This document shows positions 1 to 64,000 of a DNA stretch of 64,000 nt, piece by piece. A program made the position numbers and the translations under genes. Numbering within the stretch: the first letter of the stretch is position 1; each line of letters begins with the position of its first letter. The notes below the pieces were generated by a model, which saw only the letters and a program-made list of their open reading frames with translations, was not told the DNA's origin and did no database searches. The DNA lies in assembly GCF_032818155.1 (NCBI RefSeq), contig NZ_CP102589.1:1-64000 (forward strand). The letters are read 5' to 3'. The stretch is from Niallia taxi (GTDB taxonomy: Bacteria; Bacillota; Bacilli; Bacillales; Cytobacillaceae).

Positions 1-213
1 AAATTCTCGCCCGTCTCTCTAGTGCCTATATACCCTTTCTCTTTATACAGCTAACAGGACAGATAACGGGAAAAAGACAAAACAACATATAACCTCTATA
101 TTGAGTAAAAAGCTTGGGATAATCCTGCAAAAATTGGACGCGAGGGCATTGGAAAGAACTAATTATAAAGGGATATTCTATTTAAAGACTTTATTTATTA
201 AAACCGAAAATAC
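1..213. other. intergenic sequence, no gene recognised
   Basis: AT-rich sequence at the left window edge. I see no open frame with a ribosome binding site and no RNA-like fold apart from the terminator that follows. It may be the upstream region of a gene lying outside the window. Confidence 0.4.
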
Positions 214-257
214 AAAAAACCGAACTATTAATCAATAAGATAAAATAGGTCGGTTTG
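214..257 (-). terminator. intrinsic terminator of the small membrane protein gene
   Basis: Arms at 218-229 and 244-255 pair over 12 positions with one mismatch. On the minus strand the stem is followed by a run of T (A tract at 214-219). Confidence 0.7.
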
Positions 258-293
258 ATTAAACTTGCATTATTATTTCACAGTAATGCCTGT

Positions 294-488
294 TTACTTA
301 TTCTTATCATTATCACTTTTTTCAATCTTTTCTACAGGTGATTGGCCATGCCAGTCTTCCCTTCTACGGCGTCGGCGCTTTCTGATCTGTATTACGGCTG
401 CGACGACTATAATAATAAAGATGATTGCTATTGGGAAACCAAATACCCCATAAAATATACTAAATACTCCGTTTAAAAAATCATTCAT
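294..488 (-). CDS. small single-pass membrane protein, function unknown (64 aa)
   Basis: I do not recognise a named family. The protein has one hydrophobic helix of about 20 residues (IAIIFIIIVVAAVIQI), followed by a block of seven consecutive-looking arginine/lysine residues and a polar, charged tail, so the tail should stay in the cytoplasm. A start at 488 is preferred to the in-frame ATG at 509, because the ribosome binding site AAGGAGGT (495-502) sits 6 nt upstream of 488 and inside the longer frame. The gene is monocistronic: a sigma-B-type promoter lies about 70 nt upstream and a terminator follows. This suggests a general-stress membrane peptide; no function is inferred beyond that. 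Confidence 0.75.
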   Translation of the reverse strand: MNDFLNGVFSIFYGVFGFPIAIIFIIIVVAAVIQIRKRRRRRREDWHGQSPVEKIEKSDNDKNK

Positions 489-559
489 TGTACTACCTCC
501 TTCGCCCATTCTTCAATGATGAAGAAATACGTTCCGTTCTATGTATCCATGTTGATAAT

Positions 560-584
560 ATTCCCTAATCCTCTCATTTTAAAC
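560..584 (-). promoter_or_regulatory. sigma-B-type promoter
   Basis: On the minus strand GTTTAA (584-579) is followed after 13 nt by GGGAAT (565-560). This fits the Bacillus sigma-B consensus GTTTAA-N12-14-GGGWAW. The predicted start site near 552 leaves a leader of about 64 nt before the small membrane protein. Confidence 0.7.
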
Positions 585-611
585 TACGTTCTTTTTAATC
601 CATTTAAAAAA

Positions 612-648
612 CAAAAAAAGCGTGGTGAGATAATCACCCGCTTTTTTT
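612..648 (-). terminator. intrinsic terminator, possibly bidirectional
   Basis: Hairpin arms GCGTGGTGA (620-628) and TCACCCGC (634-641) with one bulge, flanked by an A tract (613-619) and a T tract (642-648). It ends the protease gene on the minus strand. Confidence 0.7.
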
Positions 649-655
649 CTGTCTA

Positions 656-1693
656 TTATTTTGCTGGAAGCTTCTCCAAGTAGTCGATTGCATCTTGTAA
701 TGTACTGACAGGCACGATTTTGATGTCATCATAGCCTTCCTCTTTTACTTGCGCTTTAATTTCCTGCTCATTTGTATCATAGCTATTTATGTCCTCTGGA
801 AAGAAGAATATATCCACATCAGCCTTATGTGCCGCAACGATTTTATGCTTTATGCCACCAATTTGGCCAACATTGCCTTCAGCATCCATTGTTCCTGTTC
901 CAGCTACTTTATAGCCCTTCGTCAAGTCTTCCTTGACTAGTTGGTTATATATTTCTAATGAGAACATTAGCCCTGCTGACGGACCGCCAATATTGTCACT
1001 GTTTATTTTCACATTAACAGAAGGATCAATCGACATATTGTTTTCTGGATTTATTCCAATCCCGACTTGGCCTGTCTTCTTATCGAGCACAATCATTTCA
1101 ACAGTCGCCTTTTTCTCCTTGTTATTATGTGTATATTCCAATACTACCTTGTCACCAGCTTTTTTATCCTTTAAGTATGCAATTAAATCCGTTGCCTCTG
1201 TAAATGCCTCCCCATCCACCTTATGGATGATATCTCCAACATGAATAACGGATTTTGCTTTCGATGTTTCCAATACGCCCGCGACAAAAATTCCATTATA
1301 ATCATATTCAACCTTTTCATCAGCAGCATCAAGGCTGGCTATAATAGCATTTTGCTTTGAACTGTCCATCATATGAAGCAGCAAAGAATTATATTCCGCA
1401 TCTGAAAGGTCACCCTTGACCTCTTCTTCTTTTTTGATTTCCGTATGTGGAGCCAGTAATCCATAAAGCAGTATGTAAGGGTTACTTGCTTTAATAGAGT
1501 AAACCGTTGTTAAGTTTAAGCTGCCTGCTTCTGTCTTATCCCCATCCTCTACAGTGACTTTTTCCGCAAGTGGTTCAATAGAACCTGGCTGGTTTAAATA
1601 ATAAGGAGTTGGAATGAAGAATAATACTAGTAAAATCCCCATTAGTATAAATAAACTTATTTTTAATTTTGCGCTCTTCCCTTTTTGTTCCAT
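656..1693 (-). CDS. membrane-anchored PDZ-Lon serine protease (YlbL/SepM type)
   Basis: The domains in order are a short basic N-terminus, one membrane helix (about residues 9-27), a PDZ domain near residues 130-210, and a Lon-type proteolytic domain (peptidase S16). The catalytic serine lies in GGPSAGLMFSLE and the catalytic lysine in the GGIKHKIVAAHKAD region. The family works outside the membrane; known members are SepM, which trims a streptococcal competence peptide, and YlbL/DdcP, which degrades the division inhibitor YneA. I prefer ATG 1693 (345 aa, the usual length) to the upstream ATG at 1762, because AAGGAG lies 12 nt before 1693 and nothing similar lies before 1762. The gene is not in the usual ylbL neighbourhood, so it may be a paralogue. 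The substrate is unknown. Confidence 0.85.
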   Translation of the reverse strand: MEQKGKSAKLKISLFILMGILLVLFFIPTPYYLNQPGSIEPLAEKVTVEDGDKTEAGSLNLTTVYSIKASNPYILLYGLLAPHTEIKKEEEVKGDLSDAEYNSLLLHMMDSSKQNAIIASLDAADEKVEYDYNGIFVAGVLETSKAKSVIHVGDIIHKVDGEAFTEATDLIAYLKDKKAGDKVVLEYTHNNKEKKATVEMIVLDKKTGQVGIGINPENNMSIDPSVNVKINSDNIGGPSAGLMFSLEIYNQLVKEDLTKGYKVAGTGTMDAEGNVGQIGGIKHKIVAAHKADVDIFFFPEDINSYDTNEQEIKAQVKEEGYDDIKIVPVSTLQDAIDYLEKLPAK

Positions 1694-1783
1694 CACGAAA
1701 TAAAACTCCTTACTGTCTTTTCTGGTTTTCTTTTTTATATCATAAAATAAATATTGGTTCATTAAAAAATGATGTAAAACAAT

Positions 1784-3178
1784 TTAGATTTCCCTTTCAA
1801 GCACCCTTTTTAAAATGCTGATGCCCTTGGTTATTTCCTCTGGGGCAACACCGCCATACCCTAAAACGGCAAGATGCTTATGCTTGCCCTTTTGCATGCT
1901 GTATTGTTCAACAGGATATATGCATACACCCTCCTGTTTCATTCTTTTCATAATATTCTCTGTAAAATGAGCACCTGGGAATTCAACTACGAGATGCATT
2001 CCAGCTGCTTTTCCGATAATTCTTGCATCAGGAAAATAGTGTTTGATAACATCTACTAGTACTTGCCTTCGCTCTTGATAAATTTTCTTCATTTTGCGGA
2101 TATGTCTATCAAAATGCCCTTCCTCCATGAAACGAGCGAGCACATACTGTTCAATGCTCGATGTGTGTCTGTCATTAAACCATTTAAGTTGTTGAAATTC
2201 ATGCAATAAATTACGCGGCAAAACAACGTAGCCTATTCTCAAAGCTGGAGATAATATTTTGCTGAACGTACCAACATACAGGACATGCTGCTGGTCAATT
2301 CCCTGCATCGAGGGAACAGGAGCACCTTCATATGTAAATTCACTGTCATAATCATCCTCCACAATATAGCAGCCGCTTCGTCTTGCATACTCAATCAGCA
2401 TTAATCTTCGCTGAATGGATAAAATACCACCTAAAGGAAACTGGTGGGAGGGAATAACAAAAAGAAAGTTAGGCGCATCTTCAGGCAACTGCTCGGGAAT
2501 GATTCCATTTTCATCCACAGGCACTGGATACACCTTCGCATTTGCCATCGCAAAAATATTTCTCATCTCATCTGCAACAGGATCCTCTGATGCAATGAAG
2601 CCTTCAGGACTCAAGAGCAGCTCTGTAATTAGCCGCAAAGCCTGCGTTGCCCCCGAGGTGATGATGATTTGATCTGGATCGCATTTTACACCTCTGGCCT
2701 TTCGTAAATACTGAGCAAGCACATTTCTTAGTTCCTGGACTCCTCTGGGATCACTATAGCCGAATATATGCTGAGGCGAGTCCATGCATACTTCTTTTGT
2801 AAGCTGGCCCCATTTTTTTCTTGGAAAATAATCAGTTGCCGGATTGCCACCGCGAAAATCAATATAAGACTTTTCCGTCTGGAATAAATCTGTTCGCGAC
2901 TTTTCATGCTCCATATGCTTAATCGTAGTAAGTGTTGTTCCCTTTGAAACATATGTGCCTGCCTTTGGTTTGACCTCTAAAAAGCCTTCAGCTATTAATC
3001 GGTCATAAGCTTCCATAGCAATATTGCGTGAGACACCGATAGTTGCAGAAAGCTCTCTTGTTGACAGCAATTTTTGGCCTTCTTTTAAGGTATTGCCAAG
3101 GATACTTGTTCTTATTTGCTCATAAATTTGCTGTGTTAAGGATATTGAACTTGACCTGTCTACTGTAATAAATATCAT
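1784..3178 (-). CDS. MocR-type transcription regulator (GntR HTH plus aminotransferase fold)
   Basis: Residues 1-75 form a GntR winged helix (SLTQQIYEQIRTSIL, then TRELSATIGVSRNIAMEAYDRL). Residues 105-464 form a class-I aminotransferase-like effector domain, with the PLP-binding lysine at about 307 in TFSKILSPALRIGY. MocR proteins use PLP or amino-acid adducts to control a neighbouring gene. The gene diverges from a racemase gene across 110 bp, so the racemase is the likely target. The intergenic sequence holds one ATACCA (3238-3243), the half-site known for GabR, but I could not find its partner. Length is normal for the family. Confidence 0.9.
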   Translation of the reverse strand: MIFITVDRSSSISLTQQIYEQIRTSILGNTLKEGQKLLSTRELSATIGVSRNIAMEAYDRLIAEGFLEVKPKAGTYVSKGTTLTTIKHMEHEKSRTDLFQTEKSYIDFRGGNPATDYFPRKKWGQLTKEVCMDSPQHIFGYSDPRGVQELRNVLAQYLRKARGVKCDPDQIIITSGATQALRLITELLLSPEGFIASEDPVADEMRNIFAMANAKVYPVPVDENGIIPEQLPEDAPNFLFVIPSHQFPLGGILSIQRRLMLIEYARRSGCYIVEDDYDSEFTYEGAPVPSMQGIDQQHVLYVGTFSKILSPALRIGYVVLPRNLLHEFQQLKWFNDRHTSSIEQYVLARFMEEGHFDRHIRKMKKIYQERRQVLVDVIKHYFPDARIIGKAAGMHLVVEFPGAHFTENIMKRMKQEGVCIYPVEQYSMQKGKHKHLAVLGYGGVAPEEITKGISILKRVLEREI

Positions 3179-3288
3179 ACTAAGCCACCTTCAAATGAAC
3201 TGGCACTATTAAAGTTTATAAAATGTGGTCCTACTTTATACCAGAATAGCATGTTATGCTTTTGAAAACTATAAACAAAGGAGAAAAC

Positions 3289-3984
3289 ATGAAAACAATT
3301 GGACTAATCGGCGGACTAAGCTGGGAATCTACAGCAGACTATTATCAAATCATCAATACTTTAGTGAAGGAAGAGCTTGGAGGATTAAATTCTGCCAAAT
3401 GTTTAATCTATTCCTTTAATATGGAGGAAATGGCTGTTCTTCAGCGGGAAGGAAAATGGGAACAAGCAGCTCAACTAATGGCAGATGCAGCCAAAACATT
3501 GGAAACGGGCGGTGCAGAGGTTATCCTTATTTGCACGAACACAATGCATAAGGTGGCACAAGAGGTGCAAGAGGCGATTTCCGTTCCACTTATTCATATC
3601 GCACAATCAACAGCACGAAGCATTACAACAAAAGGTCTTAAGAAAGTTGGTTTGCTTGGAACGAAATTTACGATGGAGCAAGACTTCTATAAAGAAGTCC
3701 TTAATCTTTATGGTATCGAAACAATCATTCCAGAGGCTTGTGACAGAGAGGATGTTCACTCGATCATTTTTGATGAGCTTTGCCAAGGAAAATTCTTTCC
3801 GGAATCAAAGGAACGTTATTTAGAAATCATCCGTAAGCTGCTTGCTGATGGTGCAGAAGGAATTATTCTTGGATGCACAGAAATCCCCCTATTGATTAAG
3901 GATGAGGATATCGACATTCCTTTATTCAACACTACTTACCTTCATTCCAAAGAGGCTGTTGACTTCTCCTTTGGCAAGGAATAA
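3289..3984 (+). CDS. aspartate/glutamate racemase family protein
   Basis: The protein begins MKTIGLIGGLSWESTADYY, typical of the YgeA/RacX branch of PLP-independent Asp/Glu racemases. The two catalytic cysteines are visible: C82 in ICTNTMH and C196 in LGCTEIPLL. Length is 231 aa, normal for the family. The start at 3289 is preceded by AAAGGAG at optimal spacing. The gene stands alone before a strong terminator and diverges from a MocR regulator. Broad-spectrum racemases of this branch make D-amino acids used in cell-wall remodelling; the substrate cannot be told from sequence. Confidence 0.88.
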   Translation: MKTIGLIGGLSWESTADYYQIINTLVKEELGGLNSAKCLIYSFNMEEMAVLQREGKWEQAAQLMADAAKTLETGGAEVILICTNTMHKVAQEVQEAISVPLIHIAQSTARSITTKGLKKVGLLGTKFTMEQDFYKEVLNLYGIETIIPEACDREDVHSIIFDELCQGKFFPESKERYLEIIRKLLADGAEGIILGCTEIPLLIKDEDIDIPLFNTTYLHSKEAVDFSFGKE

Positions 3985-3996
3985 AACCATTAAAAA

Positions 3997-4034
3997 ACTG
4001 CACCGTAAAAATTTACGGTGCAGTTAATTTTGTT
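3997..4034 (+). terminator. strong terminator between convergent genes
   Basis: A perfect 13-bp stem (3997-4009 with 4012-4024) is flanked by A-rich and T-rich runs. It serves the racemase gene and possibly the stressosome gene in the other direction. Confidence 0.8.
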
Positions 4035-4066
4035 AGGAAGAAAGATAAATGATTGCTGATTACTTA

Positions 4067-4891
4067 CTAAAAAATGGCAATCGCTTTGCTTAGTGTGGAT
4101 GCAATGGAAATGTCATTAAAGGATAATCCTAACTGAATCGCAGTTGTGGCAATCTCCGGCCTTATACCAGAAAGTGTGGAATGAACTCCAATTAAACTCA
4201 AGCCATGAATCAGCTGGAAAATTTGGTGTGCTACCATCGTGTCAATAATAATGACTCCAGACAAATCAATAAACAGCTGTGTGACCTTTTTGTCAGCACA
4301 TTGTTTAATTGTATTTTCCAAAATAGCAGCAGCACGCGCTGTATCAATGTCGCCAACAAGCGGCAGCAATGCACGGTTTTTGCTGAGCAGGATAACAGGC
4401 GAGCTAAGCTCATTAATCATTTCCTGTTGTGCCCGAAGCTGTTTAATGGAGTTTTCATGGAATTGTTCTGTAAATTGGACAATGACAATATCAAATACCC
4501 TCACTATGCTCCGGTTCCAAACTGTAATGCGTTCTTCTGGCACATTATTCTGTTTCTGAAATTCCCTCACTAGCTGAAAATATTGCTCTCTCGTTCGGAT
4601 AAATTCTCTAATGATAAAATGGATAGGAGTTTCTAAGTGCTCCTTATCGGAAGCGATGGCTACCACCCATTCCTGAAAATCCTTCAGAAAACTTTCCTCT
4701 TCCTCAATGAATACCTTTGCCAAGTAATAATGAAAATCGTTATTTTGCTTTTTTAATGTTCGAATAATCTCCAGATTATCGGAAGCGTATACACCATTAG
4801 GGTCTGTTCTATCCAGGTTTGCATACCATTCATCAGTTAACCTGTCCGCATTTTCAATGAAATAGTTATATAGCTGTTCATTCTTCTGCAA
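4067..4891 (-). CDS. RsbR-type stressosome co-antagonist (N-terminal globin-like plus STAS domain)
   Basis: The C-terminal STAS domain contains LVGDIDTARA and IIIDTMVAHQIF. The threonines in these motifs (T184 and T218 of the 274-aa form) are 34 residues apart, the same spacing as the RsbT-phosphorylated T171 and T205 of B. subtilis RsbRA. The N-terminal 150 residues are helical and carry the non-heme globin-like sensory fold of the family. I place the start at TTG 4891, because TAGGTGG lies 7 nt upstream and the length then equals RsbRA (274 aa); the upstream TTG at 4933 has no binding site. No rsbS, rsbT or sigB is adjacent, so this is a stand-alone paralogue. It should feed stress signals into sigma-B activation, which fits the two sigma-B-type promoters in this window. 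Confidence 0.85.
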   Translation of the reverse strand: MQKNEQLYNYFIENADRLTDEWYANLDRTDPNGVYASDNLEIIRTLKKQNNDFHYYLAKVFIEEEESFLKDFQEWVVAIASDKEHLETPIHFIIREFIRTREQYFQLVREFQKQNNVPEERITVWNRSIVRVFDIVIVQFTEQFHENSIKQLRAQQEMINELSSPVILLSKNRALLPLVGDIDTARAAAILENTIKQCADKKVTQLFIDLSGVIIIDTMVAHQIFQLIHGLSLIGVHSTLSGIRPEIATTAIQLGLSFNDISIASTLSKAIAIF

Positions 4892-5041
4892 AATATTCCC
4901 ACCTACTCTAAAATTTATGATTGGAAATTTCAAAGGAAAAAACGACTAATTATCTTCCTCTTATCTATACATCATTATTTAAAATTTTAATAATAAAGTG
5001 GGAATTACGCAATTTTTTTTATCACGGAAATTGAAATATAT

Positions 5042-5893
5042 TTAGAGAACTAAACGAATAGTATTTCCAGACGGATCCTTAACATAATAAGCATCATTAT
5101 CCTTCTTTATCTCTGCATTCATGACTGCCAGTCTTGCGGCCATTTCCTCTCTTGCAGTATGACTTGGGACCTTCAAGTCAAAATATTTCATGCCAGGATT
5201 TGTTTCCTTCGGAGCAGGAGCACCGACTCCGTTCCATGTATTAAGGCCGATATGATGATGGTACTTGCCAGTAGATATAAAGTAGGCTTGAGTTCCATAT
5301 TTCTGGACAATATCAAAGCCTAAGCCTTTCACATAGAAATCTGCCGTTTCCCCTAATTCAGCAACATGAAGATGGATATGTCCCATTTTCGTCCCTTTTG
5401 GCAAGCCATTCCACTGTAGTTGACCCCTTGAGTCCAGCACACCTTGGGCATCCATTTGTAATGTATCCATTTTTACAAATTCTCCATCCCAAGCCCATTC
5501 ATCTGCAGCACGATCGCGATAAATTTCAATGCCATTTCCCTCTGGGTCTCCAAGATATAGTGCCTCACTTACATTATGGTCAGATGCCCCTTGCAGTGGG
5601 TAGCCGCTTACCAATAAATGCTGCAATTGTGCACCAAGATCCTCTCTTGTCGGCACAAGAAGAGCAAAATGATATAATCCTGTTGTCCGGCTTCTTTTGT
5701 CTTCTGCCTCCTCAAGCTTTTCTAAATATAACAACGCTGTTTTCCCGTCTGCACTTAATGCTGCCTTACTGTCAGTTTGTTCTAATATTTGAAAGCCGAT
5801 AATCTCTTTATAAAAAGAAATCATCTTGTCTAAATCCTTTACTTTTAATGTTACATGCTCTACATATAAATTTGGGTACTCATGAAAACTCAA
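5042..5893 (-). CDS. VOC-family dioxygenase-like protein (CatE-like)
   Basis: Two tandem vicinal-oxygen-chelate modules are seen, residues about 5-130 and 160-283. The second carries the metal-ligand candidates in GHIHLHV and HHHIGLN. The B. subtilis relative CatE is a catechol 2,3-dioxygenase that removes quinone precursors. The third ligand position of the classical His-His-Glu triad, in the last strand (DPSGNTIRLVL), shows no glutamate, so ring-cleaving activity is not certain. The start is TTG 5893 with AGGAGG 8 nt upstream, giving 283 aa. The divergent HxlR gene 150 bp away supports a role in thiol or quinone stress. Confidence 0.75.
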   Translation of the reverse strand: MSFHEYPNLYVEHVTLKVKDLDKMISFYKEIIGFQILEQTDSKAALSADGKTALLYLEKLEEAEDKRSRTTGLYHFALLVPTREDLGAQLQHLLVSGYPLQGASDHNVSEALYLGDPEGNGIEIYRDRAADEWAWDGEFVKMDTLQMDAQGVLDSRGQLQWNGLPKGTKMGHIHLHVAELGETADFYVKGLGFDIVQKYGTQAYFISTGKYHHHIGLNTWNGVGAPAPKETNPGMKYFDLKVPSHTAREEMAARLAVMNAEIKKDNDAYYVKDPSGNTIRLVL

Positions 5894-6047
5894 GTGAACC
5901 CCTCCTGTCATTAATATCTTCATACTTACTTTATGTAAGTAATTATATTTTAATAAACTACAATTGTAAAGTAACTAATTTATAAATGATAATACTTTTA
6001 CTTAAGGTAATAACTATTGTATAATAGAAAAAAGGAGTGAATTTAGC

Positions 6048-6359
6048 ATGAATCCATCTGTCATTTGCCCAAGGTTTGAAAAAGCCATGGGATTGCTAAG
6101 TCAGCGTTGGACTGGTTTGATTATTTATCAGCTCCTAAATGGATCTCAGCGCTTCTGCACCATTGAATCATCTATTGGCATCAGCGGGCGGCTTCTTTCA
6201 GAAAGGCTTAAGGAATTAGAAAAACAAGGAATTGTCATACGGGAGGTCTTCCCTGAAATTCCTGTGCGTATAGAATATTCTCTGACTGAAAAAGGCCGTT
6301 CATTACAGCCATTAATGAAGGAAATTGAAAAATGGTCGCAAACCTGGCTGGAGCCGTAA
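6048..6359 (+). CDS. HxlR-family (DUF24) redox-type regulator, CatR/YodB-like
   Basis: A 103-aa winged-helix protein with the family signature LLSQRWTGLIIYQLL, the recognition region SERLKELEKQGIV and the wing YSLTEKG. A cysteine at position 7 (SVICPRFEKA) matches the conserved redox-sensing Cys of YodB and CatR, which are oxidised or alkylated by quinones and diamide. AAGGAG precedes the ATG. It diverges from the CatE-like gene, the same pairing of regulator type and target as in B. subtilis, so it probably represses that gene and possibly itself. Confidence 0.85.
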   Translation: MNPSVICPRFEKAMGLLSQRWTGLIIYQLLNGSQRFCTIESSIGISGRLLSERLKELEKQGIVIREVFPEIPVRIEYSLTEKGRSLQPLMKEIEKWSQTWLEP

Positions 6360-6421
6360 GCTGACAAAGCACCCTTTCTGTGTCCAGTTTAGTATTTCCA
6401 ACTGGCCACAAACACATGAAC

Positions 6422-6459
6422 AAAAGGCGAATGAGCTCTATAGCCATTCGCCTCTTTTT
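6422..6459 (+). terminator. terminator between convergent genes
   Basis: A perfect 9-bp stem (AGGCGAATG at 6425-6433 with 6445-6453) is followed by five T (6455-6459). An A run on the other side makes it usable in both directions. Confidence 0.8.
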
Positions 6460-6474
6460 ATATAGAAATTTTTG

Positions 6475-6708
6475 TTAATCTTCATCCTTAATATCTTTAT
6501 CTTCTGGTATTGGTTCATTTTCCAGTTCTTGTATGAGAAGCTGGTACTTTTCCAGCTGCTTAAAATGAGTCTTAAACTGATCTTTATAAATCAGCACATT
6601 TCCTTCCTCATCATGCAATACCCTAACTTTACCCTGCAGCACTAAATTTTCCACATATGACACAGATACAGATAAATATTCAGCTGTTTCTTCTATTGTT
6701 AAATACAT
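6475..6708 (-). CDS. excisionase-type helix-turn-helix protein (77 aa)
   Basis: The N-terminal 45 residues (YLTIEETAEYLSVSVSYVEN, then LVLQGKVRVLHDEEG) match the MerR-like excisionase-family DNA-binding fold (HTH_17). The rest is a charged helical and acidic tail. AGGAGTG precedes the ATG. No integrase or phage gene lies nearby, so this is more likely a free-standing chromosomal regulator than a mobile-element excisionase. The target is unknown. Confidence 0.75.
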   Translation of the reverse strand: MYLTIEETAEYLSVSVSYVENLVLQGKVRVLHDEEGNVLIYKDQFKTHFKQLEKYQLLIQELENEPIPEDKDIKDED

Positions 6709-6893
6709 TATTTTTCACTCCTCGTCTGTCTACTATATCATAAATTCCAGTCTCTACCGTCCGCTTTACTATCTAACTAAGCTTCATAAATATCATACAT
6801 TCATTACTTTAACTTAATAATACATTAATAGTAGCTAAATGGTTATTGGATATATTAAAGATGTAAGAAGCAATCATATCGGAGGGATGCAAA

Positions 6894-7004
6894 ATGTTAA
6901 GCACAATCCTTAATGGTTTATTTCTAGTAGAAGTAATCGGCATTTTCTCACTGATTTTTTATTGTTCTTTTATTCAAAAACCGAAAAAAAGGAGAAACCC
7001 GTAA
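6894..7004 (+). CDS. 36-aa predicted membrane peptide
   Basis: The frame reads MLSTILNGLFLVEVIGIFSL, then a short hydrophobic stretch and a basic end (QKPKKRRNP). GGAGGG lies 6-7 nt upstream of the ATG. The layout of one membrane helix with a positive cytoplasmic tail is typical of bacterial small membrane proteins. A long AT-rich inverted repeat that can act as a terminator lies 32 nt after the stop. I do not recognise a family; support is the binding site, the topology and the terminator only. Confidence 0.5.
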   Translation: MLSTILNGLFLVEVIGIFSLIFYCSFIQKPKKRRNP

Positions 7005-7035
7005 GCAATAGAATACACCTGGATGCATCTCTTTT

Positions 7036-7066
7036 TTAAACAAAAAAGAGCTTCTTTTTTGTTTAA
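7036..7066. terminator. AT-rich bidirectional terminator
   Basis: A perfect 14-bp inverted repeat (7036-7049 with 7053-7066, loop GCT) contains six-T and six-A runs. It lies between the 36-aa frame and the MHYT-EAL gene, which converge. Confidence 0.6.
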
Positions 7067-7096
7067 AACAAATAAAGAAACTCATTGCTTTCAAAT

Positions 7097-9145
7097 TTAA
7101 TGGATAGTTAATTCACTTATAAATTTTTCCCGCCATTCCTCCAGCTCCGATAGAACCATTGGCTTGGCATAGAAATAGCCTTGAAGCACTTTACATCCAT
7201 CTACATTATATAAATAGTCCACTTGCTGAGCTGTTTCGACACCTTCAATAACAATATTCAAGTGCAAGGAATTCCCTAAAGCAATAATTGCCTTCATAAT
7301 TTCCGAATCCTTTCGGGAACCTGGTACGCCGTCAACAAAGGACTTGTCAATTTTCAAAGTAGAAACTGGCAGTCTCTTAAGGTACGATAACGAGGATACT
7401 CCTGTTCCAAAATCATCAAGAGCAACTGAAAAGCCACTGTTCCTAAATGCATGTACTGCTTGAATTGCTCCTTCAATATTTTCAACAGCACTTGTTTCCG
7501 TCATCTCAAGCTCTAATAGCTCGGGTTCAAATCCATATTTGTCAATTGACTCTCTCAAGTAAGACATAAGCCTTGGAGAAGTCACATAAGGACCAGGAAT
7601 ATTAACAGACACCTGTATTTTTTCTCCATTTTTCTCCCAGCTTGCAATCTGCTGACATACTCTGTCAATCACCCAATCTGTCACATCAAACATTTTGTCT
7701 GCTGATTCCAGAATCGGGATAAAAACTGCTGGCGATAAAAATCCATAAATAGGATGGTTCCATCTCAACAAGGCCTCTAAGCCTGCCATTCTCTCAGACA
7801 CCATTTCCACTTTTGGCTGATATACAAGGTAAAAGTGATTTTCCCTCATAGCCTGTTCTACATCGGCAACAAGTGTGTTCTGGAAGGACTGGATATGAAT
7901 CTCCGGATTGTAATGTATCACTTCATGTTCATAGCGAACAGAGTGATGGTTTAAGACAGCAATGGCATTTTCATAAAGCAGCTTTTCATCCCGCTTCTTA
8001 TCAAGAAACGAAAGGGCAAAGACAGTATTAACAATAATCATTCTGTCCTTAATATTTATTGCTGATGACAGAATTGCTGAGATCTGAAAAGCCATTTCCT
8101 CCAGTTTTTTATTATCTTCCTTGCTATTACTTATAAACCCAAGTCTATGTCCTTCAATTCGATAGACCGCGACGGTTTTCGGTTTAAGCTTTACTATTAG
8201 CTGTTCAATGTATCGGATAATTTCATCACCGAATTCAAATCCATACGTACTATTCCATTTTTCCAGCTCATGAATATGGAGAATGGCTAATCCGGAAACA
8301 TTTCCAGTATGGATAACATTTTCAAACTGCCTTCTATTTGGCAATCTTGTTAGCGGGTCAAAATAATTAATCCTATAATCAACATAGCGGTCAAGCAATG
8401 CCGATAAGCCGGAAATAAGCAGAATCACAAATGTCCCTGCTGCAACGGCTAGAATCAAAATTCCTACATTCATCTCATGCATCATGCTGTAATCTAAATA
8501 CTTATCTGCAGCCACATAGTACTTCACCGCATACATTCCGGTATAGTGCATACTAGCGACAGCAAGTCCCATTATAATAGAAGTAAACAGCTTTAAAAGC
8601 AGATTACTCATATATCTGTTCAAGCGTGCAAAAATAAATAGTGATACAAATGATACTGTTATCGCAATGATTACTGATAAGATAAAATATTTAAGCTGAT
8701 AAACATACTTTACATCCTTCATGACCATCGCCATCATACCTACATAGTGCATGGCAGAAATACCTATTCCCATGACAATTCCTGAGATTATAATCGTTTT
8801 AGTCGAACGATTTCCAGAGCTTGTCATATAAAACGCCAGGAAGGACGCAAGCATCGCAGGCAATACGGAAATAACTGTCAAACCTATATTGTAACTCATC
8901 GAAGTAGGAAGCATTAGTGCACTCATCCCGATAAAATGCATGGACCATATCCCAAATCCCATTGTTAGCGATGCAAGGGTCAGCCATACATAGTGATGAA
9001 AAAAGCTGTTGTATCTTATTCTCTCATTCATGGATAGAGCAGTATAAGATGAAATACACGCAATAATAATGGATAATGCGACAACAGGCATAGAATAATG
9101 GCCTTCTAAATACACTACCTTACTGCTATCTGGCAACAAAAACAT
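7097..9145 (-). CDS. MHYT sensor / degenerate GGDEF / EAL cyclic-di-GMP phosphodiesterase
   Basis: Residues 1-260 hold about seven membrane helices with the repeated sensor motifs MHFIGM, MHYVGM and MHYTGM of the MHYT domain, thought to bind a metal or gas. Residues about 270-415 resemble GGDEF (DPLTRLPNRRQFENVI), but the signature is FEFGDEI rather than GGDEF, so cyclase activity is unlikely. Residues 425-670 are an EAL domain with an intact GLEALLRWNHP, the DDFGTGVSSLSYL loop and a VIEGVET motif, so hydrolysis of cyclic di-GMP is likely. B. subtilis YkoW has the same architecture. The gene is preceded by AGGGAG and stands alone. Confidence 0.9.
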   Translation of the reverse strand: MFLLPDSSKVVYLEGHYSMPVVALSIIIACISSYTALSMNERIRYNSFFHHYVWLTLASLTMGFGIWSMHFIGMSALMLPTSMSYNIGLTVISVLPAMLASFLAFYMTSSGNRSTKTIIISGIVMGIGISAMHYVGMMAMVMKDVKYVYQLKYFILSVIIAITVSFVSLFIFARLNRYMSNLLLKLFTSIIMGLAVASMHYTGMYAVKYYVAADKYLDYSMMHEMNVGILILAVAAGTFVILLISGLSALLDRYVDYRINYFDPLTRLPNRRQFENVIHTGNVSGLAILHIHELEKWNSTYGFEFGDEIIRYIEQLIVKLKPKTVAVYRIEGHRLGFISNSKEDNKKLEEMAFQISAILSSAINIKDRMIIVNTVFALSFLDKKRDEKLLYENAIAVLNHHSVRYEHEVIHYNPEIHIQSFQNTLVADVEQAMRENHFYLVYQPKVEMVSERMAGLEALLRWNHPIYGFLSPAVFIPILESADKMFDVTDWVIDRVCQQIASWEKNGEKIQVSVNIPGPYVTSPRLMSYLRESIDKYGFEPELLELEMTETSAVENIEGAIQAVHAFRNSGFSVALDDFGTGVSSLSYLKRLPVSTLKIDKSFVDGVPGSRKDSEIMKAIIALGNSLHLNIVIEGVETAQQVDYLYNVDGCKVLQGYFYAKPMVLSELEEWREKFISELTIH

Positions 9146-9337
9146 AGATTTTTCTCCCTTTTACTCAATTTATAGCAGATTAATGATTAATAGTATTGTA
9201 GTTTATCAATTGCCATCACAAACTTTAATCCCATGTCCTTTTTACTATATATATATGACTATATAGGATAATCATTGGTTCTACAAGATATGTAGATACA
9301 GTACTTTTTTCCAATTCGCAAAGACTACCTTCCTTGC

Positions 9338-9937
9338 TTAATAAAGCCTGTAAACAGCAAACTTCTCCCTCGATTCTTTAGGAAAAATAGGGATGGAAAA
9401 TACAGTTTCTCTTACAAAGGAGGGATGTTCATCCAATAGGAAAATATACTCATCTGATGGATAATATAAAATGATTTTAATGCTTCGCTCATACTGCTCT
9501 GTTGAAAATAAGATATTATTTATTACCTTCGTAAAAATCTTGATTGAAAAAGGATTAAAAAAATAAAAGATAGTATCAGCAGGATCGATTGCATATTCTT
9601 CGGCTTTGCATAGCAAAAATTGGATGTCTTCCTGCTTCTTATTGCTTCTAAAATAGCTCTGCTTATTTCTCTCTGCATCTGCATAAAACACTTCATTCAT
9701 TTCAATACCAACACTTTTGAGCTGGAATAAATGGTGAAGCAAAAATTGCATTCTGCCTTTTCCACAGCCAAAATCAACGAGCCGGTCTTCCGGTTGTAGC
9801 TGATACTCCTCAAAAAAGACTTTTAAATATTCATATGGAGTCGGTTCATAGCGGTGATAATGAAGTGAGCTATTAAAGCCAGCCTGTTCTCCTTCTGTCT
9901 TTATGCGCAGGATTTTATCATAATCTTTTCCCTTCAT
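9338..9937 (-). CDS. class I SAM-dependent methyltransferase
   Basis: The SAM-binding motif I is LVDFGCGKGRMQFLL, followed by an acidic residue in GIEMNE at the end of strand 2 as the ribose-binding position. Motif IV looks like TIFYFFNPF, a form seen in small-molecule and some nucleic-acid methyltransferases. The substrate cannot be named. Length 199 aa; AAGGAG lies 8 nt before the ATG. It is downstream of, and oriented with, the glucosidase gene but separated from it by a terminator, so it is probably its own unit. Confidence 0.75.
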   Translation of the reverse strand: MKGKDYDKILRIKTEGEQAGFNSSLHYHRYEPTPYEYLKVFFEEYQLQPEDRLVDFGCGKGRMQFLLHHLFQLKSVGIEMNEVFYADAERNKQSYFRSNKKQEDIQFLLCKAEEYAIDPADTIFYFFNPFSIKIFTKVINNILFSTEQYERSIKIILYYPSDEYIFLLDEHPSFVRETVFSIPIFPKESREKFAVYRLY

Positions 9938-10007
9938 AGATAGAGCTCCTTTTTTGTCTTACTGTTCTGTACACTCACTATACACTTATTCCAATAAATT
10001 GATAAGC

Positions 10008-10035
10008 AAAAAAAGCTTAACCATATTGGCTAAGC
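10008..10035 (-). terminator. terminator of the alpha-glucosidase gene
   Basis: The stem GCTTAACC (10015-10022) with GGCTAAGC (10028-10035) includes one G-U pair. It is followed on the minus strand by seven T (10008-10014). Confidence 0.75.
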
Positions 10036-10046
10036 CTTCTTAGGAA

Positions 10047-11717
10047 CTAACTGATGAAATATACTCTTGTTTCGTATGGCTTAAGAGCCGTTTGCTTTCG
10101 CAGCTTCTTATCCCTAACGTCATAATTATGAAGGGCAAGCTCTGAATATTTGTAGGTGATTTCGGAAGGAACCTTAAATATCGTCGGCTTATCACTGAAA
10201 TTGTTAATGATAATTGCCTGTCTTTTCCCTAAGGTTCTTGTATAGACAAACAATCTAGGATGGTTTGCCAATAAAAGCTGATAGCTTCCATAAGTAAACA
10301 ATGGACTGCCTTTTCTCAAACGTATAAGCTCTTTATAAAAGGCAAGGATAGAATCAGAATCCTGCTCTTGATCCTCGACATTTATCTCAAGATAATTAGG
10401 GTTCACACCAATCCAAGTATGATTCGATGTTGTAAAGCCAGCCATATTTTCTTTATTCCATTGCATCGGTGTTCTTGCATTGTCACGGCCCTGCTTCCAG
10501 ACAACCTTCATGATGTCCTCATGCGGCACACCCTTCTCTGACTCAACTTTATAGAAGTTAATCATGCCAACATCATCATAATCATCAATAGAGGGAAATT
10601 GAACATTCGTCATACCGATTTCCTGGCCTTGATATATAAATGGCGTTCCCTTCATAAGGAAATACATGGCAGCAAGCATTTTAGAGCTTTCCTTCCAGTA
10701 GCGCTTATCATTTCCCCAAGAAGACACCCTGCGGGGCTGATCATGGTTTTCGATAAACAAAGCATTCCAGCCTCTTCCTTCTAAACCGTTTTGCCATTTG
10801 GAGAGTACTTTTTTCAAGGCAATAATATCAACCTTATCTTCATCGTCTTTATTCCATAAACTTAGGAACTCAAACTGAAAAATCATATTGAAATAACCTT
10901 GCTCCTCACCAACCCACTTATCTGCATCATCTAAACCGACACCGTTTGCCTCGCCGACCGTCATAATATCATAATTCTTAATTGTTTTATTAGCGAACTC
11001 GCTCAAGTATTCATCAATTCCATGAACATTCATCATATAAGGGAAGCTTGGTACATATTCCAAATGATTCGGATTGTATAAATCCGGCAACCCCGGAGCC
11101 TTTTTTATATGGGAAATGGCATCTACTCTGTAGCCGTCAATTCCCTTATCAAGCCACCAATTAACCATGTTATAAAGGGCTTCTCGCACTTCTGCATTCT
11201 CCCAGTTAAGATCGGGCTGTCTTGCGGAAAATATATGCATGAAGTATTGCTCTGTTTCTTCATCGAACTTCCACGCAGAACCGCTGAAAATAGACTCCCA
11301 GTTGTTCGGCTCTTTTCCATCCTTACCGTCTCTCCATATATACCAATCTCGTTTTGGATTGTCTTTCGATGAGCGTGACTCAATAAACCATGGATGCTCA
11401 TCACTCGTATGATTTATAACCAAGTCTAGAATTAGCTTCATGCCACGTGCATGCACTTCATGAAGAAGCTCATCAAAGTCCTCCATCGAACCGAAATCTT
11501 CCATAATATCCTGATAATCAGAAATGTCATATCCATTGTCATCATTCGGTGATTTGTACATAGGAGAAAGCCAAATGACATCAATGCCCAGATCCTTTAG
11601 ATAATCAAGCTTTGAAGTGACACCCTTTAAGTCACCCACTCCGTCGCCATTGCTGTCCATAAAGCTTCTCGGATAAACTTGATATGCTACACTTTCTTTC
11701 CACCATTTTTTGTTCAT
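10047..11717 (-). CDS. GH13 alpha-glucosidase (MalL-like family)
   Basis: A 556-aa cytoplasmic glycoside hydrolase family 13 enzyme with no signal peptide. The nucleophile is D199 in GYRVDA, the acid/base E256 in TVGEANG and the transition-state stabiliser D326 in FIENHDQPR. Region I is DLVINHTSDEHPWF. The residue after the nucleophile is Ala200; in this subfamily valine is associated with alpha-1,6 and alanine with alpha-1,4 specificity, so maltose-type substrates may be preferred (inference). It probably splits oligosaccharides brought in by the ABC importer encoded at 15.6-18.8 kb, with which it shares an upstream element. GAGGTG precedes the ATG. Confidence 0.9.
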   Translation of the reverse strand: MNKKWWKESVAYQVYPRSFMDSNGDGVGDLKGVTSKLDYLKDLGIDVIWLSPMYKSPNDDNGYDISDYQDIMEDFGSMEDFDELLHEVHARGMKLILDLVINHTSDEHPWFIESRSSKDNPKRDWYIWRDGKDGKEPNNWESIFSGSAWKFDEETEQYFMHIFSARQPDLNWENAEVREALYNMVNWWLDKGIDGYRVDAISHIKKAPGLPDLYNPNHLEYVPSFPYMMNVHGIDEYLSEFANKTIKNYDIMTVGEANGVGLDDADKWVGEEQGYFNMIFQFEFLSLWNKDDEDKVDIIALKKVLSKWQNGLEGRGWNALFIENHDQPRRVSSWGNDKRYWKESSKMLAAMYFLMKGTPFIYQGQEIGMTNVQFPSIDDYDDVGMINFYKVESEKGVPHEDIMKVVWKQGRDNARTPMQWNKENMAGFTTSNHTWIGVNPNYLEINVEDQEQDSDSILAFYKELIRLRKGSPLFTYGSYQLLLANHPRLFVYTRTLGKRQAIIINNFSDKPTIFKVPSEITYKYSELALHNYDVRDKKLRKQTALKPYETRVYFIS

Positions 11718-11828
11718 CTATACGCACCTCATCTATTCAAAAATCCAAAGAGCTACTTTGCACCCCTTGCCTTGCTGGTTCACTGTTTTGATATGTTTCC
11801 TATATATTCTAAAGCATACCCACAAGAT

Positions 11829-11846
11829 TGAAACTGCTTACATTGA
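11829..11846 (-). promoter_or_regulatory. cre-like element upstream of the alpha-glucosidase gene
   Basis: On the minus strand the sequence TCAATGTAAGCAGTTTCA lies about 112 nt before the glucosidase start. The core TGTAAGCAGTTTCA matches the CcpA cre consensus TGWNANCGNTNWCA with one mismatch (CA instead of CG at the centre). The same 18 nt occurs at 15536-15553 before the ABC importer. Confidence 0.6.
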
Positions 11847-11930
11847 GCAAATAGGGTGGAATATATTGAACATCCTTTTACCCTTATATTAGTAAATAAA
11901 ACAATTTAGACCTATTTTTTACCTTTTAAA

Positions 11931-13520
11931 CTATCCGCTAATCTTTGAATCTCTATATTCATTTGGGGTAACACCAACTGTTTTCTTAAACAGCTTCCGG
12001 AAATACTTATCATCCTGATATCCTATCAGATTAGCAATCTCATAAATTTTCAGCGAGCTGTTCACAAGCAGGGATTTAGCCTTTTCCACTCTTATCTTAG
12101 TTAAATAGTCAGTAATCGTGACATGAAATTCTTTTTTGAACTTACGCGAAATATATTCTCTGCTAATATAAAACTGTTCTGAAAGCTCCTGCAATTTAAC
12201 GTCTCTGTTAAAATTTGCAATAACATATTTTTCAATTTCATAAATAATGCTACTCTCTTTGCTGGCAGCTGCTCTTTTCACCTTTTTCAAAAACACAGCT
12301 ATATCTCTTTTTATATAAGCCTTATATTCCTCAAGAAGAAAACTGCCCTCAGGTTCAAAAAAGGCATCCATTCTATTGGAGGCACTATCCCATGCACTCG
12401 GAAGAGGAATTTGGAAGTGCTTATACCACCGTTCTCCAACAATCCGATATTCCTTTTCAAAATGCAATAGCTGTTTCCATGATAAAAAGCCGTTCTCTGT
12501 AAATTCATTTTCTATTTGCTGAATAATGTCTGTAAATGCGCCAATTTCTCCTGTTTGCATGGCCATCTTGATCGCTGTGTTGTGTTTCATTAAGCTTTTC
12601 CACTCTAGCTTAGGCAAAACTGGTTTAATATAAACTCTTGTTTCCCGTTTTTCAAGAACATTCATAGATAAAAGCTGCTCTTTTCCCAATTCATAAGAGT
12701 CCATTAGCTTTGCAAGCTCACTTACAGGTCCGCCAACCGCTATCGGACAGGAAATATTAAAGGTTGCGCGGATTTTTTGATAGATTTCTGTCAGTTGCCT
12801 GTCCACATCCTCTGCCTTATTCCAAAGGATAATAGCGATTTCTCCTTTATTCGCTAAATAGCGGAACGCAATGCCGGCTCTTTTTTCATTTAAGGCTTCA
12901 CTTATAATATTCAGGATCGAAAAATAAGCTAATTCCCTGTCCTTATTGAAATTCTCAATTGTTTTTTCCGTTAAGAACATAACAGCAACCCTGTATTCAC
13001 TTGCTAAATAGAATTGGAATTCGCGAAAAACCTCTTCGTTAACTGATCTACTTGTTAAAAAATGGGTTAGTTTTCTGTCCCGGTATGCAGGCTTCATCTT
13101 ATTAATAAGCTGGTCAAAGTTCAGCTTCTTTTTTCTATCTAACTCCTCTTCATTCCACTTTTCCACTGCATTTTTAAGGGTATTATTCAAGATTTCAGGA
13201 TCAACTGGTTTTAATAGATAATCAAAGCTGTTGAAATGAATCGCCTTACGCATATAATCATAGTCATCATAACCTGTGATAACAACCGTTTTGCTTGTCG
13301 GTCTATTTTCCTTAATCCATTCAAGCAATTTTGTTCCGTCCATTTTCGGCATCTTCATATCAGAGAAAATTAATTCTGGCTTATAACGCTCAATGAGCTG
13401 TATCGCATCTTCCCCATTGCTCGCCTCATAAATCTCTTCTATATTATTTTCTTCCCAATTCGCAAGCAGCCGAATGCCTTCCCTTACATGCTTTTCGTCA
13501 TCAACGATTAAAACCTTCAT
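11931..13520 (-). CDS. YesN-type response regulator with AraC DNA-binding domain
   Basis: Residues 1-120 are a receiver domain: the acidic pair is in VDDEKHVREG, the phospho-acceptor D54 in FSDMKMPKMDG and the switch region in VVITGYDDYDYM. A 300-residue linker follows. The last 100 residues are an AraC HTH pair (LQELSEQFYISREYISRKF and IYEIANLIGYQDDKYFRKLF). The start overlaps the end of the YesM-type kinase gene by 4 nt (ATGA), so the two are translated together. The pair sits beside a sugar ABC importer, the usual setting for YesMN systems that sense extracellular carbohydrate and switch on uptake genes. Confidence 0.92.
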   Translation of the reverse strand: MKVLIVDDEKHVREGIRLLANWEENNIEEIYEASNGEDAIQLIERYKPELIFSDMKMPKMDGTKLLEWIKENRPTSKTVVITGYDDYDYMRKAIHFNSFDYLLKPVDPEILNNTLKNAVEKWNEEELDRKKKLNFDQLINKMKPAYRDRKLTHFLTSRSVNEEVFREFQFYLASEYRVAVMFLTEKTIENFNKDRELAYFSILNIISEALNEKRAGIAFRYLANKGEIAIILWNKAEDVDRQLTEIYQKIRATFNISCPIAVGGPVSELAKLMDSYELGKEQLLSMNVLEKRETRVYIKPVLPKLEWKSLMKHNTAIKMAMQTGEIGAFTDIIQQIENEFTENGFLSWKQLLHFEKEYRIVGERWYKHFQIPLPSAWDSASNRMDAFFEPEGSFLLEEYKAYIKRDIAVFLKKVKRAAASKESSIIYEIEKYVIANFNRDVKLQELSEQFYISREYISRKFKKEFHVTITDYLTKIRVEKAKSLLVNSSLKIYEIANLIGYQDDKYFRKLFKKTVGVTPNEYRDSKISG

Positions 13521-15334
13521 TTTTCCTGCACCCCATTAAGTTTCTTCGGAATATATATTTCTACCATAAACCCGTGCTCTTCCTTGCCGCTTATGATCAT
13601 TTCAGCCTGATTGTTATAATAAATTTGCAGCCGCTCATAAATATTTTTCAGGCCGATTGATTCCCTTTGACCAGGTTCAGTGACAGCCTCCTTCCTATAA
13701 AGCTTTTGCCTGATTTCCTGAAGCTGCTTTTGGTTAACCCCCTTGCCATTATCGCTAACAGACAGAACAATATAGTCATTCAATAATGTGGCTTGAATAG
13801 AAATTTCCTCAGGCTTGTCCTGGTCTGCAAAACCATGTTTGAAGCAATTCTCAACAATTGGCTGGAGAATCATTTTCGGAACATGCAAGCTCCCAATTCC
13901 TGGAGTAATATCAATAGTGTACTCAAAGCGCTCATCAAACCGCTGCTTTTGCAAGGATAGATAGCTTTGTGCATGCTTAACTTCCATCGTAAATGGAACA
14001 ATATCCTCCTGCATATTCATGCTATACCTCATTATGTTTGATAACGACGTAAGCAGCGAATAAACATTTGCTGCTTTTGCCTTTAATGCCAACGTTCCAA
14101 TTGATTGCAGGCTGTTATATAAAAAGTGCGGATTAATTTGGGACCGTAGCACCCTTAGCTGTGATGCTTTGTTTTCTATCTCCAGCTTATATTCTTTATC
14201 AATCAGCAAATTAATTTTCCCTATCATCGATTTAAAGTGTTTGCCGAGCATGCCAATTTCATCATTTCCTAATGAGTCAAAATCTGCTTCCAGTTGGCCT
14301 TTTTCTACCTTTTTCATATTGGCAATCAATACTTTAATTGGCGCTGTTACCTTAACTGAAACAAGTGACGTAATTAATAACACGATTGCTAAGGCTATAA
14401 CGCCAATTAAGCTATTCATCACAACAGTTTCTCTTGCTGTCTGGTATAAAACGGCATAAGGAATCCGCTTTGCTATATACCAGTCTTTTTCTTGGACAGA
14501 GAACTTCTGGAATACAATCACACCTGAAAAGTCCTTATCCTCCCATTCCAGACTATGCTTGTCTCTCTCTTTCGTTATTTTATTAAACCAATTATCTGCC
14601 ATCCCTTTACCTATTTCCTCTTTAGATGAGGAATAAATGATTTTCCTTTGATCATCCACAATATACAAATCTTCCTCTTCTGCTGTATATAGCCGTTCCG
14701 CTATGCTCGCAATTCTTGACAGGTTGATATCAATGGACAGAAACCCGAGAAAATCCTCTGAAGGGATGTTTCGAATGATATTATGAAAGCTTAACACATT
14801 CACTTTCTCTGAATTCGGTATTTCAGAAATATTGTTGTAGCTGTATATTTCATGAGGCGCCTCAATTAACGAATAGTCTGTCGTGTTCGTCTTAAATTGA
14901 GCATAATAAGGGTGGTCAAAGACATTTTTGTACTTAACTCTGGCACTGATTTTGCTGTGATAATTTGTATAAGAGTCAGAACCATTGTTAATGTACAGAT
15001 GCATTTGCTCTATTTCCGTCCTTGTATTAAACAAATATGCGAGCAGCCTTCTTACCTCTTCCTCATTGACCTTACTGTCATCAGAGATGCCGTTTCCAAG
15101 CACATTCATGAAAGGAGTATAGCGATACAGTACAGACGACATCTGAGCAATATCCTCGAGATAGACGGACAGCTCTTCCTCACCTTTTTTGATAAAGTCA
15201 TAGTTAGTTGTGACAGATCTTTCTTTAATAGAGTCGATCGTATAGTAATAAGTAATGATGATTCCCGTTCCGAAAGGGAGAATTGTTGCAATCATCAGCA
15301 GCAGTATAAGTTTCTTCCGAATTCCCCATTTCAT
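13517..15334 (-). CDS. YesM-type sensor histidine kinase
   Basis: The order is membrane helix 1 (about residues 8-30), an extracellular Cache-like sensor (30-290), membrane helix 2 (about 300-322), HAMP (325-375), a His_kinase domain with the phospho-accepting His in SQINPHFLYNSLQS, and a HATPase with N box ENCFKHGF and G box SDNGKGV. AraC-type partners are standard for this kinase class. No strong ribosome binding site is visible before ATG 15334 (only AAGAG far upstream), so expression may be low. A possible promoter for the pair, TTGACG-N17-TAAACT, lies at 15539-15511 and overlaps the shared cre-like element. Confidence 0.92.
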   Translation of the reverse strand: MKWGIRKKLILLLMIATILPFGTGIIITYYYTIDSIKERSVTTNYDFIKKGEEELSVYLEDIAQMSSVLYRYTPFMNVLGNGISDDSKVNEEEVRRLLAYLFNTRTEIEQMHLYINNGSDSYTNYHSKISARVKYKNVFDHPYYAQFKTNTTDYSLIEAPHEIYSYNNISEIPNSEKVNVLSFHNIIRNIPSEDFLGFLSIDINLSRIASIAERLYTAEEEDLYIVDDQRKIIYSSSKEEIGKGMADNWFNKITKERDKHSLEWEDKDFSGVIVFQKFSVQEKDWYIAKRIPYAVLYQTARETVVMNSLIGVIALAIVLLITSLVSVKVTAPIKVLIANMKKVEKGQLEADFDSLGNDEIGMLGKHFKSMIGKINLLIDKEYKLEIENKASQLRVLRSQINPHFLYNSLQSIGTLALKAKAANVYSLLTSLSNIMRYSMNMQEDIVPFTMEVKHAQSYLSLQKQRFDERFEYTIDITPGIGSLHVPKMILQPIVENCFKHGFADQDKPEEISIQATLLNDYIVLSVSDNGKGVNQKQLQEIRQKLYRKEAVTEPGQRESIGLKNIYERLQIYYNNQAEMIISGKEEHGFMVEIYIPKKLNGVQEK

Positions 15335-15510
15335 ATGTTTGGTCAGCAGCTCTTAGGTGTCCTCTCCTGACCTCCCCTCCCTTCTATATGTACGAATCAA
15401 ATTGCACAAGTATGAGCAACTTTTTTTCTTTTATCACATTACTTCTATTAATATATTCACTTTCATTAAATTACTATTCTAAAAAAACAACTCCATTAAG
15501 CGAAAAAGGC

Positions 15511-15553
15511 AGTTTAATATTTTCCACCCTTCTCGTCAATGTAAGCAGTTTCA
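15511..15553. promoter_or_regulatory. cre-like element and divergent promoter region
   Basis: TCAATGTAAGCAGTTTCA at 15536-15553 (plus strand) lies about 50 nt before the importer start and is identical to the element before the glucosidase gene. On the minus strand TTGACG (15539-15534), 17 nt and TAAACT (15516-15511) form a possible promoter for yesM-yesN that overlaps the element. The importer's own -10/-35 could not be assigned with confidence; TATAAC at 15565-15570 is one option. Confidence 0.5.
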
Positions 15554-15599
15554 TAAAATTCGTTTATAACTTACATTATACATACAGGAGGTGCGGAAA

Positions 15600-16565
15600 G
15601 TGAACAACGAAAATAATTTGCAGGAACAGAATCGTTCCAATATCGTTACAATTAATAGAAATACAAAAAAACCTGTCACTACAGCCAAGAAAAAGAGGCT
15701 TAAAAACGTAGGGCTGTTCACATTATTTGTGGGTCCTGTCTTCCTCGCCTTTACCATTATTGTTTTAGTTCCATTCTTTACAGGAATCTATTATTCTTTT
15801 ACTGATTGGAACGGTATTACAGGACAAATAAAATGGGTTGGACTGGATAACTTCAAATATTTGTTTACAGAGGATAAACAATTCCAAGAGTCATTCTTAC
15901 TGACGACGAAGTATACGATTGTCGCCATTATATTGACGAATCTTATCGGCTTTGGTCTGGCGCTTCTGGTCACACAAATGCTGAAAACCCGAAATATATT
16001 GCGGACTGTCTTCTTTATGCCTAACCTTCTCGGCGGCTTGCTGCTTGGATTCATCTGGCAGTTCATCTTCGTTAGAGGATTTGCTTCCCTTGGAGAGTTA
16101 ACAGGCATTCCACTCTTTGAGTTGGCATGGCTTGGCGATGCTAATACAGCGTTTTGGGGAATTGTCATCGTCAGTGTCTGGCAGGGTGCCGGCTATATTA
16201 TGATTATTTATATTGCGGCATTGCAAAACGTACCACAGGAGCTTATTGAAGCCGCTAAAATTGACGGAGCAAACAAATGGCAAATATTGCGCCATATTAC
16301 AATGCCTCTTGTTGCGCCTGCTGTAACAATTTGCTTGTTCTTAACAACAGCATCTTCCTTCAAGATCTTTGATGCTAACCTTTCCCTAACAAACGGTGGA
16401 CCATTTAAGTCAACTGAAATGTTAGCGCTTAACATTTATACAGAAGCCTTTGTCAATAACCGCTATGGTATCGGTGAAGCAAAAGCTTTAATATTCTTCC
16501 TTGTTGTGGCAACAATCTCTGTCCTTCAAGTAACACTTTCTAAGAAGAAGGAGGTTGAATCCTAA
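15600..16565 (+). CDS. sugar ABC transporter permease, MalF/UgpA type
   Basis: A 321-aa inner-membrane protein with about six helices, the first at residues 40-60. The EAA loop that contacts the ATPase is visible as ELIEAAKIDGANKWQIL. I choose GTG 15600: AGGAGG (15586-15591) is 8 nt upstream, whereas the in-frame GTG at 15591 lies inside that binding site. The stop codon overlaps the start of the next permease gene by one base (TAATG). No ATPase gene is linked; carbohydrate CUT1 importers of this type commonly share an MsmX-like ATPase encoded elsewhere. Confidence 0.92.
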   Translation: MNNENNLQEQNRSNIVTINRNTKKPVTTAKKKRLKNVGLFTLFVGPVFLAFTIIVLVPFFTGIYYSFTDWNGITGQIKWVGLDNFKYLFTEDKQFQESFLLTTKYTIVAIILTNLIGFGLALLVTQMLKTRNILRTVFFMPNLLGGLLLGFIWQFIFVRGFASLGELTGIPLFELAWLGDANTAFWGIVIVSVWQGAGYIMIIYIAALQNVPQELIEAAKIDGANKWQILRHITMPLVAPAVTICLFLTTASSFKIFDANLSLTNGGPFKSTEMLALNIYTEAFVNNRYGIGEAKALIFFLVVATISVLQVTLSKKKEVES

Positions 16566-17392
16566 TGGGCAACAAATATAATGGAAGAACCTTTATTCTA
16601 GAAATATTTGCGATATTAATCGGACTTGTCTTTTTAGTGCCATTTTATTATGTAATTTCAAATTCCTTAAAGCCATTTGCGGAAATTTTGACGAATACAT
16701 CTGCATTGCCTAAGGCACTTCAATTTCAAAACTATGTTAGTGCATTTGAAAAACTAGATTACTTGAAGGTTTTGGGTAATTCATTAATCATCACAATAGC
16801 AAGTAATATCGTTCTCGTTGTTTTCTGTTCAATGGCTGCGTACATGCTTGTCAGAACAAAAAAGAAAATTTCTAATATTATCTTTATGTCCTTTGTTGCG
16901 GCAATGATTATTCCATTCCAATCAATCATGATTCCTTTAATCAAGACAGCAGGAAGCCTTAATCTGCTTAACAGCATCTGGGGACTTGTTATCATGTATT
17001 TAGGGTTTGGGTCTGGTATGACTATCTTCTTGTATCACGGATTTATTAAAGGAATACCGGTAGAATTGGAAGAGGCAGCCATCATTGATGGATGTTCACG
17101 ATTCGGCTTGTTCTGGCGCATTGTCTTCCCGCTTCTTAAGCCGATAACTGTGACAATCGTTATCTTAAACAGCCTTTGGATCTGGAATGACTATCTGCTT
17201 CCATCCCTAGTCTTACAAAATCCAGATTTAAGAACGATTCCTTTGGCAACCTTCTTCTTCTTCGGTCAATATACGAAGCAATGGGATTTAGCACTTGCAG
17301 CATTGATGCTCGGTATCATCCCATTATTAATTTTCTTCTTTGCGATGCAAAAACACATCATCAAGGGGATTACAAGCGGCTCTATCAAGTAA
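16565..17392 (+). CDS. sugar ABC transporter permease, MalG type
   Basis: A 275-aa membrane protein with six helices and the EAA motif ELEEAAIIDGCSRFGLFWRI. The C-terminus MQKHIIKGITSGSIK is typical of MalG/AraQ-type permeases. It starts in the TAATG overlap with the preceding permease, so the two subunits are coupled in translation and should form the heterodimeric channel. Confidence 0.92.
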   Translation: MGNKYNGRTFILEIFAILIGLVFLVPFYYVISNSLKPFAEILTNTSALPKALQFQNYVSAFEKLDYLKVLGNSLIITIASNIVLVVFCSMAAYMLVRTKKKISNIIFMSFVAAMIIPFQSIMIPLIKTAGSLNLLNSIWGLVIMYLGFGSGMTIFLYHGFIKGIPVELEEAAIIDGCSRFGLFWRIVFPLLKPITVTIVILNSLWIWNDYLLPSLVLQNPDLRTIPLATFFFFGQYTKQWDLALAALMLGIIPLLIFFFAMQKHIIKGITSGSIK

Positions 17393-17403
17393 CGTACTTA
17401 ACG

Positions 17404-17456
17404 GGATCTACCTCCATCCTTTCTTAAAAGGATGGAGATCCATATAAAAATTTTTT
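17404..17456 (+). other. intra-operon hairpin between permease and binding-protein genes
   Basis: A perfect 11-bp stem (17412-17422 with 17427-17437) is extended by four more pairs (17404-17407 with 17438-17441) and followed 9 nt later by six T (17451-17456). It could be a leaky terminator or a 5'-stabilising stem that sets the ratio of binding protein to permeases. Confidence 0.55.
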
Positions 17457-17478
17457 CCTAATTCAGGAGGGGAAACCA

Positions 17479-18771
17479 ATGGGTTTTAAATTCAAAAAAT
17501 TTTCATTAGCAGCAGGTGTTTTGTCTGCGACACTTTTACTTGCAACTGCATGTTCCAACGAAACGGCTTCTGATAATTCCGGCAGCAAGGACGGCAAGGT
17601 TGTTGTTGATATATTCAACGGCAAGGTTGAAATTGCTGACCAATTAAAAGCACTTACAGATGCATATACAAAAGAGCATCCTGACGTTTCTTTCAACATT
17701 GAATCTGTCGGAGGCGGCGCTGACGGCTCAGCTGCACTAAAAGCAAAATTCGCTTCCAATAAAGCTCCAGATATCTTCGGCAATGGCGGCTACCAAGAAG
17801 CCCTTACTTGGAAGGATAAATTCGAGGACCTATCTGATCAGCCTTGGGTTAAGGACGCTTATGAAAGCGCATTAGTACCGATGACAATTGACGGTAAAGT
17901 ATACGGACAGCCAGTAAACTTAGAGGGTTATGGATTTGCCTATAATAAAGAATTATTTACAAAAGCAGGAATTACAGAGCTTCCAACTACTTTCACTGAA
18001 TTAGAAGCAGCAGCAGAAAAACTAAAAGCTGCAGGCATTACTCCATTCTCCATCGGTTATGGCGAGTGGTGGGTACTAGCAAATCACGGCTTGAACGTGC
18101 CATTTGCTTATCAGGATGATGCAGATGCTTTCATTAAAGGCTTAAATGATGGTACTTCCAAAATTGAAGGAAATGAGTATTTTAACAAATACTTTGACTT
18201 GTTAGACGTAACTTTGAAATACGGCAACAAAAATCCTTTAACAACAGACTATAATACACAAGTAACTCTATTTGCCACAGGTGAAGCAGCGATGATTCAA
18301 CAAGGTAACTGGATTCAGCCGATGCTAGACAAATTGGATCCAAACTTGGAAGTTGGCTTTATTCCTATGCCGCTTAGCGATGATAAAGAGCAATCAGATA
18401 AATTAATGATTGACGTTCCAACAAACTGGGTTGTCCACAATGGAGCTCCAGATGCTGATAAAGAGGCAGCTCTTGACTTCTTAAACTGGATGGTCACTTC
18501 TGACACAGCGAAAACTATGTTAGTAAAAGACTTCAAATATGTACCTGCATTCAAAACAATTGAAGCAAGTGCAGATGATATCGGTCCACTAGGTGCTGAA
18601 CTTCAGAAATACTCTCAAGAAGGCAAAACATATACTTGGCAGTTTATGAAATACCCAGATGGCGCTGGACAGGAATTTGGTGCTAGCCTGCAGGCATATG
18701 TTGGTAAAGAAAGCACAAGAGAAGAAACAATGAAAGCTCTTGATGAAACTTGGAATAAACTGAAAAAATAA
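17479..18771 (+). CDS. extracellular sugar-binding lipoprotein of the ABC importer
   Basis: A 430-aa solute-binding protein (SBP_bac_1 fold). The signal peptide ends in a lipobox, LLLATACSN, so the mature protein begins with a lipid-modified Cys at about position 25 and sits on the outer face of the membrane. AGGAGGGG precedes the ATG. It is the last gene of the importer operon, whereas binding proteins are more often first. Together with the glucosidase and YesMN it makes a complete sense-import-hydrolyse set; the sugar is likely an alpha-glucoside, by context only. Confidence 0.92.
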   Translation: MGFKFKKFSLAAGVLSATLLLATACSNETASDNSGSKDGKVVVDIFNGKVEIADQLKALTDAYTKEHPDVSFNIESVGGGADGSAALKAKFASNKAPDIFGNGGYQEALTWKDKFEDLSDQPWVKDAYESALVPMTIDGKVYGQPVNLEGYGFAYNKELFTKAGITELPTTFTELEAAAEKLKAAGITPFSIGYGEWWVLANHGLNVPFAYQDDADAFIKGLNDGTSKIEGNEYFNKYFDLLDVTLKYGNKNPLTTDYNTQVTLFATGEAAMIQQGNWIQPMLDKLDPNLEVGFIPMPLSDDKEQSDKLMIDVPTNWVVHNGAPDADKEAALDFLNWMVTSDTAKTMLVKDFKYVPAFKTIEASADDIGPLGAELQKYSQEGKTYTWQFMKYPDGAGQEFGASLQAYVGKESTREETMKALDETWNKLKK

Positions 18772-18781
18772 CTCTACCAAC

Positions 18782-18824
18782 AAAAAAAGCAGTGTTCTCT
18801 TTAAGTGAGAGAAACTGCTTTTTT
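18782..18824 (+). terminator. terminator of the sugar importer operon
   Basis: AAAAAAGCAGT (18783-18793) pairs with ACTGCTTTTTT (18814-18824), and the inner arms pair partly through the CTCT/AGAG segments. It ends in a six-T run. Confidence 0.8.
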
Positions 18825-18894
18825 AGTCTTTAAAGCTTCACAAACTTGTTATGAAAAGTTGATAGTTTTGTCATAATTTCTTCATATTTGCGGG

Positions 18895-18994
18895 GTACAA
18901 TAAGTATATGTTAAGACAATTACTCTTTTTCAAGTTCCCCCTTGAAATAGATATACTTTGGAAATCCAGCTAGTAATAGCTGGATCTTTTTTTT
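18895..18994 (+). ncRNA. possible small RNA ending in an orphan terminator
   Basis: A plus-strand terminator (stem 18964-18972 with 18977-18985, then eight T at 18987-18994) lies 140 nt after the importer operon has already terminated, and no plus-strand gene explains it. A second stem, TTTCAAG/CTTGAAA (18928-18947), precedes it. A possible promoter is TTGATA (18859-18864), 18 nt, CATATT (18883-18888). The hairpin could also simply be a bidirectional terminator for the lipoprotein gene coming the other way. Confidence 0.25.
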
Positions 18995-18997
18995 ACC

Positions 18998-19813
18998 TTA
19001 AAATGCTGGTAATGCAGAATCTTTAAAGTCTTCCTCAAGGAATTTCTTCACTTCTGGTCCTGTCATTTTTTCAGCTAGCAGCTTAATTGCTTCTGAATCA
19101 GCATTATCCTTACGCGCTACAAGTGTAATAGCGAATGCAGACTCTACTCCTTCTGTTAAAAGAGCATCCTTGTTTGGCTTCAAGCCTAACGGTTCAGCAT
19201 AAGCAGGAGTCATGATCGTTAAATCTGTATCTTCATATACACGGGCAAGCATAAGTAAATCCACTTTTTTAATTTTAAAGTTACGTTTATTTTCAACAAT
19301 ATCTGCCTCTGTAGCATCTGTGCTAGTTGCATCATCTTCCAGCTTGATCAATCCATATTTATCCATAAGGGCAAGAGATCTGCTTATATTAGTTGGATCA
19401 TTCGCAATAGCCACAGTTGCTCCATCTGGAAGGTCATCCAATGATTTATATTTAGGAGAATAACCGCCATATACAGCATGGTAAATCGGCTGAACTGCCA
19501 CTAAATCAGCATTGGAATTTTTGTTGAACTGCTCCATATACGGTACGTGCTGGAAGAAGTTAGCATCCACTTCTTTGTTTGCCAAAGCATTATTCGGCTG
19601 AACATTATCATTTAGAACAACAATCTCTAAATTAATGCCTTCCTCCTTCATCAAAGGCTTCACTATTTCTAAAATATCCGTCATAGGAGGGATTAAGGAA
19701 GCCACTTTAAGCGTTTGTTCCTTTTTCTCTTTCGGTTCTTCTTTATCTGCATTGCTGGCGCATCCTGCAAGGCACAGGACACTGAACAAAATGAATAACA
19801 TTAATTTTTTCAT
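18998..19813 (-). CDS. NlpA/MetQ-family substrate-binding lipoprotein
   Basis: A 271-aa protein with a lipoprotein signal peptide (LMLFILFSVLCLAGCASN, Cys at about 19) and the NlpA-family core: LKVASLIPP at the start of the mature domain, VDANFFQHVPYMEQFN, VAIANDPTNISRSLALM and the late VARKDN. MetQ members bind D- or L-methionine for the MetNP transporter. No ATPase or permease gene is adjacent, so the protein is an orphan here. AAGGAG lies before ATG 19813, which I prefer to the upstream ATG 19843. A Fur-like palindrome over the promoter suggests metal control rather than an S-box; I saw no S-box. The ligand is therefore uncertain. Confidence 0.82.
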   Translation of the reverse strand: MKKLMLFILFSVLCLAGCASNADKEEPKEKKEQTLKVASLIPPMTDILEIVKPLMKEEGINLEIVVLNDNVQPNNALANKEVDANFFQHVPYMEQFNKNSNADLVAVQPIYHAVYGGYSPKYKSLDDLPDGATVAIANDPTNISRSLALMDKYGLIKLEDDATSTDATEADIVENKRNFKIKKVDLLMLARVYEDTDLTIMTPAYAEPLGLKPNKDALLTEGVESAFAITLVARKDNADSEAIKLLAEKMTGPEVKKFLEEDFKDSALPAF

Positions 19814-19833
19814 ATGTAGCTCCTTCAATTTTT

Positions 19834-19894
19834 TCTGGCACATTTGCCAGAAGTAATTATAGCATGATTCCTTCCAGTATGAGAATTATTCTCA
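19834..19894 (-). promoter_or_regulatory. promoter with Fur-like 7-1-7 palindrome and leader hairpin
   Basis: TGAGAATTATTCTCA at 19880-19894 is a perfect 7-1-7 palindrome, the geometry of Bacillus Fur-family boxes (Fur consensus TGATAATNATTATCA, differing here by one symmetric base per arm). A minus-strand extended -10, TGCTATAAT (19864-19856), lies 18 nt downstream, so the palindrome overlaps the -35 region. A 7-bp hairpin TCTGGCA/TGCCAGA (19834-19851) lies in the leader. Confidence 0.6.
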
Positions 19895-19920
19895 AATATT
19901 CTGATATTTCATACAAAATC

Positions 19921-19952
19921 AAAAAAGGTGCAAAGCTCAGTTGCTTTGCACC
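19921..19952 (-). terminator. terminator of the 3D-domain protein gene
   Basis: A perfect 10-bp stem (19927-19936 with 19943-19952) is followed on the minus strand by six T (19926-19921). Confidence 0.85.
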
Positions 19953-19961
19953 ATATCATTA

Positions 19962-21170
19962 TTAATCAAGTATTTTCACTTTAACTGTCTTGCGTCCCCA
20001 AGCTTTTGCTTTGCCGTTATTAGGCATCAGAACGTCAATTTTATGGCCTTTAATAGCACCGCCTGTATCGCCAGCGATTGCCTCACCATAGCCTTCTACC
20101 CAAACTTTGCTGCCTAATGGGATAACTGAAGGATCAACTGCAATCAGCTTCATGTTCGCATTCTTTTTGATATTATAACCAAGGGCTGTATAATCAGACT
20201 TTGTGCTTTCATGGCTGTATGCTGTTGCAGATACATAAATTGTCTCTGAACTGCTGCTTTCCTTTTTAGAGCTTGAATTCTTATTTGAATTTGAGCTTGA
20301 GCTTGAATTACTCTTACCTTTAGATGATGAAGAAGATTTGGGTGCCTCAGTCGTTTCAGCAGATACTGCTGTTTGCTGCTGCACAATTACCTTTTTACGT
20401 GCTGCTGCCTCTTCCTGCTGTTTCTTGATGCTTTCCTCTGCATCCTTCAATTCTGCTTGAATAGCTGCCTTTTCTGACTCTGCTATCTTAATTTCCTTTG
20501 AGATGCTTTTGTACTTATTATTTGCTTCAGATACAGCGGCCTGTCTTTTTTCCAGGTTCGCTTCAAGAGCAGATTGATTTTCAGCTAATGATTCATAGCT
20601 TTGCTGAAGCTCTGCCTCTTTATCGTCAACATCCTTCTTTTCTGCCTCAATAGTCTCTAGATCCTGCTGCTGCTGTTCCAGAAGGTCTTTATCGCCATTA
20701 TAGAAAGCTGATACAGCTGCTGCACGATCAATGAAATCTGATAAATCTTGAGCATTAAGTATAACTTCCATAATTATGTTTGTTTTATCTGTATTTTGTA
20801 AGGCTACCAATCTATCCTTCATGACATCCTTACGTTCTAGCACTTTATCTTCTAACTCAACAATCTGATCTTTTTTCTCTTCTATCAGAAGTTTTGTCTC
20901 TTCTATTTTACCTTCGATGGATGAGATTTCTTTTTTACTAGCCTCTAATTGGCCTTCTGTAGACTCAAGCTCATCCTGCACAGCTTTAAGCTCTTTCGAT
21001 GCTTGCTGCTGTTCTTGCTCTTTTTCATCGAGCAATCTATCGTTTTCTTCTAGTTTGCTTTTACCATTTGTAAGTGTTTCTTGACTCGTTTCTGCATGTG
21101 CCATCAATGAAGTAGAAAAAAAAGAAGCACATATTAATGATAAAACCATCATTTTTTTAATCAGACTCAT
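19962..21170 (-). CDS. secreted coiled-coil protein with C-terminal 3D domain (YocH-like)
   Basis: A 402-aa exported protein. A signal peptide (about 1-28, ending near MAHAE) is followed by about 220 residues of coiled coil like that of PcsB/CwlO cell-wall proteins. A serine-rich linker (SSSSSKGKSNSSSSSN region) follows, then a C-terminal 3D domain of about 90 residues with the aspartates in VDPSVIPLG, AGDTGG and KIDVLMP. 3D domains resemble the double-psi barrel of lytic transglycosylases such as MltA and occur in YocH and Sps muralytic proteins. The start at 21170 has AAAGGGG 8 nt upstream, but that site lies in a hairpin (see the leader feature). A role in peptidoglycan remodelling is likely. 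Confidence 0.88.
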   Translation of the reverse strand: MSLIKKMMVLSLICASFFSTSLMAHAETSQETLTNGKSKLEENDRLLDEKEQEQQQASKELKAVQDELESTEGQLEASKKEISSIEGKIEETKLLIEEKKDQIVELEDKVLERKDVMKDRLVALQNTDKTNIIMEVILNAQDLSDFIDRAAAVSAFYNGDKDLLEQQQQDLETIEAEKKDVDDKEAELQQSYESLAENQSALEANLEKRQAAVSEANNKYKSISKEIKIAESEKAAIQAELKDAEESIKKQQEEAAARKKVIVQQQTAVSAETTEAPKSSSSSKGKSNSSSSSNSNKNSSSKKESSSSETIYVSATAYSHESTKSDYTALGYNIKKNANMKLIAVDPSVIPLGSKVWVEGYGEAIAGDTGGAIKGHKIDVLMPNNGKAKAWGRKTVKVKILD

Positions 21171-21177
21171 CTTAAAA

Positions 21178-21211
21178 CCCCTTTCCATTAAGTTATAACA
21201 CATGAAAGGGG
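21178..21211 (-). promoter_or_regulatory. 5'-end hairpin that covers the ribosome binding site
   Basis: On the minus strand CCCCTTTC (21211-21204) pairs perfectly with GAAAGGGG (21185-21178) around an 18-nt loop. The 3' arm is the only ribosome binding site of the 3D-domain gene. Given the promoter at 21247-21219, the transcript should begin at about 21213-21212, so the hairpin would be at the very 5' end of the mRNA. Confidence 0.65.
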
Positions 21212-21218
21212 CTGTTAA

Positions 21219-21247
21219 ATTACAATTCTATTAAATTAACGAGTCAA
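21219..21247 (-). promoter_or_regulatory. sigma-A promoter of the 3D-domain protein gene
   Basis: TTGACT (21247-21242), a 17-nt spacer and TGTAAT (21224-21219) each match the sigma-A consensus hexamers at 5 of 6 positions. I saw no second TGTAAT-type half-site, so a complete WalR box is not supported. Confidence 0.7.
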
Positions 21248-21341
21248 TTCCTTTAAAAAACGCTTACACGCTGGAATGTTTTACTAGTAATGTGTTTTAT
21301 TTCTATTAAAAATTCTATCATTTACCAAACAGCTTTTTTTA

Positions 21342-23129
21342 TTACATCTTAAAATTCTTCACAAGTGCTGATAAATTATTTGCTTCTGAAAGCATTTCCT
21401 TTGTTCTAGCAAAGATATGTTCTAGCTCTCCGTCCTGCTCCTGCAAGGATCCGGACGACGAAACAGCACCTGCGGCAAAAGTTTGTGAAGCCTCTGCTGC
21501 CACTTCTACACCTGCTTTAATCTCCAAACTGCCAGCCATAAGTTGTGCAAGTGTATTTGATATTACAGCAATGTTACAAACCATGTCTTCCACTTCCGTC
21601 TTTATTGTTTCAAAGCCCTCTCCAGTTTGCTTGATTTTAACGGAGCCATTCTCTAACTCTTGAAAACCGTTCTTTAGAGAGCGGGATACTGCTTCTGAAA
21701 CATTTTGCACCGCTGTTACTGTACTGTTGATTTCCACCAATGATGTTTCCACTTGATTAGCAAGATTTCTCACTTCATTTGCCACTACTGCAAAGCCTTT
21801 GCCTGCTTCACCTGCTCTTGCTGCTTCAATTGCAGCATTTAATGCCAGCAGGTTTGTTTGTGCGGCAATCCCTTTTATTGACTCAACTAGTGTATGAATA
21901 TTTCTTGTTTTCTCTTCCATTCCTAGCACTTCTTCATATGTGTCTCGTATCATCTCGTATACAATATTAGTTTGAGTAATCGACTCTTTCATCGAATTAT
22001 GCCCTTTCAATGTTACAGAGAGAACCTTTTCAGAGCTATCCTTCACCATTGCTCCATTATCTGCGGCAACTCCAAGCTGTCTGTTAAAGGACTTGTATGC
22101 GGCAATCAGCTGGCTTGTACCCTCTCCCTGCTGTTCTGCACTCGCGGATAAAGCTGCCATCGTTTCAGATATCTGCTGACTTGTATGCTTAACATTTGAT
22201 GAGCTGTGAGCGAGCTCCTCGCTGTTGTTATTAACAGAAACAGCAGCGTTCCCAATACTGTTCACCATACTCCTCAGACTGTAAATCATGCCATTAATTG
22301 CTGTTTCCAGCTGGCCAATCTCATCCTTGCCATCATAAAGAGATTCTTCCTCCAACAAGTCTCCTTGCGCTACTCTGCTAGCTCTTTGCACAACCCTTTC
22401 TAGGTTGTTTTTTAAAGAACGGGAGACAAAGTAAACAAAGACTCCACTGAAGATAGCAGACATCGCTGCAGCTGCTATTATGAGCCAAACAAAGAACGTC
22501 ATGCTCTGTTCCATGTTCTGCATCGTATTATTACGGTCTGACTCTACATAGTTAACTAAGTCCGCAAGTATCGCTGCATTATCCTCTCTAAGCTGTGCGA
22601 TTTCCATCCTTGCGTCCGTGTAAATCTTTTCATCTAGTCTTACAACCGCCGGAGCCACAGTCCGAATAAACAAATCATCTATCTTTTCATTATTCTCTTC
22701 TATTTTATTAATCAGCTGTTTTTGCTCTTTATCTGCAATTGTCCCATTTAAGCTATCTAGCGACTCATTTAGTTCGTTTCGCAGCTGTCGATAGCTTTTA
22801 ATGTCCTCATCTTTTAAAAAGGTGATATAGTCCGCAATACGGATATCCTTTGCTCGTATAAGAGAGCCTATTTCCTCAATTGCCGCAGCCTTTTCTCCCT
22901 GATTTTTTATATCGATTGTTTTTGACCAGAACATATTGAGCAATATAATTACAACTATTGTTGTAGCGAAAAACAGAACAGTGTTAAAACCAAACAGTAA
23001 ATAGAGCTTTGACCTAACTTGCATATCCTTCCATCTAAATGAGGTTTTCTCCCGATTCTTACTCTTTGCCTTCTTTTTAACAATATTGAATGTCCTTGGC
23101 TTCAGCTTGAATTTCCATTTCCCAGACAT
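21342..23129 (-). CDS. methyl-accepting chemotaxis protein
   Basis: A 595-aa receptor. Membrane helix 1 (about residues 35-57) is followed by a four-helix-bundle extracellular sensor of about 155 residues and membrane helix 2 ([20 protein letters not shown]). A HAMP domain follows, and then the cytoplasmic signalling domain with the conserved hairpin tip [30 protein letters not shown]. It should transmit ligand signals to CheA/CheW and the flagellar motor. The start at 23129 has AGGAGG at good spacing; the frame upstream lacks a site. The ligand is unknown, and no chemotaxis gene is adjacent. Confidence 0.92.
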
Positions 23130-23241
23130 GACTTTCCTCCTGCAAAAAAAGATAAATAAGACAATATACCTAATTACCAATATGAAGGATTTAAGAAGTT
23201 ATATCTACAAATTTACGGAAATTTTACAAAAATATAACAAT

Positions 23242-23267
23242 AAAAAAACCAGCAGATAAATCTGCTG
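23242..23267 (-). terminator. terminator of the pst-phoU operon
   Basis: CAGCAGAT (23250-23257) pairs with ATCTGCTG (23260-23267) and is followed on the minus strand by a seven-T run (23248-23242). Confidence 0.85.
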
Positions 23268-23268
23268 A

Positions 23269-23928
23269 TTATGTGTTCAAATCGTATCTTTTTCCAGTTA
23301 CTAAATAGATAACATTTTCGGCAATATTCGTAACATGGTCGCCGATTCGTTCGATGTATCTGCAGACGAAGGCAAGCTGTGTTACCTGCTTTGTTTCACT
23401 TGGGTGCTCACGGATATAACCCATAAGTTCCTGAATAAGACGGCCATACATTGCATCAATCTCATCATCCTTTTCAGCACTTGCTTTTGCTATAACCGTA
23501 TCCTCCGTATAGAAGGCTGTTAAAGATTCCCTTAGCATATTTAGTGCCTTCTCCATCATAAGCGGTATTTCCACTATATCCTTAATATGCGGTTCACTGC
23601 CAATATGAATGGTGGATTTAGCAATGTTAACAGCCATATCGGCAATCCGTTCCACTTCAGACGAAATTTTGAGAGCTACGATTATTTTTCTTAAATCTGT
23701 TGCTACTGGGGATTCTTTTGCGATTAACAAAATTGCCTGATCGTTAATCTTATTTTCCATTTCGTCAATTTTGTTGTCTCCTTCAATTACTTCCTCAGCC
23801 TTCTGCAAATCTTGGCTAACTAAGGAAACCATTGCTTTTTTGATGGCATATTCTGCTTCTTCCGCCATATCTAAAAGACTTTGTTTTAATTCTTTAAGAT
23901 TACTGTCAAAATTCGTCCTAGTGTTCAT
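23269..23928 (-). CDS. phoU: phosphate signalling protein PhoU
   Basis: A 219-aa all-helical protein of two PhoU repeats, with the metal-cluster type motifs EVERIADMAVNIAK and RYIERIGDHVTNIAE. PhoU links the Pst transporter to the PhoR/PhoP sensor and limits phosphate uptake. I place the start at ATG 23928, 13 nt after the pstB stop, which gives the normal length; the longer frame would overlap pstB. Last gene of the operon. Confidence 0.93.
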   Translation of the reverse strand: MNTRTNFDSNLKELKQSLLDMAEEAEYAIKKAMVSLVSQDLQKAEEVIEGDNKIDEMENKINDQAILLIAKESPVATDLRKIIVALKISSEVERIADMAVNIAKSTIHIGSEPHIKDIVEIPLMMEKALNMLRESLTAFYTEDTVIAKASAEKDDEIDAMYGRLIQELMGYIREHPSETKQVTQLAFVCRYIERIGDHVTNIAENVIYLVTGKRYDLNT

Positions 23929-23941
23929 CCCTGCACCCCAA

Positions 23942-24715
23942 TCATCCAAATCGTCCGGAAATATAATCTTCTGTTCTTTGGTCAGCCGGTCTTGAGAAAA
24001 TTTTAGATGTTTCGTCAATCTCCACTAGCTCTCCCATTAAGAAAAAGGCTGTCTTGTCTGAAACACGTGCTGCCTGTTGCATATTATGTGTCACGACAAC
24101 AATTGTATATTTCTCCTTCAATTCAAGCATCAGCTCTTCAATTTTCAATGTTGAAATTGGGTCAAGAGCAGATGTAGGTTCATCCATTAAAAGCACATCA
24201 GGCTTTGTCGCAAGCGCTCTTGCGATGCAAAGACGCTGCTGCTGCCCACCTGAAAGTCCCATCGCCGGAGTATGCAGACGATCCTTTACCTCATCCCAAA
24301 GTGCAACGTCACGAAGTGATTTTTCTACAATCTCTTCAAGCACCTTTTTTCGTTTTTCGCCATGAATTCTCGGCCCATATGTTATATTTTCAAAGATTGT
24401 TTGCGGAAATGGATTTCCCTTTTGGAAAACCATGCCGACATTTTTGCGCAAATCAACAAGATCCATTTTTTTGTTAATAATGTTTTTGCTTTTATAGTTA
24501 ATTTCACCAGACATCTTAACGTTTGGCACCATATTAATCATCAAGTTTAAAGTTTTAATAAAAGTCGATTTACCACAGCCGGATGGACCGATAATAGCCG
24601 TAACTTCATTGCGGTTAATCGGGAAATTGATATTTTTCAAGGCATGGTGATCTCCATACCAAAGGTTTAAATCATTTATTTCAAATACAGGCGCGTGCGT
24701 AACTGCTGTTGACAT
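23942..24715 (-). CDS. pstB: phosphate ABC transporter ATPase PstB (second copy)
   Basis: A 257-aa ABC ATPase with Walker [11 protein letters not shown]-loop region [11 protein letters not shown], signature [15 protein letters not shown] and Walker [13 protein letters not shown]. It drives phosphate import with PstC and PstA. Two pstB genes in tandem also occur in B. subtilis (pstBA and pstBB). It lies 12 nt downstream of the first copy. The two copies differ clearly in their N-termini and Q-loop flank (KGNPFP versus KPNPFP), so this is not a recent duplication. Confidence 0.93.
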
Positions 24716-24727
24716 GATAGTCCCCCC

Positions 24728-25555
24728 TTATCCAAATCTGCCGGAAATATACTCTTCTGTCTTTTTAACAGATGGGTTTGTAAAAATTTTCTCTGTCGCA
24801 TCAAACTCAATTAAATCTCCGCTCAAGAAGAAGGCAGTCTTATCCGAAATTCTTGAAGCCTGACCCATGTTATGTGTAACAATTAAAATAGAATATTCCT
24901 TCTTCAATTCCACAATTAACTCTTCGACCTTGGCATTTGAAATCGGGTCAAGAGCAGATGAAGGCTCATCAAGAAGCATAAGTGAAGGCTTCATTGCAAT
25001 TGTACGGGCAATGCAAAGTCTTTGTTGCTGTCCACCAGATAATGACAAAGCAGATTTATGAAGTCTGTCTTTTACTTCATCCCAAAGTGCTGCTTTCGTT
25101 AAGCTCTCTTCTACAAGGACTTCCAACTCACTTTTTTTCTTTATCCCCGCAAACTTCAATGCATGCGCAATATTTTCATAGATTGATTTAGGAAAAGGAT
25201 TTGGCTTTTGGAACACCATGCCAATCTCTTTTCTTAATGCAACAACATCAATGTTATCACCAAGGATATTCAAGCCTTCATACAGAATCTCTCCTTTTGC
25301 TTTAGCTCCAGGAATAAGGTCATTCATTCGATTAATACTGCGAAGGAAAGTTGACTTACCACAGCCAGACGGTCCAATTAATGCAGTGATTGAATTTTTC
25401 TCGATATCCATTGAAATGGTATTAACTGCTCGTTTTTCTCCGTAATATATGTCTAAGTCCTTCACTTGAAGGATTAAATCTTTATTTGTAACTGACGTTT
25501 CAGAAATCTGTTCTCTGTTAAGGACGGCAGTTCTTGGCAATGTACTTGTATTCAT
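24728..25555 (-). CDS. pstB: phosphate ABC transporter ATPase PstB (first copy)
   Basis: A 275-aa ATPase with Walker [21 protein letters not shown], signature [14 protein letters not shown] and Walker [13 protein letters not shown]. Three in-frame ATGs lie close together; 25555 (MNTSTLPRT) is preferred because AAGGA is 8 nt before it, while the upstream ATGs at 25561 and 25564 are too close to that site. About 30 N-terminal residues precede the ABC domain. It follows pstA by 19 nt. Confidence 0.93.
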
Positions 25556-25574
25556 TTTCATCATCCTTACCTAG

Positions 25575-26462
25575 TTATTTAGATGCTGTAAGTTTACGAT
25601 GGATTAAACCTCCAATTAAACGCGCACCTAGATTGAAAATCAGCACAGACAAAATCAATACTGCGGAGGCACCGTTTGCGATATCCTCAACATCCGGAAT
25701 AAGCCCTTGTGTGTTAACAGACCAAATATGAACAGCTAAAGTTTCTGCAGGTCTAAATATATTTAATGGTGAGTTTTCAACGAATGGATTCCAGTTTGCA
25801 TAATCCAGTCTTGGTGTTGACAATCCAGATGTAAATAATAGCGCAGCCGCTTCCCCGAACACCCTTCCAGAAGCAAGAATTGCACCTGTTAAAATTGATG
25901 GAAATGCTGTTGGTAAAAGAATCGTTTTAATTGTATGCCAATGTGTAATTCCTAATGCAAGACTAGCTTCTTTCTGGTCACGTGGCACTGAACGAAGTGC
26001 ATCTTCACTGACACGCACCATAACAGGCAAGTTAAACACTGTTAATGCCAATGCACCGCCAAGGATTGAATAGCCCCATCCTGTTAGGTTAACGAACATT
26101 AATAGACCAAACATACCAATAACAATAGAAGGAAGTGATGCAAGTACCTCGATACAAGTACGAATCGTGTTTGTCACTTTCCCAGGCTTTGCATACTCAG
26201 CCATGTAAATTCCGCCGCCCACTCCAAGTGGAACAGTAATAATCATTGTGATAAACAAAATATAAAATGAATTGAACAATTGATCTCTAATTCCACCGCC
26301 TGCACGGACATTACTAGATGGATTAGTTAAGAAATCAAGAGATATGTGGCTTACGCCATTAAACAAAATATATGAAAATAATCCGACAAGTACGGATACA
26401 ATAACGATTGCTATCGCAACAAACACACTGGTTGCGATACGATCTGCTACTCTGCTGTTCAT
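25575..26462 (-). CDS. pstA: phosphate ABC transporter permease PstA
   Basis: A 295-aa permease with about six membrane helices and a cytoplasmic loop resembling the EAA motif around KEASLALGITHWHTIK. PstA and PstC form the membrane channel. Its ATG overlaps the stop of pstC by one base (TAATG), so the subunits are translated in step. Confidence 0.93.
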   Translation of the reverse strand: MNSRVADRIATSVFVAIAIVIVSVLVGLFSYILFNGVSHISLDFLTNPSSNVRAGGGIRDQLFNSFYILFITMIITVPLGVGGGIYMAEYAKPGKVTNTIRTCIEVLASLPSIVIGMFGLLMFVNLTGWGYSILGGALALTVFNLPVMVRVSEDALRSVPRDQKEASLALGITHWHTIKTILLPTAFPSILTGAILASGRVFGEAAALLFTSGLSTPRLDYANWNPFVENSPLNIFRPAETLAVHIWSVNTQGLIPDVEDIANGASAVLILSVLIFNLGARLIGGLIHRKLTASK

Positions 26463-27385
26463 TATACTTTCCTCCTAGATGACAGATAACGGATTAGCAA
26501 GATAAATGCGAATGACATAATTAACAAGATTAGCCCCATTGACCATAGTGTATTGTTTTCAACACTTCCATATGTTGTATGACCCATATTTAATGTGATG
26601 ATAGTTGTCAATGTTCCGGCTGGATCTAAAATGCTTCCAGGGATAATTCTCGTGTTACCGATAACCATTTGAACCGCTAATGCTTCCCCGAACGCTCTTG
26701 CCATACCTAAAACGATTGCAGTTAACAATGAAGGAAGGGCAGCAGGAACAAGTACTTTCCTGATTGTTTGCCATCTCGTAGCACCAAGTGCATAAGATCC
26801 TTCACGCAATGATTTAGGCAATGTCGCCATTGCATCTGTTGCAATTGTCGTAACTGTCGGCAGGATCATGATTGCTAAGACGATTGTTCCAGATAATAAA
26901 CTGAAACCAAGTCCGCCTACATGCTCCCTGATAAAAGGCACTAATACTGTAAGCCCTATGAATCCATAAACAACGGAAGGAATACCAACAAGCAACTCAA
27001 TTACTGGTTGAAGTATTTTCTTCCCCCATGATGGAGCAATTTCAGTCATGAAAATAGCTCCTCCAATTCCAAGTGGTGCTGCAACTAGTGCGGCAAGCAT
27101 TGTTACCGCAAAAGAACCAAAGATAAAAGGCAGTGCCCCATACATTGGGCTTTCTGGATCAGTAGGATTCCAATTCGTACTGGTTAAGAACTCAATCGGA
27201 CTTACACCGTTTTTAATGAAAGACTGTAAACCTTTTGTACTTAGGAAAATTGTGATTGCAATAGTAGCAGAAATCATGATAATTGCACATAATGTTACTA
27301 AAACTTTACCCCGTACCTCACCATTAAGCCTTGTTTTATTAGATTTGATTAATCTCTCTCTAACAGGAAGTGATGATTTTTCCAT
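26462..27385 (-). CDS. pstC: phosphate ABC transporter permease PstC
   Basis: A 307-aa permease with six or more helices. The loop LREGSYALGATRWQTIRKV contacts PstB, and the extracytoplasmic region includes GVSPIEFLTSTNWNP. The gene lies 81 nt after pstS in the same orientation, with no terminator seen between them. Confidence 0.93.
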   Translation of the reverse strand: MEKSSLPVRERLIKSNKTRLNGEVRGKVLVTLCAIIMISATIAITIFLSTKGLQSFIKNGVSPIEFLTSTNWNPTDPESPMYGALPFIFGSFAVTMLAALVAAPLGIGGAIFMTEIAPSWGKKILQPVIELLVGIPSVVYGFIGLTVLVPFIREHVGGLGFSLLSGTIVLAIMILPTVTTIATDAMATLPKSLREGSYALGATRWQTIRKVLVPAALPSLLTAIVLGMARAFGEALAVQMVIGNTRIIPGSILDPAGTLTTIITLNMGHTTYGSVENNTLWSMGLILLIMSFAFILLIRYLSSRRKV

Positions 27386-27466
27386 AATTTTTGAAGCACC
27401 CCTAATTTACGTCATTAATTGGTAATGAGGCAACGCCAGGTCGGCATTGCCCCTTACCTAATTCGT

Positions 27467-28369
27467 TTATTTTTGATTTCCTTCAGCGTCACGCTCTACT
27501 TTCATTTCGCTGCCAGGAATATATCCTTGGTCTTCGATCAATTGTTTTTGCTCATCAGCAGCCATGTAGTCAAGGAATGCTTTAGCAAGTTCATTTGGCT
27601 CACCTTTAGTGTAAGCATGTTGGTAAGCCCAAACTGGGAATTCTCCAGTTTTTACTTTTTCATCAGTAGCTTCTACACCGTCAATTGCAAGTGGTGTTAC
27701 AGTGTCATCAGTGAAGTAAGAAAGTGCAAGGTAACCTACAGCTCCTTCAGTTTCAGAGATGATTTTCTTAACTGTGTTTGAAGAATCCTCCGTAACGCCT
27801 TCAGCAGGTGTAGCGCCATCTAATGCATATTTATTGAAAGTTGCACGAGTACCAGAAGAATCTGGACGGTTAACTAATGTAATTTTTTGGTCAGCACCAC
27901 CAAGGTCTTTCCAGTTAGTGATTTTGCCTGTAAATACTTTAATCAAATCTTCTTTAGATATATCTTTAACTCCAGCAGATGGGTTAACAGCAGCTGTCAT
28001 GCCTACTACAGCAACTTTGTGGTCAACTAGCTCATCAGCAGGAATTCCTTCTTTTTCTTCAGCAAAAACATCAGAGTTTCCAATATCTACGGAACCTTCA
28101 GAAACTTGTGATAAGCCTGTACCAGAACCACCAGCGTTCACTTGGATATCAACTTCTGGATTTTCAGCCATAAACTCTTCAGCAGCAGCAGCTACTAATG
28201 GTTGCATTGCAGATGAACCAGAAACTGTCAAAGTGCCTGATAGTTTTTCTTCTGAACCATTATCTTCATTGTTATCTCCACTTGTGTTGTCATTTCCTCC
28301 GCATGCAGCGATGAATGCCATAAGTGCTGCAACAAGCAGAAGCAGGCTTAGCTTTTTCAAACTTTTCAT
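27467..28369 (-). CDS. pstS: phosphate-binding lipoprotein PstS
   Basis: A 300-aa lipoprotein with signal peptide and lipobox (MAFIAACGGN, Cys about 23). Phosphate contacts are visible in SGSSAMQPL, GSGTG (in NAGGSGTGLSQV), the DIGNSD loop and PDSSGTRATF, the standard PstS pattern. It binds inorganic phosphate outside the membrane and hands it to PstCA. AGGGGG is 11 nt before the ATG. It is the first gene of the operon and sits behind four PhoP half-sites. Confidence 0.95.
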   Translation of the reverse strand: MKSLKKLSLLLLVAALMAFIAACGGNDNTSGDNNEDNGSEEKLSGTLTVSGSSAMQPLVAAAAEEFMAENPEVDIQVNAGGSGTGLSQVSEGSVDIGNSDVFAEEKEGIPADELVDHKVAVVGMTAAVNPSAGVKDISKEDLIKVFTGKITNWKDLGGADQKITLVNRPDSSGTRATFNKYALDGATPAEGVTEDSSNTVKKIISETEGAVGYLALSYFTDDTVTPLAIDGVEATDEKVKTGEFPVWAYQHAYTKGEPNELAKAFLDYMAADEQKQLIEDQGYIPGSEMKVERDAEGNQK

Positions 28370-28418
28370 TTCTTTAATTCCCCCTAAGGATATGTTGGTG
28401 TTTTGTCCTACAAGAATT

Positions 28419-28472
28419 AGAATAAGGGAAAACTATTAATGTTGTTTGAATCAATTGTAAAGGTTTTGTAAA
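28419..28472 (-). promoter_or_regulatory. Pho box and promoter of the pst operon
   Basis: On the minus strand TTTACA (28472-28467), TTTACA (28461-28456), TTCAAA (28450-28445) and TTAATA (28439-28434) recur at exactly 11-bp intervals. This is the arrangement bound by phosphorylated PhoP. A possible -10, TATTCT, lies at 28424-28419. Confidence 0.8.
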
Positions 28473-28657
28473 TGCTAGTTTTTTGTGAATAATTGTCGAA
28501 AAAATGGTTACTATCCCATTATTATAGTTATCAAGTCCCAATATTTATGGACATCCCCCATTAATTCACCAAAAATCCGTTAATTTACAAAAGATTGCTT
28601 GTGACGTAATATAGAAGAAAAGGTCCTATTCTCATTTAGATGAAGAGGTATAATACT

Positions 28658-29419
28658 ATGTCAAACGTTCAATCACTGGAAAGAGCATTAACGATATTAA
28701 ACAAGCTTTCTGAATATCCAGATGGCCTGCAAATCGCCCGCCTGTCCGAGCAGGTTGGCCTCTCCAAAAGCACCGTACACAGACTTTTGGCAACATTAAC
28801 TAACATGAACTATGTCGAAAAGGACATGGATACAGACAAATATAAGCTTGGATTACAGACACTTTTCCTTGCAAGAAATTTTTTGAACAGCAATACACTT
28901 GTTCATACAGCAAAACCGTTTCTGACCAAATTATGTAAGGAAGTCAATGAAACCATTCATTTATGCACACAAGACCGAGAAGAAGTCCTTTATGTGGACA
29001 AGATAGAAAGCACACAAACGATTCGCATGTTCTCCCGTGTTGGCAGCAGAGCACCAATGTACTGTACAGCTGTTGGAAAAGTACTATTATCAGGGCTCGA
29101 TCCCGAAGCTTTAGAAGAATCGCTCTCCAAAATGGAATTTGTCAGCAAAACAGCTGCTACCATCTCATCAAAGGAAGAATTACGCGAGGAAATAGATAAG
29201 GTGGAGCAACAAGGCTATGCATTAGATAATAACGAGAATGAAAAGGACTTACGCTGCATCGCTGCCCCTATTTACAACCATGAAGGCAGAATTATCGCAA
29301 GCTTCAGCATCTCAGGTCCTAGTACAAGAGTGACAATGGACTTAATAAATGAAGTGTTGGTTGAAAAAATGCAGCATTATAGTGCGGACATATCCCGCCA
29401 CTTTGGCTTCATCAGCTAA
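28658..29419 (+). CDS. IclR-family regulator, probably of ketodeoxygluconate use
   Basis: A 253-aa protein. Residues 1-70 carry the IclR winged helix (SLERALTILNKLSEYPDG, then LSKSTVHRLLATLTNMNYVE). Residues 80-250 form the effector domain with YVDKIESTQTIRMFSRVG, the PMYCTAVGKVLLSG segment and DLRCIAAPIYNHEG. The start at 28658 has AGAGGT 8 nt upstream. The gene converges on kdgK-kdgT, and E. coli KdgR is also an IclR protein, so it probably represses that operon and is relieved by 2-keto-3-deoxygluconate. This is inference from family and position. Confidence 0.88.
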   Translation: MSNVQSLERALTILNKLSEYPDGLQIARLSEQVGLSKSTVHRLLATLTNMNYVEKDMDTDKYKLGLQTLFLARNFLNSNTLVHTAKPFLTKLCKEVNETIHLCTQDREEVLYVDKIESTQTIRMFSRVGSRAPMYCTAVGKVLLSGLDPEALEESLSKMEFVSKTAATISSKEELREEIDKVEQQGYALDNNENEKDLRCIAAPIYNHEGRIIASFSISGPSTRVTMDLINEVLVEKMQHYSADISRHFGFIS

Positions 29420-29428
29420 TAATAGTAA

Positions 29429-29478
29429 ATAGAAAAAGAGCAAAGCTGCCTCATTGGCACACTTTGCTCTTTTTCTAT
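29429..29478. terminator. bidirectional terminator between the IclR gene and kdgK
   Basis: A perfect 17-bp stem (29429-29445 with 29462-29478) has A and T runs on its two sides, suitable for stopping both converging genes. Confidence 0.85.
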
Positions 29479-30426
29479 TTATCTATTTAATTTAGGTTCC
29501 ATAAAGTCGTTGAGACCTTTTCGGTCAGGGAGTCCATCATTGTCACCTGGAGCCATGACTGCAAGAGCGCCGATTGCTGTTCCTCTTCTAACAGCTTCCT
29601 CGAGCGGTAGATCCTCCAACAATGCACTCGTCACACCAACAGCAAACCCATCTCCAGCACCAACTGTGTCAATGACTTTGTGAACCTTAAAACCTTCTGT
29701 ATAGAATTTTTTATCCTCAGAACTAGTATAAGCCCCTTTTGGTCCAAGCTTTATGATTACGGTTTTTACACCAGCAGCATGATAAAATTGAGCTATTCCT
29801 TCAGGAGTTTCTCTGCCCGTAAGCAGCCTTCCCTCTGCCATGCCAGGAAAGACAATATCAGCTAAAAAGGCAATGTCATTGATAACTGCCGCCATCTCTT
29901 TTTTATCTGGCCAGAGTGCAGGTCTAATATTAGGATCAAATGAAATCGATACCCCTTGCGCTTTCGCCTTACGCGCCAATTCATAAACCATTTCCCTGCA
30001 GCTCGTTGATAATGCTGGAGGAATGCCGGTCAAATGGAGATGCTGAAAGTCTGCAATAGACAATGAACTTATTGATTGAATATCCATTGTAGAAGCAGCA
30101 GAATTTTTTCTTAAAGCAAACACTTCTGGATCTCCTGCGGAAACCTTTTGCTTCCATTGCATTCCTGTAGCATGCTTGTCGTCAAAGGTAACAAAACTCG
30201 TATCAATATCATTATTCTTCAAGAAGCCTTGAATATTTTTGCCGAAGGGATCATTCCCAAGCTTCGTAATATATGTGACATCATGGCCTAAACGAGCCAT
30301 CCCGATTGAAAAGTTCACTTCTGCTCCTGCCACAAAACGAGCAAACCTATCTACCTCTTCCAAAAGCCCTTCAGACTCTGCCGCAAATAGGGCCATCGGT
30401 TCTCCCACAGTAACTATTCTGCTCAT
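29479..30426 (-). CDS. kdgK: 2-keto-3-deoxygluconate kinase (PfkB family)
   Basis: A 315-aa ribokinase-like sugar kinase. The PfkB signature regions are visible: NFSIGMARLGHDVTYITKLG near the start and DTVGAGDGFAVGVTSALLE near the end, where the Asp in GAGD is the catalytic base. Its reaction makes 2-keto-3-deoxy-6-phosphogluconate. The start is taken as ATG 30426; the in-frame TTG at 30438 abuts the AAGGAG site with no spacer. It lies downstream of kdgT. The aldolase gene kdgA is not in the window. Confidence 0.88.
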   Translation of the reverse strand: MSRIVTVGEPMALFAAESEGLLEEVDRFARFVAGAEVNFSIGMARLGHDVTYITKLGNDPFGKNIQGFLKNNDIDTSFVTFDDKHATGMQWKQKVSAGDPEVFALRKNSAASTMDIQSISSLSIADFQHLHLTGIPPALSTSCREMVYELARKAKAQGVSISFDPNIRPALWPDKKEMAAVINDIAFLADIVFPGMAEGRLLTGRETPEGIAQFYHAAGVKTVIIKLGPKGAYTSSEDKKFYTEGFKVHKVIDTVGAGDGFAVGVTSALLEDLPLEEAVRRGTAIGALAVMAPGDNDGLPDRKGLNDFMEPKLNR

Positions 30427-30470
30427 ACTAACAATCAACTCCTTCTATTAATATAGGAAGAATCTGCTCT

Positions 30471-31460
30471 TTAAAGTGCACGAGTATTTACGCCACTTCC
30501 ACTATTCTTGTTGTTCTTTTTTTGCATATATTTATACCAAAAGGCAGTTAATATCGGAACTAAAATGGAGGTTACAATGACAGATGCTGCTACCAATGCT
30601 GTTGCAGACTGGGCAATTGGCATAAATTCCGGCTTCATACTTGCAATAATCATTGGATTGGCAACAGCAGCCCCAGCAGTACTTGAAGCCGCAATCCCAG
30701 CTGTTCCGTTTCCTCCACCAATAAACTTGTCTGCGAGCATTAATGGAATGCCTGTAACTATAATAACGAGAATACCAAGCAAGACGCCGGCGAAGCCTGT
30801 TTTTACAATTACGCCGAGATCAATCGTATTTCCTAATGCAAATCCGAAGAATGGAATCATTGTATGTGTAGCCTTGCTGAAAAAACTTCTAAAATCAGAA
30901 TCAAGATTTCCTAAAATAAAACCGACTAAAAATGGAAGCACTGCTCCTACAAATGCCTGTGGCTCAAACGCAATCCCAGTTGAGCCAAGAATAAGCATCG
31001 TCACAAGCGGACCTGACTCAAGCGACATCAATACAAATGCACCGGCCTCCTCCTTTGTTCCGTATTGCTGCATCATGGACGCATACAAACCACCGTTCGT
31101 CATATCCATCGCCGCAACAAGTGTCAAAATCGAAAATCCGGCGAAAAAGCCTGTCTGTACTCCACCCTCTGGCAAAAATGCTCCTGCCACAAGGGCAACA
31201 ATCCATGCAACCCCAATCTTTGTCACCAGCAGCGTTCCCGATTTCCGCAAAACAACTCCTGTCGATTTCAAATTAATTCCTGCACCCATGCAGAAAAACC
31301 AGACAGCAAGAATTGGGATTGTACCTGTCATCAGCCCATTCGTAAACGAGCCGAAATACTCTCCAGATTTTGGTGCAAACGTATGAATAATAGCTCCTAC
31401 AAACAGCGGAACCAGCATAAGGCCTCCTGGTATTCGCTCAATCGACTTCATGATTTTCAT
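30471..31460 (-). CDS. kdgT: 2-keto-3-deoxygluconate permease
   Basis: A 330-aa membrane protein of about ten helices, beginning [20 protein letters not shown], the same opening pattern as E. coli KdgT. It is a cation symporter of the KdgT family that brings in ketodeoxygluconate from pectin or uronate breakdown. AAGGA lies 8 nt before ATG 31460. The gene leads the kdgT-kdgK operon and has a leader of roughly 290 nt with a cre site, a palindromic operator and a tiny reading frame. Confidence 0.9.
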
Positions 31461-31662
31461 ATTAGCATCCTTACCTTCCCATTTAGGTAATTTAAGCAAT
31501 TGAAAAAGACGCTGCATCTGATATGTAGTAATTGAATTATGCCGCGTGTCAAAGACCTGCTCTTCAACGCATCATCCAGTTCTTCATGCTCTTAGAAACA
31601 ACTAACGATAATTAATAGAAAAAACTTGCCCTGGCCATGATGGCGTTCACTAATCCAATGAA

Positions 31663-31676
31663 GAATACGCTTACAT
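31663..31676 (-). promoter_or_regulatory. possible downstream cre site in the kdgT leader
   Basis: On the minus strand ATGTAAGCGTATTC matches the cre pattern WTGAAARCGYTTWN with two mismatches. It lies about 80-90 nt into the predicted transcript, where CcpA could act as a roadblock. Confidence 0.4.
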
Positions 31677-31678
31677 AT

Positions 31679-31699
31679 TTAGAAAAAACAAAAAAACAA
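31679..31699 (-). other. six-codon leader frame with a perfect ribosome binding site
   Basis: AAAGGAGG (31711-31704) is followed after 4 nt by TTG and a frame of six codons, reading Met-Phe-Phe-Cys-Phe-Phe, then stop. It could be a leader peptide, a remnant of a lost gene, or chance. It lies in the kdgT leader. Confidence 0.3.
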
Positions 31700-31724
31700 G
31701 TAGCCTCCTTTCAACAACCTAACA

Positions 31725-31747
31725 AACGTTCCACATCGTGGTACGTT
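31725..31747 (-). promoter_or_regulatory. palindromic operator, candidate IclR/KdgR site
   Basis: AACGTTCCAC (31725-31734) and GTGGTACGTT (31738-31747) form a 10-bp inverted repeat with one mismatch around ATC. It lies just downstream of the predicted start site, a usual position for a repressor. TGGAAC also occurs twice on the minus strand here. Confidence 0.55.
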
Positions 31748-31760
31748 GTTCCATAAAATA

Positions 31761-31789
31761 ATTATACCGCTTACATTTTTATAATTCAA
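31761..31789 (-). promoter_or_regulatory. kdgT promoter with overlapping cre site
   Basis: TTGAAT (31789-31784), 17 nt and a perfect TATAAT (31766-31761) form a strong sigma-A promoter. The minus-strand 14-mer TGTAAGCGGTATAA (31775-31762) matches the cre consensus TGWNANCGNTNWCA with one mismatch and overlaps the -10, so CcpA would block polymerase when glucose is present. Confidence 0.7.
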
Positions 31790-31818
31790 TAATTTGGCAA
31801 AAGAAAAGGATATTTCGA

Positions 31819-31856
31819 CAGAAAAAAACAATATCTGTTTCAGAAGATATTGTTTT
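31819..31856 (-). terminator. terminator downstream of a small minus-strand frame
   Basis: A perfect 12-bp stem (31825-31836 with 31845-31856) is followed on the minus strand by a seven-T run (31828-31822, part of the stem). It supports a transcript running from the 31.9-32.1 kb region. Confidence 0.6.
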
Positions 31857-31925
31857 CTTCTATTACTATGTAAACCATTATTCTATAAACTAAGATGCTA
31901 ACATCTAGCCTTTAAACACGAAAGT

Positions 31926-32141
31926 TTAAAAGCTTACTTCTTTATTAAATAGCCTCTTTACATAGACACCATCCAAAAATACAGCATATGATTTAGCAGC
32001 GTTAAGTGATATTACGCTTTGAATCAAATTATCTAGAGTATTTACGATATTCATGTAGTTGTACCAGTTAATGTGGATATTCACTGAATAATTAGGAGTT
32101 TCATCAATAGTTATCAACATTATGAGGTTTATTAATAACAA
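31926..32141 (-). CDS. uncertain small protein (up to 71 aa)
   Basis: I do not recognise this. The C-terminal half (DNLIQSVISLNAAKSYAVFL, then DGVYVKRLFNKE) looks protein-like, and a terminator lies 70-100 nt beyond the stop. Against it, no good ribosome binding site precedes either methionine candidate (32141 or 32120) and the region is very AT-rich. It may be a small gene, a gene remnant or non-coding. Confidence 0.25.
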   Translation of the reverse strand: MLLINLIMLITIDETPNYSVNIHINWYNYMNIVNTLDNLIQSVISLNAAKSYAVFLDGVYVKRLFNKEVSF

Positions 32142-32244
32142 ATGTTAATACTTTCAGGTCTTATCCACAAGGTCTTTCTGTATAAACAAATATTCAAGGT
32201 TTACAGAAAGCGATTTATTGTCTTTTCTAGCTATCATTAAAACA

Positions 32245-32282
32245 AAAAATTCTGGATTCCTTTAGGGAAGTCCAGAATTTTT
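32245..32282 (-). terminator. terminator of rlmCD
   Basis: A 12-bp stem (32245-32256 with 32271-32282), extended by inner pairs, has a T run on the minus strand (A run at 32244-32249). Confidence 0.8.
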
Positions 32283-32295
32283 CCAAGAATTAATA

Positions 32296-33666
32296 TTACA
32301 CTGTTAATACCAACTGAGCTACAGCCTCAACATGCATTGTCTGCGGGAACATATCCACAGGCTGTACTTCAAGTGTTTTGTAGCCGCCGTCTTCAAGAAC
32401 GCGCAGGTCTCTTGCTAATGTTGCTGGGTTGCAGGAAACATACACGACTTTTTTTGGCTTCATGTCAATGATTGTTTGTAATAGGGCTTCATCACAGCCT
32501 TTTCTTGGCGGATCAACAACTAGAACATCTGCTGTGTTTCCTTCTTTATACCAGTTGGGGATAACTTCTTCTGCTTTACCGACAGCAAAATCCACATTGT
32601 GGATATCATTTAGGAGTGCATTTTTGCCAGCGTCTTCGATTGCTTGTGGAACAATTTCTACTCCAAACACCTTTTTTGCTTTTTTCGCGAGGAACAGAGA
32701 AATCGTGCCAATACCACAATAAGCATCAATAACGTTTTCTTCGCCTTGCAAATTAGCATACTCTAGTGCTTTATCATATAAAACCTTTGTCTGTTCTGGA
32801 TTTACTTGATAGAAAGAGCGGGCTGAAATAGCGAACTTCACATCTCCAATATAATCAGTAATTGTTTCTTGTCCCCACAATACATTTGTTATGTCGCCCA
32901 TAATGACATTTGTTTTTTTGTTATTCACATTGTGGATAATTGATTTTAAACCGGAAATCTCTGTTGCAATTTCATCCACAACTTTATTTTTGTTTGTAAT
33001 TTCGTTTGTTCTCGTAATAAGCACAATCATCATTTCACCTGTAACTAAACCACGGCGAACCATGATATGACGAAGCTCTCCTTTATGGCGCTCCTCATTG
33101 TATGCCTTTACTCCGTACTTTTGACAGATCTCTTTTACTTTTCTTACGACATCATCATTTTCTTCTTGTTGTATAAGGCAGGCTTCCATATTAATAATTT
33201 GGTGGCTGCGCTGTTGATAGAAACCTCCTATCAGACCGCCCTCCTGCTCTCCAATTGGCACCTGAGCCTTGTTGCGATAACGCCATGGCTCTTTCATTCC
33301 GATTGTCGGGTGAACTACAGCATCGATTTTTCCGATTCTTTCAAGGACATCCTGAACATGCTTATGCTTTACAAGGAGCTGACCTTCATAGTTAAGATGC
33401 TGAAGCTGACAGCCTCCGCATTCTTTATAAATTGGACATGGTGCTTCCACTCGATATGGGCTTTTTTCCTGCAATTCAAGCAAACGGCCAAACCCAAAAT
33501 TTTTATTAGTTTTCACGACTTTAACCTTCGCTTTTTCCCCTGGAAGTCCATTGGGGATAAACAGTGGATAACCTTCAACCTTCGCTACGCCAGAACCTTC
33601 ATGTGTCAAATCTTCAAATACTATATCTAATATATCGTTCTTTTGAACGGGCAATGTTCTGCTCAT
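32296..33666 (-). CDS. rlmCD: 23S rRNA (uracil-C5)-methyltransferase
   Basis: A 456-aa RumA-family enzyme. A TRAM domain at residues 1-60 binds RNA. An iron-sulfur cluster site is suggested by [15 protein letters not shown] (residues about 78-92) with a further upstream or downstream Cys. The SAM fold has [18 protein letters not shown], and the catalytic Cys lies in [15 protein letters not shown]. In B. subtilis RlmCD methylates U747 and U1939 of 23S rRNA. It lies downstream of dgkB as in B. subtilis, with an extra hairpin between. Confidence 0.92.
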
Positions 33667-33818
33667 TGTCTACTTCCTTTGCTACATGTTATCTATTTTT
33701 GAAAAGTATACCGAACAAAATTGTATCATACTTTTCCTGTTATCTATAATCCTGTTGGTTTTTTTAAAGTTTGAAAACAATGGAAATAAGGGGCTTTTTT
33801 GGGGATTTGGAGTGGTGG

Positions 33819-33844
33819 ATAGAGTGAGTCCGCACTCACTCTAT
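33819..33844 (-). other. hairpin between dgkB and rlmCD
   Basis: A perfect 11-bp stem (33819-33829 with 33834-33844, loop CCGC) lies 4 nt after the dgkB stop and has no T tract. It could protect the 3' end of dgkB mRNA, be an RNase site, or reduce read-through. Confidence 0.5.
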
Positions 33845-33848
33845 ATCT

Positions 33849-34787
33849 TTACTCTGCTGTTAGTGTCTCTTCTTTAGGGCGATCTTCATCGCGGATTTGG
33901 TCAATTGGAACAAACACCTCAAAATGTCTGTATAAATTAACAAATTCTGCTGGAAGCACCCCACCGAACTCACCATCGAGGTTCAGCTGTACCTTCTCTT
34001 CAGATGTTATCTTAATACGGTTTGCACCTACATAAATAACATTCGGATCATTAATATGCTCTCCGCGAAGCGCCAATGTGGCAATACGGATAAAGTCTGC
34101 TAGATTGGCTTTTTTTAGGATAAGCAAGGAAAATAGACCATCATTGATCGAAGCACCTGGAGCAAGCTTTTCAAATCCGCCGACAGAGTTTGTCAGACCA
34201 ATTAAAAACAGCATGACTTCCCCTTCGAATAGCTTTCCGTCATATTCTATCTTTACTTTAGTAGCTTTAATAAAAGGCAGCTTTTCCATACCTTTCAAAT
34301 AATACGCCAGCTGTCCAAGCATTGTTTTCAACTTGCTCGGCACTTCATACGAAAGCTCAGTCAAATTGCCTCCGCCGCCAATATTGATAAAGTATTTGTC
34401 TTCATTTATCCGTCCAATATCGACAGGGATTGTGTCGCCTTTAGCAATTATATCCGCGGCAGCTTCAATGTCTCGCGGGATATGCAAGGCTCTTGCGAAG
34501 TCATTAGTTGTACCCACTGGGATAATTCCAAGCTTTGGCCGGTAGTCCTGTTCTGCTAGTCCATTAACTACTTCATTAATTGTGCCGTCTCCGCCAGCTG
34601 CAACAACAAGATCATATCTTCTTTCAATTGCAATCCTCGCAGCCTTTGTGGCATCCTCTGGCCCTGTCGTAGCATGACAGGATGTTTCATACCCTGCATT
34701 CTCAAGTTTTTTCAGCACCTCCGGTAAATGCTTTTTAAAAGCTTCCCGGCCTGATGTTGGATTATATATAATTCTTGCCCTTTTCAT
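33849..34787 (-). CDS. dgkB: diacylglycerol kinase
   Basis: A 312-aa soluble lipid kinase of the DagK/YegS fold. The nucleotide motif is VVAAGGDGTINEVVNGL and the N-terminus is KRARIIYNPTSGREAFKKHL, as in B. subtilis DgkB. It recycles diacylglycerol released by lipoteichoic-acid synthesis to phosphatidic acid. The start at 34787 (MKRARI) follows AGGATG with 7-nt spacing. In B. subtilis the gene follows gatB directly; here about 6 kb of other genes separates them. Confidence 0.93.
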   Translation of the reverse strand: MKRARIIYNPTSGREAFKKHLPEVLKKLENAGYETSCHATTGPEDATKAARIAIERRYDLVVAAGGDGTINEVVNGLAEQDYRPKLGIIPVGTTNDFARALHIPRDIEAAADIIAKGDTIPVDIGRINEDKYFINIGGGGNLTELSYEVPSKLKTMLGQLAYYLKGMEKLPFIKATKVKIEYDGKLFEGEVMLFLIGLTNSVGGFEKLAPGASINDGLFSLLILKKANLADFIRIATLALRGEHINDPNVIYVGANRIKITSEEKVQLNLDGEFGGVLPAEFVNLYRHFEVFVPIDQIRDEDRPKEETLTAE

Positions 34788-34963
34788 ACCCATCATCCTA
34801 TTTCATAATTTCATGGCTTGTTTTCTATCATCTAACATCATATACGAAAACCACTTCTTTAGGCAATATTTAGTATACTACCAACTGCTTTGTAAAAAAA
34901 ATTTAGAATTCTGCTATCAATTATACCCAAATAACTAATATCCCAACCCCAATAGGCATCTAT

Positions 34964-34988
34964 AAAAATTAAACAAACGTTTGATTAA
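34964..34988 (-). terminator. palindromic terminator after the ECF module
   Basis: A 20-bp inverted repeat with one mismatch (34969-34988, core CAAACGTTTG) lies 4 nt after the stop of the toastrack gene. On the minus strand it is followed by TTTTT (34968-34964). Confidence 0.5.
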
Positions 34989-34991
34989 TAC

Positions 34992-35927
34992 TTACTTTTT
35001 ATCGTTCAGCTGTAACAGCGCACTATTAAAAACATAGATATGATGGTCGGCTTTTCCCTTTTTATAATTGCCATTATAAGTAGTATCGTCTTCTGTTGAT
35101 TCATACTCATCAGTGTCTTCCGCTTCCTTCACAAAGCTCCAATTCTGATTCTCTCCATTTTCCACCTGAGTATTCTCCACAGAAACCATTACATCGTTCG
35201 TCTCTTGTATATCTATATCAAGCTCACCAGCACCAGACACTTTCCAATCGCTTTTCAATCCGCGTGGATTAATGGATAGGTTGCTTTTAAGATTAGTAAT
35301 TTCTAATTGAACATCTGTAGGCACAAGCAAGGTAGCATCCATATTGGAATAATCAGAGTAGAACGTCGATGTTTGATACGGTCGCTCTTTCACCCTTATA
35401 TACAGTGTATCTCCTTTATGTGAAGTGGTGACATAATCCTCCAGTTTAGCTATTTTATCTAATGAACTATCCTGTCTGTATGTACCAAACAAGGAGACGT
35501 TTCTGTCATTCGTACCATCTACTTTAAGTTGCCCTATTCCGTCTCCTTCCACAACAACTCTATTGATATCATTGCTGATATTCTGTTCATATGCAGGAAG
35601 GTCCAGCGTTCTTTCTTCCTTCTTAATTTCATCCTGAATCAAGTCAATGAAGCCTGAAGTCTGAAGAAACACCATTATAATTCCGGCTGTACCCAATATG
35701 CCGACGATAAGAATACTAAATATGTCAAAATTCAGATAAGGTTTCTCCTGCTTGCTTAGAAATAGGTACAGCAGTATTTCTAAACCAAGAACTACAAGAA
35801 TAACTGGCCACCAAAGCTTTAAAGCAGTTGTAATATCCCACTCTAAAATTTGCGATAGTAACAGGAATACACCAAGAAGCAATAGTGATAATCCCATCGA
35901 AAATGTTCCTACTCTCCAAGTCCTCAT
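34992..35927 (-). CDS. membrane protein with LiaI/LiaF-like helices and toastrack-like domain
   Basis: A 311-aa protein. Three hydrophobic helices lie at about residues 8-28, 33-57 and 65-88, in a layout like the LiaF N-terminal region (MGLSLLLLGVFLLL, then LKLWWPVILVVLGLEILLY). An extracytoplasmic beta-rich domain follows (about 110-260), with repeating short strands such as NRVVVEGDGIGQLKV, TLYIRVKE, DATLLVPTDVQLEI and WKVSGAGELDIDI. This resembles the DUF4097/toastrack fold found in envelope-stress proteins. The acidic C-terminal part is unlike it. Fourth gene of the ECF sigma operon, 33 nt after the repeat protein. It may sense or buffer membrane stress; no activity can be assigned. Confidence 0.7.
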   Translation of the reverse strand: MRTWRVGTFSMGLSLLLLGVFLLLSQILEWDITTALKLWWPVILVVLGLEILLYLFLSKQEKPYLNFDIFSILIVGILGTAGIIMVFLQTSGFIDLIQDEIKKEERTLDLPAYEQNISNDINRVVVEGDGIGQLKVDGTNDRNVSLFGTYRQDSSLDKIAKLEDYVTTSHKGDTLYIRVKERPYQTSTFYSDYSNMDATLLVPTDVQLEITNLKSNLSINPRGLKSDWKVSGAGELDIDIQETNDVMVSVENTQVENGENQNWSFVKEAEDTDEYESTEDDTTYNGNYKKGKADHHIYVFNSALLQLNDKK

Positions 35928-35960
35928 TCCGTATTTCTCCTCCCTTAATTAAGACAGATT

Positions 35961-37052
35961 TTACTGTCTATTATCTGTCTTTATCTTATTCTTATTGCCA
36001 GCAAGCACTCGCAAACCGCCGAAAATAAGGACGATGCAGACAACACCTGTTTGGAAGTAATGATAGAACAAAAATTGCAAGTCAATGCCAAGTAACAGCT
36101 GCAGTCTTGTTGAAAAGACTGGAAGCAGTATATTGACTGTCATATAGTAGAAGCCCACAAGGAGAAGGCCAATTCCGACCCATTTTTGATAGTTTGTTAA
36201 ATAAGCTATCACTGGTGTATCCTCCAGCTCCGCTTCGCCTATTCTCGAAGCTTTCTGAAGTCCATCGAAAAAGCTGTAAAACCATATAATCGGTATTAAA
36301 AACAAGAAAATTCCTAAGTAAAGCTCATTGATTAAGAAGATTGCAAATAGGAAGGCAGCCATTAATTGCAGACCTCTTTGCTGCAAGCCTAAGTATAAAT
36401 GACCTGCCCCTGGAAAAATGGAAAGGAATGTGGCAATGATTTTGCTTTTTTTCCCGTCTTCTCGATTTTGTTCAAAGTCTTGGAATATGGTCTGGTCAAC
36501 AAGCTCCTCGCCATTTTGTTTTTTAACAAACTGCTGCATAACATCAAAAAATCCATATACCCAAATAACCGGAAGTATAGCCAGAAACAGCAGGAACTCT
36601 CCTGCTCCAGTTAGGAATGACACAAATAAAACCATGATAATTAACCCCAAAAAGGTGGATAACAGTGTTATACCGCGGTACATCAAGCCTAATTGTATAT
36701 GTCCTAAACCAGGGATAAAGGATAGGACTATGGTATAGAAGCGCTGTGATTCAATTGTATTTACAAGCACTGTTTTGTCTTCCTGACCACCTGGCAGTAC
36801 TTGTCTTTTAAAATACCTGCTTGTGGTTATAAAAGTATCCAGAATGCTGATGCAATAAATTAGAAGCCCTATAAAAACAAGCACGATAACAATTTCATCC
36901 ATATATCCTGACATGCTTAGCAGTAATATGGAAAATACAGCAAGTCCGAAAACGGCAGCACCGTATAAAGAGCCTCTTATCCGCTTACCGATATAAAATA
37001 ATCCACCTCCTGGAAAGAAAGCTAAAATAAATGCGACGATCGGGTTTTTCAT
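35961..37052 (-). CDS. polytopic membrane protein with three 100-residue repeats
   Basis: A 363-aa protein with about eight to ten helices; I do not recognise it. The motif F-x-P-G-x-G-x-x-x-x-G-x-x-x-R-G occurs at residues 12-27 (FFPGGGLFYIGKRIRG), 112-127 (FIPGLGHIQLGLMYRG) and 212-227 (IFPGAGHLYLGLQQRG), exactly 100 residues apart. In repeats 2 and 3, after two helices, it is followed by a W-x-Y-x-F-F-D signature (WVYGFFDVMQQF and WFYSFFDGLQKA). The motif is reminiscent of TM2-type membrane domains. Its start overlaps the anti-sigma stop by 4 nt, so it is co-translated with the sigma/anti-sigma pair. Confidence 0.75.
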   Translation of the reverse strand: MKNPIVAFILAFFPGGGLFYIGKRIRGSLYGAAVFGLAVFSILLLSMSGYMDEIVIVLVFIGLLIYCISILDTFITTSRYFKRQVLPGGQEDKTVLVNTIESQRFYTIVLSFIPGLGHIQLGLMYRGITLLSTFLGLIIMVLFVSFLTGAGEFLLFLAILPVIWVYGFFDVMQQFVKKQNGEELVDQTIFQDFEQNREDGKKSKIIATFLSIFPGAGHLYLGLQQRGLQLMAAFLFAIFLINELYLGIFLFLIPIIWFYSFFDGLQKASRIGEAELEDTPVIAYLTNYQKWVGIGLLLVGFYYMTVNILLPVFSTRLQLLLGIDLQFLFYHYFQTGVVCIVLIFGGLRVLAGNKNKIKTDNRQ

Positions 37053-37531
37053 TTTTTCTTTTCCTCCTTCGTACTTCCATCAAATGTATCGAGCCAAGAA
37101 AATGTCTTGTTAACAAAGCCTACTTTTACTTCTTCCTGTTTCATCGGCATTTCCGCCTTTTGGATGCTTTCCGTATGTTTGATAATCGATTGGAAAACAC
37201 CAGTCGACATTAGAACCAGCGTTATGCTGGCAGCAAGTGCGTAGTGAAAGACAGAGGATTGGTAAAATGATTTTTTCTTTTTCGGTTGTAAAACAGGAAT
37301 ATCTGCTGCTTCTTCCTTTTCTTCTGAAATCTTCAGCATGATTTGATCTGTAAATGCCGCCACATCTGATATGGACGGAAGCTCAACTTCTTGTACTTCA
37401 ACTGCTTGAACGTATAAATCAAGGCACTGATCACACCCATAAAGATGGTCTTCCATTTGTGTTCGTTTGCCTTCATCAAGCTCGTCCTTTGCGTATTCTA
37501 GCCATTGTTCAAAAGAATAGTGCGGTATCAT
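37049..37531 (-). CDS. zinc-type transmembrane anti-sigma factor
   Basis: A 160-aa protein. Residues 1-45 hold the ZAS/zf-HC2 motif H29-x3-C33-x2-C36 in MEDHLYGCDQCLDLY, which clamps ECF sigma factors in the cytoplasm. A single membrane helix follows near residues 92-112 (FHYALAASITLVLMSTGVF), then a short outer tail. The start at 37531 is set by GGAGGAGG just upstream and gives a 4-nt ATGA overlap with the sigma gene; the end overlaps the next gene by ATGA as well. It should hold the sigma factor inactive until an envelope signal releases it. Confidence 0.88.
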   Translation of the reverse strand: MIPHYSFEQWLEYAKDELDEGKRTQMEDHLYGCDQCLDLYVQAVEVQEVELPSISDVAAFTDQIMLKISEEKEEAADIPVLQPKKKKSFYQSSVFHYALAASITLVLMSTGVFQSIIKHTESIQKAEMPMKQEEVKVGFVNKTFSWLDTFDGSTKEEKKK

Positions 37532-38097
37532 AAGAAATCCTCCTCCTTCCAATGCTTCTTCAACCAAATCCTTGCCCGGTACAGTTTTGTTTCAATTGTC
37601 TTAACTTGAACATTTTGCTCTTCAGCTAATTGCTGGTAGCTCTTTTCTGCAATATAGTAACCGTATATAACATCGCGATAGTTGTCAGGAATATCATTAA
37701 GCTTTTCCCTTAACAGCTTGCGCTGCTGCCTTATTAAGACCTCTGCCACTACATTGTCTTTTTTCCCTGTATCAAGCTCAATTTGTTCTGTGATGTCTTC
37801 TTTCCTTCTTTGCTGTTTTCGCTTAACATCAATCGAATGATTGACTGCTATTCTCGTTATCCAAGTTTTAAACCCTTGGTTTTCGTATTTGGGGAGAGAG
37901 TAATAAATTTTGAGGAACACTTCTTGTGCAGCATCTTCCGCTTCCTTTTGATCCTTAAGAACGCTGTAAATGGTGCGAAATATGTCCTGGCGATATTTCT
38001 CAACTAGCAAGCGAAATGCATCATCATCTCCAAGCTTGACTAGTTCAATCAATTCTTGATCTGCTATTATTCTCTCCCCCCTTCTAAACAACTTCAT
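37528..38097 (-). CDS. ECF RNA polymerase sigma factor
   Basis: A protein of up to 189 aa with sigma region 2 (residues about 25-90: AFRLLVEKYRQDIFRTIYSV, then EAEDAAQEVFLKIYYSLPKY) and region 4 (125-180: DIPDNYRDVIYGYYIAEKSY, then QQLAEEQNVQVKTIETKLYR). Region 3 is absent, as in ECF factors. The start is uncertain. ATG 38097 has no nearby binding site, while a strong AAGGGGGGAG lies inside the frame at codons 5-8, just before two ATA codons; homologues usually begin near the DQELIELV segment. The downstream anti-sigma gene overlaps by 4 nt. The divergent 556-aa gene has a matching ECF promoter and is a likely target; I found no such promoter for this operon itself. Confidence 0.9.
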   Translation of the reverse strand: MKLFRRGERIIADQELIELVKLGDDDAFRLLVEKYRQDIFRTIYSVLKDQKEAEDAAQEVFLKIYYSLPKYENQGFKTWITRIAVNHSIDVKRKQQRRKEDITEQIELDTGKKDNVVAEVLIRQQRKLLREKLNDIPDNYRDVIYGYYIAEKSYQQLAEEQNVQVKTIETKLYRARIWLKKHWKEEDFL

Positions 38098-38228
38098 ATA
38101 ATAGACGTTATTAAATACTCAACCCCTACACCAATGTTTTATTTTTTTCGAATAATATTATGTTACTGAAATAAACACTTTTTTATAGTACCATTTTTCC
38201 CTGCTGTTATTAGAAGTTTTTTTAACAA

Positions 38229-38256
38229 TGAAACTATTATGGATAGTGACCGTATA
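38229..38256 (+). promoter_or_regulatory. ECF-type promoter of the divergent membrane-protein gene
   Basis: TGAAAC (38229-38234), a 16-nt spacer and CGTATA (38251-38256) match the general Bacillus ECF pattern (TGAAAC-N16-CGTA) exactly. The start codon is 39 nt downstream of the -10 with AAAAGGAGG between. Confidence 0.8.
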
Positions 38257-38294
38257 TTGATGGAGGCATTATTAAAAAGGAGGTTTTTTATTTA

Positions 38295-39965
38295 ATGGTT
38301 TATTTATTATCACTACTCGCATTGACGCTTAATCCATTCGTTTGGAAGACATATTCCCGCAGCAAAGCTTTTTTATATACACAGCTGCTTCGTGTCATGG
38401 TAGGTGCCTTCATTATATTTGTTCTAACCTATTTCCAGCTTGTTGATTATTCTGTGCAAGCTGCAATAAAGTTTGGATTATTTTATGTAGCCCTGTTCTT
38501 TCTCGGGGATCTTCTGTATAAAAAGGCAAAGGGCTTCTACTATACTAGTTACCTTGGAATAGCCATGCTTCTTGCAAGTGCTTACTTCCAGTTTGCTTAC
38601 CCATTTACTATTGCAAATGATAAGTATGACTTCGTGGCAGCAAAAGCAACGATTGCCCAAAACAAAGAAGAATCGACAGATGAGCAGCATATTGCAGTTG
38701 TACCGGAGAAATACGCTCGGTACCGAAGCGAAAAGAAACTAGGCGAGCTTTCTCATGCTTCCTACTATGATTTAGGACATTCAACTTTGCAAAAAATTGA
38801 CGATCATCTTTATTGGGTAACACCAATTGAATACACTGGCTTTTTTAAATGGATGAAGAACCAGCCTGTTCCTGGCTTCATTAAAATGAGTGCAGAGGAT
38901 GAAAATAAAGATGCAGTGTTAGTCAAATCGGAAATGACATATGTTCCATCTGCTTATTTCAACGAAGACTTAAAGCGTCTTGTAAGAAAAACGCATAAGG
39001 ATCACGTCCTGCTGGAAGCAAGCTTTGAGCCAGACGATAACGATAAGCCGTATTATGTTGTGCCATACGGGGATTACAACAAATTCAGGCAGATTGTTGA
39101 TGTAAAGGGTATTTATATTATTGATCCGGCAAATGGCGAAATTAAGGACTATAAAATGAACGAAATCCCTGATTTCATCGATCATGTTATCCCAACAAGT
39201 GTAGCAGAGGATTGGAATGAGTGGTATGGCAAATATATACACGGTTTCTGGAATACCATCTTCTCTAAGGAAGATATTAAGGTACCGACTGAATGGGAAG
39301 ATATTGATGAAGTAAATGGTGTATTCAATAAGGATCTTGCCTTAAATTGGTTTACTGATTTCACTCGACCGAACTCAGACAGCGGAAGCATGGTAGGCTA
39401 TTCACTAATCAATGCAAGATCTGGAAAGCTTACATTCTATGAAGAAGCAAATGGTTCCTTAAATGGAAAATCTGCCATTAATGTAGCTGAAAAGACATTT
39501 AGAGCGGAGAAATATGAGGCTGGCACCCCTATCCTTTATACGATATATGGTCAGTTCACATGGGTAGTTCCACTTATGGACTCTAACAGCGTGTTAAGAC
39601 AAATCGTACTTGTTAATGCGAAGGATGAGAAGATCTACAGCTACAGCAATGAAAAATCAAAGCTATTCAATGACTATAAATATGCCATTGCCACATTGTT
39701 AAAGGATGACAACACAGTTCCTAATAATATAGCAGATTTAAAGGACTTGAATGGAAAAATCAGCTATGTTTATAAATCTGAAATGGAAGGAAGCACAGTC
39801 GTCCGTTTTATGGTTGAAGGCGATAAGCGGATATTCCAAGTTTCATCTAATGACTTCCCATACAGCATCTTCCTTGATAAAGGGATGGATGTGAATGTTA
39901 AGTTTATTGATACAGAAGAAACAGTTGTTACCGTACAAGAACTTGTTATAGATGGTTTTAAATAA
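38295..39965 (+). CDS. membrane protein with large extracytoplasmic domain, function unknown
   Basis: A 556-aa protein I do not recognise. The first 110 residues hold about four hydrophobic helices (for example LLRVMVGAFIIFVLTYFQLV and FGLFYVALFFLGDLLY). The remaining 440 residues are hydrophilic and probably outside the membrane. They contain mixed alpha/beta sequence with short echoes such as TPIEYTGFFKWMKNQPVPGF and YTIYGQFTWVVPLMDSNSVL that recall PepSY-like folds, though weakly. AAAAGGAGG is 11 nt before the ATG. The gene faces away from an ECF sigma operon and has an ECF promoter, so it is probably the effector or a sensor of that system. Confidence 0.8.
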   Translation: MVYLLSLLALTLNPFVWKTYSRSKAFLYTQLLRVMVGAFIIFVLTYFQLVDYSVQAAIKFGLFYVALFFLGDLLYKKAKGFYYTSYLGIAMLLASAYFQFAYPFTIANDKYDFVAAKATIAQNKEESTDEQHIAVVPEKYARYRSEKKLGELSHASYYDLGHSTLQKIDDHLYWVTPIEYTGFFKWMKNQPVPGFIKMSAEDENKDAVLVKSEMTYVPSAYFNEDLKRLVRKTHKDHVLLEASFEPDDNDKPYYVVPYGDYNKFRQIVDVKGIYIIDPANGEIKDYKMNEIPDFIDHVIPTSVAEDWNEWYGKYIHGFWNTIFSKEDIKVPTEWEDIDEVNGVFNKDLALNWFTDFTRPNSDSGSMVGYSLINARSGKLTFYEEANGSLNGKSAINVAEKTFRAEKYEAGTPILYTIYGQFTWVVPLMDSNSVLRQIVLVNAKDEKIYSYSNEKSKLFNDYKYAIATLLKDDNTVPNNIADLKDLNGKISYVYKSEMEGSTVVRFMVEGDKRIFQVSSNDFPYSIFLDKGMDVNVKFIDTEETVVTVQELVIDGFK

Positions 39966-39973
39966 ACCTTTCA

Positions 39974-40020
39974 GCAAAGGAGCCTGCTTAACAGAACAGT
40001 GGCTCCTTTGCCTTTTTTTT
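39974..40020 (+). terminator. terminator of the 556-aa membrane-protein gene
   Basis: A perfect 11-bp GC-rich stem (39974-39984 with 40001-40011) is followed by eight T (40013-40020). Confidence 0.9.
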
Positions 40021-40114
40021 AAAGCTTGGCATTAAGGAACAAGTATACTTTTCGGCTTGCATATACTAACATAGAAACTGGGAATATTTATCATAATGTA
40101 AAAGGAGAATGCTT

Positions 40115-40729
40115 TTGTATACGCTATTGATCGCTTCTTATTTATTGGGATCTATTCCAGCTGCCATTATAATTGGAAAGATTTTTTTTGGCATTGATAT
40201 TAGAAAGCATGGCAGCTTAAATCCTGGAGCAACTAACTCGATTCGCGTGCTTGGCAAAAAGGCAGGTCTTGCCGTTCTCATCTTTGATATCGGCAAAGGC
40301 TCGCTCGCTGCAGCGCTCCCGCTCCTTCTTCACCAGGATATCGATCCAATTTATACTGGTTTGGCTGCAGTTATTGGACATTGTTTTCCAATATTCGCAG
40401 GCTTTCGCGGTGGAAAAGCGATCGCAACAACTGCAGGGATGCTGATTGTCGCAAACCCGATTATGTTTTTAATTGTCTATTTAACATTTATAGCTGTCAT
40501 TTGGATTACAAAGTATGTGTTCTTTGGAAGTATTTCTGTCGGGGTTACGATATTGCTCTATGTCTTTTTTGATGCGAGTGTAGAACACGAACTTATTTTT
40601 ATCATCTATCTGTTACTTCTCATTTACTTACACAGGTCTAACATCATTAATTTCATTAACCAGCAAGAACCAAAAATAAATGATAAAACAATTAAAAAGG
40701 ATCGCATCGGACCGAAGAAAATCAGCTAA
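40115..40729 (+). CDS. plsY: glycerol-3-phosphate acyltransferase PlsY
   Basis: A polytopic membrane enzyme of 204 aa that moves an acyl group from acyl-phosphate to glycerol-3-phosphate, the first step of phospholipid synthesis. Signature motifs are GSLNPGATNSIR and GHCFPIFAGFRGGKAIATTAG. I choose TTG 40115, 7 nt after AAAGGAG; the ATG at 40109 is only 1 nt from that site. The C-terminal 25 residues are hydrophilic and lysine-rich, longer than in short PlsY proteins. The motif reads SLNPGATN where most PlsY have SGNPGATN. Bacillus usually has plsY elsewhere, so this may be an extra copy. Confidence 0.85.
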   Translation: MYTLLIASYLLGSIPAAIIIGKIFFGIDIRKHGSLNPGATNSIRVLGKKAGLAVLIFDIGKGSLAAALPLLLHQDIDPIYTGLAAVIGHCFPIFAGFRGGKAIATTAGMLIVANPIMFLIVYLTFIAVIWITKYVFFGSISVGVTILLYVFFDASVEHELIFIIYLLLLIYLHRSNIINFINQQEPKINDKTIKKDRIGPKKIS

Positions 40730-40818
40730 AATCCTAATTCGGACAAGCTTCGCAAAAACAAAATCGAAAATTGGATATTGGCGCCTTTTCCTGGGAAATA
40801 GTGCGGGAAAATGTCGAA

Positions 40819-40851
40819 AAAAAACCAAGAGAGCTAATCTCTTGGTTTTTT
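40819..40851. terminator. bidirectional terminator between plsY and gatB
   Basis: A perfect 14-bp stem (40819-40832 with 40838-40851, loop GCTAA) has A and T runs in its outer arms, stopping both converging genes. Confidence 0.85.
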
Positions 40852-40853
40852 CA

Positions 40854-42281
40854 TTATCTTTTATTTATCTCTTCAACAAGAAGTTTGTTAACCAATTGTG
40901 GGTTAGCTTGTCCTTTTGTTGCTTTCATAATTTGACCAACAAGGAAGCCGACTGCTTTTTGTTTACCATTCTTGAAATCATCGATAGATTGAGGATTATT
41001 ATCCAGTACTTCAGAGATAATTTTCAGCAATGCGCCTTCATCTGAGATTTGTACTAATCCTTTTTCTTTAACGATTTTTTCTGCGTCACCGCCATTTTCA
41101 ATCAGCTCTTTAAATACTTGTTTGGCAATTTTGCTGGAAATTGTGCCGTTTTCAATCAGCTTAATCATGCTTGCAAGACCTTCTGGAGTCAGTGCAACCT
41201 CTGAAAGCTCTTTACCTTCAGCATTCAAAGTTGCTGATAAATCGCCCATTACCCAGTTAGAAGCAAGCTTAGGGTCAGCCTTAGCATTAACTGTTGCTTC
41301 AAAGAAATCTGCCATTTCCTTCGTAACAGTCAATACATTTGCATCATATTCAGGCAAACCTAATTCTTCTATATATCTCTTTTTGCGGGCATCAGGAAGC
41401 TCTGGAATTTCGGCACGAATTCTTGCCTTCCAATCCTCATCGATATACAGGTCCATTAAATCAGGCTCTGGGAAATAACGATAATCATCAGAACCCTCCT
41501 TAACACGCATCAACAATGTTTTACTCGTTGCTTCGTCAAAACGGCGTGTTTCCTGATCAATCACACCTCCGCCAAGCACAACCTCACGCTGACGCTTCTC
41601 TTCGTATTCAAGACCTTTGCGGACGAAGTTAAATGAGTTTAAGTTCTTCAATTCTGTTTTTGTTCCGAACTCTTCCTGTCCTACTGGACGGATGGAGATG
41701 TTCGCATCACAGCGTAAAGAACCTTCCTCCATTTTACAGTCAGATACACCAGTATACTGAATGATAGATTTCAGCTTCTCAAGGTATGCGTATGCTTCAT
41801 TAGGTGTTCTAATATCCGGCTCAGATACAATCTCAATCAATGGTGTTCCTTGACGGTTAAAGTCAACTAATGAGTAGCCATTGCCATGGTTCAGCTTTCC
41901 AGCATCCTCTTCTAAATGGACACGAGTGATTCCGATTCTCTTCTTATAACCGTCCACTTCAATATCAATATAGCCGTGCTCTCCGATTGGTTTATCAAAT
42001 TGAGAAATTTGATATGCTTTCGGATTGTCAGGATAGAAGTAGTTTTTTCGGTCAAATTTCGTTTCTGTCGCAACTTGACAATTCAATGCCATAGAAGCCT
42101 TCATTCCGTATTCTACAGCCTTTTTATTTAGGACAGGCAATACTCCTGGATATCCTAAATCTACAACTGTTGTATTTGTATTCGGAGCAGCACCGAAATG
42201 GTTCGGGCTTGCGGAGAATATCTTCGATTCTGTTTTTAACTCCACATGGACTTCAAGTCCAATGACTGTTTCAAATTCCAT
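40854..42281 (-). CDS. gatB: aspartyl/glutamyl-tRNA amidotransferase subunit B
   Basis: A 475-aa subunit that phosphorylates Glu or Asp on mischarged tRNA before amidation. The GatB N-terminus [13 protein letters not shown] pattern is present ([20 protein letters not shown]), with the conserved [14 protein letters not shown] and [10 protein letters not shown] segments. The C-terminal GatB_Yqey helical domain ends the protein. Third gene of gatCAB, 12 nt after gatA. Confidence 0.95.
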
Positions 42282-42293
42282 TTATTTCACCCC

Positions 42294-43751
42294 TTACAGC
42301 GTTGGTTTTTGCTTATGATAATCCGTTGCCTGTTCGTATGCATATGCCACTTTGTAGACAGACTCTTCATCAAAGTGTTTACCGATAATTTGCAAACCAA
42401 GTGGCAAGCCGTTTGTGAATCCACATGGCACAGAAATTCCTGGCACACCAGCAAGGTTAACTGGGATTGTCAAAATATCATTTGCATACATCGTTAATGG
42501 GTCATTTACATTTTCGCCGATTTTGAATGCTGGTGTCGGGGTTGTAGGTCCTACAATCACATCGTATTTCTCAAATACATCCTCAAAATCCTTTTTGATC
42601 AATGTACGTACTTTTTGTGCTTTTTTATAGTACGCATCGTAATAACCAGAACTTAATGCAAACGTTCCAAGCATGATTCTGCGTTTTACTTCATCGCCGA
42701 AGCCTTCTGCTCTTGTCTGTTTATAAAGCTCAATCAAGCTTTCCGCATTATCTGCACGGTATCCATAGCGAATTCCGTCAAAGCGGGACAGGTTCGCAGA
42801 AGCCTCTGAAGAAGAAAGCAGATAGTACGTAGCCAAAGCATATTTACTATGTGGCAATGATACTTCTTCCCATGTTGCTCCAAGCTTCTCCAATACCTTA
42901 AGGGCATCAAGTACAGATTGGCGCACCTCTTCGCTTACGCCTTCTCCCAAATATTCCTTAGGAACTGCAATCTTCAAGCCTTTAATATCCCCTGTAAGGC
43001 CTTTAGTAAAGTCCGGAACTGCCACATTTGCTGATGTGCTGTCCATTGGATCTACTCCTGAAATAGCATTAAGCAGGAAAGCATTGTCTTCAACTGTTCT
43101 TGTAATTGGTCCGATTTGGTCAAGTGAAGATGCAAATGCCACAAGGCCAAAACGTGAAATACGTCCGTATGTTGGCTTTAAGCCGACAACTCCGCAATAT
43201 GCTGCCGGCTGTCTGATAGAGCCGCCAGTATCTGAACCAAGGGAAAATAGAACCTCTCCAGCTGCAACAGCTGCTGCAGAGCCGCCAGATGAACCGCCTG
43301 GCACAGTATCCAAATTCCATGGGTTTTTAGTATTCATATAATAGGAATTCTCTGTTGAGGATCCCATTGCGAACTCATCCATATTCAGCTTTCCGATTGT
43401 AATCGTGCCGGCATTATGTAATTTTTCCATAACAGTCGCATTATAGATTGGGTTGAAATTCTCTAAAATGCGGCTTGAGCATGTTGTTCTCAAATTCTTT
43501 GTGACAATATTGTCCTTGATACCGATTGGAAGGCCGAACAACGGTCCAGTCTTTTCACCTGCAGCAAGTAATGAATCAAGTTGCTTTGCCTGATTAAAGG
43601 CATTTTCCTCATCTAATGTTAAAAAGGCTTGTACTTTTTCATCGACATCTTTAATTCTCGTGTATGCTTCCTGCACCAAGTCTGTTACAGAAAGTTCTTT
43701 TTTAAGCAGCATTTCCTGTAAATCAGCTGCTTTTTGATCAAATAAGCTCAT
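42294..43751 (-). CDS. gatA: aspartyl/glutamyl-tRNA amidotransferase subunit A
   Basis: A 485-aa amidase-signature enzyme that releases ammonia from glutamine for Gln-tRNA or Asn-tRNA formation. The Ser-Ser-Lys catalytic residues lie in [24 protein letters not shown] and [12 protein letters not shown]. It lies between gatC (12 nt upstream) and gatB. Confidence 0.95.
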
Positions 43752-43763
43752 CCTCTTCCCTCC

Positions 43764-44054
43764 TTACTCTATAATCGATGGCACTTTGATCTGGCCGTCC
43801 TGATGTTCTGGAGCATTCTTCAATACATCCTCAATCGGAAGACCTTTTCCTGCAACATCTTCACGCAATACGTTTTTCACATCCAGCACATGGGATGTCG
43901 GTACAACACCTTCCGTATCGAGTTCATTCAATTGTTCTGCAAACGTAATGATTGCATCAAGCTGTTTCTGGAATTGTTCAGCTTCTTCTTCTGTAATTGC
44001 AAGTCTAGCAAGGTTTGCTACATGCTTTACCTCTTCTTTTGTAATCCTTGACAT
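43764..44054 (-). CDS. gatC: aspartyl/glutamyl-tRNA amidotransferase subunit C
   Basis: A 96-aa helical and extended protein that clamps GatA and GatB together. It begins [20 protein letters not shown] and has the family end [13 protein letters not shown]. The start at 44054 follows GGAGGTG; the longer upstream frame lacks a site. First gene of the gatCAB operon. Confidence 0.93.
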
Positions 44055-44290
44055 AATCGTCACCTCCAAGTACGTTCCATGCAATAATCTGATGATATCA
44101 AACAAGCCTCTATTAAGGCAACAGGAACAATAAAGTTATTGCAAATCTCTAGCCAATCCGCCTGTTTCTTTCATTAGACATTTTTTACGTATTATGTGGA
44201 TATAAACATTATGTACTTCTTCATTAGGAAAAAAAACTAAATTGGATTACAATAGAAATATGGAATGATATTTTAAAGTTGGTGAACGAC

Positions 44291-44728
44291 ATGACAAATG
44301 AAATAGACTTGCTTAGACTGGAAAATCAGCTCTGTTTTTTGCTTTATGCCAGTTCAAGAGAAATGACAAAAAAATACAAAAGCCTGCTTGAGGAATTGGA
44401 TGTTACTTATCCTCAATATTTAGTCCTCCTATTATTATGGGAGCATAAGGTATTAAGTGTTAAAAGCATGGGAGAGCAGTTATACCTTGATTCGGGCACA
44501 TTAACTCCAATGCTTAAACGAATGGAGCAAAATGGTCTTATAAACAGGGAACGCTCCCAAGAGGATGAGCGCTCTGTTATGGTTTCCTTAACAGAACAAG
44601 GCAGCAAACTTAAAGAGAAAGCAGCCTGCATCCCATTAGAAATAGTTAAGCTTGCAAATAAAGAGCCAGAGGAATTCAAACAGCTGAAGAACTCCCTCGC
44701 CCAGCTTTTGCAGCAGCTTGCCAAATAA
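44291..44728 (+). CDS. ohrR: organic peroxide-sensing regulator OhrR (MarR family)
   Basis: A 145-aa MarR protein closely resembling B. subtilis OhrR. The reactive cysteine lies in NQLCFLLYASSREM at about position 15, and the winged helix includes LDSGTLTPMLKRMEQNGLI and EDERSVMVSLTEQG. Oxidation of this Cys by organic hydroperoxides releases the repressor. GGTGA precedes ATG 44291. A possible promoter is TTGGAT-N18-TGATAT just upstream. It converges on ohrA, whose upstream region carries an OhrR-like operator. Confidence 0.92.
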   Translation: MTNEIDLLRLENQLCFLLYASSREMTKKYKSLLEELDVTYPQYLVLLLLWEHKVLSVKSMGEQLYLDSGTLTPMLKRMEQNGLINRERSQEDERSVMVSLTEQGSKLKEKAACIPLEIVKLANKEPEEFKQLKNSLAQLLQQLAK

Positions 44729-44730
44729 GG

Positions 44731-44766
44731 AAAAAGAAGTGTCCCTTAATTAGGACACTTCTTTTT
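44731..44766 (+). terminator. terminator of ohrR
   Basis: A perfect 14-bp stem (44731-44744 with 44753-44766) ends in five T. Confidence 0.85.
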
Positions 44767-44770
44767 GTAT

Positions 44771-44801
44771 AAAAAAAACACCATCGTATTTCTACGATGG
44801 T
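44771..44801 (-). terminator. terminator of ohrA
   Basis: A 9-bp stem ACCATCGTA/TACGATGGT (44780-44788 with 44793-44801) is followed on the minus strand by eight T (44778-44771). Confidence 0.85.
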
Positions 44802-44809
44802 TAAATTTA

Positions 44810-45238
44810 TTATGCAGCAATAACTTCCAGTGTCACTTCGATATTGCCTCTAGTTGCTTTTGAGTATGGGCAGAAATTATGTGCTTTATGAACAAGATCC
44901 TCTAAAGTTGCTTTATCTACGCCAATTCCTTTGACAGACAATTTAACTCCAAGCTTAAAGCCTTGATCTGTTGGATCTTTAACTAGGCTGACACTCGCTG
45001 ACACTTCTGATTCAAATTTCACACGCTCTTTTCCAGCAATCATTTGAAGAGCTGAATCGAAACACGCCGCGTAACCTGCTGCAAATAATTGCTCTGGATT
45101 TGTTGCATCCTCAATTTGCTTTGCTCTTGGAGTTCCAGGCATTGCTGTTTCTAATTGAATAACATAATCCTCTGATTCAACTCTTCCTTCTCTTCCGCCG
45201 ACCGCTTTTACAGTTGTTGTGAACAATGTATCTGACAT
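44810..45238 (-). CDS. ohrA: organic hydroperoxide resistance peroxidase Ohr
   Basis: A 142-aa OsmC/Ohr-fold thiol peroxidase that reduces organic hydroperoxides. The peroxidatic Cys lies in AACFDSAL (about position 59) and the resolving Cys in HNFCPYSKATRGN (about 123). The N-terminal pattern LFTTTVKAVGGREG is typical. It is transcribed towards ohrR, with back-to-back terminators between them, and carries a likely OhrR operator upstream. Confidence 0.93.
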   Translation of the reverse strand: MSDTLFTTTVKAVGGREGRVESEDYVIQLETAMPGTPRAKQIEDATNPEQLFAAGYAACFDSALQMIAGKERVKFESEVSASVSLVKDPTDQGFKLGVKLSVKGIGVDKATLEDLVHKAHNFCPYSKATRGNIEVTLEVIAA

Positions 45239-45269
45239 GGTTAAAACCTCCGATTAAATTTTTAATTTT

Positions 45270-45293
45270 ACACAATTGTATTGTACACAATTT
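45270..45293 (-). promoter_or_regulatory. OhrR-like operator upstream of ohrA
   Basis: The segment contains ACAATTGT (45272-45279) next to TTGTACACAA (45281-45290). The known B. subtilis OhrR operator consists of TACAATT/AATTGTA inverted repeats, which this resembles. It lies about 35-55 nt before the ohrA start. Confidence 0.6.
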
Positions 45294-45403
45294 AATTTTA
45301 TATTACAAGTATTAAAGCTCAAGATTTATATAATTCCCGTACATAAACGAATTATGTTATTGTTTCTCTTTATCACAAGCTTGTCTTTTTTAAACGTTAA
45401 CTT

Positions 45404-45458
45404 ATAAAAAAAACCAGGAAAAGGGATTTCTGCACATAAATCCTTTCTCCTGGTTTTC
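45404..45458 (-). terminator. terminator of the YueI-like gene
   Basis: Long hairpin with outer arms AAACCAGGA (45411-45419) and TCCTGGTTT (45448-45456) and inner pairs GGATTT/AAATCC. A run of A on the plus strand (45406-45413) gives T on the minus strand. Confidence 0.75.
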
Positions 45459-45465
45459 CTGAATA

Positions 45466-45903
45466 TTATTTGTTAAAAAGCTTAGCGAAAAATCCTTTTT
45501 TTTCTTTCGGTTGATCTGGTTTTTTTTCTACTGCCGGTTCATTCACATAAATGTCTTCTTTATCAACAGCATGGTCGTATGCAATCAATAAGCCGATTTC
45601 ACTGTTATAATCATTGTTCGTAACCATTGTATATTCCATATTTTGCTCGTTAGCTAATTTTAAGTACTTAGACAAATAGGAATAATCCAAATGGCCATTT
45701 AAATACAGCTTAGCTCCTTTATTGCCCTTAATCGCTTCCTCGGCCTCTTTATAGACATTTGCTTCACTCACTTGATTTTGCAGTAACGCTAGTACGACAC
45801 GCTCTCTAATTGTCCCAAGAAACTTTCTTCTCTCTTCCGGCTTTGTCTCCTTCGCACCATACATGCCTTGCTGCAGGTAATCATCTAAATTTGGATTTGA
45901 CAT
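45466..45903 (-). CDS. DUF1694 family protein, YueI-like
   Basis: A 145-aa soluble protein of the YueI family (DUF1694), whose function is not known. The conserved part spans residues 5-110: DDYLQQGMYGAKETKPEERR, FLGTIRERVVLALLQNQV, and the KLYLNGHLDYSYLSKYLKLA segment with a ribosomal L7Ae-like look. A lysine-rich tail (KKPDQPKEKKGFFAKLFNK) follows. The start is ATG 45903 with AAGGAG 9 nt upstream; the in-frame TTG at 45912 abuts that site. Confidence 0.8.
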   Translation of the reverse strand: MSNPNLDDYLQQGMYGAKETKPEERRKFLGTIRERVVLALLQNQVSEANVYKEAEEAIKGNKGAKLYLNGHLDYSYLSKYLKLANEQNMEYTMVTNNDYNSEIGLLIAYDHAVDKEDIYVNEPAVEKKPDQPKEKKGFFAKLFNK

Positions 45904-45995
45904 ACTTTCCAACTCCTTATATAGATACTCTTTACCACTATACTAAAAAAAATCCACACACAGTCATTTAAATTGTTTCAAAAAAATGAACAACT

Positions 45996-46028
45996 AAAAA
46001 GATTATCCCAATGCCTTGGAATAATCTT
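45996..46028 (-). terminator. terminator of the pcrB-pcrA-ligA-camS operon
   Basis: An 11-bp stem with one G-U pair (45999-46009 with 46018-46028) and five T on the minus strand (46000-45996). Confidence 0.75.
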
Positions 46029-46033
46029 CTTGT

Positions 46034-47209
46034 TTATTGATATATATGAACAAACGGCTCGTCTTGACCTGCATCCCTGACAATAAGGGCTTCTTCTCCA
46101 TTAGCGGAGGAGATGCTGACCTGTACAGTCTGGTTTGTGTCCTTAAAGCGATCAATCACTTTTCCAGCCACATATTGAGAGAAGCCGATTACTTCTGTTG
46201 CCCCATAAAACTGTACCTTCATATCAATGCTAATACTGCGCAGCTTATTGTTTACATAAAAACCTTTACCGATAACGCCATTGAAATTAGGAAAATACTC
46301 TTCAATATCGTTTTGGAATTTAGAAAAGGCAGCTTGCTCTGTCTTATATTGGCTATTTGTATTTGGAAAAATAACATACTTTTCATTGATATCCTTCCAC
46401 TGACCCAAGGAGGCTTCTCCACTGCCAGCATTTGCATAGGAAATAAAGTTTCCTGGTACAACAGAGGATGTCTCTTTTTGTTCAAACAAAGCAATTGTTA
46501 TAGGTACGTTTTCCAGCCCTTCTATTTTTCTGAGCCTTTTAGTGACCTCTTCTGCGATACTTTTACCTTCTCTTTCAAGGGTTTGCTCACTAATATCCTT
46601 CTTTTTTGTCGATCCGTTTGCTTTTTCCTGATAATAATAAACAGAATTTAATGCAAGGCCAATTGTTACTCCGCCAAGCTCCAGCTTATTTGTTTCTTCA
46701 TTTTTTACTAAGTAATCATGCTCTAAAATGTGAGCCAAATAGATCGGCTCCATATTACCAGATTCTTTTTTACTTTTATCTTCATCAGAAGGATTAAGAC
46801 CAACATTGTCATTTGCTGATATTTTTTTGGCACTAAGCTCCTTCTTTGTGTACTTCCTGTTCAGCCAGGCAGCAACAGTCGAGCTGTTCAAATACTGACC
46901 TTCTTGGAAATAATAATTTTCTGTATCAAATGTATTTTGGGCAACACGCATCAAACCGCTCTCGAATTCACTGATATCGTATCGCGAATTTAAATTATTT
47001 ACGACAAGCCCTCTTGCTTCAGATGTCTTAAAAGGTAGACTCATGCTGTAATAGTCATCCGAAATCTTGAATTTCGGCAGGATGGCTGTCTCTGTTTCAT
47101 TGTCGCCTGTTTCGCTTTTCACTTCTTCTTCCTTCTGAAAATTCGGTGCACAGGCAGAAAGGAAAAAAATGAGACTTGCTATTAATATTAAGCTTTTTTT
47201 CATTAACAT
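46034..47209 (-). CDS. camS: CamS-family sex-pheromone precursor lipoprotein
   Basis: A 391-aa lipoprotein with signal peptide and lipobox (IFFLSACAPN). It belongs to the CamS family, named for the enterococcal pheromone cAM373 carried in the signal peptide of the staphylococcal and enterococcal homologues; the mature protein's role in Bacillus (YerH) is unknown. Conserved tracts include DDYYSMSLPFKTSEARGLVV and EYFPNFNGVIGKGFY. AAAGG lies 6 nt before ATG 47209. Last gene of the operon, 9 nt after ligA. Confidence 0.9.
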   Translation of the reverse strand: MLMKKSLILIASLIFFLSACAPNFQKEEEVKSETGDNETETAILPKFKISDDYYSMSLPFKTSEARGLVVNNLNSRYDISEFESGLMRVAQNTFDTENYYFQEGQYLNSSTVAAWLNRKYTKKELSAKKISANDNVGLNPSDEDKSKKESGNMEPIYLAHILEHDYLVKNEETNKLELGGVTIGLALNSVYYYQEKANGSTKKKDISEQTLEREGKSIAEEVTKRLRKIEGLENVPITIALFEQKETSSVVPGNFISYANAGSGEASLGQWKDINEKYVIFPNTNSQYKTEQAAFSKFQNDIEEYFPNFNGVIGKGFYVNNKLRSISIDMKVQFYGATEVIGFSQYVAGKVIDRFKDTNQTVQVSISSANGEEALIVRDAGQDEPFVHIYQ

Positions 47210-47218
47210 TACACACCT

Positions 47219-49243
<2,025 letters not shown>

Positions 49244-49246
49244 TCA

Positions 49247-51457
49247 TCAGCCTTTTTGAATCGGCGCGAATTTTGCTAACAGTCTTTTAATACCCACTGG
49301 GCTTGGGAAAGCGATATCGAGCTCTTTTGAATCCCCTTCGCCCTTGACGCTAACGACTGTGCCTGTTCCCCATTTTCCGTGAACGGCTTTATCTCCAACA
49401 TTCCAGCCAATTCCCTCACCGCCAGTTGTCCTAGCCGCAGGGCGAACAACTGCTTTTCTTGCTGCTGCAGGTGCTGCTGGTCTTGACGCAAATCGGCTTT
49501 CACTTTTTCTTTCAGGAGCTCCTTCTAATAGGTCCTCTGGTATTTCCTTTATAAACCGGGAAGGAGGATTCATATTCGTACGCCCGAATAATGTTCTCAT
49601 TTGGGCATTTGTTATGAACAATTGCTGTTCTGCCCTTGTAATACCTACATAGGCAAGTCTTCTTTCCTCTTCCATTTCCGCTTCTTCCATAAGTGAACGG
49701 GAATGCGGGAAAACCCCTTCTTCCAAGCCAATAAGGAAAACTACCGGAAATTCCAGTCCTTTCGCAGAGTGAAGCGTCATCAGTACAACTGCATCCGCCT
49801 GGTTGCCGTCTTCATCAAGCTTATCTATATCCGCAACAAGTGCCAAGTCTGTCAGGAATGCAATCAATGACTTATCTTCGTTTGTATCTTCAAAGTTTTT
49901 CGTAACAGACATGAACTCTTCAATATTCTCAATTCTGCTTTGAGATTCAATCGACTTCTCTGCTTTCAGCGCATCTAAATAACCGGATTTTTCTATAACT
50001 TCCTCCACTAGCTCTGTTACAGACAAGTACTCCTGCATTTCGCTGTAGCGTCGAATGAAATTGCGGAATTCTATAACTGCCTTTGTAATTTTCGGGCTCA
50101 ATCCTATTAATTCAGCCGACTCAAGAGCATCGTACATCGACATATCATGCATTGTCGCAAAATTAGCGATTTTATCAATCGAGCTTGAACCTATCCCTCG
50201 CTTTGGTACATTTATAACCCTTTGCAAGCTTATATCATCATCCGGGTTGGCAATCAGTCTTAAATAACCGAGTGTATCTTTAATTTCTTTTCGATCGTAG
50301 AACTTTATTCCTCCAACGATGGAATACTCTATATTCGATTTAAGAAGCATCTCCTCCATTACCCGGGACTGAGCGTTTGTACGGTAAAGAATAGCAATAT
50401 CAGCCAGGTTCTTTGAAGTTTCCCGTCTGATTTCCTGTATTTTTCCGATTACAAACTGCGCTTCACCTTGCTCGCTGTCTGCACGATAGTAATGAATTTT
50501 ATGTCCATCTTCATTTTCCGTCCAAAGATTTTTGTCTTTTCTGCCTGAGTTGTTTTCAATAACCTTATTGGCAGCTTGAAGTATCTTCTTCGTAGAACGG
50601 TAATTTTGCTCCAGCATAACTACTTGAGCATTTGGATAATCCTTTTCAAATGAAAGAATGTTAGCAATATCCGCTCCGCGCCATCTGTAAATAGACTGGT
50701 CAGAGTCACCCACGACACAAAGGTTGCGGAATCTGCTTGCCATAAGCTTCACAAGCATATATTGTGATCTGTTCGTATCCTGATACTCATCAACATGAAT
50801 GTATTGGAACTTGCGTTGATAGTATTCAAGCACCTCTGGAACACGCTGAAACAGATGAATTGTCTGCATAATCAAGTCATCAAAATCAAGAGCATGGTTT
50901 TTTCTCAATCGTCTTTGGTATTCCGTATATACATCACTTGCAATTTGAGAGAAATAATCACCAGCTGTTTTTGCATACTCCTCTGGTGTAATTAATTCAT
51001 TTTTAGCAGAGCTGATGCTTCCAAGAATTGCGCGAGGATCATGTTTCTTCGGATCAATATTTCTTTCCTTCAAAATTTGCTTAACAACAGATTGCTGATC
51101 TGTCGTATCCAATATCGTGAAGTTTCGGTTATAGCCTATTCTGTCAATATCCTTCCTCAAAATGCGGACACACATGGAGTGGAAAGTAGATATCCAGATA
51201 TCTTCGCTAGCACCGCCAAGCACTGCAGCTATCCTGTGCCTCATTTCTTTTGCTGCCTTATTTGTAAAAGTAATCGCCAGGATGTTATATGGGTTTACCC
51301 CTTTTTCGACCATTAAATAGGCAATTCTTTGTGTTAATACTCTTGTTTTACCACTGCCTGCGCCTGCCATTATCAATAGTGGGCCTTCAGTTGCCTTTAC
51401 TGCTTTTTGCTGTTCAGGATTTAATCCGTTTAATATTTTATCTGTTAAAAATTGCAT
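49247..51457 (-). CDS. pcrA: ATP-dependent DNA helicase PcrA
   Basis: A 736-aa superfamily 1A 3'-5' helicase needed for replication-transcription conflict and repair. Motif I is [12 protein letters not shown] (K37), motif [10 protein letters not shown], motif [18 protein letters not shown] and motif [13 protein letters not shown]; motif VI lies near [14 protein letters not shown]. The C-terminal 60 residues bear the Tudor-like RNA polymerase contact ([20 protein letters not shown]). It follows pcrB by 55 nt. Confidence 0.96.
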
Positions 51458-51512
51458 TATCTCACCGCCATAAGAACATATATTCTAATCATACCTTTTT
51501 CCGTTACCTTAA

Positions 51513-52202
51513 TCAATGAAGACTCTTGATTTTCACCGTGCTTAAAGCAGCAGCCAAATCCTCATAAATAATGTTTCCAACTACGATAACGTCTGCTTCC
51601 TTCGCCATTTGCTGTGCCATTTCCAATGTTTTTATTCCTCCACCGTAAAAAAGCACTGTATTATTCAAATGTCTTTTTGCTTCCTTCACGACTTCAACGT
51701 CTCCGTAAGCACCGCTGTACTCAAGATAAAGAATAGGAAGATTAAACATATTCTCTGCCATCATTGCATATGCAGCCACGTCATCCGCAGTCAAATCAGT
51801 TGTTGCAGCCGTTGCCTTTGCTGCTTTACAATCACTATTCAATATACAATAGCCTTGAACAAGTATTTCATCCCAATTCATTATTTCCCCGTATTCCTTC
51901 ACCGCTTCATGATGCAGTCCTGTCACCCATTTTACATCCTTACTGTTAAGAACAGTTGGAATGAAATAAAGATCAAAGCCAGGTGTGATAGAATCAATTG
52001 TTGATATTTCCAAAATGCAAGGCACTGTATATCTTCTAACCCTGGACATGATGCTCAGTACGTTTTCAAGAGTAACTCCATCTGTACCGCCAATAATAAT
52101 TGCATCTGTTCCAGACTCAGCTATTTTTTCTAAATGTTCATCTGATATTTCTTTATTTGGATCTAATTTAAAAACGTGACGCCACTCACGAACATTATAC
52201 AT
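51513..52202 (-). CDS. pcrB: heptaprenylglyceryl phosphate synthase PcrB
   Basis: A 229-aa TIM-barrel prenyltransferase that joins heptaprenyl diphosphate to glycerol-1-phosphate. Family motifs are [41 protein letters not shown] and the phosphate-binding FYGGGIKT. Start at 52202 follows GGAGG with 8-nt spacing; the upstream frame beginning at 52217 contains the binding site itself. Confidence 0.93.
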
Positions 52203-52410
52203 GCAAAAATCCTCCATTCTAACTTACCATTACATCATTATAGCACTTGTATATGTTTCAAAAAAGAAATGATGGGAGGCAAATTTCCATGTAAATATTT
52301 GCAGTTAATATTCTCTTCCTGACGACCACTTATTATCAAGTTTTCTAGTATATATGACGACTTTCTAAAAAATAATGTTTCATCTAAAGCAATATTAGCC
52401 TTTTTTAGCA

Positions 52411-52434
52411 AAAGAAAAAGCAGACAATGTCTGC
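52411..52434 (-). terminator. terminator of yerC
   Basis: A short GC-rich stem (GCAGAC/GTCTGC type, 52420-52434) is followed on the minus strand by five T. It lies 12 nt after the yerC stop. Confidence 0.6.
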
Positions 52435-52446
52435 CTGCCATAATAA

Positions 52447-52770
52447 TTATTCGTTTTCGCTATTTTCTTCTTGTACAGTGTCATCCTTAATTCTGTCCAA
52501 TGCCATAGCATATGAGTCATTCCCGTAATTCAAGCATCTTTTCACTCGAGAAATTGTCGCCGTGCTCGCACCAGTCTCTTTCTCGATGCTATGATAGGTA
52601 TTTCCCTCTCTCAGCATTCTTGCAACCTCAAGGCGCTGTGATAATGATTGGATTTCATTGACCGTACATAAATCATCAAAAAACGAATAGCATTCCTCTA
52701 AATTCTCTAATGAAAGGATGGATTTAAACAACTGATCCAGCTCTTTACCTCTTAGTTTATCAATTTGCAT
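52447..52770 (-). CDS. yerC: YerC/TrpR-like DNA-binding protein
   Basis: A 107-aa protein of the TrpR-related YerC/YecD family. The helix-turn-helix is RLEVARMLREGNTYHSIEKE, then TGASTATISRVKRCLNYG. Its target is not known in B. subtilis. Start at 52770 (MQIDKLRGKEL), 10 nt after GGAGG; the ATG at 52779 is only 1 nt from that site. The acidic tail DDTVQEENSENE is outside the fold. It follows yerB by 33 nt. Confidence 0.88.
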   Translation of the reverse strand: MQIDKLRGKELDQLFKSILSLENLEECYSFFDDLCTVNEIQSLSQRLEVARMLREGNTYHSIEKETGASTATISRVKRCLNYGNDSYAMALDRIKDDTVQEENSENE

Positions 52771-52803
52771 TTTACTCATGCCTCCATCGGTTACATATAT
52801 TAG

Positions 52804-53856
52804 TTATTGTGTCTCTAATGAAACGGCTGCGTTTAGTCCAGGATCGGAAGGTATGATATTAATCCATGTTTTTCCAGGGATAAATCCTATTTGCCTGTCT
52901 CCCTCAACTGGGAGAATTCGGCCATCTATGTTTTTCCACTCTACTTTTCTAACCTTGCCCTTTTGCAGCAAGTAGCCAATCCCACCAGATTGCAAATCTA
53001 TATCTCGTCTTCCCTTGCTGTCTACTGTGTGATGCGCTGCTTCTATAACAAATACATTGCTTACAGCCACAGGCATGCCTGATTCATAATCAACCGTTTT
53101 TTCGCCATTTGAATACCTAGAATACTTCTCCGTATCTTTATCATAAAAAAATAAAGAGTTGTACTGTGGATTGGAACCATAATAAATAGATACTTTATTC
53201 GCTTCTTCCCCCTGTATCTGTTGTGCTTCATCATCATTCAAGAAGACAAGGGAACTTGGAGCTTCATCCATTTGAAAATTATTTTGTTCCGCCCCTTTAA
53301 GGATATTACTATAGCTGATATATGAATTGTGAGGCGCTTGCCTTTCTGAGGAGCGCTGAAATAACGTCCCGTCATATTCCATCCCGTTTAGGTTATCAAT
53401 ATATCCTTCTGTTAACAGCTTTTTCGCCTCAGGACTGTATCCATGCGCAAGATATAGGCTGTTATAGCCTTTAGCTAGCTCAATATAGTAATCCCGTGAG
53501 CTTCTGACAGGACCAATCATCTTAGGAACCTTGCTTTGAAAAATAGCTAGAAACCTTGTGACCTCTCCTTCTGCAAGGGCCTCATATACAATATCGGCAT
53601 CTGCTAAACCAGTCTGCGGTCTTGCCTTCGGATGGTTATTAACCATCACAGCAATTGCACGCTCACTGCTTTTTTTATCAACAGCCAGGCCTGATAAAGG
53701 ATATGTATAGCCTAACTCATCCACACTGTTTTCGTCTTTGCCTGCGTCACCGCCCTGATGATTCTCATCATGGGTGCCAGCATCCTCAGGTCCATTACTG
53801 CATGCTGTCATAAAAAGGAAAACCGCTGCCAAAATCAATATCAAGCTCTTTTTCAT
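52804..53856 (-). CDS. yerB: YerB-family lipoprotein (DUF3048)
   Basis: A 350-aa lipoprotein with lipobox (FLFMTACSNG). The DUF3048 domain includes AIAVMVNNHPKARPQTGLAD, ADIVYEALAEGEVTRFLAIF and the SRDYYIELAKGYN segment, with a second part at 230-345. Function is unknown; it is conserved next to yerC and pcrB in Bacillus. AGGAGG precedes the ATG. Confidence 0.9.
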   Translation of the reverse strand: MKKSLILILAAVFLFMTACSNGPEDAGTHDENHQGGDAGKDENSVDELGYTYPLSGLAVDKKSSERAIAVMVNNHPKARPQTGLADADIVYEALAEGEVTRFLAIFQSKVPKMIGPVRSSRDYYIELAKGYNSLYLAHGYSPEAKKLLTEGYIDNLNGMEYDGTLFQRSSERQAPHNSYISYSNILKGAEQNNFQMDEAPSSLVFLNDDEAQQIQGEEANKVSIYYGSNPQYNSLFFYDKDTEKYSRYSNGEKTVDYESGMPVAVSNVFVIEAAHHTVDSKGRRDIDLQSGGIGYLLQKGKVRKVEWKNIDGRILPVEGDRQIGFIPGKTWINIIPSDPGLNAAVSLETQ

Positions 53857-54077
53857 AAATCCTCCTAAAATAGGCGTATTTTTTTCAAATTTACCTCTGT
53901 TAGGAAGAATAACGGAAATAATTATGGCGAAGCTGTCTCTTTTGAAAATAGGCTTAAATTACATTACCATATGGACTATACTTTGTGCTTGGCGTTATCA
54001 ATACTTTACCGCTATATTGTTGCCTTTTAATACATATATCAGAATATTCTTATTAATAAAAGAATCTCTTTTATATT

Positions 54078-55823
54078 TTAACGCATTATTGACGGAAAGA
54101 GTACATTTTTATTCATGACATCATATAAACCTCTCTGGGTTATTCTTATATATGGTAAATGGGTAGCGGAAAAGAAAACAAGTGTATAAATTGGATCATC
54201 AAATGGAAAGCCAGCATCTTTAATATATTGTAATAGCTTTTTCTCTGTTTTAATCAGCTCATGTATTGACATATCGGCCATTACTCCTTTTAAAGGCAGT
54301 GGCAATTCTATTGCAAGTATGCCATCCTTGAATATGACGATTCCCCCACCTATTTCCTTCAGTCTATTAAAGGCCAAAATCATGTCATTTTGATCTTTTC
54401 CTAACAGAATAATATCCCCATCTCCCGTATAGGAGCTCGCCAAGCCGCCTATTTCCTTAGAGAATCCCTTTAAAAGCGTATTTATTCTCCATTTTCCGCT
54501 TCTTCCTAATAGCATAAAGAAACATTCATCATGTTTTTGGGAAAGCGCTTCTCCAGATACATCAATTGAAATAGAATATGGTTTTGTGATAACAGAATTT
54601 TCGAGTTTAATCCCAAATGGCATTGAAAATTGCATATCATCATTTGTCAATTCCCAGTCAATCGCTAAATGCTCAAAGCCGAATTCATCCCAATCGATGG
54701 AAGGGTACACGTCTTCCACTATCTTCCCTGCACGTTTTACCCATATCCCCTTTGCTAATACAGTATGAGGTGTTGGGTTATCAGGATTGCTTAAGAAATT
54801 GATATCAGCGACTCTGCCAGTCGCAATATTTCCATGCAGATGTTCCATATTGTAGTATCTTGCAATATTTATTGTTGCCATATTATAGGCATCTACAGTA
54901 GGAATTCCTTGTTCCATAGCTATGCGGATAAGCTGGTCGATATGTCCATTTTCATAAAAATACGACGGGGAACCATCTGTTGTCAGCATACATTTATCGA
55001 ATTGACTAATCCCAAGCTCCTTCATTTCACTAAGCAGTCTTGGTAAATCAGGGCGAATGGATGAATATCTTAGACTTACCATATATCCCTGCATTAAACG
55101 ATCAAACACCTCTTTGCCTGTCATCGCTTCATGATCACTATCCACACCAAGCAGCATCAGCTTTGCTAAAGTCTTTTCAGAAGCCCCAGGAAAATGACCT
55201 TCCACTTGTTTACGCATCCGTTTCGTTTCTTGAATCCAGTGCAGCATCATGTCATCTCCATCCAAAAGCTGAGGCCAGCCGCTCAGCTCTCCACCTTGAA
55301 TGACAGCATCATGCTCAAGCCAGCTCTTAACATTACTATGGGAGAATACTCTTTCTTCCTCTGCGAGCTCTGTTTGTGAATCATACCGGCACCACCAGTA
55401 CATAGACGAAGGAATGTTTCGCATCTGACTCATAAAAGAAAACGCTTTCTTTTTATCCAGCTGCAAAGCTAATAAAAGATTATCATTCACCAGTGTAGTT
55501 GTTCCAAATTGAGATGTATATTGAGCAAGAGAAAGGGGATTATATATTTGAAAAGGATGGGAATGCGGCTCTATATAACCTGGCACTAGATATTGACCTT
55601 CACAGTCAACAATTTCGCTGCCGCGTACATTTACAGGCATATCTTGCCCAACATAAATAATTCTGTCTTGATAAATCCAGATGTTTGCACAAATCCATTT
55701 TCGCAGTATTTGGTTGAGGTATTTAGCATTCTGCAATATGATGGATGGCGCAATTTCGCCATTTAGGACGGAAACATGTTTTCTTAACATTTTATTTTTC
55801 CAACGATATCGTTGCTCTAACAT
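54078..55823 (-). CDS. yerA: YerA, adenine deaminase-like amidohydrolase
   Basis: A 581-aa protein related to adenine deaminase (AdeC). The metal-binding pattern VPGYIEPHSHPFQ is intact, and LTTDGSPSYFYENGHID carries the later acidic position. YerA is a paralogue of AdeC whose own activity is not established, although its place beside the purine operon suggests purine salvage. The start is ATG 55823, with AAGGGGAG 6 nt upstream; the frame further upstream contains that site. A DUF2892 gene is divergent at 55967. Confidence 0.85.
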   Translation of the reverse strand: MLEQRYRWKNKMLRKHVSVLNGEIAPSIILQNAKYLNQILRKWICANIWIYQDRIIYVGQDMPVNVRGSEIVDCEGQYLVPGYIEPHSHPFQIYNPLSLAQYTSQFGTTTLVNDNLLLALQLDKKKAFSFMSQMRNIPSSMYWWCRYDSQTELAEEERVFSHSNVKSWLEHDAVIQGGELSGWPQLLDGDDMMLHWIQETKRMRKQVEGHFPGASEKTLAKLMLLGVDSDHEAMTGKEVFDRLMQGYMVSLRYSSIRPDLPRLLSEMKELGISQFDKCMLTTDGSPSYFYENGHIDQLIRIAMEQGIPTVDAYNMATINIARYYNMEHLHGNIATGRVADINFLSNPDNPTPHTVLAKGIWVKRAGKIVEDVYPSIDWDEFGFEHLAIDWELTNDDMQFSMPFGIKLENSVITKPYSISIDVSGEALSQKHDECFFMLLGRSGKWRINTLLKGFSKEIGGLASSYTGDGDIILLGKDQNDMILAFNRLKEIGGGIVIFKDGILAIELPLPLKGVMADMSIHELIKTEKKLLQYIKDAGFPFDDPIYTLVFFSATHLPYIRITQRGLYDVMNKNVLFPSIMR

Positions 55824-55966
55824 TGCTTTCTCCCCTTTTTTTTTCAATTAGCAGTTTTGTTTTATTTTTTAAAAAATGGAAATGTTTTTCATTTAAAATC
55901 ATTTTATCACATAAAAATTTATCTAATATTACTATTACGTTAAATTTTTTAAGGAGACTACCATTT

Positions 55967-56359
55967 ATGAACCCAAAACAAAATATCAGTTTGATTAATG
56001 CTATGATTCGCATCACACTTGGCTTTATGTTTTTAGCCTGGAGCACGGCCAAACTTGTGAAAAGGCCAAATCAGCAGTCCTATTTATGGATAGCCTTACT
56101 TGCCGGGATGAAAATCGCTGAAGGTATTGTGCGCTATTGTCCGATTGTTGCTATATTTGACAATAAGGAACAATTAATGAAGAAGGGTTCTCAGCACACT
56201 TCTCATACAAACTCTAAAGACCAGCAAGCTCACGAGCATAAAGGGCAAGACGAAACAAAATCGGAGCATACAGAAAAGGCTTCACCTGCTGATATTCAAA
56301 ACATTATGAGCGAATTTAATCCAGCAACAATCTTTTCACCTGATGATATGAAAAAGTAA
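55967..56359 (+). CDS. DUF2892 membrane protein (130 aa)
   Basis: The first 65 residues match the DUF2892 (YgaP-type) two-helix membrane hairpin: NISLINAMIRITLGFMFLAW and YLWIALLAGMKIAEGIVRYC, with the CP in RYCPIVAIF. A hydrophilic His/Lys/Glu-rich tail of 60 residues follows. AAGGAG lies 10 nt before ATG 55967. The upstream open frame has no start signal and overlaps yerA. Function unknown; some relatives are fused to rhodanese domains. Confidence 0.8.
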   Translation: MNPKQNISLINAMIRITLGFMFLAWSTAKLVKRPNQQSYLWIALLAGMKIAEGIVRYCPIVAIFDNKEQLMKKGSQHTSHTNSKDQQAHEHKGQDETKSEHTEKASPADIQNIMSEFNPATIFSPDDMKK

Positions 56360-56368
56360 TCTATTAAT

Positions 56369-56397
56369 GCCTGCAGCAAAAAAGCCTGCAGGCTTTT
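56369..56397 (+). terminator. terminator of the DUF2892 gene
   Basis: A perfect 8-bp stem GCCTGCAG/CTGCAGGC (56369-56376 with 56386-56393) is followed by four T. Confidence 0.75.
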
Positions 56398-56483
56398 CAA
56401 TGTATTCATACATAATATGCTAAATGATTCCCTTCCATTCCTGCAATTTTTATTTCTGTTTGTAATTTTTCTTCCAAGTTTTT

Positions 56484-56509
56484 GTTTATTGTACGGATTG
56501 ATTGGGAAT
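56484..56509 (+). promoter_or_regulatory. sigma-B-type promoter of the SDR gene
   Basis: GTTTAT (56484-56489), 14 nt and GGGAAT (56504-56509) match the sigma-B consensus GTTTAA-N12-14-GGGWAW with one mismatch in the -35. Confidence 0.65.
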
Positions 56510-56567
56510 CCAATTAGAGAAGCATAAAAAAAGACAATCGGAACTAAACCAAAAGGAGAGATTTATT

Positions 56568-57452
56568 TTGTCTAATCTAAACAATCCATTAGAGCAATAC
56601 TTTACAGGAGACTTCCCAAAACAATACCAAGACCCGCCTGGTCTTCAGCAGAAAATGGAGCCAGTTCCTGACTGTGGAGAAAAAAGCTATAAAGGAAATG
56701 GCAGATTGACAAATCGCAAAGCACTTGTCACTGGAGGAGACTCTGGAATCGGTCGCGCAGCTGCTATTGCTTATGCAAGAGAAGGAGCAGATGTGGCCCT
56801 TAATTATCTTCCGGAAGAACAGGCAGATGCTGAGGAAGTAAAAGAATTGATTGAAGCAGAAGGAAGAAAAGCTATTTTAATCCCTGGTGATTTAAGCGAT
56901 GAAGCCTTTTGTGGTGAATTGGTCAAAAAAGCATATGATGGCCTTGGAGGTCTTGATGTGCTGGCATTAGTAGCAGGTAAACAGCAAGCAGTTGAGGATA
57001 TTGCTGATTTGACGACAGAGCAGCTGCGAAGCACATTTGAAATAAATGTATTTTCATTATTCTGGGTTGTAAAAGCAGCGCTGCCGCTTCTTCCAAAAGG
57101 AGCTTCCATTATTACAACTACTTCTGTTCAAGGCTATAATCCGAGTCCAAACCTGTTGGATTATGCTTCTACCAAATTTGCCATTACTGGATTTACGCGC
57201 GGTTTGGCTAAACAGGTTGCTGCAAAAGGCATCCGTGTTAACTCTGTTGCTCCAGGACCAATCTGGACAGCCTTGCAGGTTACTGGCGGACAACCTAGTG
57301 ATCAAATTCCGCAATTCGGACAAAATACACCGTTACAACGCAGCGGCCAGCCTGTTGAACTATCAAGCGTATATGTTTTCCTTGCATCAGAGGAATCAAG
57401 CTACGTTACAGCACAAGTATACGGAATTACAGGCGGTATTGAACTCGCATAA
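56568..57452 (+). CDS. short-chain dehydrogenase/reductase (YdaD/YhdF-like general stress type)
   Basis: A 294-aa classical SDR with a 40-residue N-terminal extension ([20 protein letters not shown]) typical of the Bacillus YdaD/YhdF group. The nucleotide-binding motif is [23 protein letters not shown] is replaced by LVAGKQQ, and the catalytic Ser-Tyr-Lys are visible in TTSVQGY and [12 protein letters not shown]. The substrate is unknown. The start is TTG 56568, 7 nt after AGGAGAG. Members of this group are sigma-B regulated in B. subtilis, which fits the promoter found here. Confidence 0.88.
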
Positions 57453-57491
57453 AAAAAAGAATCCCAACCTACATGCAGGTTGGGATTTTTT
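57451..57491. terminator. bidirectional terminator between the SDR gene and purD
   Basis: A perfect 11-bp stem (57460-57470 with 57477-57487) has eight A before it and seven T at and after its end. It closes both the SDR gene and the purine operon. Confidence 0.9.
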
Positions 57492-57494
57492 TGC

Positions 57495-58766
<1,272 letters not shown>

Positions 58767-58775
58767 TCAAAGCTT

Positions 58776-60311
58776 TTAGTGTTTAAAGTGCCTTACTCCT
58801 GTCAGTACCATCGCAATTCCATATTCGTTCGCTTTCTTGATGGAATCTTCATCTCTGATACTGCCGCCTGTTTGGATAATTGCAGTAACTCCAGCTTTTG
58901 CCGCTGCTTCTACAGTATCGTCCATTGGGAAGAATGCATCTGAAGCCAACACTGCACCCACTGCTTTTTCTCCAGCCTGCTCCAACGCAATTTTTGCTGA
59001 GCCGACACGGTTCATTTGCCCTGCACCTACGCCTAATGTCATTTCTTTATTGTTGACAACAATCGCATTGGACTTCACATGCTTAACAACCTTCCAGCCA
59101 AACTTCAGTGCTTCCCACTCTTCATCTGTTGGTTTTTTGTCTGTCGGAATTGTAATAGTCGCATCATCTAATGAATAACGGTCGAAATCTTGAACAAGCA
59201 AGCCGCCTTCAATAGAAGTAAATTTCACTTCTTTTTTATCATCTTTAGTGAAAGGAATTGTTAAAAGACGAAGGTTTTTCTTTCCTTTAAGAACCTCTAA
59301 GGCTTCGTCTGAAAAGGACGGTGCAATAACAATTTCTAAAAAGATTTCATGAAGCTTTTTAGCAGTACCTGCGTCCACTTCTCTATTCAGAGCCACAATT
59401 CCACCAAAGATGGAAACAGAGTCAGCCTCAAACGCTCTTGTGAATGCAGTGAAAATATCTTCACCTGTTCCAACACCACAGGGGTTGCTGTGCTTAATTG
59501 CTACAGCGGCAGGCTCTGTGAATTCCTTAACGATTTGGATGGCAGCATCCGCATCATTGATGTTATTGTAGGAAAGCTCCTTACCGTGAAGCTGTGTTGC
59601 ATTCGCAATCGAAAAGGAAGAACCTAATGGCTTGCGGTAGAAGGCTGCTTTTTGATGTGGATTTTCGCCATATCTTAACGACTGCTTCAACTCATAAGTA
59701 ACGGTCAATGACTCAGGATTTTCTTCGCCTGAAAGATCGCTCATATATTGAGAAATCATTGAATCATACGCAGCAGTGTGACGGAATACCTTAGCAGCAA
59801 GCTTTCTTCTCGTTTCAAACTTCACTTCTCCAGCAGCTTTCAGCTCATCTACAACGATAGAATAGTCGCTTGGATCAACGACAACTGTTACATATTGGTG
59901 GTTTTTTGCAGAAGCACGCAGCATTGTCGGTCCACCGATATCAATATTTTCAATGGCATCCTCCACTGTTACATCTTCCTTCGCGATTGTAGCTTGGAAT
60001 GGATAAAGATTCACACACACTAGCTGAATTGGTGTGATTTTATGCTCCTCAAGCTGAGCTTGGTGTCCAGGTTCGTCAAATTTCGCCAAAAGACCGCCAT
60101 GAATATAAGGATTTAATGTTTTAACTCTGCCTTCAAGGATTTCTGGAAATCCTGTAACATCACTAACACTAAGAACCGGAATGCCACTATCTTGAATGGC
60201 CTTTTTTGTTCCCCCTGTAGAGATCAGCTCGAATCCTAATTCATGAAGCTCTTTTGCAAAGCTTGTAATTCCTGTTTTATCCGAAACACTGATTAACGCA
60301 CGCTTTTTCAT
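58776..60311 (-). CDS. purH: bifunctional AICAR transformylase/IMP cyclohydrolase
   Basis: A 511-aa enzyme for the last two steps to IMP. The N-terminal cyclohydrolase (MGS-like) begins [18 protein letters not shown]; the transformylase carries [23 protein letters not shown] (with its active-site Lys-His) and [26 protein letters not shown] precedes the ATG. It lies 44 nt after purN; in B. subtilis these two genes overlap, so the spacing differs here. Confidence 0.96.
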
Positions 60312-60355
60312 CGCTTTATTTCCCCCTGTTTTCCTATAATTGTCTTATGCTGCCT

Positions 60356-60928
60356 TCATATTTTTGTAAGGACTAACGTTTGAACAACCTTTGGATATAG
60401 ACCATGCTCTATCCTTTGAATTTTTGCCTGGAGACTCTCATTTGTTTCTCCTGCTGCAATCCCCACAGATTCCTGTGCAATAATTGGACCTGTATCCATA
60501 CCTTCATCTACATAATGAACTGTTACCCCAGTTTCCTTCGCACCTGCAGAAAGTGCTTGGCCGACCGCATCTTTACCTGGAAAATTTGGCAGTAAGGATG
60601 GATGGATATTAACTATTCTTCCAGGAAACGCCTGCAATAGCGTATCTCCGATTAAGCGCATATACCCAGCAAGAATAATCAAATCAATCTCGTAATCTTT
60701 AAGCTTCTGCAGTATCTCCATTTCATACGCTGCCTTGGACGGATAGTCTTTAGCACTAAATGCAAATACATCAATACTATGGTATGCAGCCCGTTCGACT
60801 ACATAGGCTTTCGGTTTATCACAAACAAGCAATTTTATAGAAGCCTGCAGCTCATTGGTTTCCACAGCATTCACGAGCGCTTGAAAATTGGAGCCGCTGC
60901 CTGACGCAAAAACAGCAATATTTTTCAT
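60356..60928 (-). CDS. purN: phosphoribosylglycinamide formyltransferase
   Basis: A 190-aa enzyme that formylates GAR with 10-formyl-THF. The phosphate loop is VFASGSGSNFQALV; the catalytic Asn-His lie in RIVNIHPSLLPNFPGKDA, and the Asp in VHYVDEGMDTG. It follows purM by 13 nt. Confidence 0.95.
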   Translation of the reverse strand: MKNIAVFASGSGSNFQALVNAVETNELQASIKLLVCDKPKAYVVERAAYHSIDVFAFSAKDYPSKAAYEMEILQKLKDYEIDLIILAGYMRLIGDTLLQAFPGRIVNIHPSLLPNFPGKDAVGQALSAGAKETGVTVHYVDEGMDTGPIIAQESVGIAAGETNESLQAKIQRIEHGLYPKVVQTLVLTKI

Positions 60929-60941
60929 GTCTGTTCCTCCG

Positions 60942-61976
60942 TTATTGTTTCAGGATGATGTTAATCTCACCATCATCTGTTACCTTGCCAATTGTATATG
61001 CCTTTTCCCCGATTGCCTGGAAATGTGCCAGAACATTTTGTTCGACAGCTTTATCCACTGCAAGGACCATGCCTGTACCCATATTAAAAATATTATACAT
61101 TTCCTTACGCTGTAAGTCGCCGATTCGTTCCATTAATTTGAAAACAGCAGGCACTTCCCATTTAGACTCATCTAATTCAATTCCTAAGCCTTCTGGTAGC
61201 ATGCGAGGGACATTTTCAATAAAACCGCCACCTGTAATATGGGATAATCCTTTTATTTCAAATTTTTGGATAGCAGAGAGAATTGATTTAACATAGATTT
61301 TTGTTGGCTTAATCAGCTCTTCCCCAAGTGTACAGCCTAATTCCTCAACATATTCAGATAATGACATACCTGCTTGCTCAAGAAAAAGCTTACGAACAAG
61401 GGAATAGCCATTGCTGTGAATACCACTTGAAGCAAGTCCAATTAACACATCGCCAGCTTTAATGTTTTCGCCTGTTATCACCTGCTCTTTTTCACAAGCG
61501 CCAACTGCAAATCCAGCAAGATCATACTCCTCTTCGCTGTACATTCCTGGCATCTCAGCAGTTTCTCCGCCAACTAACGCACAACCAGCCTGTTCACAGC
61601 CATCAGCAATACCTTTTACAATAGCTTCAATTTTGGCAGGCTCTGCTTTTCCGCATGCAATATAATCAAGGAAATAAATAGGCTCTGCACCTTGCACAAC
61701 AATGTCATTCACACACATTGCAACAGCATCTATACCGATTGTATCGTGCTTATCCAGCATAAACGCAAGCATCAGCTTTGTCCCTACTCCATCTGTTCCT
61801 GAAACGAGCACTGGGTTTTTCAAGTTTAATACTGATAGATCAAACATGCCGCCGAAACCACCAAGACCACCCATTACACCCGGTCTGATTGTTTTATTTA
61901 CATGCTTCTTCATTCTCGAAACTGCTTCATAGCCTGCCTCGATATTTACTCCTGCTTGTTTGTAGCTTTCAGCCAT
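60942..61976 (-). CDS. purM: phosphoribosylformylglycinamidine cyclo-ligase
   Basis: A 344-aa AIR synthetase. Motifs are [39 protein letters not shown] and [16 protein letters not shown]. The start is ATG 61976 after AGGAGG; the upstream in-frame ATG at 62003 has no site. It is 91 nt after purF. Confidence 0.95.
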
Positions 61977-62067
61977 AAGTATCCTCCTAATGTTCAAAGA
62001 CATCTTTTATGTGCATTTCAATGGAAAAGCGACACACCCCTATGCCGCTTTTCACTTCCTTCTACTA

Positions 62068-63480
62068 TTACACCTTTTCGTATGATTGCAGTGTAGGAGG
62101 ATAGATTTCTGTCGGGTATTTGCCAGTAAAGCAAGCTAAGCAGGAACCTCTAGTCTCGCCTTCTTCCGTTCTGCCAATAGCATCTACCATTCCCTCTGTG
62201 CTCAAGAAAATAAGAGAATCTGCACCAATGATTTCACGCAGTTCTTCCACTGAGTATTTAGAGGCGATCAGCTCTTCCTTCGTAGAAGTATCTATTCCGT
62301 AAAAGCATGGGTTTTTGATAGGCGGTGAACTAATCAGTACATGCACCTCTGTCGCACCTGCTTCACGAAGCATTGTCACGATTCTTCTGCTCGTTGTACC
62401 TCTCACGATAGAATCATCAACCATGATGACACGCTTTCCTTCGACAACACCACGGACTGCGGAAAGCTTCATTTTTACCCCTTGTTCACGCAATGTTTGT
62501 GATGGCTGAATAAAGGTACGGCCTACATACCTGTTCTTGATTAAGCCTAACTCATATGGAATGCCTGTTTCTTCCGCATAGCCGATAGCAGCAGAAATAC
62601 TGGAATCAGGAACACCTGTTACAACATCAGCCTCAATTGGAGCTTCAAAAGCAAGTCTTTTTCCAAGATTCTTCCTTGCAGTATGAACATTGATACCATT
62701 TATATTGCTGTCCGGTCTGGAGAAATACACATACTCCATCGTACACATTGCAATATTGGAAGCGACAGAGAACATCTCAGAGCGGAAACCATTATCGTCG
62801 ATGATTAACAGCTCTCCCGGCAGAACATCGCGGATAAATTCTGCACCGATAACATCAAATGCACATGTTTCTGATGCAACAACATAAGCATCTCCTAATT
62901 TCCCTAAGGAAAGCGGCCTCATGCCATTAGGATCAAGAGCAACCATTAACTCCGTCTCCGTCAAGATTAAGAACGCATATGCACCTTTAATCATTGTCAA
63001 CGCATTTTTCACTCTCTCATTGAAGGCATTGAAGCCTCCTCTTCTAATTAAATGTGCGAGCACTTCTGTATCAGAGCTGGTTTGAAAAATACTTCCTTGT
63101 GCTTCTAACTGACTCTTCAAAGCATTTGCGTTAACAAGATTACCATTGTGGGCAAGTGCCATGCTTCCACTTTGGAAATGGAACAGGAGGGGCTGGACGT
63201 TTTCATATCCTCCGCCCCCTGCTGTTGCATAACGAACGTGTCCGATTGCTGCTTTTCCTGTCAATTCCTTCATTGCTTCCTGTGTGAAGACCTCTGCAAC
63301 AAGACCTTCCCCTTTAATGCCTTTAAGCTTTTCGCCATCTGTTGCAACAATCCCAGTACCCTCTTGACCTCTGTGCTGCAGGCTGTGCAGGCCATAATAT
63401 GCTAGCTGAGCAGCATCTGTATGTCCCCAAACACCAAAGACTCCACATTCCTCATTTAACCCTCTTATTTCAGCAAGCAT
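62068..63480 (-). CDS. purF: amidophosphoribosyltransferase
   Basis: A 470-aa glutamine PRPP amidotransferase, the committed step of purine synthesis. The sequence [20 protein letters not shown] includes an 11-residue propeptide, and Cys12 is the Ntn nucleophile exposed by self-cleavage, as in B. subtilis PurF. The PRPP loop is [16 protein letters not shown]. Cysteines for a 4Fe-4S cluster are visible (CAFDV, CTMEY, CLACFTG). Its start overlaps the end of purL by 16 nt. Confidence 0.96.
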
Positions 63481-64000
63481 GGAATTGCTCCTCTCCAGGC
63501 GGACTCTAACACTTCCACCTGTTCCTTAATCAGAATATTTTCCCCTTGGCTAATAGTAAGATTGTTATCATTTGTTACTTCTCCAATAAGTGCTGCAGGA
63601 ACTAAGCTTTCAAATTGCTCTTTGTTTTCCGGTTTAATAGAAAGCAAGAAACGAGATTGAGATTCACTGAATAATGCAGATACTGGGTTTCCTTTAAGAT
63701 CTAGCTTCGCACCTAATGAGTTAGGTCCAAACAAACTCTCCGCTGCAGCAACTGCCAAGCCGCCTTCTGCTAAATCATGTGCTGATTCAACAATGCCTGC
63801 TCTTATTGCCGTAAGAACAGCAGCCTGATGGCTCTTCTCTACTTCTAAATTTAATACAGGTGATTTACCAGAAATTGAACCTTCAAGCAGCTTTTGCAGC
63901 TCACTTCCACCAAATTCATCCTTCGTTTCACCTAGTACATAAATAAGGTCACCGCTCGCTTTAAAGCTTTGTGTTGTTATGTCCTTTGTATCTTTAATCA
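63465..64000 (-). CDS. purL: phosphoribosylformylglycinamidine synthase subunit PurL, C-terminal part
   Basis: The frame runs from the window edge to a stop at 63465; about 178 codons of the C-terminal end are present and the 5' part lies outside. It reads through [20 protein letters not shown] and [20 protein letters not shown], standard for the small (about 740-aa) PurL of Firmicutes, which works with PurQ and PurS. The missing start is due only to the window edge. Confidence 0.95.

Follow-up and report, generated by a model that had tools for sequence, protein, structure and literature searches.

A conserved four-gene ECF sigma operon with TM2-repeat and toastrack proteins: a candidate envelope-homeostasis system in Niallia and its relatives

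The 64,000-nt stretch of DNA analyzed here (the window), from a Niallia very close to N. taxi, harbors a coupled operon of four genes that encode, in order, an ECF sigma factor, a zinc anti-sigma factor, a polytopic protein with three TM2-like repeats and a toastrack protein (Table 1). We propose that these genes probably constitute a self-contained ECF system for envelope homeostasis, comparable to SigM-YhdL-YhdK and built from different parts. The operon, its gene linkage, its promoter, the pattern of sigma start codons and the genes behind the promoter are read directly from the sequence; the binding, sensing and regulatory steps we infer as follows. The zinc anti-sigma would hold the sigma factor at the membrane, and the TM2-triplet and toastrack proteins would most likely monitor the condition of the membrane or of the lipid carrier and set sigma release. 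The freed sigma would read promoters of the form GTGTAGGG-N16/17-CGTC, including that of its own operon, giving positive feedback. In many relatives it would also drive genes of lipoteichoic acid synthesis and undecaprenyl-diphosphate recycling, with glycolipid/phospholipid handling, carboxypeptidase trimming and a second ECF sigma (SIG2) as further predicted targets. Because the sigma gene would start at a weak codon (AUA in the window) preceded by a strong Shine-Dalgarno (SD) sequence, the sigma would stay scarce relative to the coupled, usually AUG-started anti-sigma, and the feedback loop would thereby be restrained. No description of the four-gene system was found in the searchable literature, and its own promoter, the weak sigma start codons and the recurrence of the promoter before envelope genes appear, from the sequence comparisons, to be new.

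Table 1. Features of the operon and its surroundings, in window coordinates
Feature	Position	Strand	Remarks
dgkB (diacylglycerol kinase)	33849..34796	-	next gene downstream of the toastrack gene; not claimed as part of the system
Toastrack gene	34992..35927	-	311 aa; N-terminal membrane helices resembling LiaF, C-terminal toastrack domain
Triple TM2-like polytopic repeat protein gene	35961..37052	-	363 aa; invariant columns of 21 sequences
Zinc anti-sigma gene	37049..37531	-	160 aa; HxxxCxxC, one hydrophobic stretch with a short tail behind; ATGA overlap with the sigma gene
ECF sigma gene	37528..38067	-	Pfam and start-codon comparison; probable start ATA 38067-38065
SD of the sigma gene	38074..38085	-	strong, AGAAGGGGGGAG; from the sequence
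Operon promoter	38100..38131	-	-35 GTGTAGGGG (38131-38123), -10 CGTCTAT (38107-38101)
Promoter of the 556-aa gene	38229..38254	+	TGAAAC-N16-CGTA; other type than the operon promoter
556-aa membrane protein gene, divergent	38295..39965	+	outside the system

A sequence-only reading of this DNA had described five open reading frames, two ATGA overlaps and a 33-nt gap, all of which are present, and had combined them into a five-gene envelope-stress module inserted between gatB and dgkB. What stands of that proposal is an ECF system with repeat and toastrack proteins and a lipid/teichoic link, supported by conserved linkage and the predicted regulon; the fifth gene and the insertion do not. We drew on 410 stretches of a named genome collection that encode a relative of the repeat protein and checked the operon in the best 80 of the 410 (the named loci). 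In these loci the interval between gatB and dgkB is a usual home of the operon and thus no odd place of insertion. The sigma and anti-sigma genes lie beside the TM2 gene in 79 of 80 named loci, the remaining one being a contig edge, and in all 29 further loci opened, so the repeat protein is not found widely without the sigma pair. The toastrack gene is present in 77/80 and dgkB in 76/80, and the overlaps are likewise retained, between sigma and anti-sigma in 70/79 and between anti-sigma and repeat gene in 56/79 named loci. Apart from the window, 38 of 150 genomes encode a toastrack relative, 37 of them beside a TM2 match (six of these of a short TM2 type); a single genome, G004, has the toastrack protein without a TM2 neighbour. 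Of 397 genomes sampled from the order, 88 encode the full-length repeat protein. The compared genomes are related and hence not independent. Downstream, dgkB follows the toastrack gene after 70-372 nt in 60 of the 70 named loci for which this gap was determined, and no terminator-like site is listed on the minus strand between 34992 and 34796 in the window; read-through from the operon into dgkB is possible.

The divergent 556-aa gene was considered as a member of the system and rejected. It does carry the ECF promoter ascribed to it, which we take to be SigW-like, and TGAAAC-type promoters precede 27 of 35 loci homologous to it, as against about 1% of random stretches. This promoter is nevertheless of a different class from that of the operon, and the gene adjoins the operon in just 6/80 named loci, the six Niallia-type ones. 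The protein is common elsewhere and occurs without the system: among 150 genomes it is found in 52, of which 11 encode a full-length repeat protein, compared with 13.9 expected by chance. A module of five genes is thus highly improbable.

The sigma factor is recognized by the Pfam models Sigma70_r2 (1.9e-17) and r4_2 (1.4e-8), and scores below the curated cut-offs of the SigM models TIGR02950 (87.5 of 147.95 bits) and NF007226 (76.1 of 199 bits). Its best model, NF007224/PRK09642, also remains under its curated cut-off (164.6 of 212 bits) and matches from residue 33 of the sigma open reading frame onward; it looks as if it had been built on N-terminally truncated annotations. Zinc anti-sigma factors are defined by an H-x3-C-x2-C motif, which is present in 79/79 anti-sigmas of the named loci. 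The window anti-sigma matches zf-HC2 and anti-sigma models weakly, in every case under the cut-off, and its assignment is based on the motif and the place of the gene.

The repeat protein is built with a period of exactly 100 residues (PGxG motifs at 14, 114 and 214), its repeats sharing 14-18 of 99 residues with one another. At E<=1, 21 of 21 members match DUF6677 and 9 of 21 match TM2 (PF05154), the best at 8e-4, while the window protein itself has no TM2 match; on this evidence we regard it as a remote DUF6677/TM2 relative. The earlier statement that the repeat and 556-aa proteins belong to no known family holds at Pfam/NCBIfam cut-offs. The toastrack protein likewise falls just under its family cut-off (LiaF-TM, PF22570, 25.3 of 27 bits) and has the fold exemplified in a discussion of toastrack proteins by 4QRK/4OPW (PMC11237479). 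Roles for both proteins are suggested by architecture alone. The anti-sigma tail beyond the membrane stretch has 39-49 residues, too short for much of a sensor, and the TM2-triplet and toastrack proteins are therefore the most likely sensors. An alternative reading, which we rate at somewhat under even, makes them effectors, i.e., membrane stabilizers of the PSP/Lia kind, rather than sensors or co-anti-sigmas: both are encoded in a seemingly autoregulated operon, and toastrack proteins are described as recurring in PSP/Lia-type stress operons (PMC11237479). The gene overlaps with the anti-sigma and the short anti-sigma tail fit a signaling complex equally well or better. Sensor and effector roles can both be true.

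A pattern search recovers the GTGTAGGG-N16/17-CGTC promoter at the head of the operon in 74 of 79 named loci, the other five having one-base variants recognized by eye; the -10 element is CGTC, or CGTT in 3/79 (by eye). A canonical TGWAAC...CG promoter was found in 0/79 named loci. By a looser pattern the promoter is found in 29 of 40 further genomes with a full-length repeat gene, 11 having no match. Across the 397 genomes there are 55 matches to the motif and one to the reversed-pattern control, and 40 of the 55 precede the repeat gene by 1.02-1.23 kb. Of the 88 genomes that have the repeat gene, 40 contain the motif, vs. 2 of the 309 that lack the gene (p 8e-28, not corrected for descent). 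Within the window's family the matches number 148 (control, 7), in 67 of the 72 genomes that have the repeat gene vs. 8 of the 79 that do not; six of these eight carry only unassigned sites, and five family genomes that have the repeat gene lack the motif. The element thus seems to be the promoter of this sigma, which would imply positive autoregulation of the operon. The -35 element of the named loci lacks the usual AAC, an ECF hallmark that was derived from an early, small subset (PMC8103513), and in four loci (L055, L072, L078 and L108) the copy that matches does not adjoin the SD but is found some 100-190 nt upstream, L108 having a close variant copy as well; both features would suit a binding site for some other regulator. 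We consider this very unlikely given the correct -10 CGT(C), the fixed spacing of 16-17, the usual place just before the SD and the association with the operon. AAC in the -35 and CGT in the -10 are typical of ECF promoters, AAC not being defining.

The putative start codon of the sigma gene is weak in the named loci. In all 79 of these the proposed starts are ATT (53), TTG (16), ATA (6), ATC (2) and GTG (2), with no ATG; in 56 further orthologues they are ATT (22), TTG (17), GTG (8), ATA (8) and ATG (1). With 2-13 nt allowed in the search, 6-10 nt separate a strong SD run from the proposed start in 79/79 named loci, and 61 of the 79 combine a strong SD with AUU, AUA or AUC in silico. The window gene itself probably starts at the ATA at 38067, and annotation probably often assigns this sigma the wrong start. 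The open reading frame list placed the start of the anti-sigma at a TTG (37567) and that of the sigma at an in-frame ATG (38097), which lies about where transcription of the sigma gene should start. That translation begins at such an ordinary codon, either an upstream ATG/GTG close to where transcription begins or a GTG/TTG inside the gene, seems improbable to us: an in-frame ATG, GTG or TTG between promoter and proposed start is available in 24 of the 61 loci with an isoleucine codon, but 37 have none there (16 of them with an in-frame stop), in 13 the whole stretch as far as the conserved AFR motif is free of ordinary starts, in the near relative L033 two stops closely follow the position of the window's ATG, and the strong SD is placed for the weak codon in every named locus. 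More tentatively, and with less than even confidence, the weak start may be a conserved regulatory element. Discrimination by IF3 would limit sigma translation, envelope repair would be gated by both translation state and membrane stress, and a ratio of sigma below anti-sigma would make a positive-feedback ECF loop safe.

The promoter motif recurs before genes for LtaS-family, UppP, PAP2, carboxypeptidase, VanZ-like and ABC-transporter proteins, as well as before glycolipid-synthase/DedA/patatin genes and the second sigma genes. Among the target names LtaS, undecaprenyl-diphosphatase (PAP2), UptA, LolD and UppP, only UppP passes its NCBIfam cut-off, the others scoring below. Predicted targets differ by clade, and nearly all motif-bearing target sites are in genomes that have the operon (second sigma, 38/38; ABC, 15/15; UppP, 3/3; DUF7408, 9/10). 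Within the genome of the window, only the operon and the second sigma gene carry the strict motif, and looser scans fall below control (5 vs. 13; with spacing 17 only, 2 vs. 9). Of 103 fetched family sites, 39 have the motif before SIG2, as do the window's genome and G167, so SIG2 could autoregulate through it. Sites outside the operon might accordingly be read by SIG2 or by both sigmas, and the envelope regulon be that of SIG2 or of the pair. We find this unlikely, yet less so than the alternatives on promoter and start codon. Many of the order's families have the motif in front of the operon, and within the window's family, the scope of the SIG2 search, 30 of the 79 members without the operon were tested and just one proved to encode SIG2 (E<=1e-30); this lone copy has no strict upstream motif, a diverged form ending in CGTCTAA remaining.

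Our preferred reading, a four-gene envelope-homeostasis system, is best set beside SigM with YhdL-YhdK of Bacillus subtilis, which also pairs an ECF sigma with a membrane anti-sigma complex and has targets of the kind predicted here: SigM is described as controlling ltaSa (PMC8144471), bcrC together with other sigmas (PMC5723303) and undecaprenyl phosphate use (PMC11081497). The window sigma differs in falling under the SigM model cut-offs and in its -35, its TM2-triplet/toastrack partners and its weak start codon. LiaF/VraT-type systems (PSP/Lia) share the toastrack domain behind LiaF-like helices and the context of membrane stress (PMC11237479). Here, in contrast, the output is an ECF sigma, and neither a two-component system nor PspA was seen among the window's open reading frames of 33000-42000; an operonically linked sigma factor is mentioned in the same source in the context of DUF2089 (PMC11237479). 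Gene order and domains are shared by shorter sigma/anti-sigma/TM2/toastrack operons from other genomes of the order (L255-L259), whose promoters are of the same kind (TG(C/A)AGGG-N16-CGTC, 5/5). Their sigmas are only 33-36% identical and start with ATG in four (two by eye) and GTG in one, and their TM2 proteins have 158-199 aa. For the start codon, the counterparts are cvfC1, ccpN and infC of Staphylococcus aureus, AUU/AUA-started genes with strong extended SDs conserved across species (PMC13009471), where near-cognate starts lower reporter yield (PMC13009471). Unlike those genes, none of which is a sigma factor among those named in the available text (PMC13009471), the start here drifts among weak codons yet avoids ATG. 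If the proposed mechanism is true, the system would offer a natural example of feedback braked through a weakened start codon. To our knowledge, B. subtilis lacks this four-gene system, whereas many Bacillus relatives carry it. It would represent an envelope-stress system akin to SigM that does not follow the B. subtilis paradigm, offering a readable promoter, a predicted regulon centered on lipoteichoic acid and undecaprenyl recycling, and two membrane proteins beside the anti-sigma.

The four-gene operon of the ECF sigma factor, the zinc anti-sigma factor, the triple-TM2 repeat protein (363 aa) and the toastrack protein (311 aa) is real and conserved across relatives. ORF and sequence inspection found the five ORFs at 34992–39965 as the sequence-only reading had placed them, and its coupled arrangement of four genes was confirmed, with ATGA overlaps joining sigma to anti-sigma and anti-sigma to repeat gene and 33 nt separating the repeat gene from the toastrack gene. 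Among the five ORFs the sigma factor alone had firm Pfam support (Sigma70_r2, 1.9e-17); the other four were below the cut-off or had no match among the Pfam and NCBIfam models. The repeat protein, matched at 100% at N. taxi locus L032, is encoded by 88 of the 397 genomes sampled from the order, and sigma and anti-sigma precede its gene at all 29 other loci opened. We also compared an 80-locus set, the best 80 of 410 stretches encoding a relative of the repeat protein, with 8-kb flanks of which some end at contig ends. Seventy-nine of these loci have sigma and anti-sigma, the one exception, L084, lying at the edge of a contig. Of the other genes, that for the toastrack protein is present at 77 loci, dgkB at 76, plsY at 59 and gatB at 47. 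The two ATGA overlaps are retained in 70/79 (sigma/anti-sigma) and 56/79 (anti-sigma/repeat protein).

Features of the operon region in the window
Feature	Position	Strand	Remark
Sigma, anti-sigma, 363-aa polytopic protein and 311-aa protein genes	within 34992–39965	-	tight series
556-aa protein gene	38295–39965	+	opposite to the operon
Promoter of the 556-aa gene	38229–38254		
Palindrome-like ATTAAACAAACGTTTGATTAAT	~34966–34987		between toastrack gene and dgkB

To our knowledge, B. subtilis is without this operon, which had been read as an insertion between gatB and dgkB. Because the operon is conserved across loci, that reading gives way: the gatB–dgkB site is common among relatives, and a loss in B. 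subtilis is as likely. Genome G058 (L247) keeps the promoter ~300 nt before dgkB with the repeat gene absent, a possible scar of such a loss. L061 and L104, both from Oceanobacillus, have the operon downstream of dgkB instead; in G138 (L010) the toastrack gene has apparently shrunk to a short frame, the other three genes being present. A record titled Bacillus subtilis strain DE0224 (L108) carries the operon at ~52% identity, and this genome is probably mislabelled.

The operon appears to have a promoter of its own type. A canonical ECF promoter upstream of sigma was found at none of 79 loci of the 80-locus set, and TGTAG[GT]G-N16/17-CGTC was found there by pattern in 74 (spacing 17 in 65 and 16 in 9; commonest form GTGTAGGGG...CGTCTATTA), the remaining five being one-base variants by eye. 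At L055, L072, L078 and L108 the matched copy lies ~100–190 nt upstream, not adjoining the Shine-Dalgarno sequence. Among 40 more distant sampled genomes with a full-length repeat gene, a similar upstream pattern was found in 29 and not in 11. Five short-type operons with a shorter TM2 protein (L255–L259), apparently an older or parallel version, all have TGCAGGG or TGAAGGG-N16-CGTC ahead of sigma, so the AGGG-type -35 seems, on these sequences, to belong to the whole operon class. According to excerpts of a review, the hallmarks of ECF promoters include a -35 containing AAC and a -10 containing CGT (PMC8103513); against these, the operon promoter's -10 fits whereas its -35 does not.

The divergent 556-aa gene, proposed as the fifth member of the module, does not belong to it. 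It occurs in only 6/80 loci, all of Niallia type, and its relatives, found in 52/150 genomes, coincide with a full-length repeat protein in 11 versus 13.9 expected. The ECF-type promoter ascribed to it holds up: TGAAAC-N16/17-CGTA, which we take to be SigW-like, stands upstream of its relatives in 27/35 loci versus ~1% of random stretches. From this promoter alone we infer that it is a separate envelope-stress gene. The protein was rightly described as lacking a known family, as no Pfam or NCBIfam model matched; the family is widespread, its members having N-terminal helices and, behind them, a region that closes with an OB-fold-like domain.

Translation of sigma appears unusual as well. In the 79 loci a strong Shine-Dalgarno sequence (AGAAAGGGGGGAGAG type) is followed 6–10 nt on by a proposed start codon that is ATT in 53, TTG in 16, ATA in 6, ATC in 2, GTG in 2 and ATG in none, although the script could also select ATG or CTG. 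In 56 further orthologous loci (62 loci less L252, which is the second sigma, and the five operons of the short type) the codons were ATT 22, TTG 17, GTG 8, ATA 8 and ATG 1. Between promoter and proposed codon, 37 of the 61 Ile-codon loci have no in-frame ATG, GTG or TTG, 16 of these with a stop, and 13 of the 61 have none as far as the conserved AFR motif. In the window, alignment places the start at the ATA codon at 38067; an ATG at 38097 lies about at the expected transcription start, where the near relative L033 has stops. Because ATG is avoided though one step from ATT and ATA, the start codon, drifting among weak codons, looks like the product of selection for weak initiation. Conserved AUU/AUA starts with strong extended Shine-Dalgarno sequences and reduced yield are described, in the excerpted source, for S. 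aureus cvfC1, ccpN and infC (PMC13009471).

The strict motif GTGTAGGG-N16/17-CGTYTATW had 55 matches in the 397 genomes versus 1 for the reversed pattern. Forty, in 39 genomes, sit 1.02–1.23 kb before the repeat gene, and the motif occurs in 40/88 genomes with this gene versus 2/309 others (Fisher p 8e-28; the genomes are related, and descent is uncorrected). Thirteen of the 15 other matches fall in operon-bearing genomes. They precede LtaS-family genes (G231, G036); D,D-carboxypeptidase genes (G318, unlinked; G188 and G377, directly before sigma; G338, assigned by identity to the site of L080 rather than from its own reading); a glycolipid synthase gene with DedA and patatin genes (G338, G396, G377, G188); a second ECF sigma gene (G167 and the window's genome, G000); and a membrane protein gene of no assigned family (G073). 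The last two lie at dgkB (G058) and at nothing clear (G251). With one representative per target class, MGDG_synth (7.6e-32), VTT (7.7e-14), Patatin (3.8e-30) and Peptidase_S11 (3.4e-48) were above the Pfam cut-offs; the LtaS-family target matched NF053595 at E 4e-224, yet scored 745.8 bits where the cut-off is 970. Eight Lederbergia-like loci of the 80-locus set have an additional motif ~1 kb before sigma, followed in seven by a carboxypeptidase-type YPASTTK frame (L080 and L103 read fully); none was seen after it at L101.

In 151 genomes of the window's family there were 148 motif matches versus 7 for the control, with all 13 Niallia genomes matched, the window's included; the motif is present in 67/72 genomes that carry the repeat gene and in 8/79 that lack it. 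Of 144 sites classified, 41 identical to sites of the 80-locus set were taken as operon promoters and the other 103 were retrieved and inspected. Of these, 39 belong to the second ECF sigma (38 identified by comparison and L318 on reading), 22 to the operon itself, 15 to an ABC ATPase followed by a permease-like gene, 10 to the DUF7408-like protein, 3 to UppP/BacA, 2 to a PAP2 phosphatase, 2 to a VanZ-like protein, 1 to a DedA-like protein and 1 to a polysaccharide deacetylase; 8 are unassigned. For one representative each, UppP was above its NCBIfam cut-off and PAP2, VanZ, VTT and ABC_tran above Pfam's, the finer names undecaprenyl-diphosphatase (PAP2), UptA and LolD falling below theirs. Operon-bearing genomes hold 38/38 second-sigma sites, all ABC, UppP, PAP2, VanZ-like and DedA sites and 9/10 DUF7408 sites; operon-less genomes supply six of the eight unassigned sites and the deacetylase site. 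The DUF7408-like protein (~780 aa; L186, L187 and the ten family sites, e.g., L376) is a recurrent candidate target, probably secreted or membrane-bound. Predicted target sets vary by clade, and the window's genome has only two strict sites. Its second sigma (L252) has the operon's promoter type at G000:C1:3799898-3799929, with no obvious anti-sigma beside it by eye. Among 30 of the 79 operon-less family members searched, one has the second sigma (E<=1e-30), and the strict motif is absent there. The second sigma may have a share in reading the motif sites.

The gene dgkB recycles diacylglycerol left by LTA synthesis. Because the predicted targets resemble those of B. subtilis SigM, dgkB is often the next gene after the operon and no terminator-like site is listed between the two in the window, the system probably senses membrane or lipid-carrier disturbance through both polytopic proteins, and its response would be envelope repair. 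According to excerpts of the respective sources, SigM activates ltaSa and is induced by loss of ltaS in B. subtilis (PMC8144471), controls bcrC together with other sigmas (PMC5723303) and responds to undecaprenyl phosphate (PMC11081497). Since the window's sigma falls below the SigM models, we do not claim that it is SigM; by analogy, it would work like SigM.
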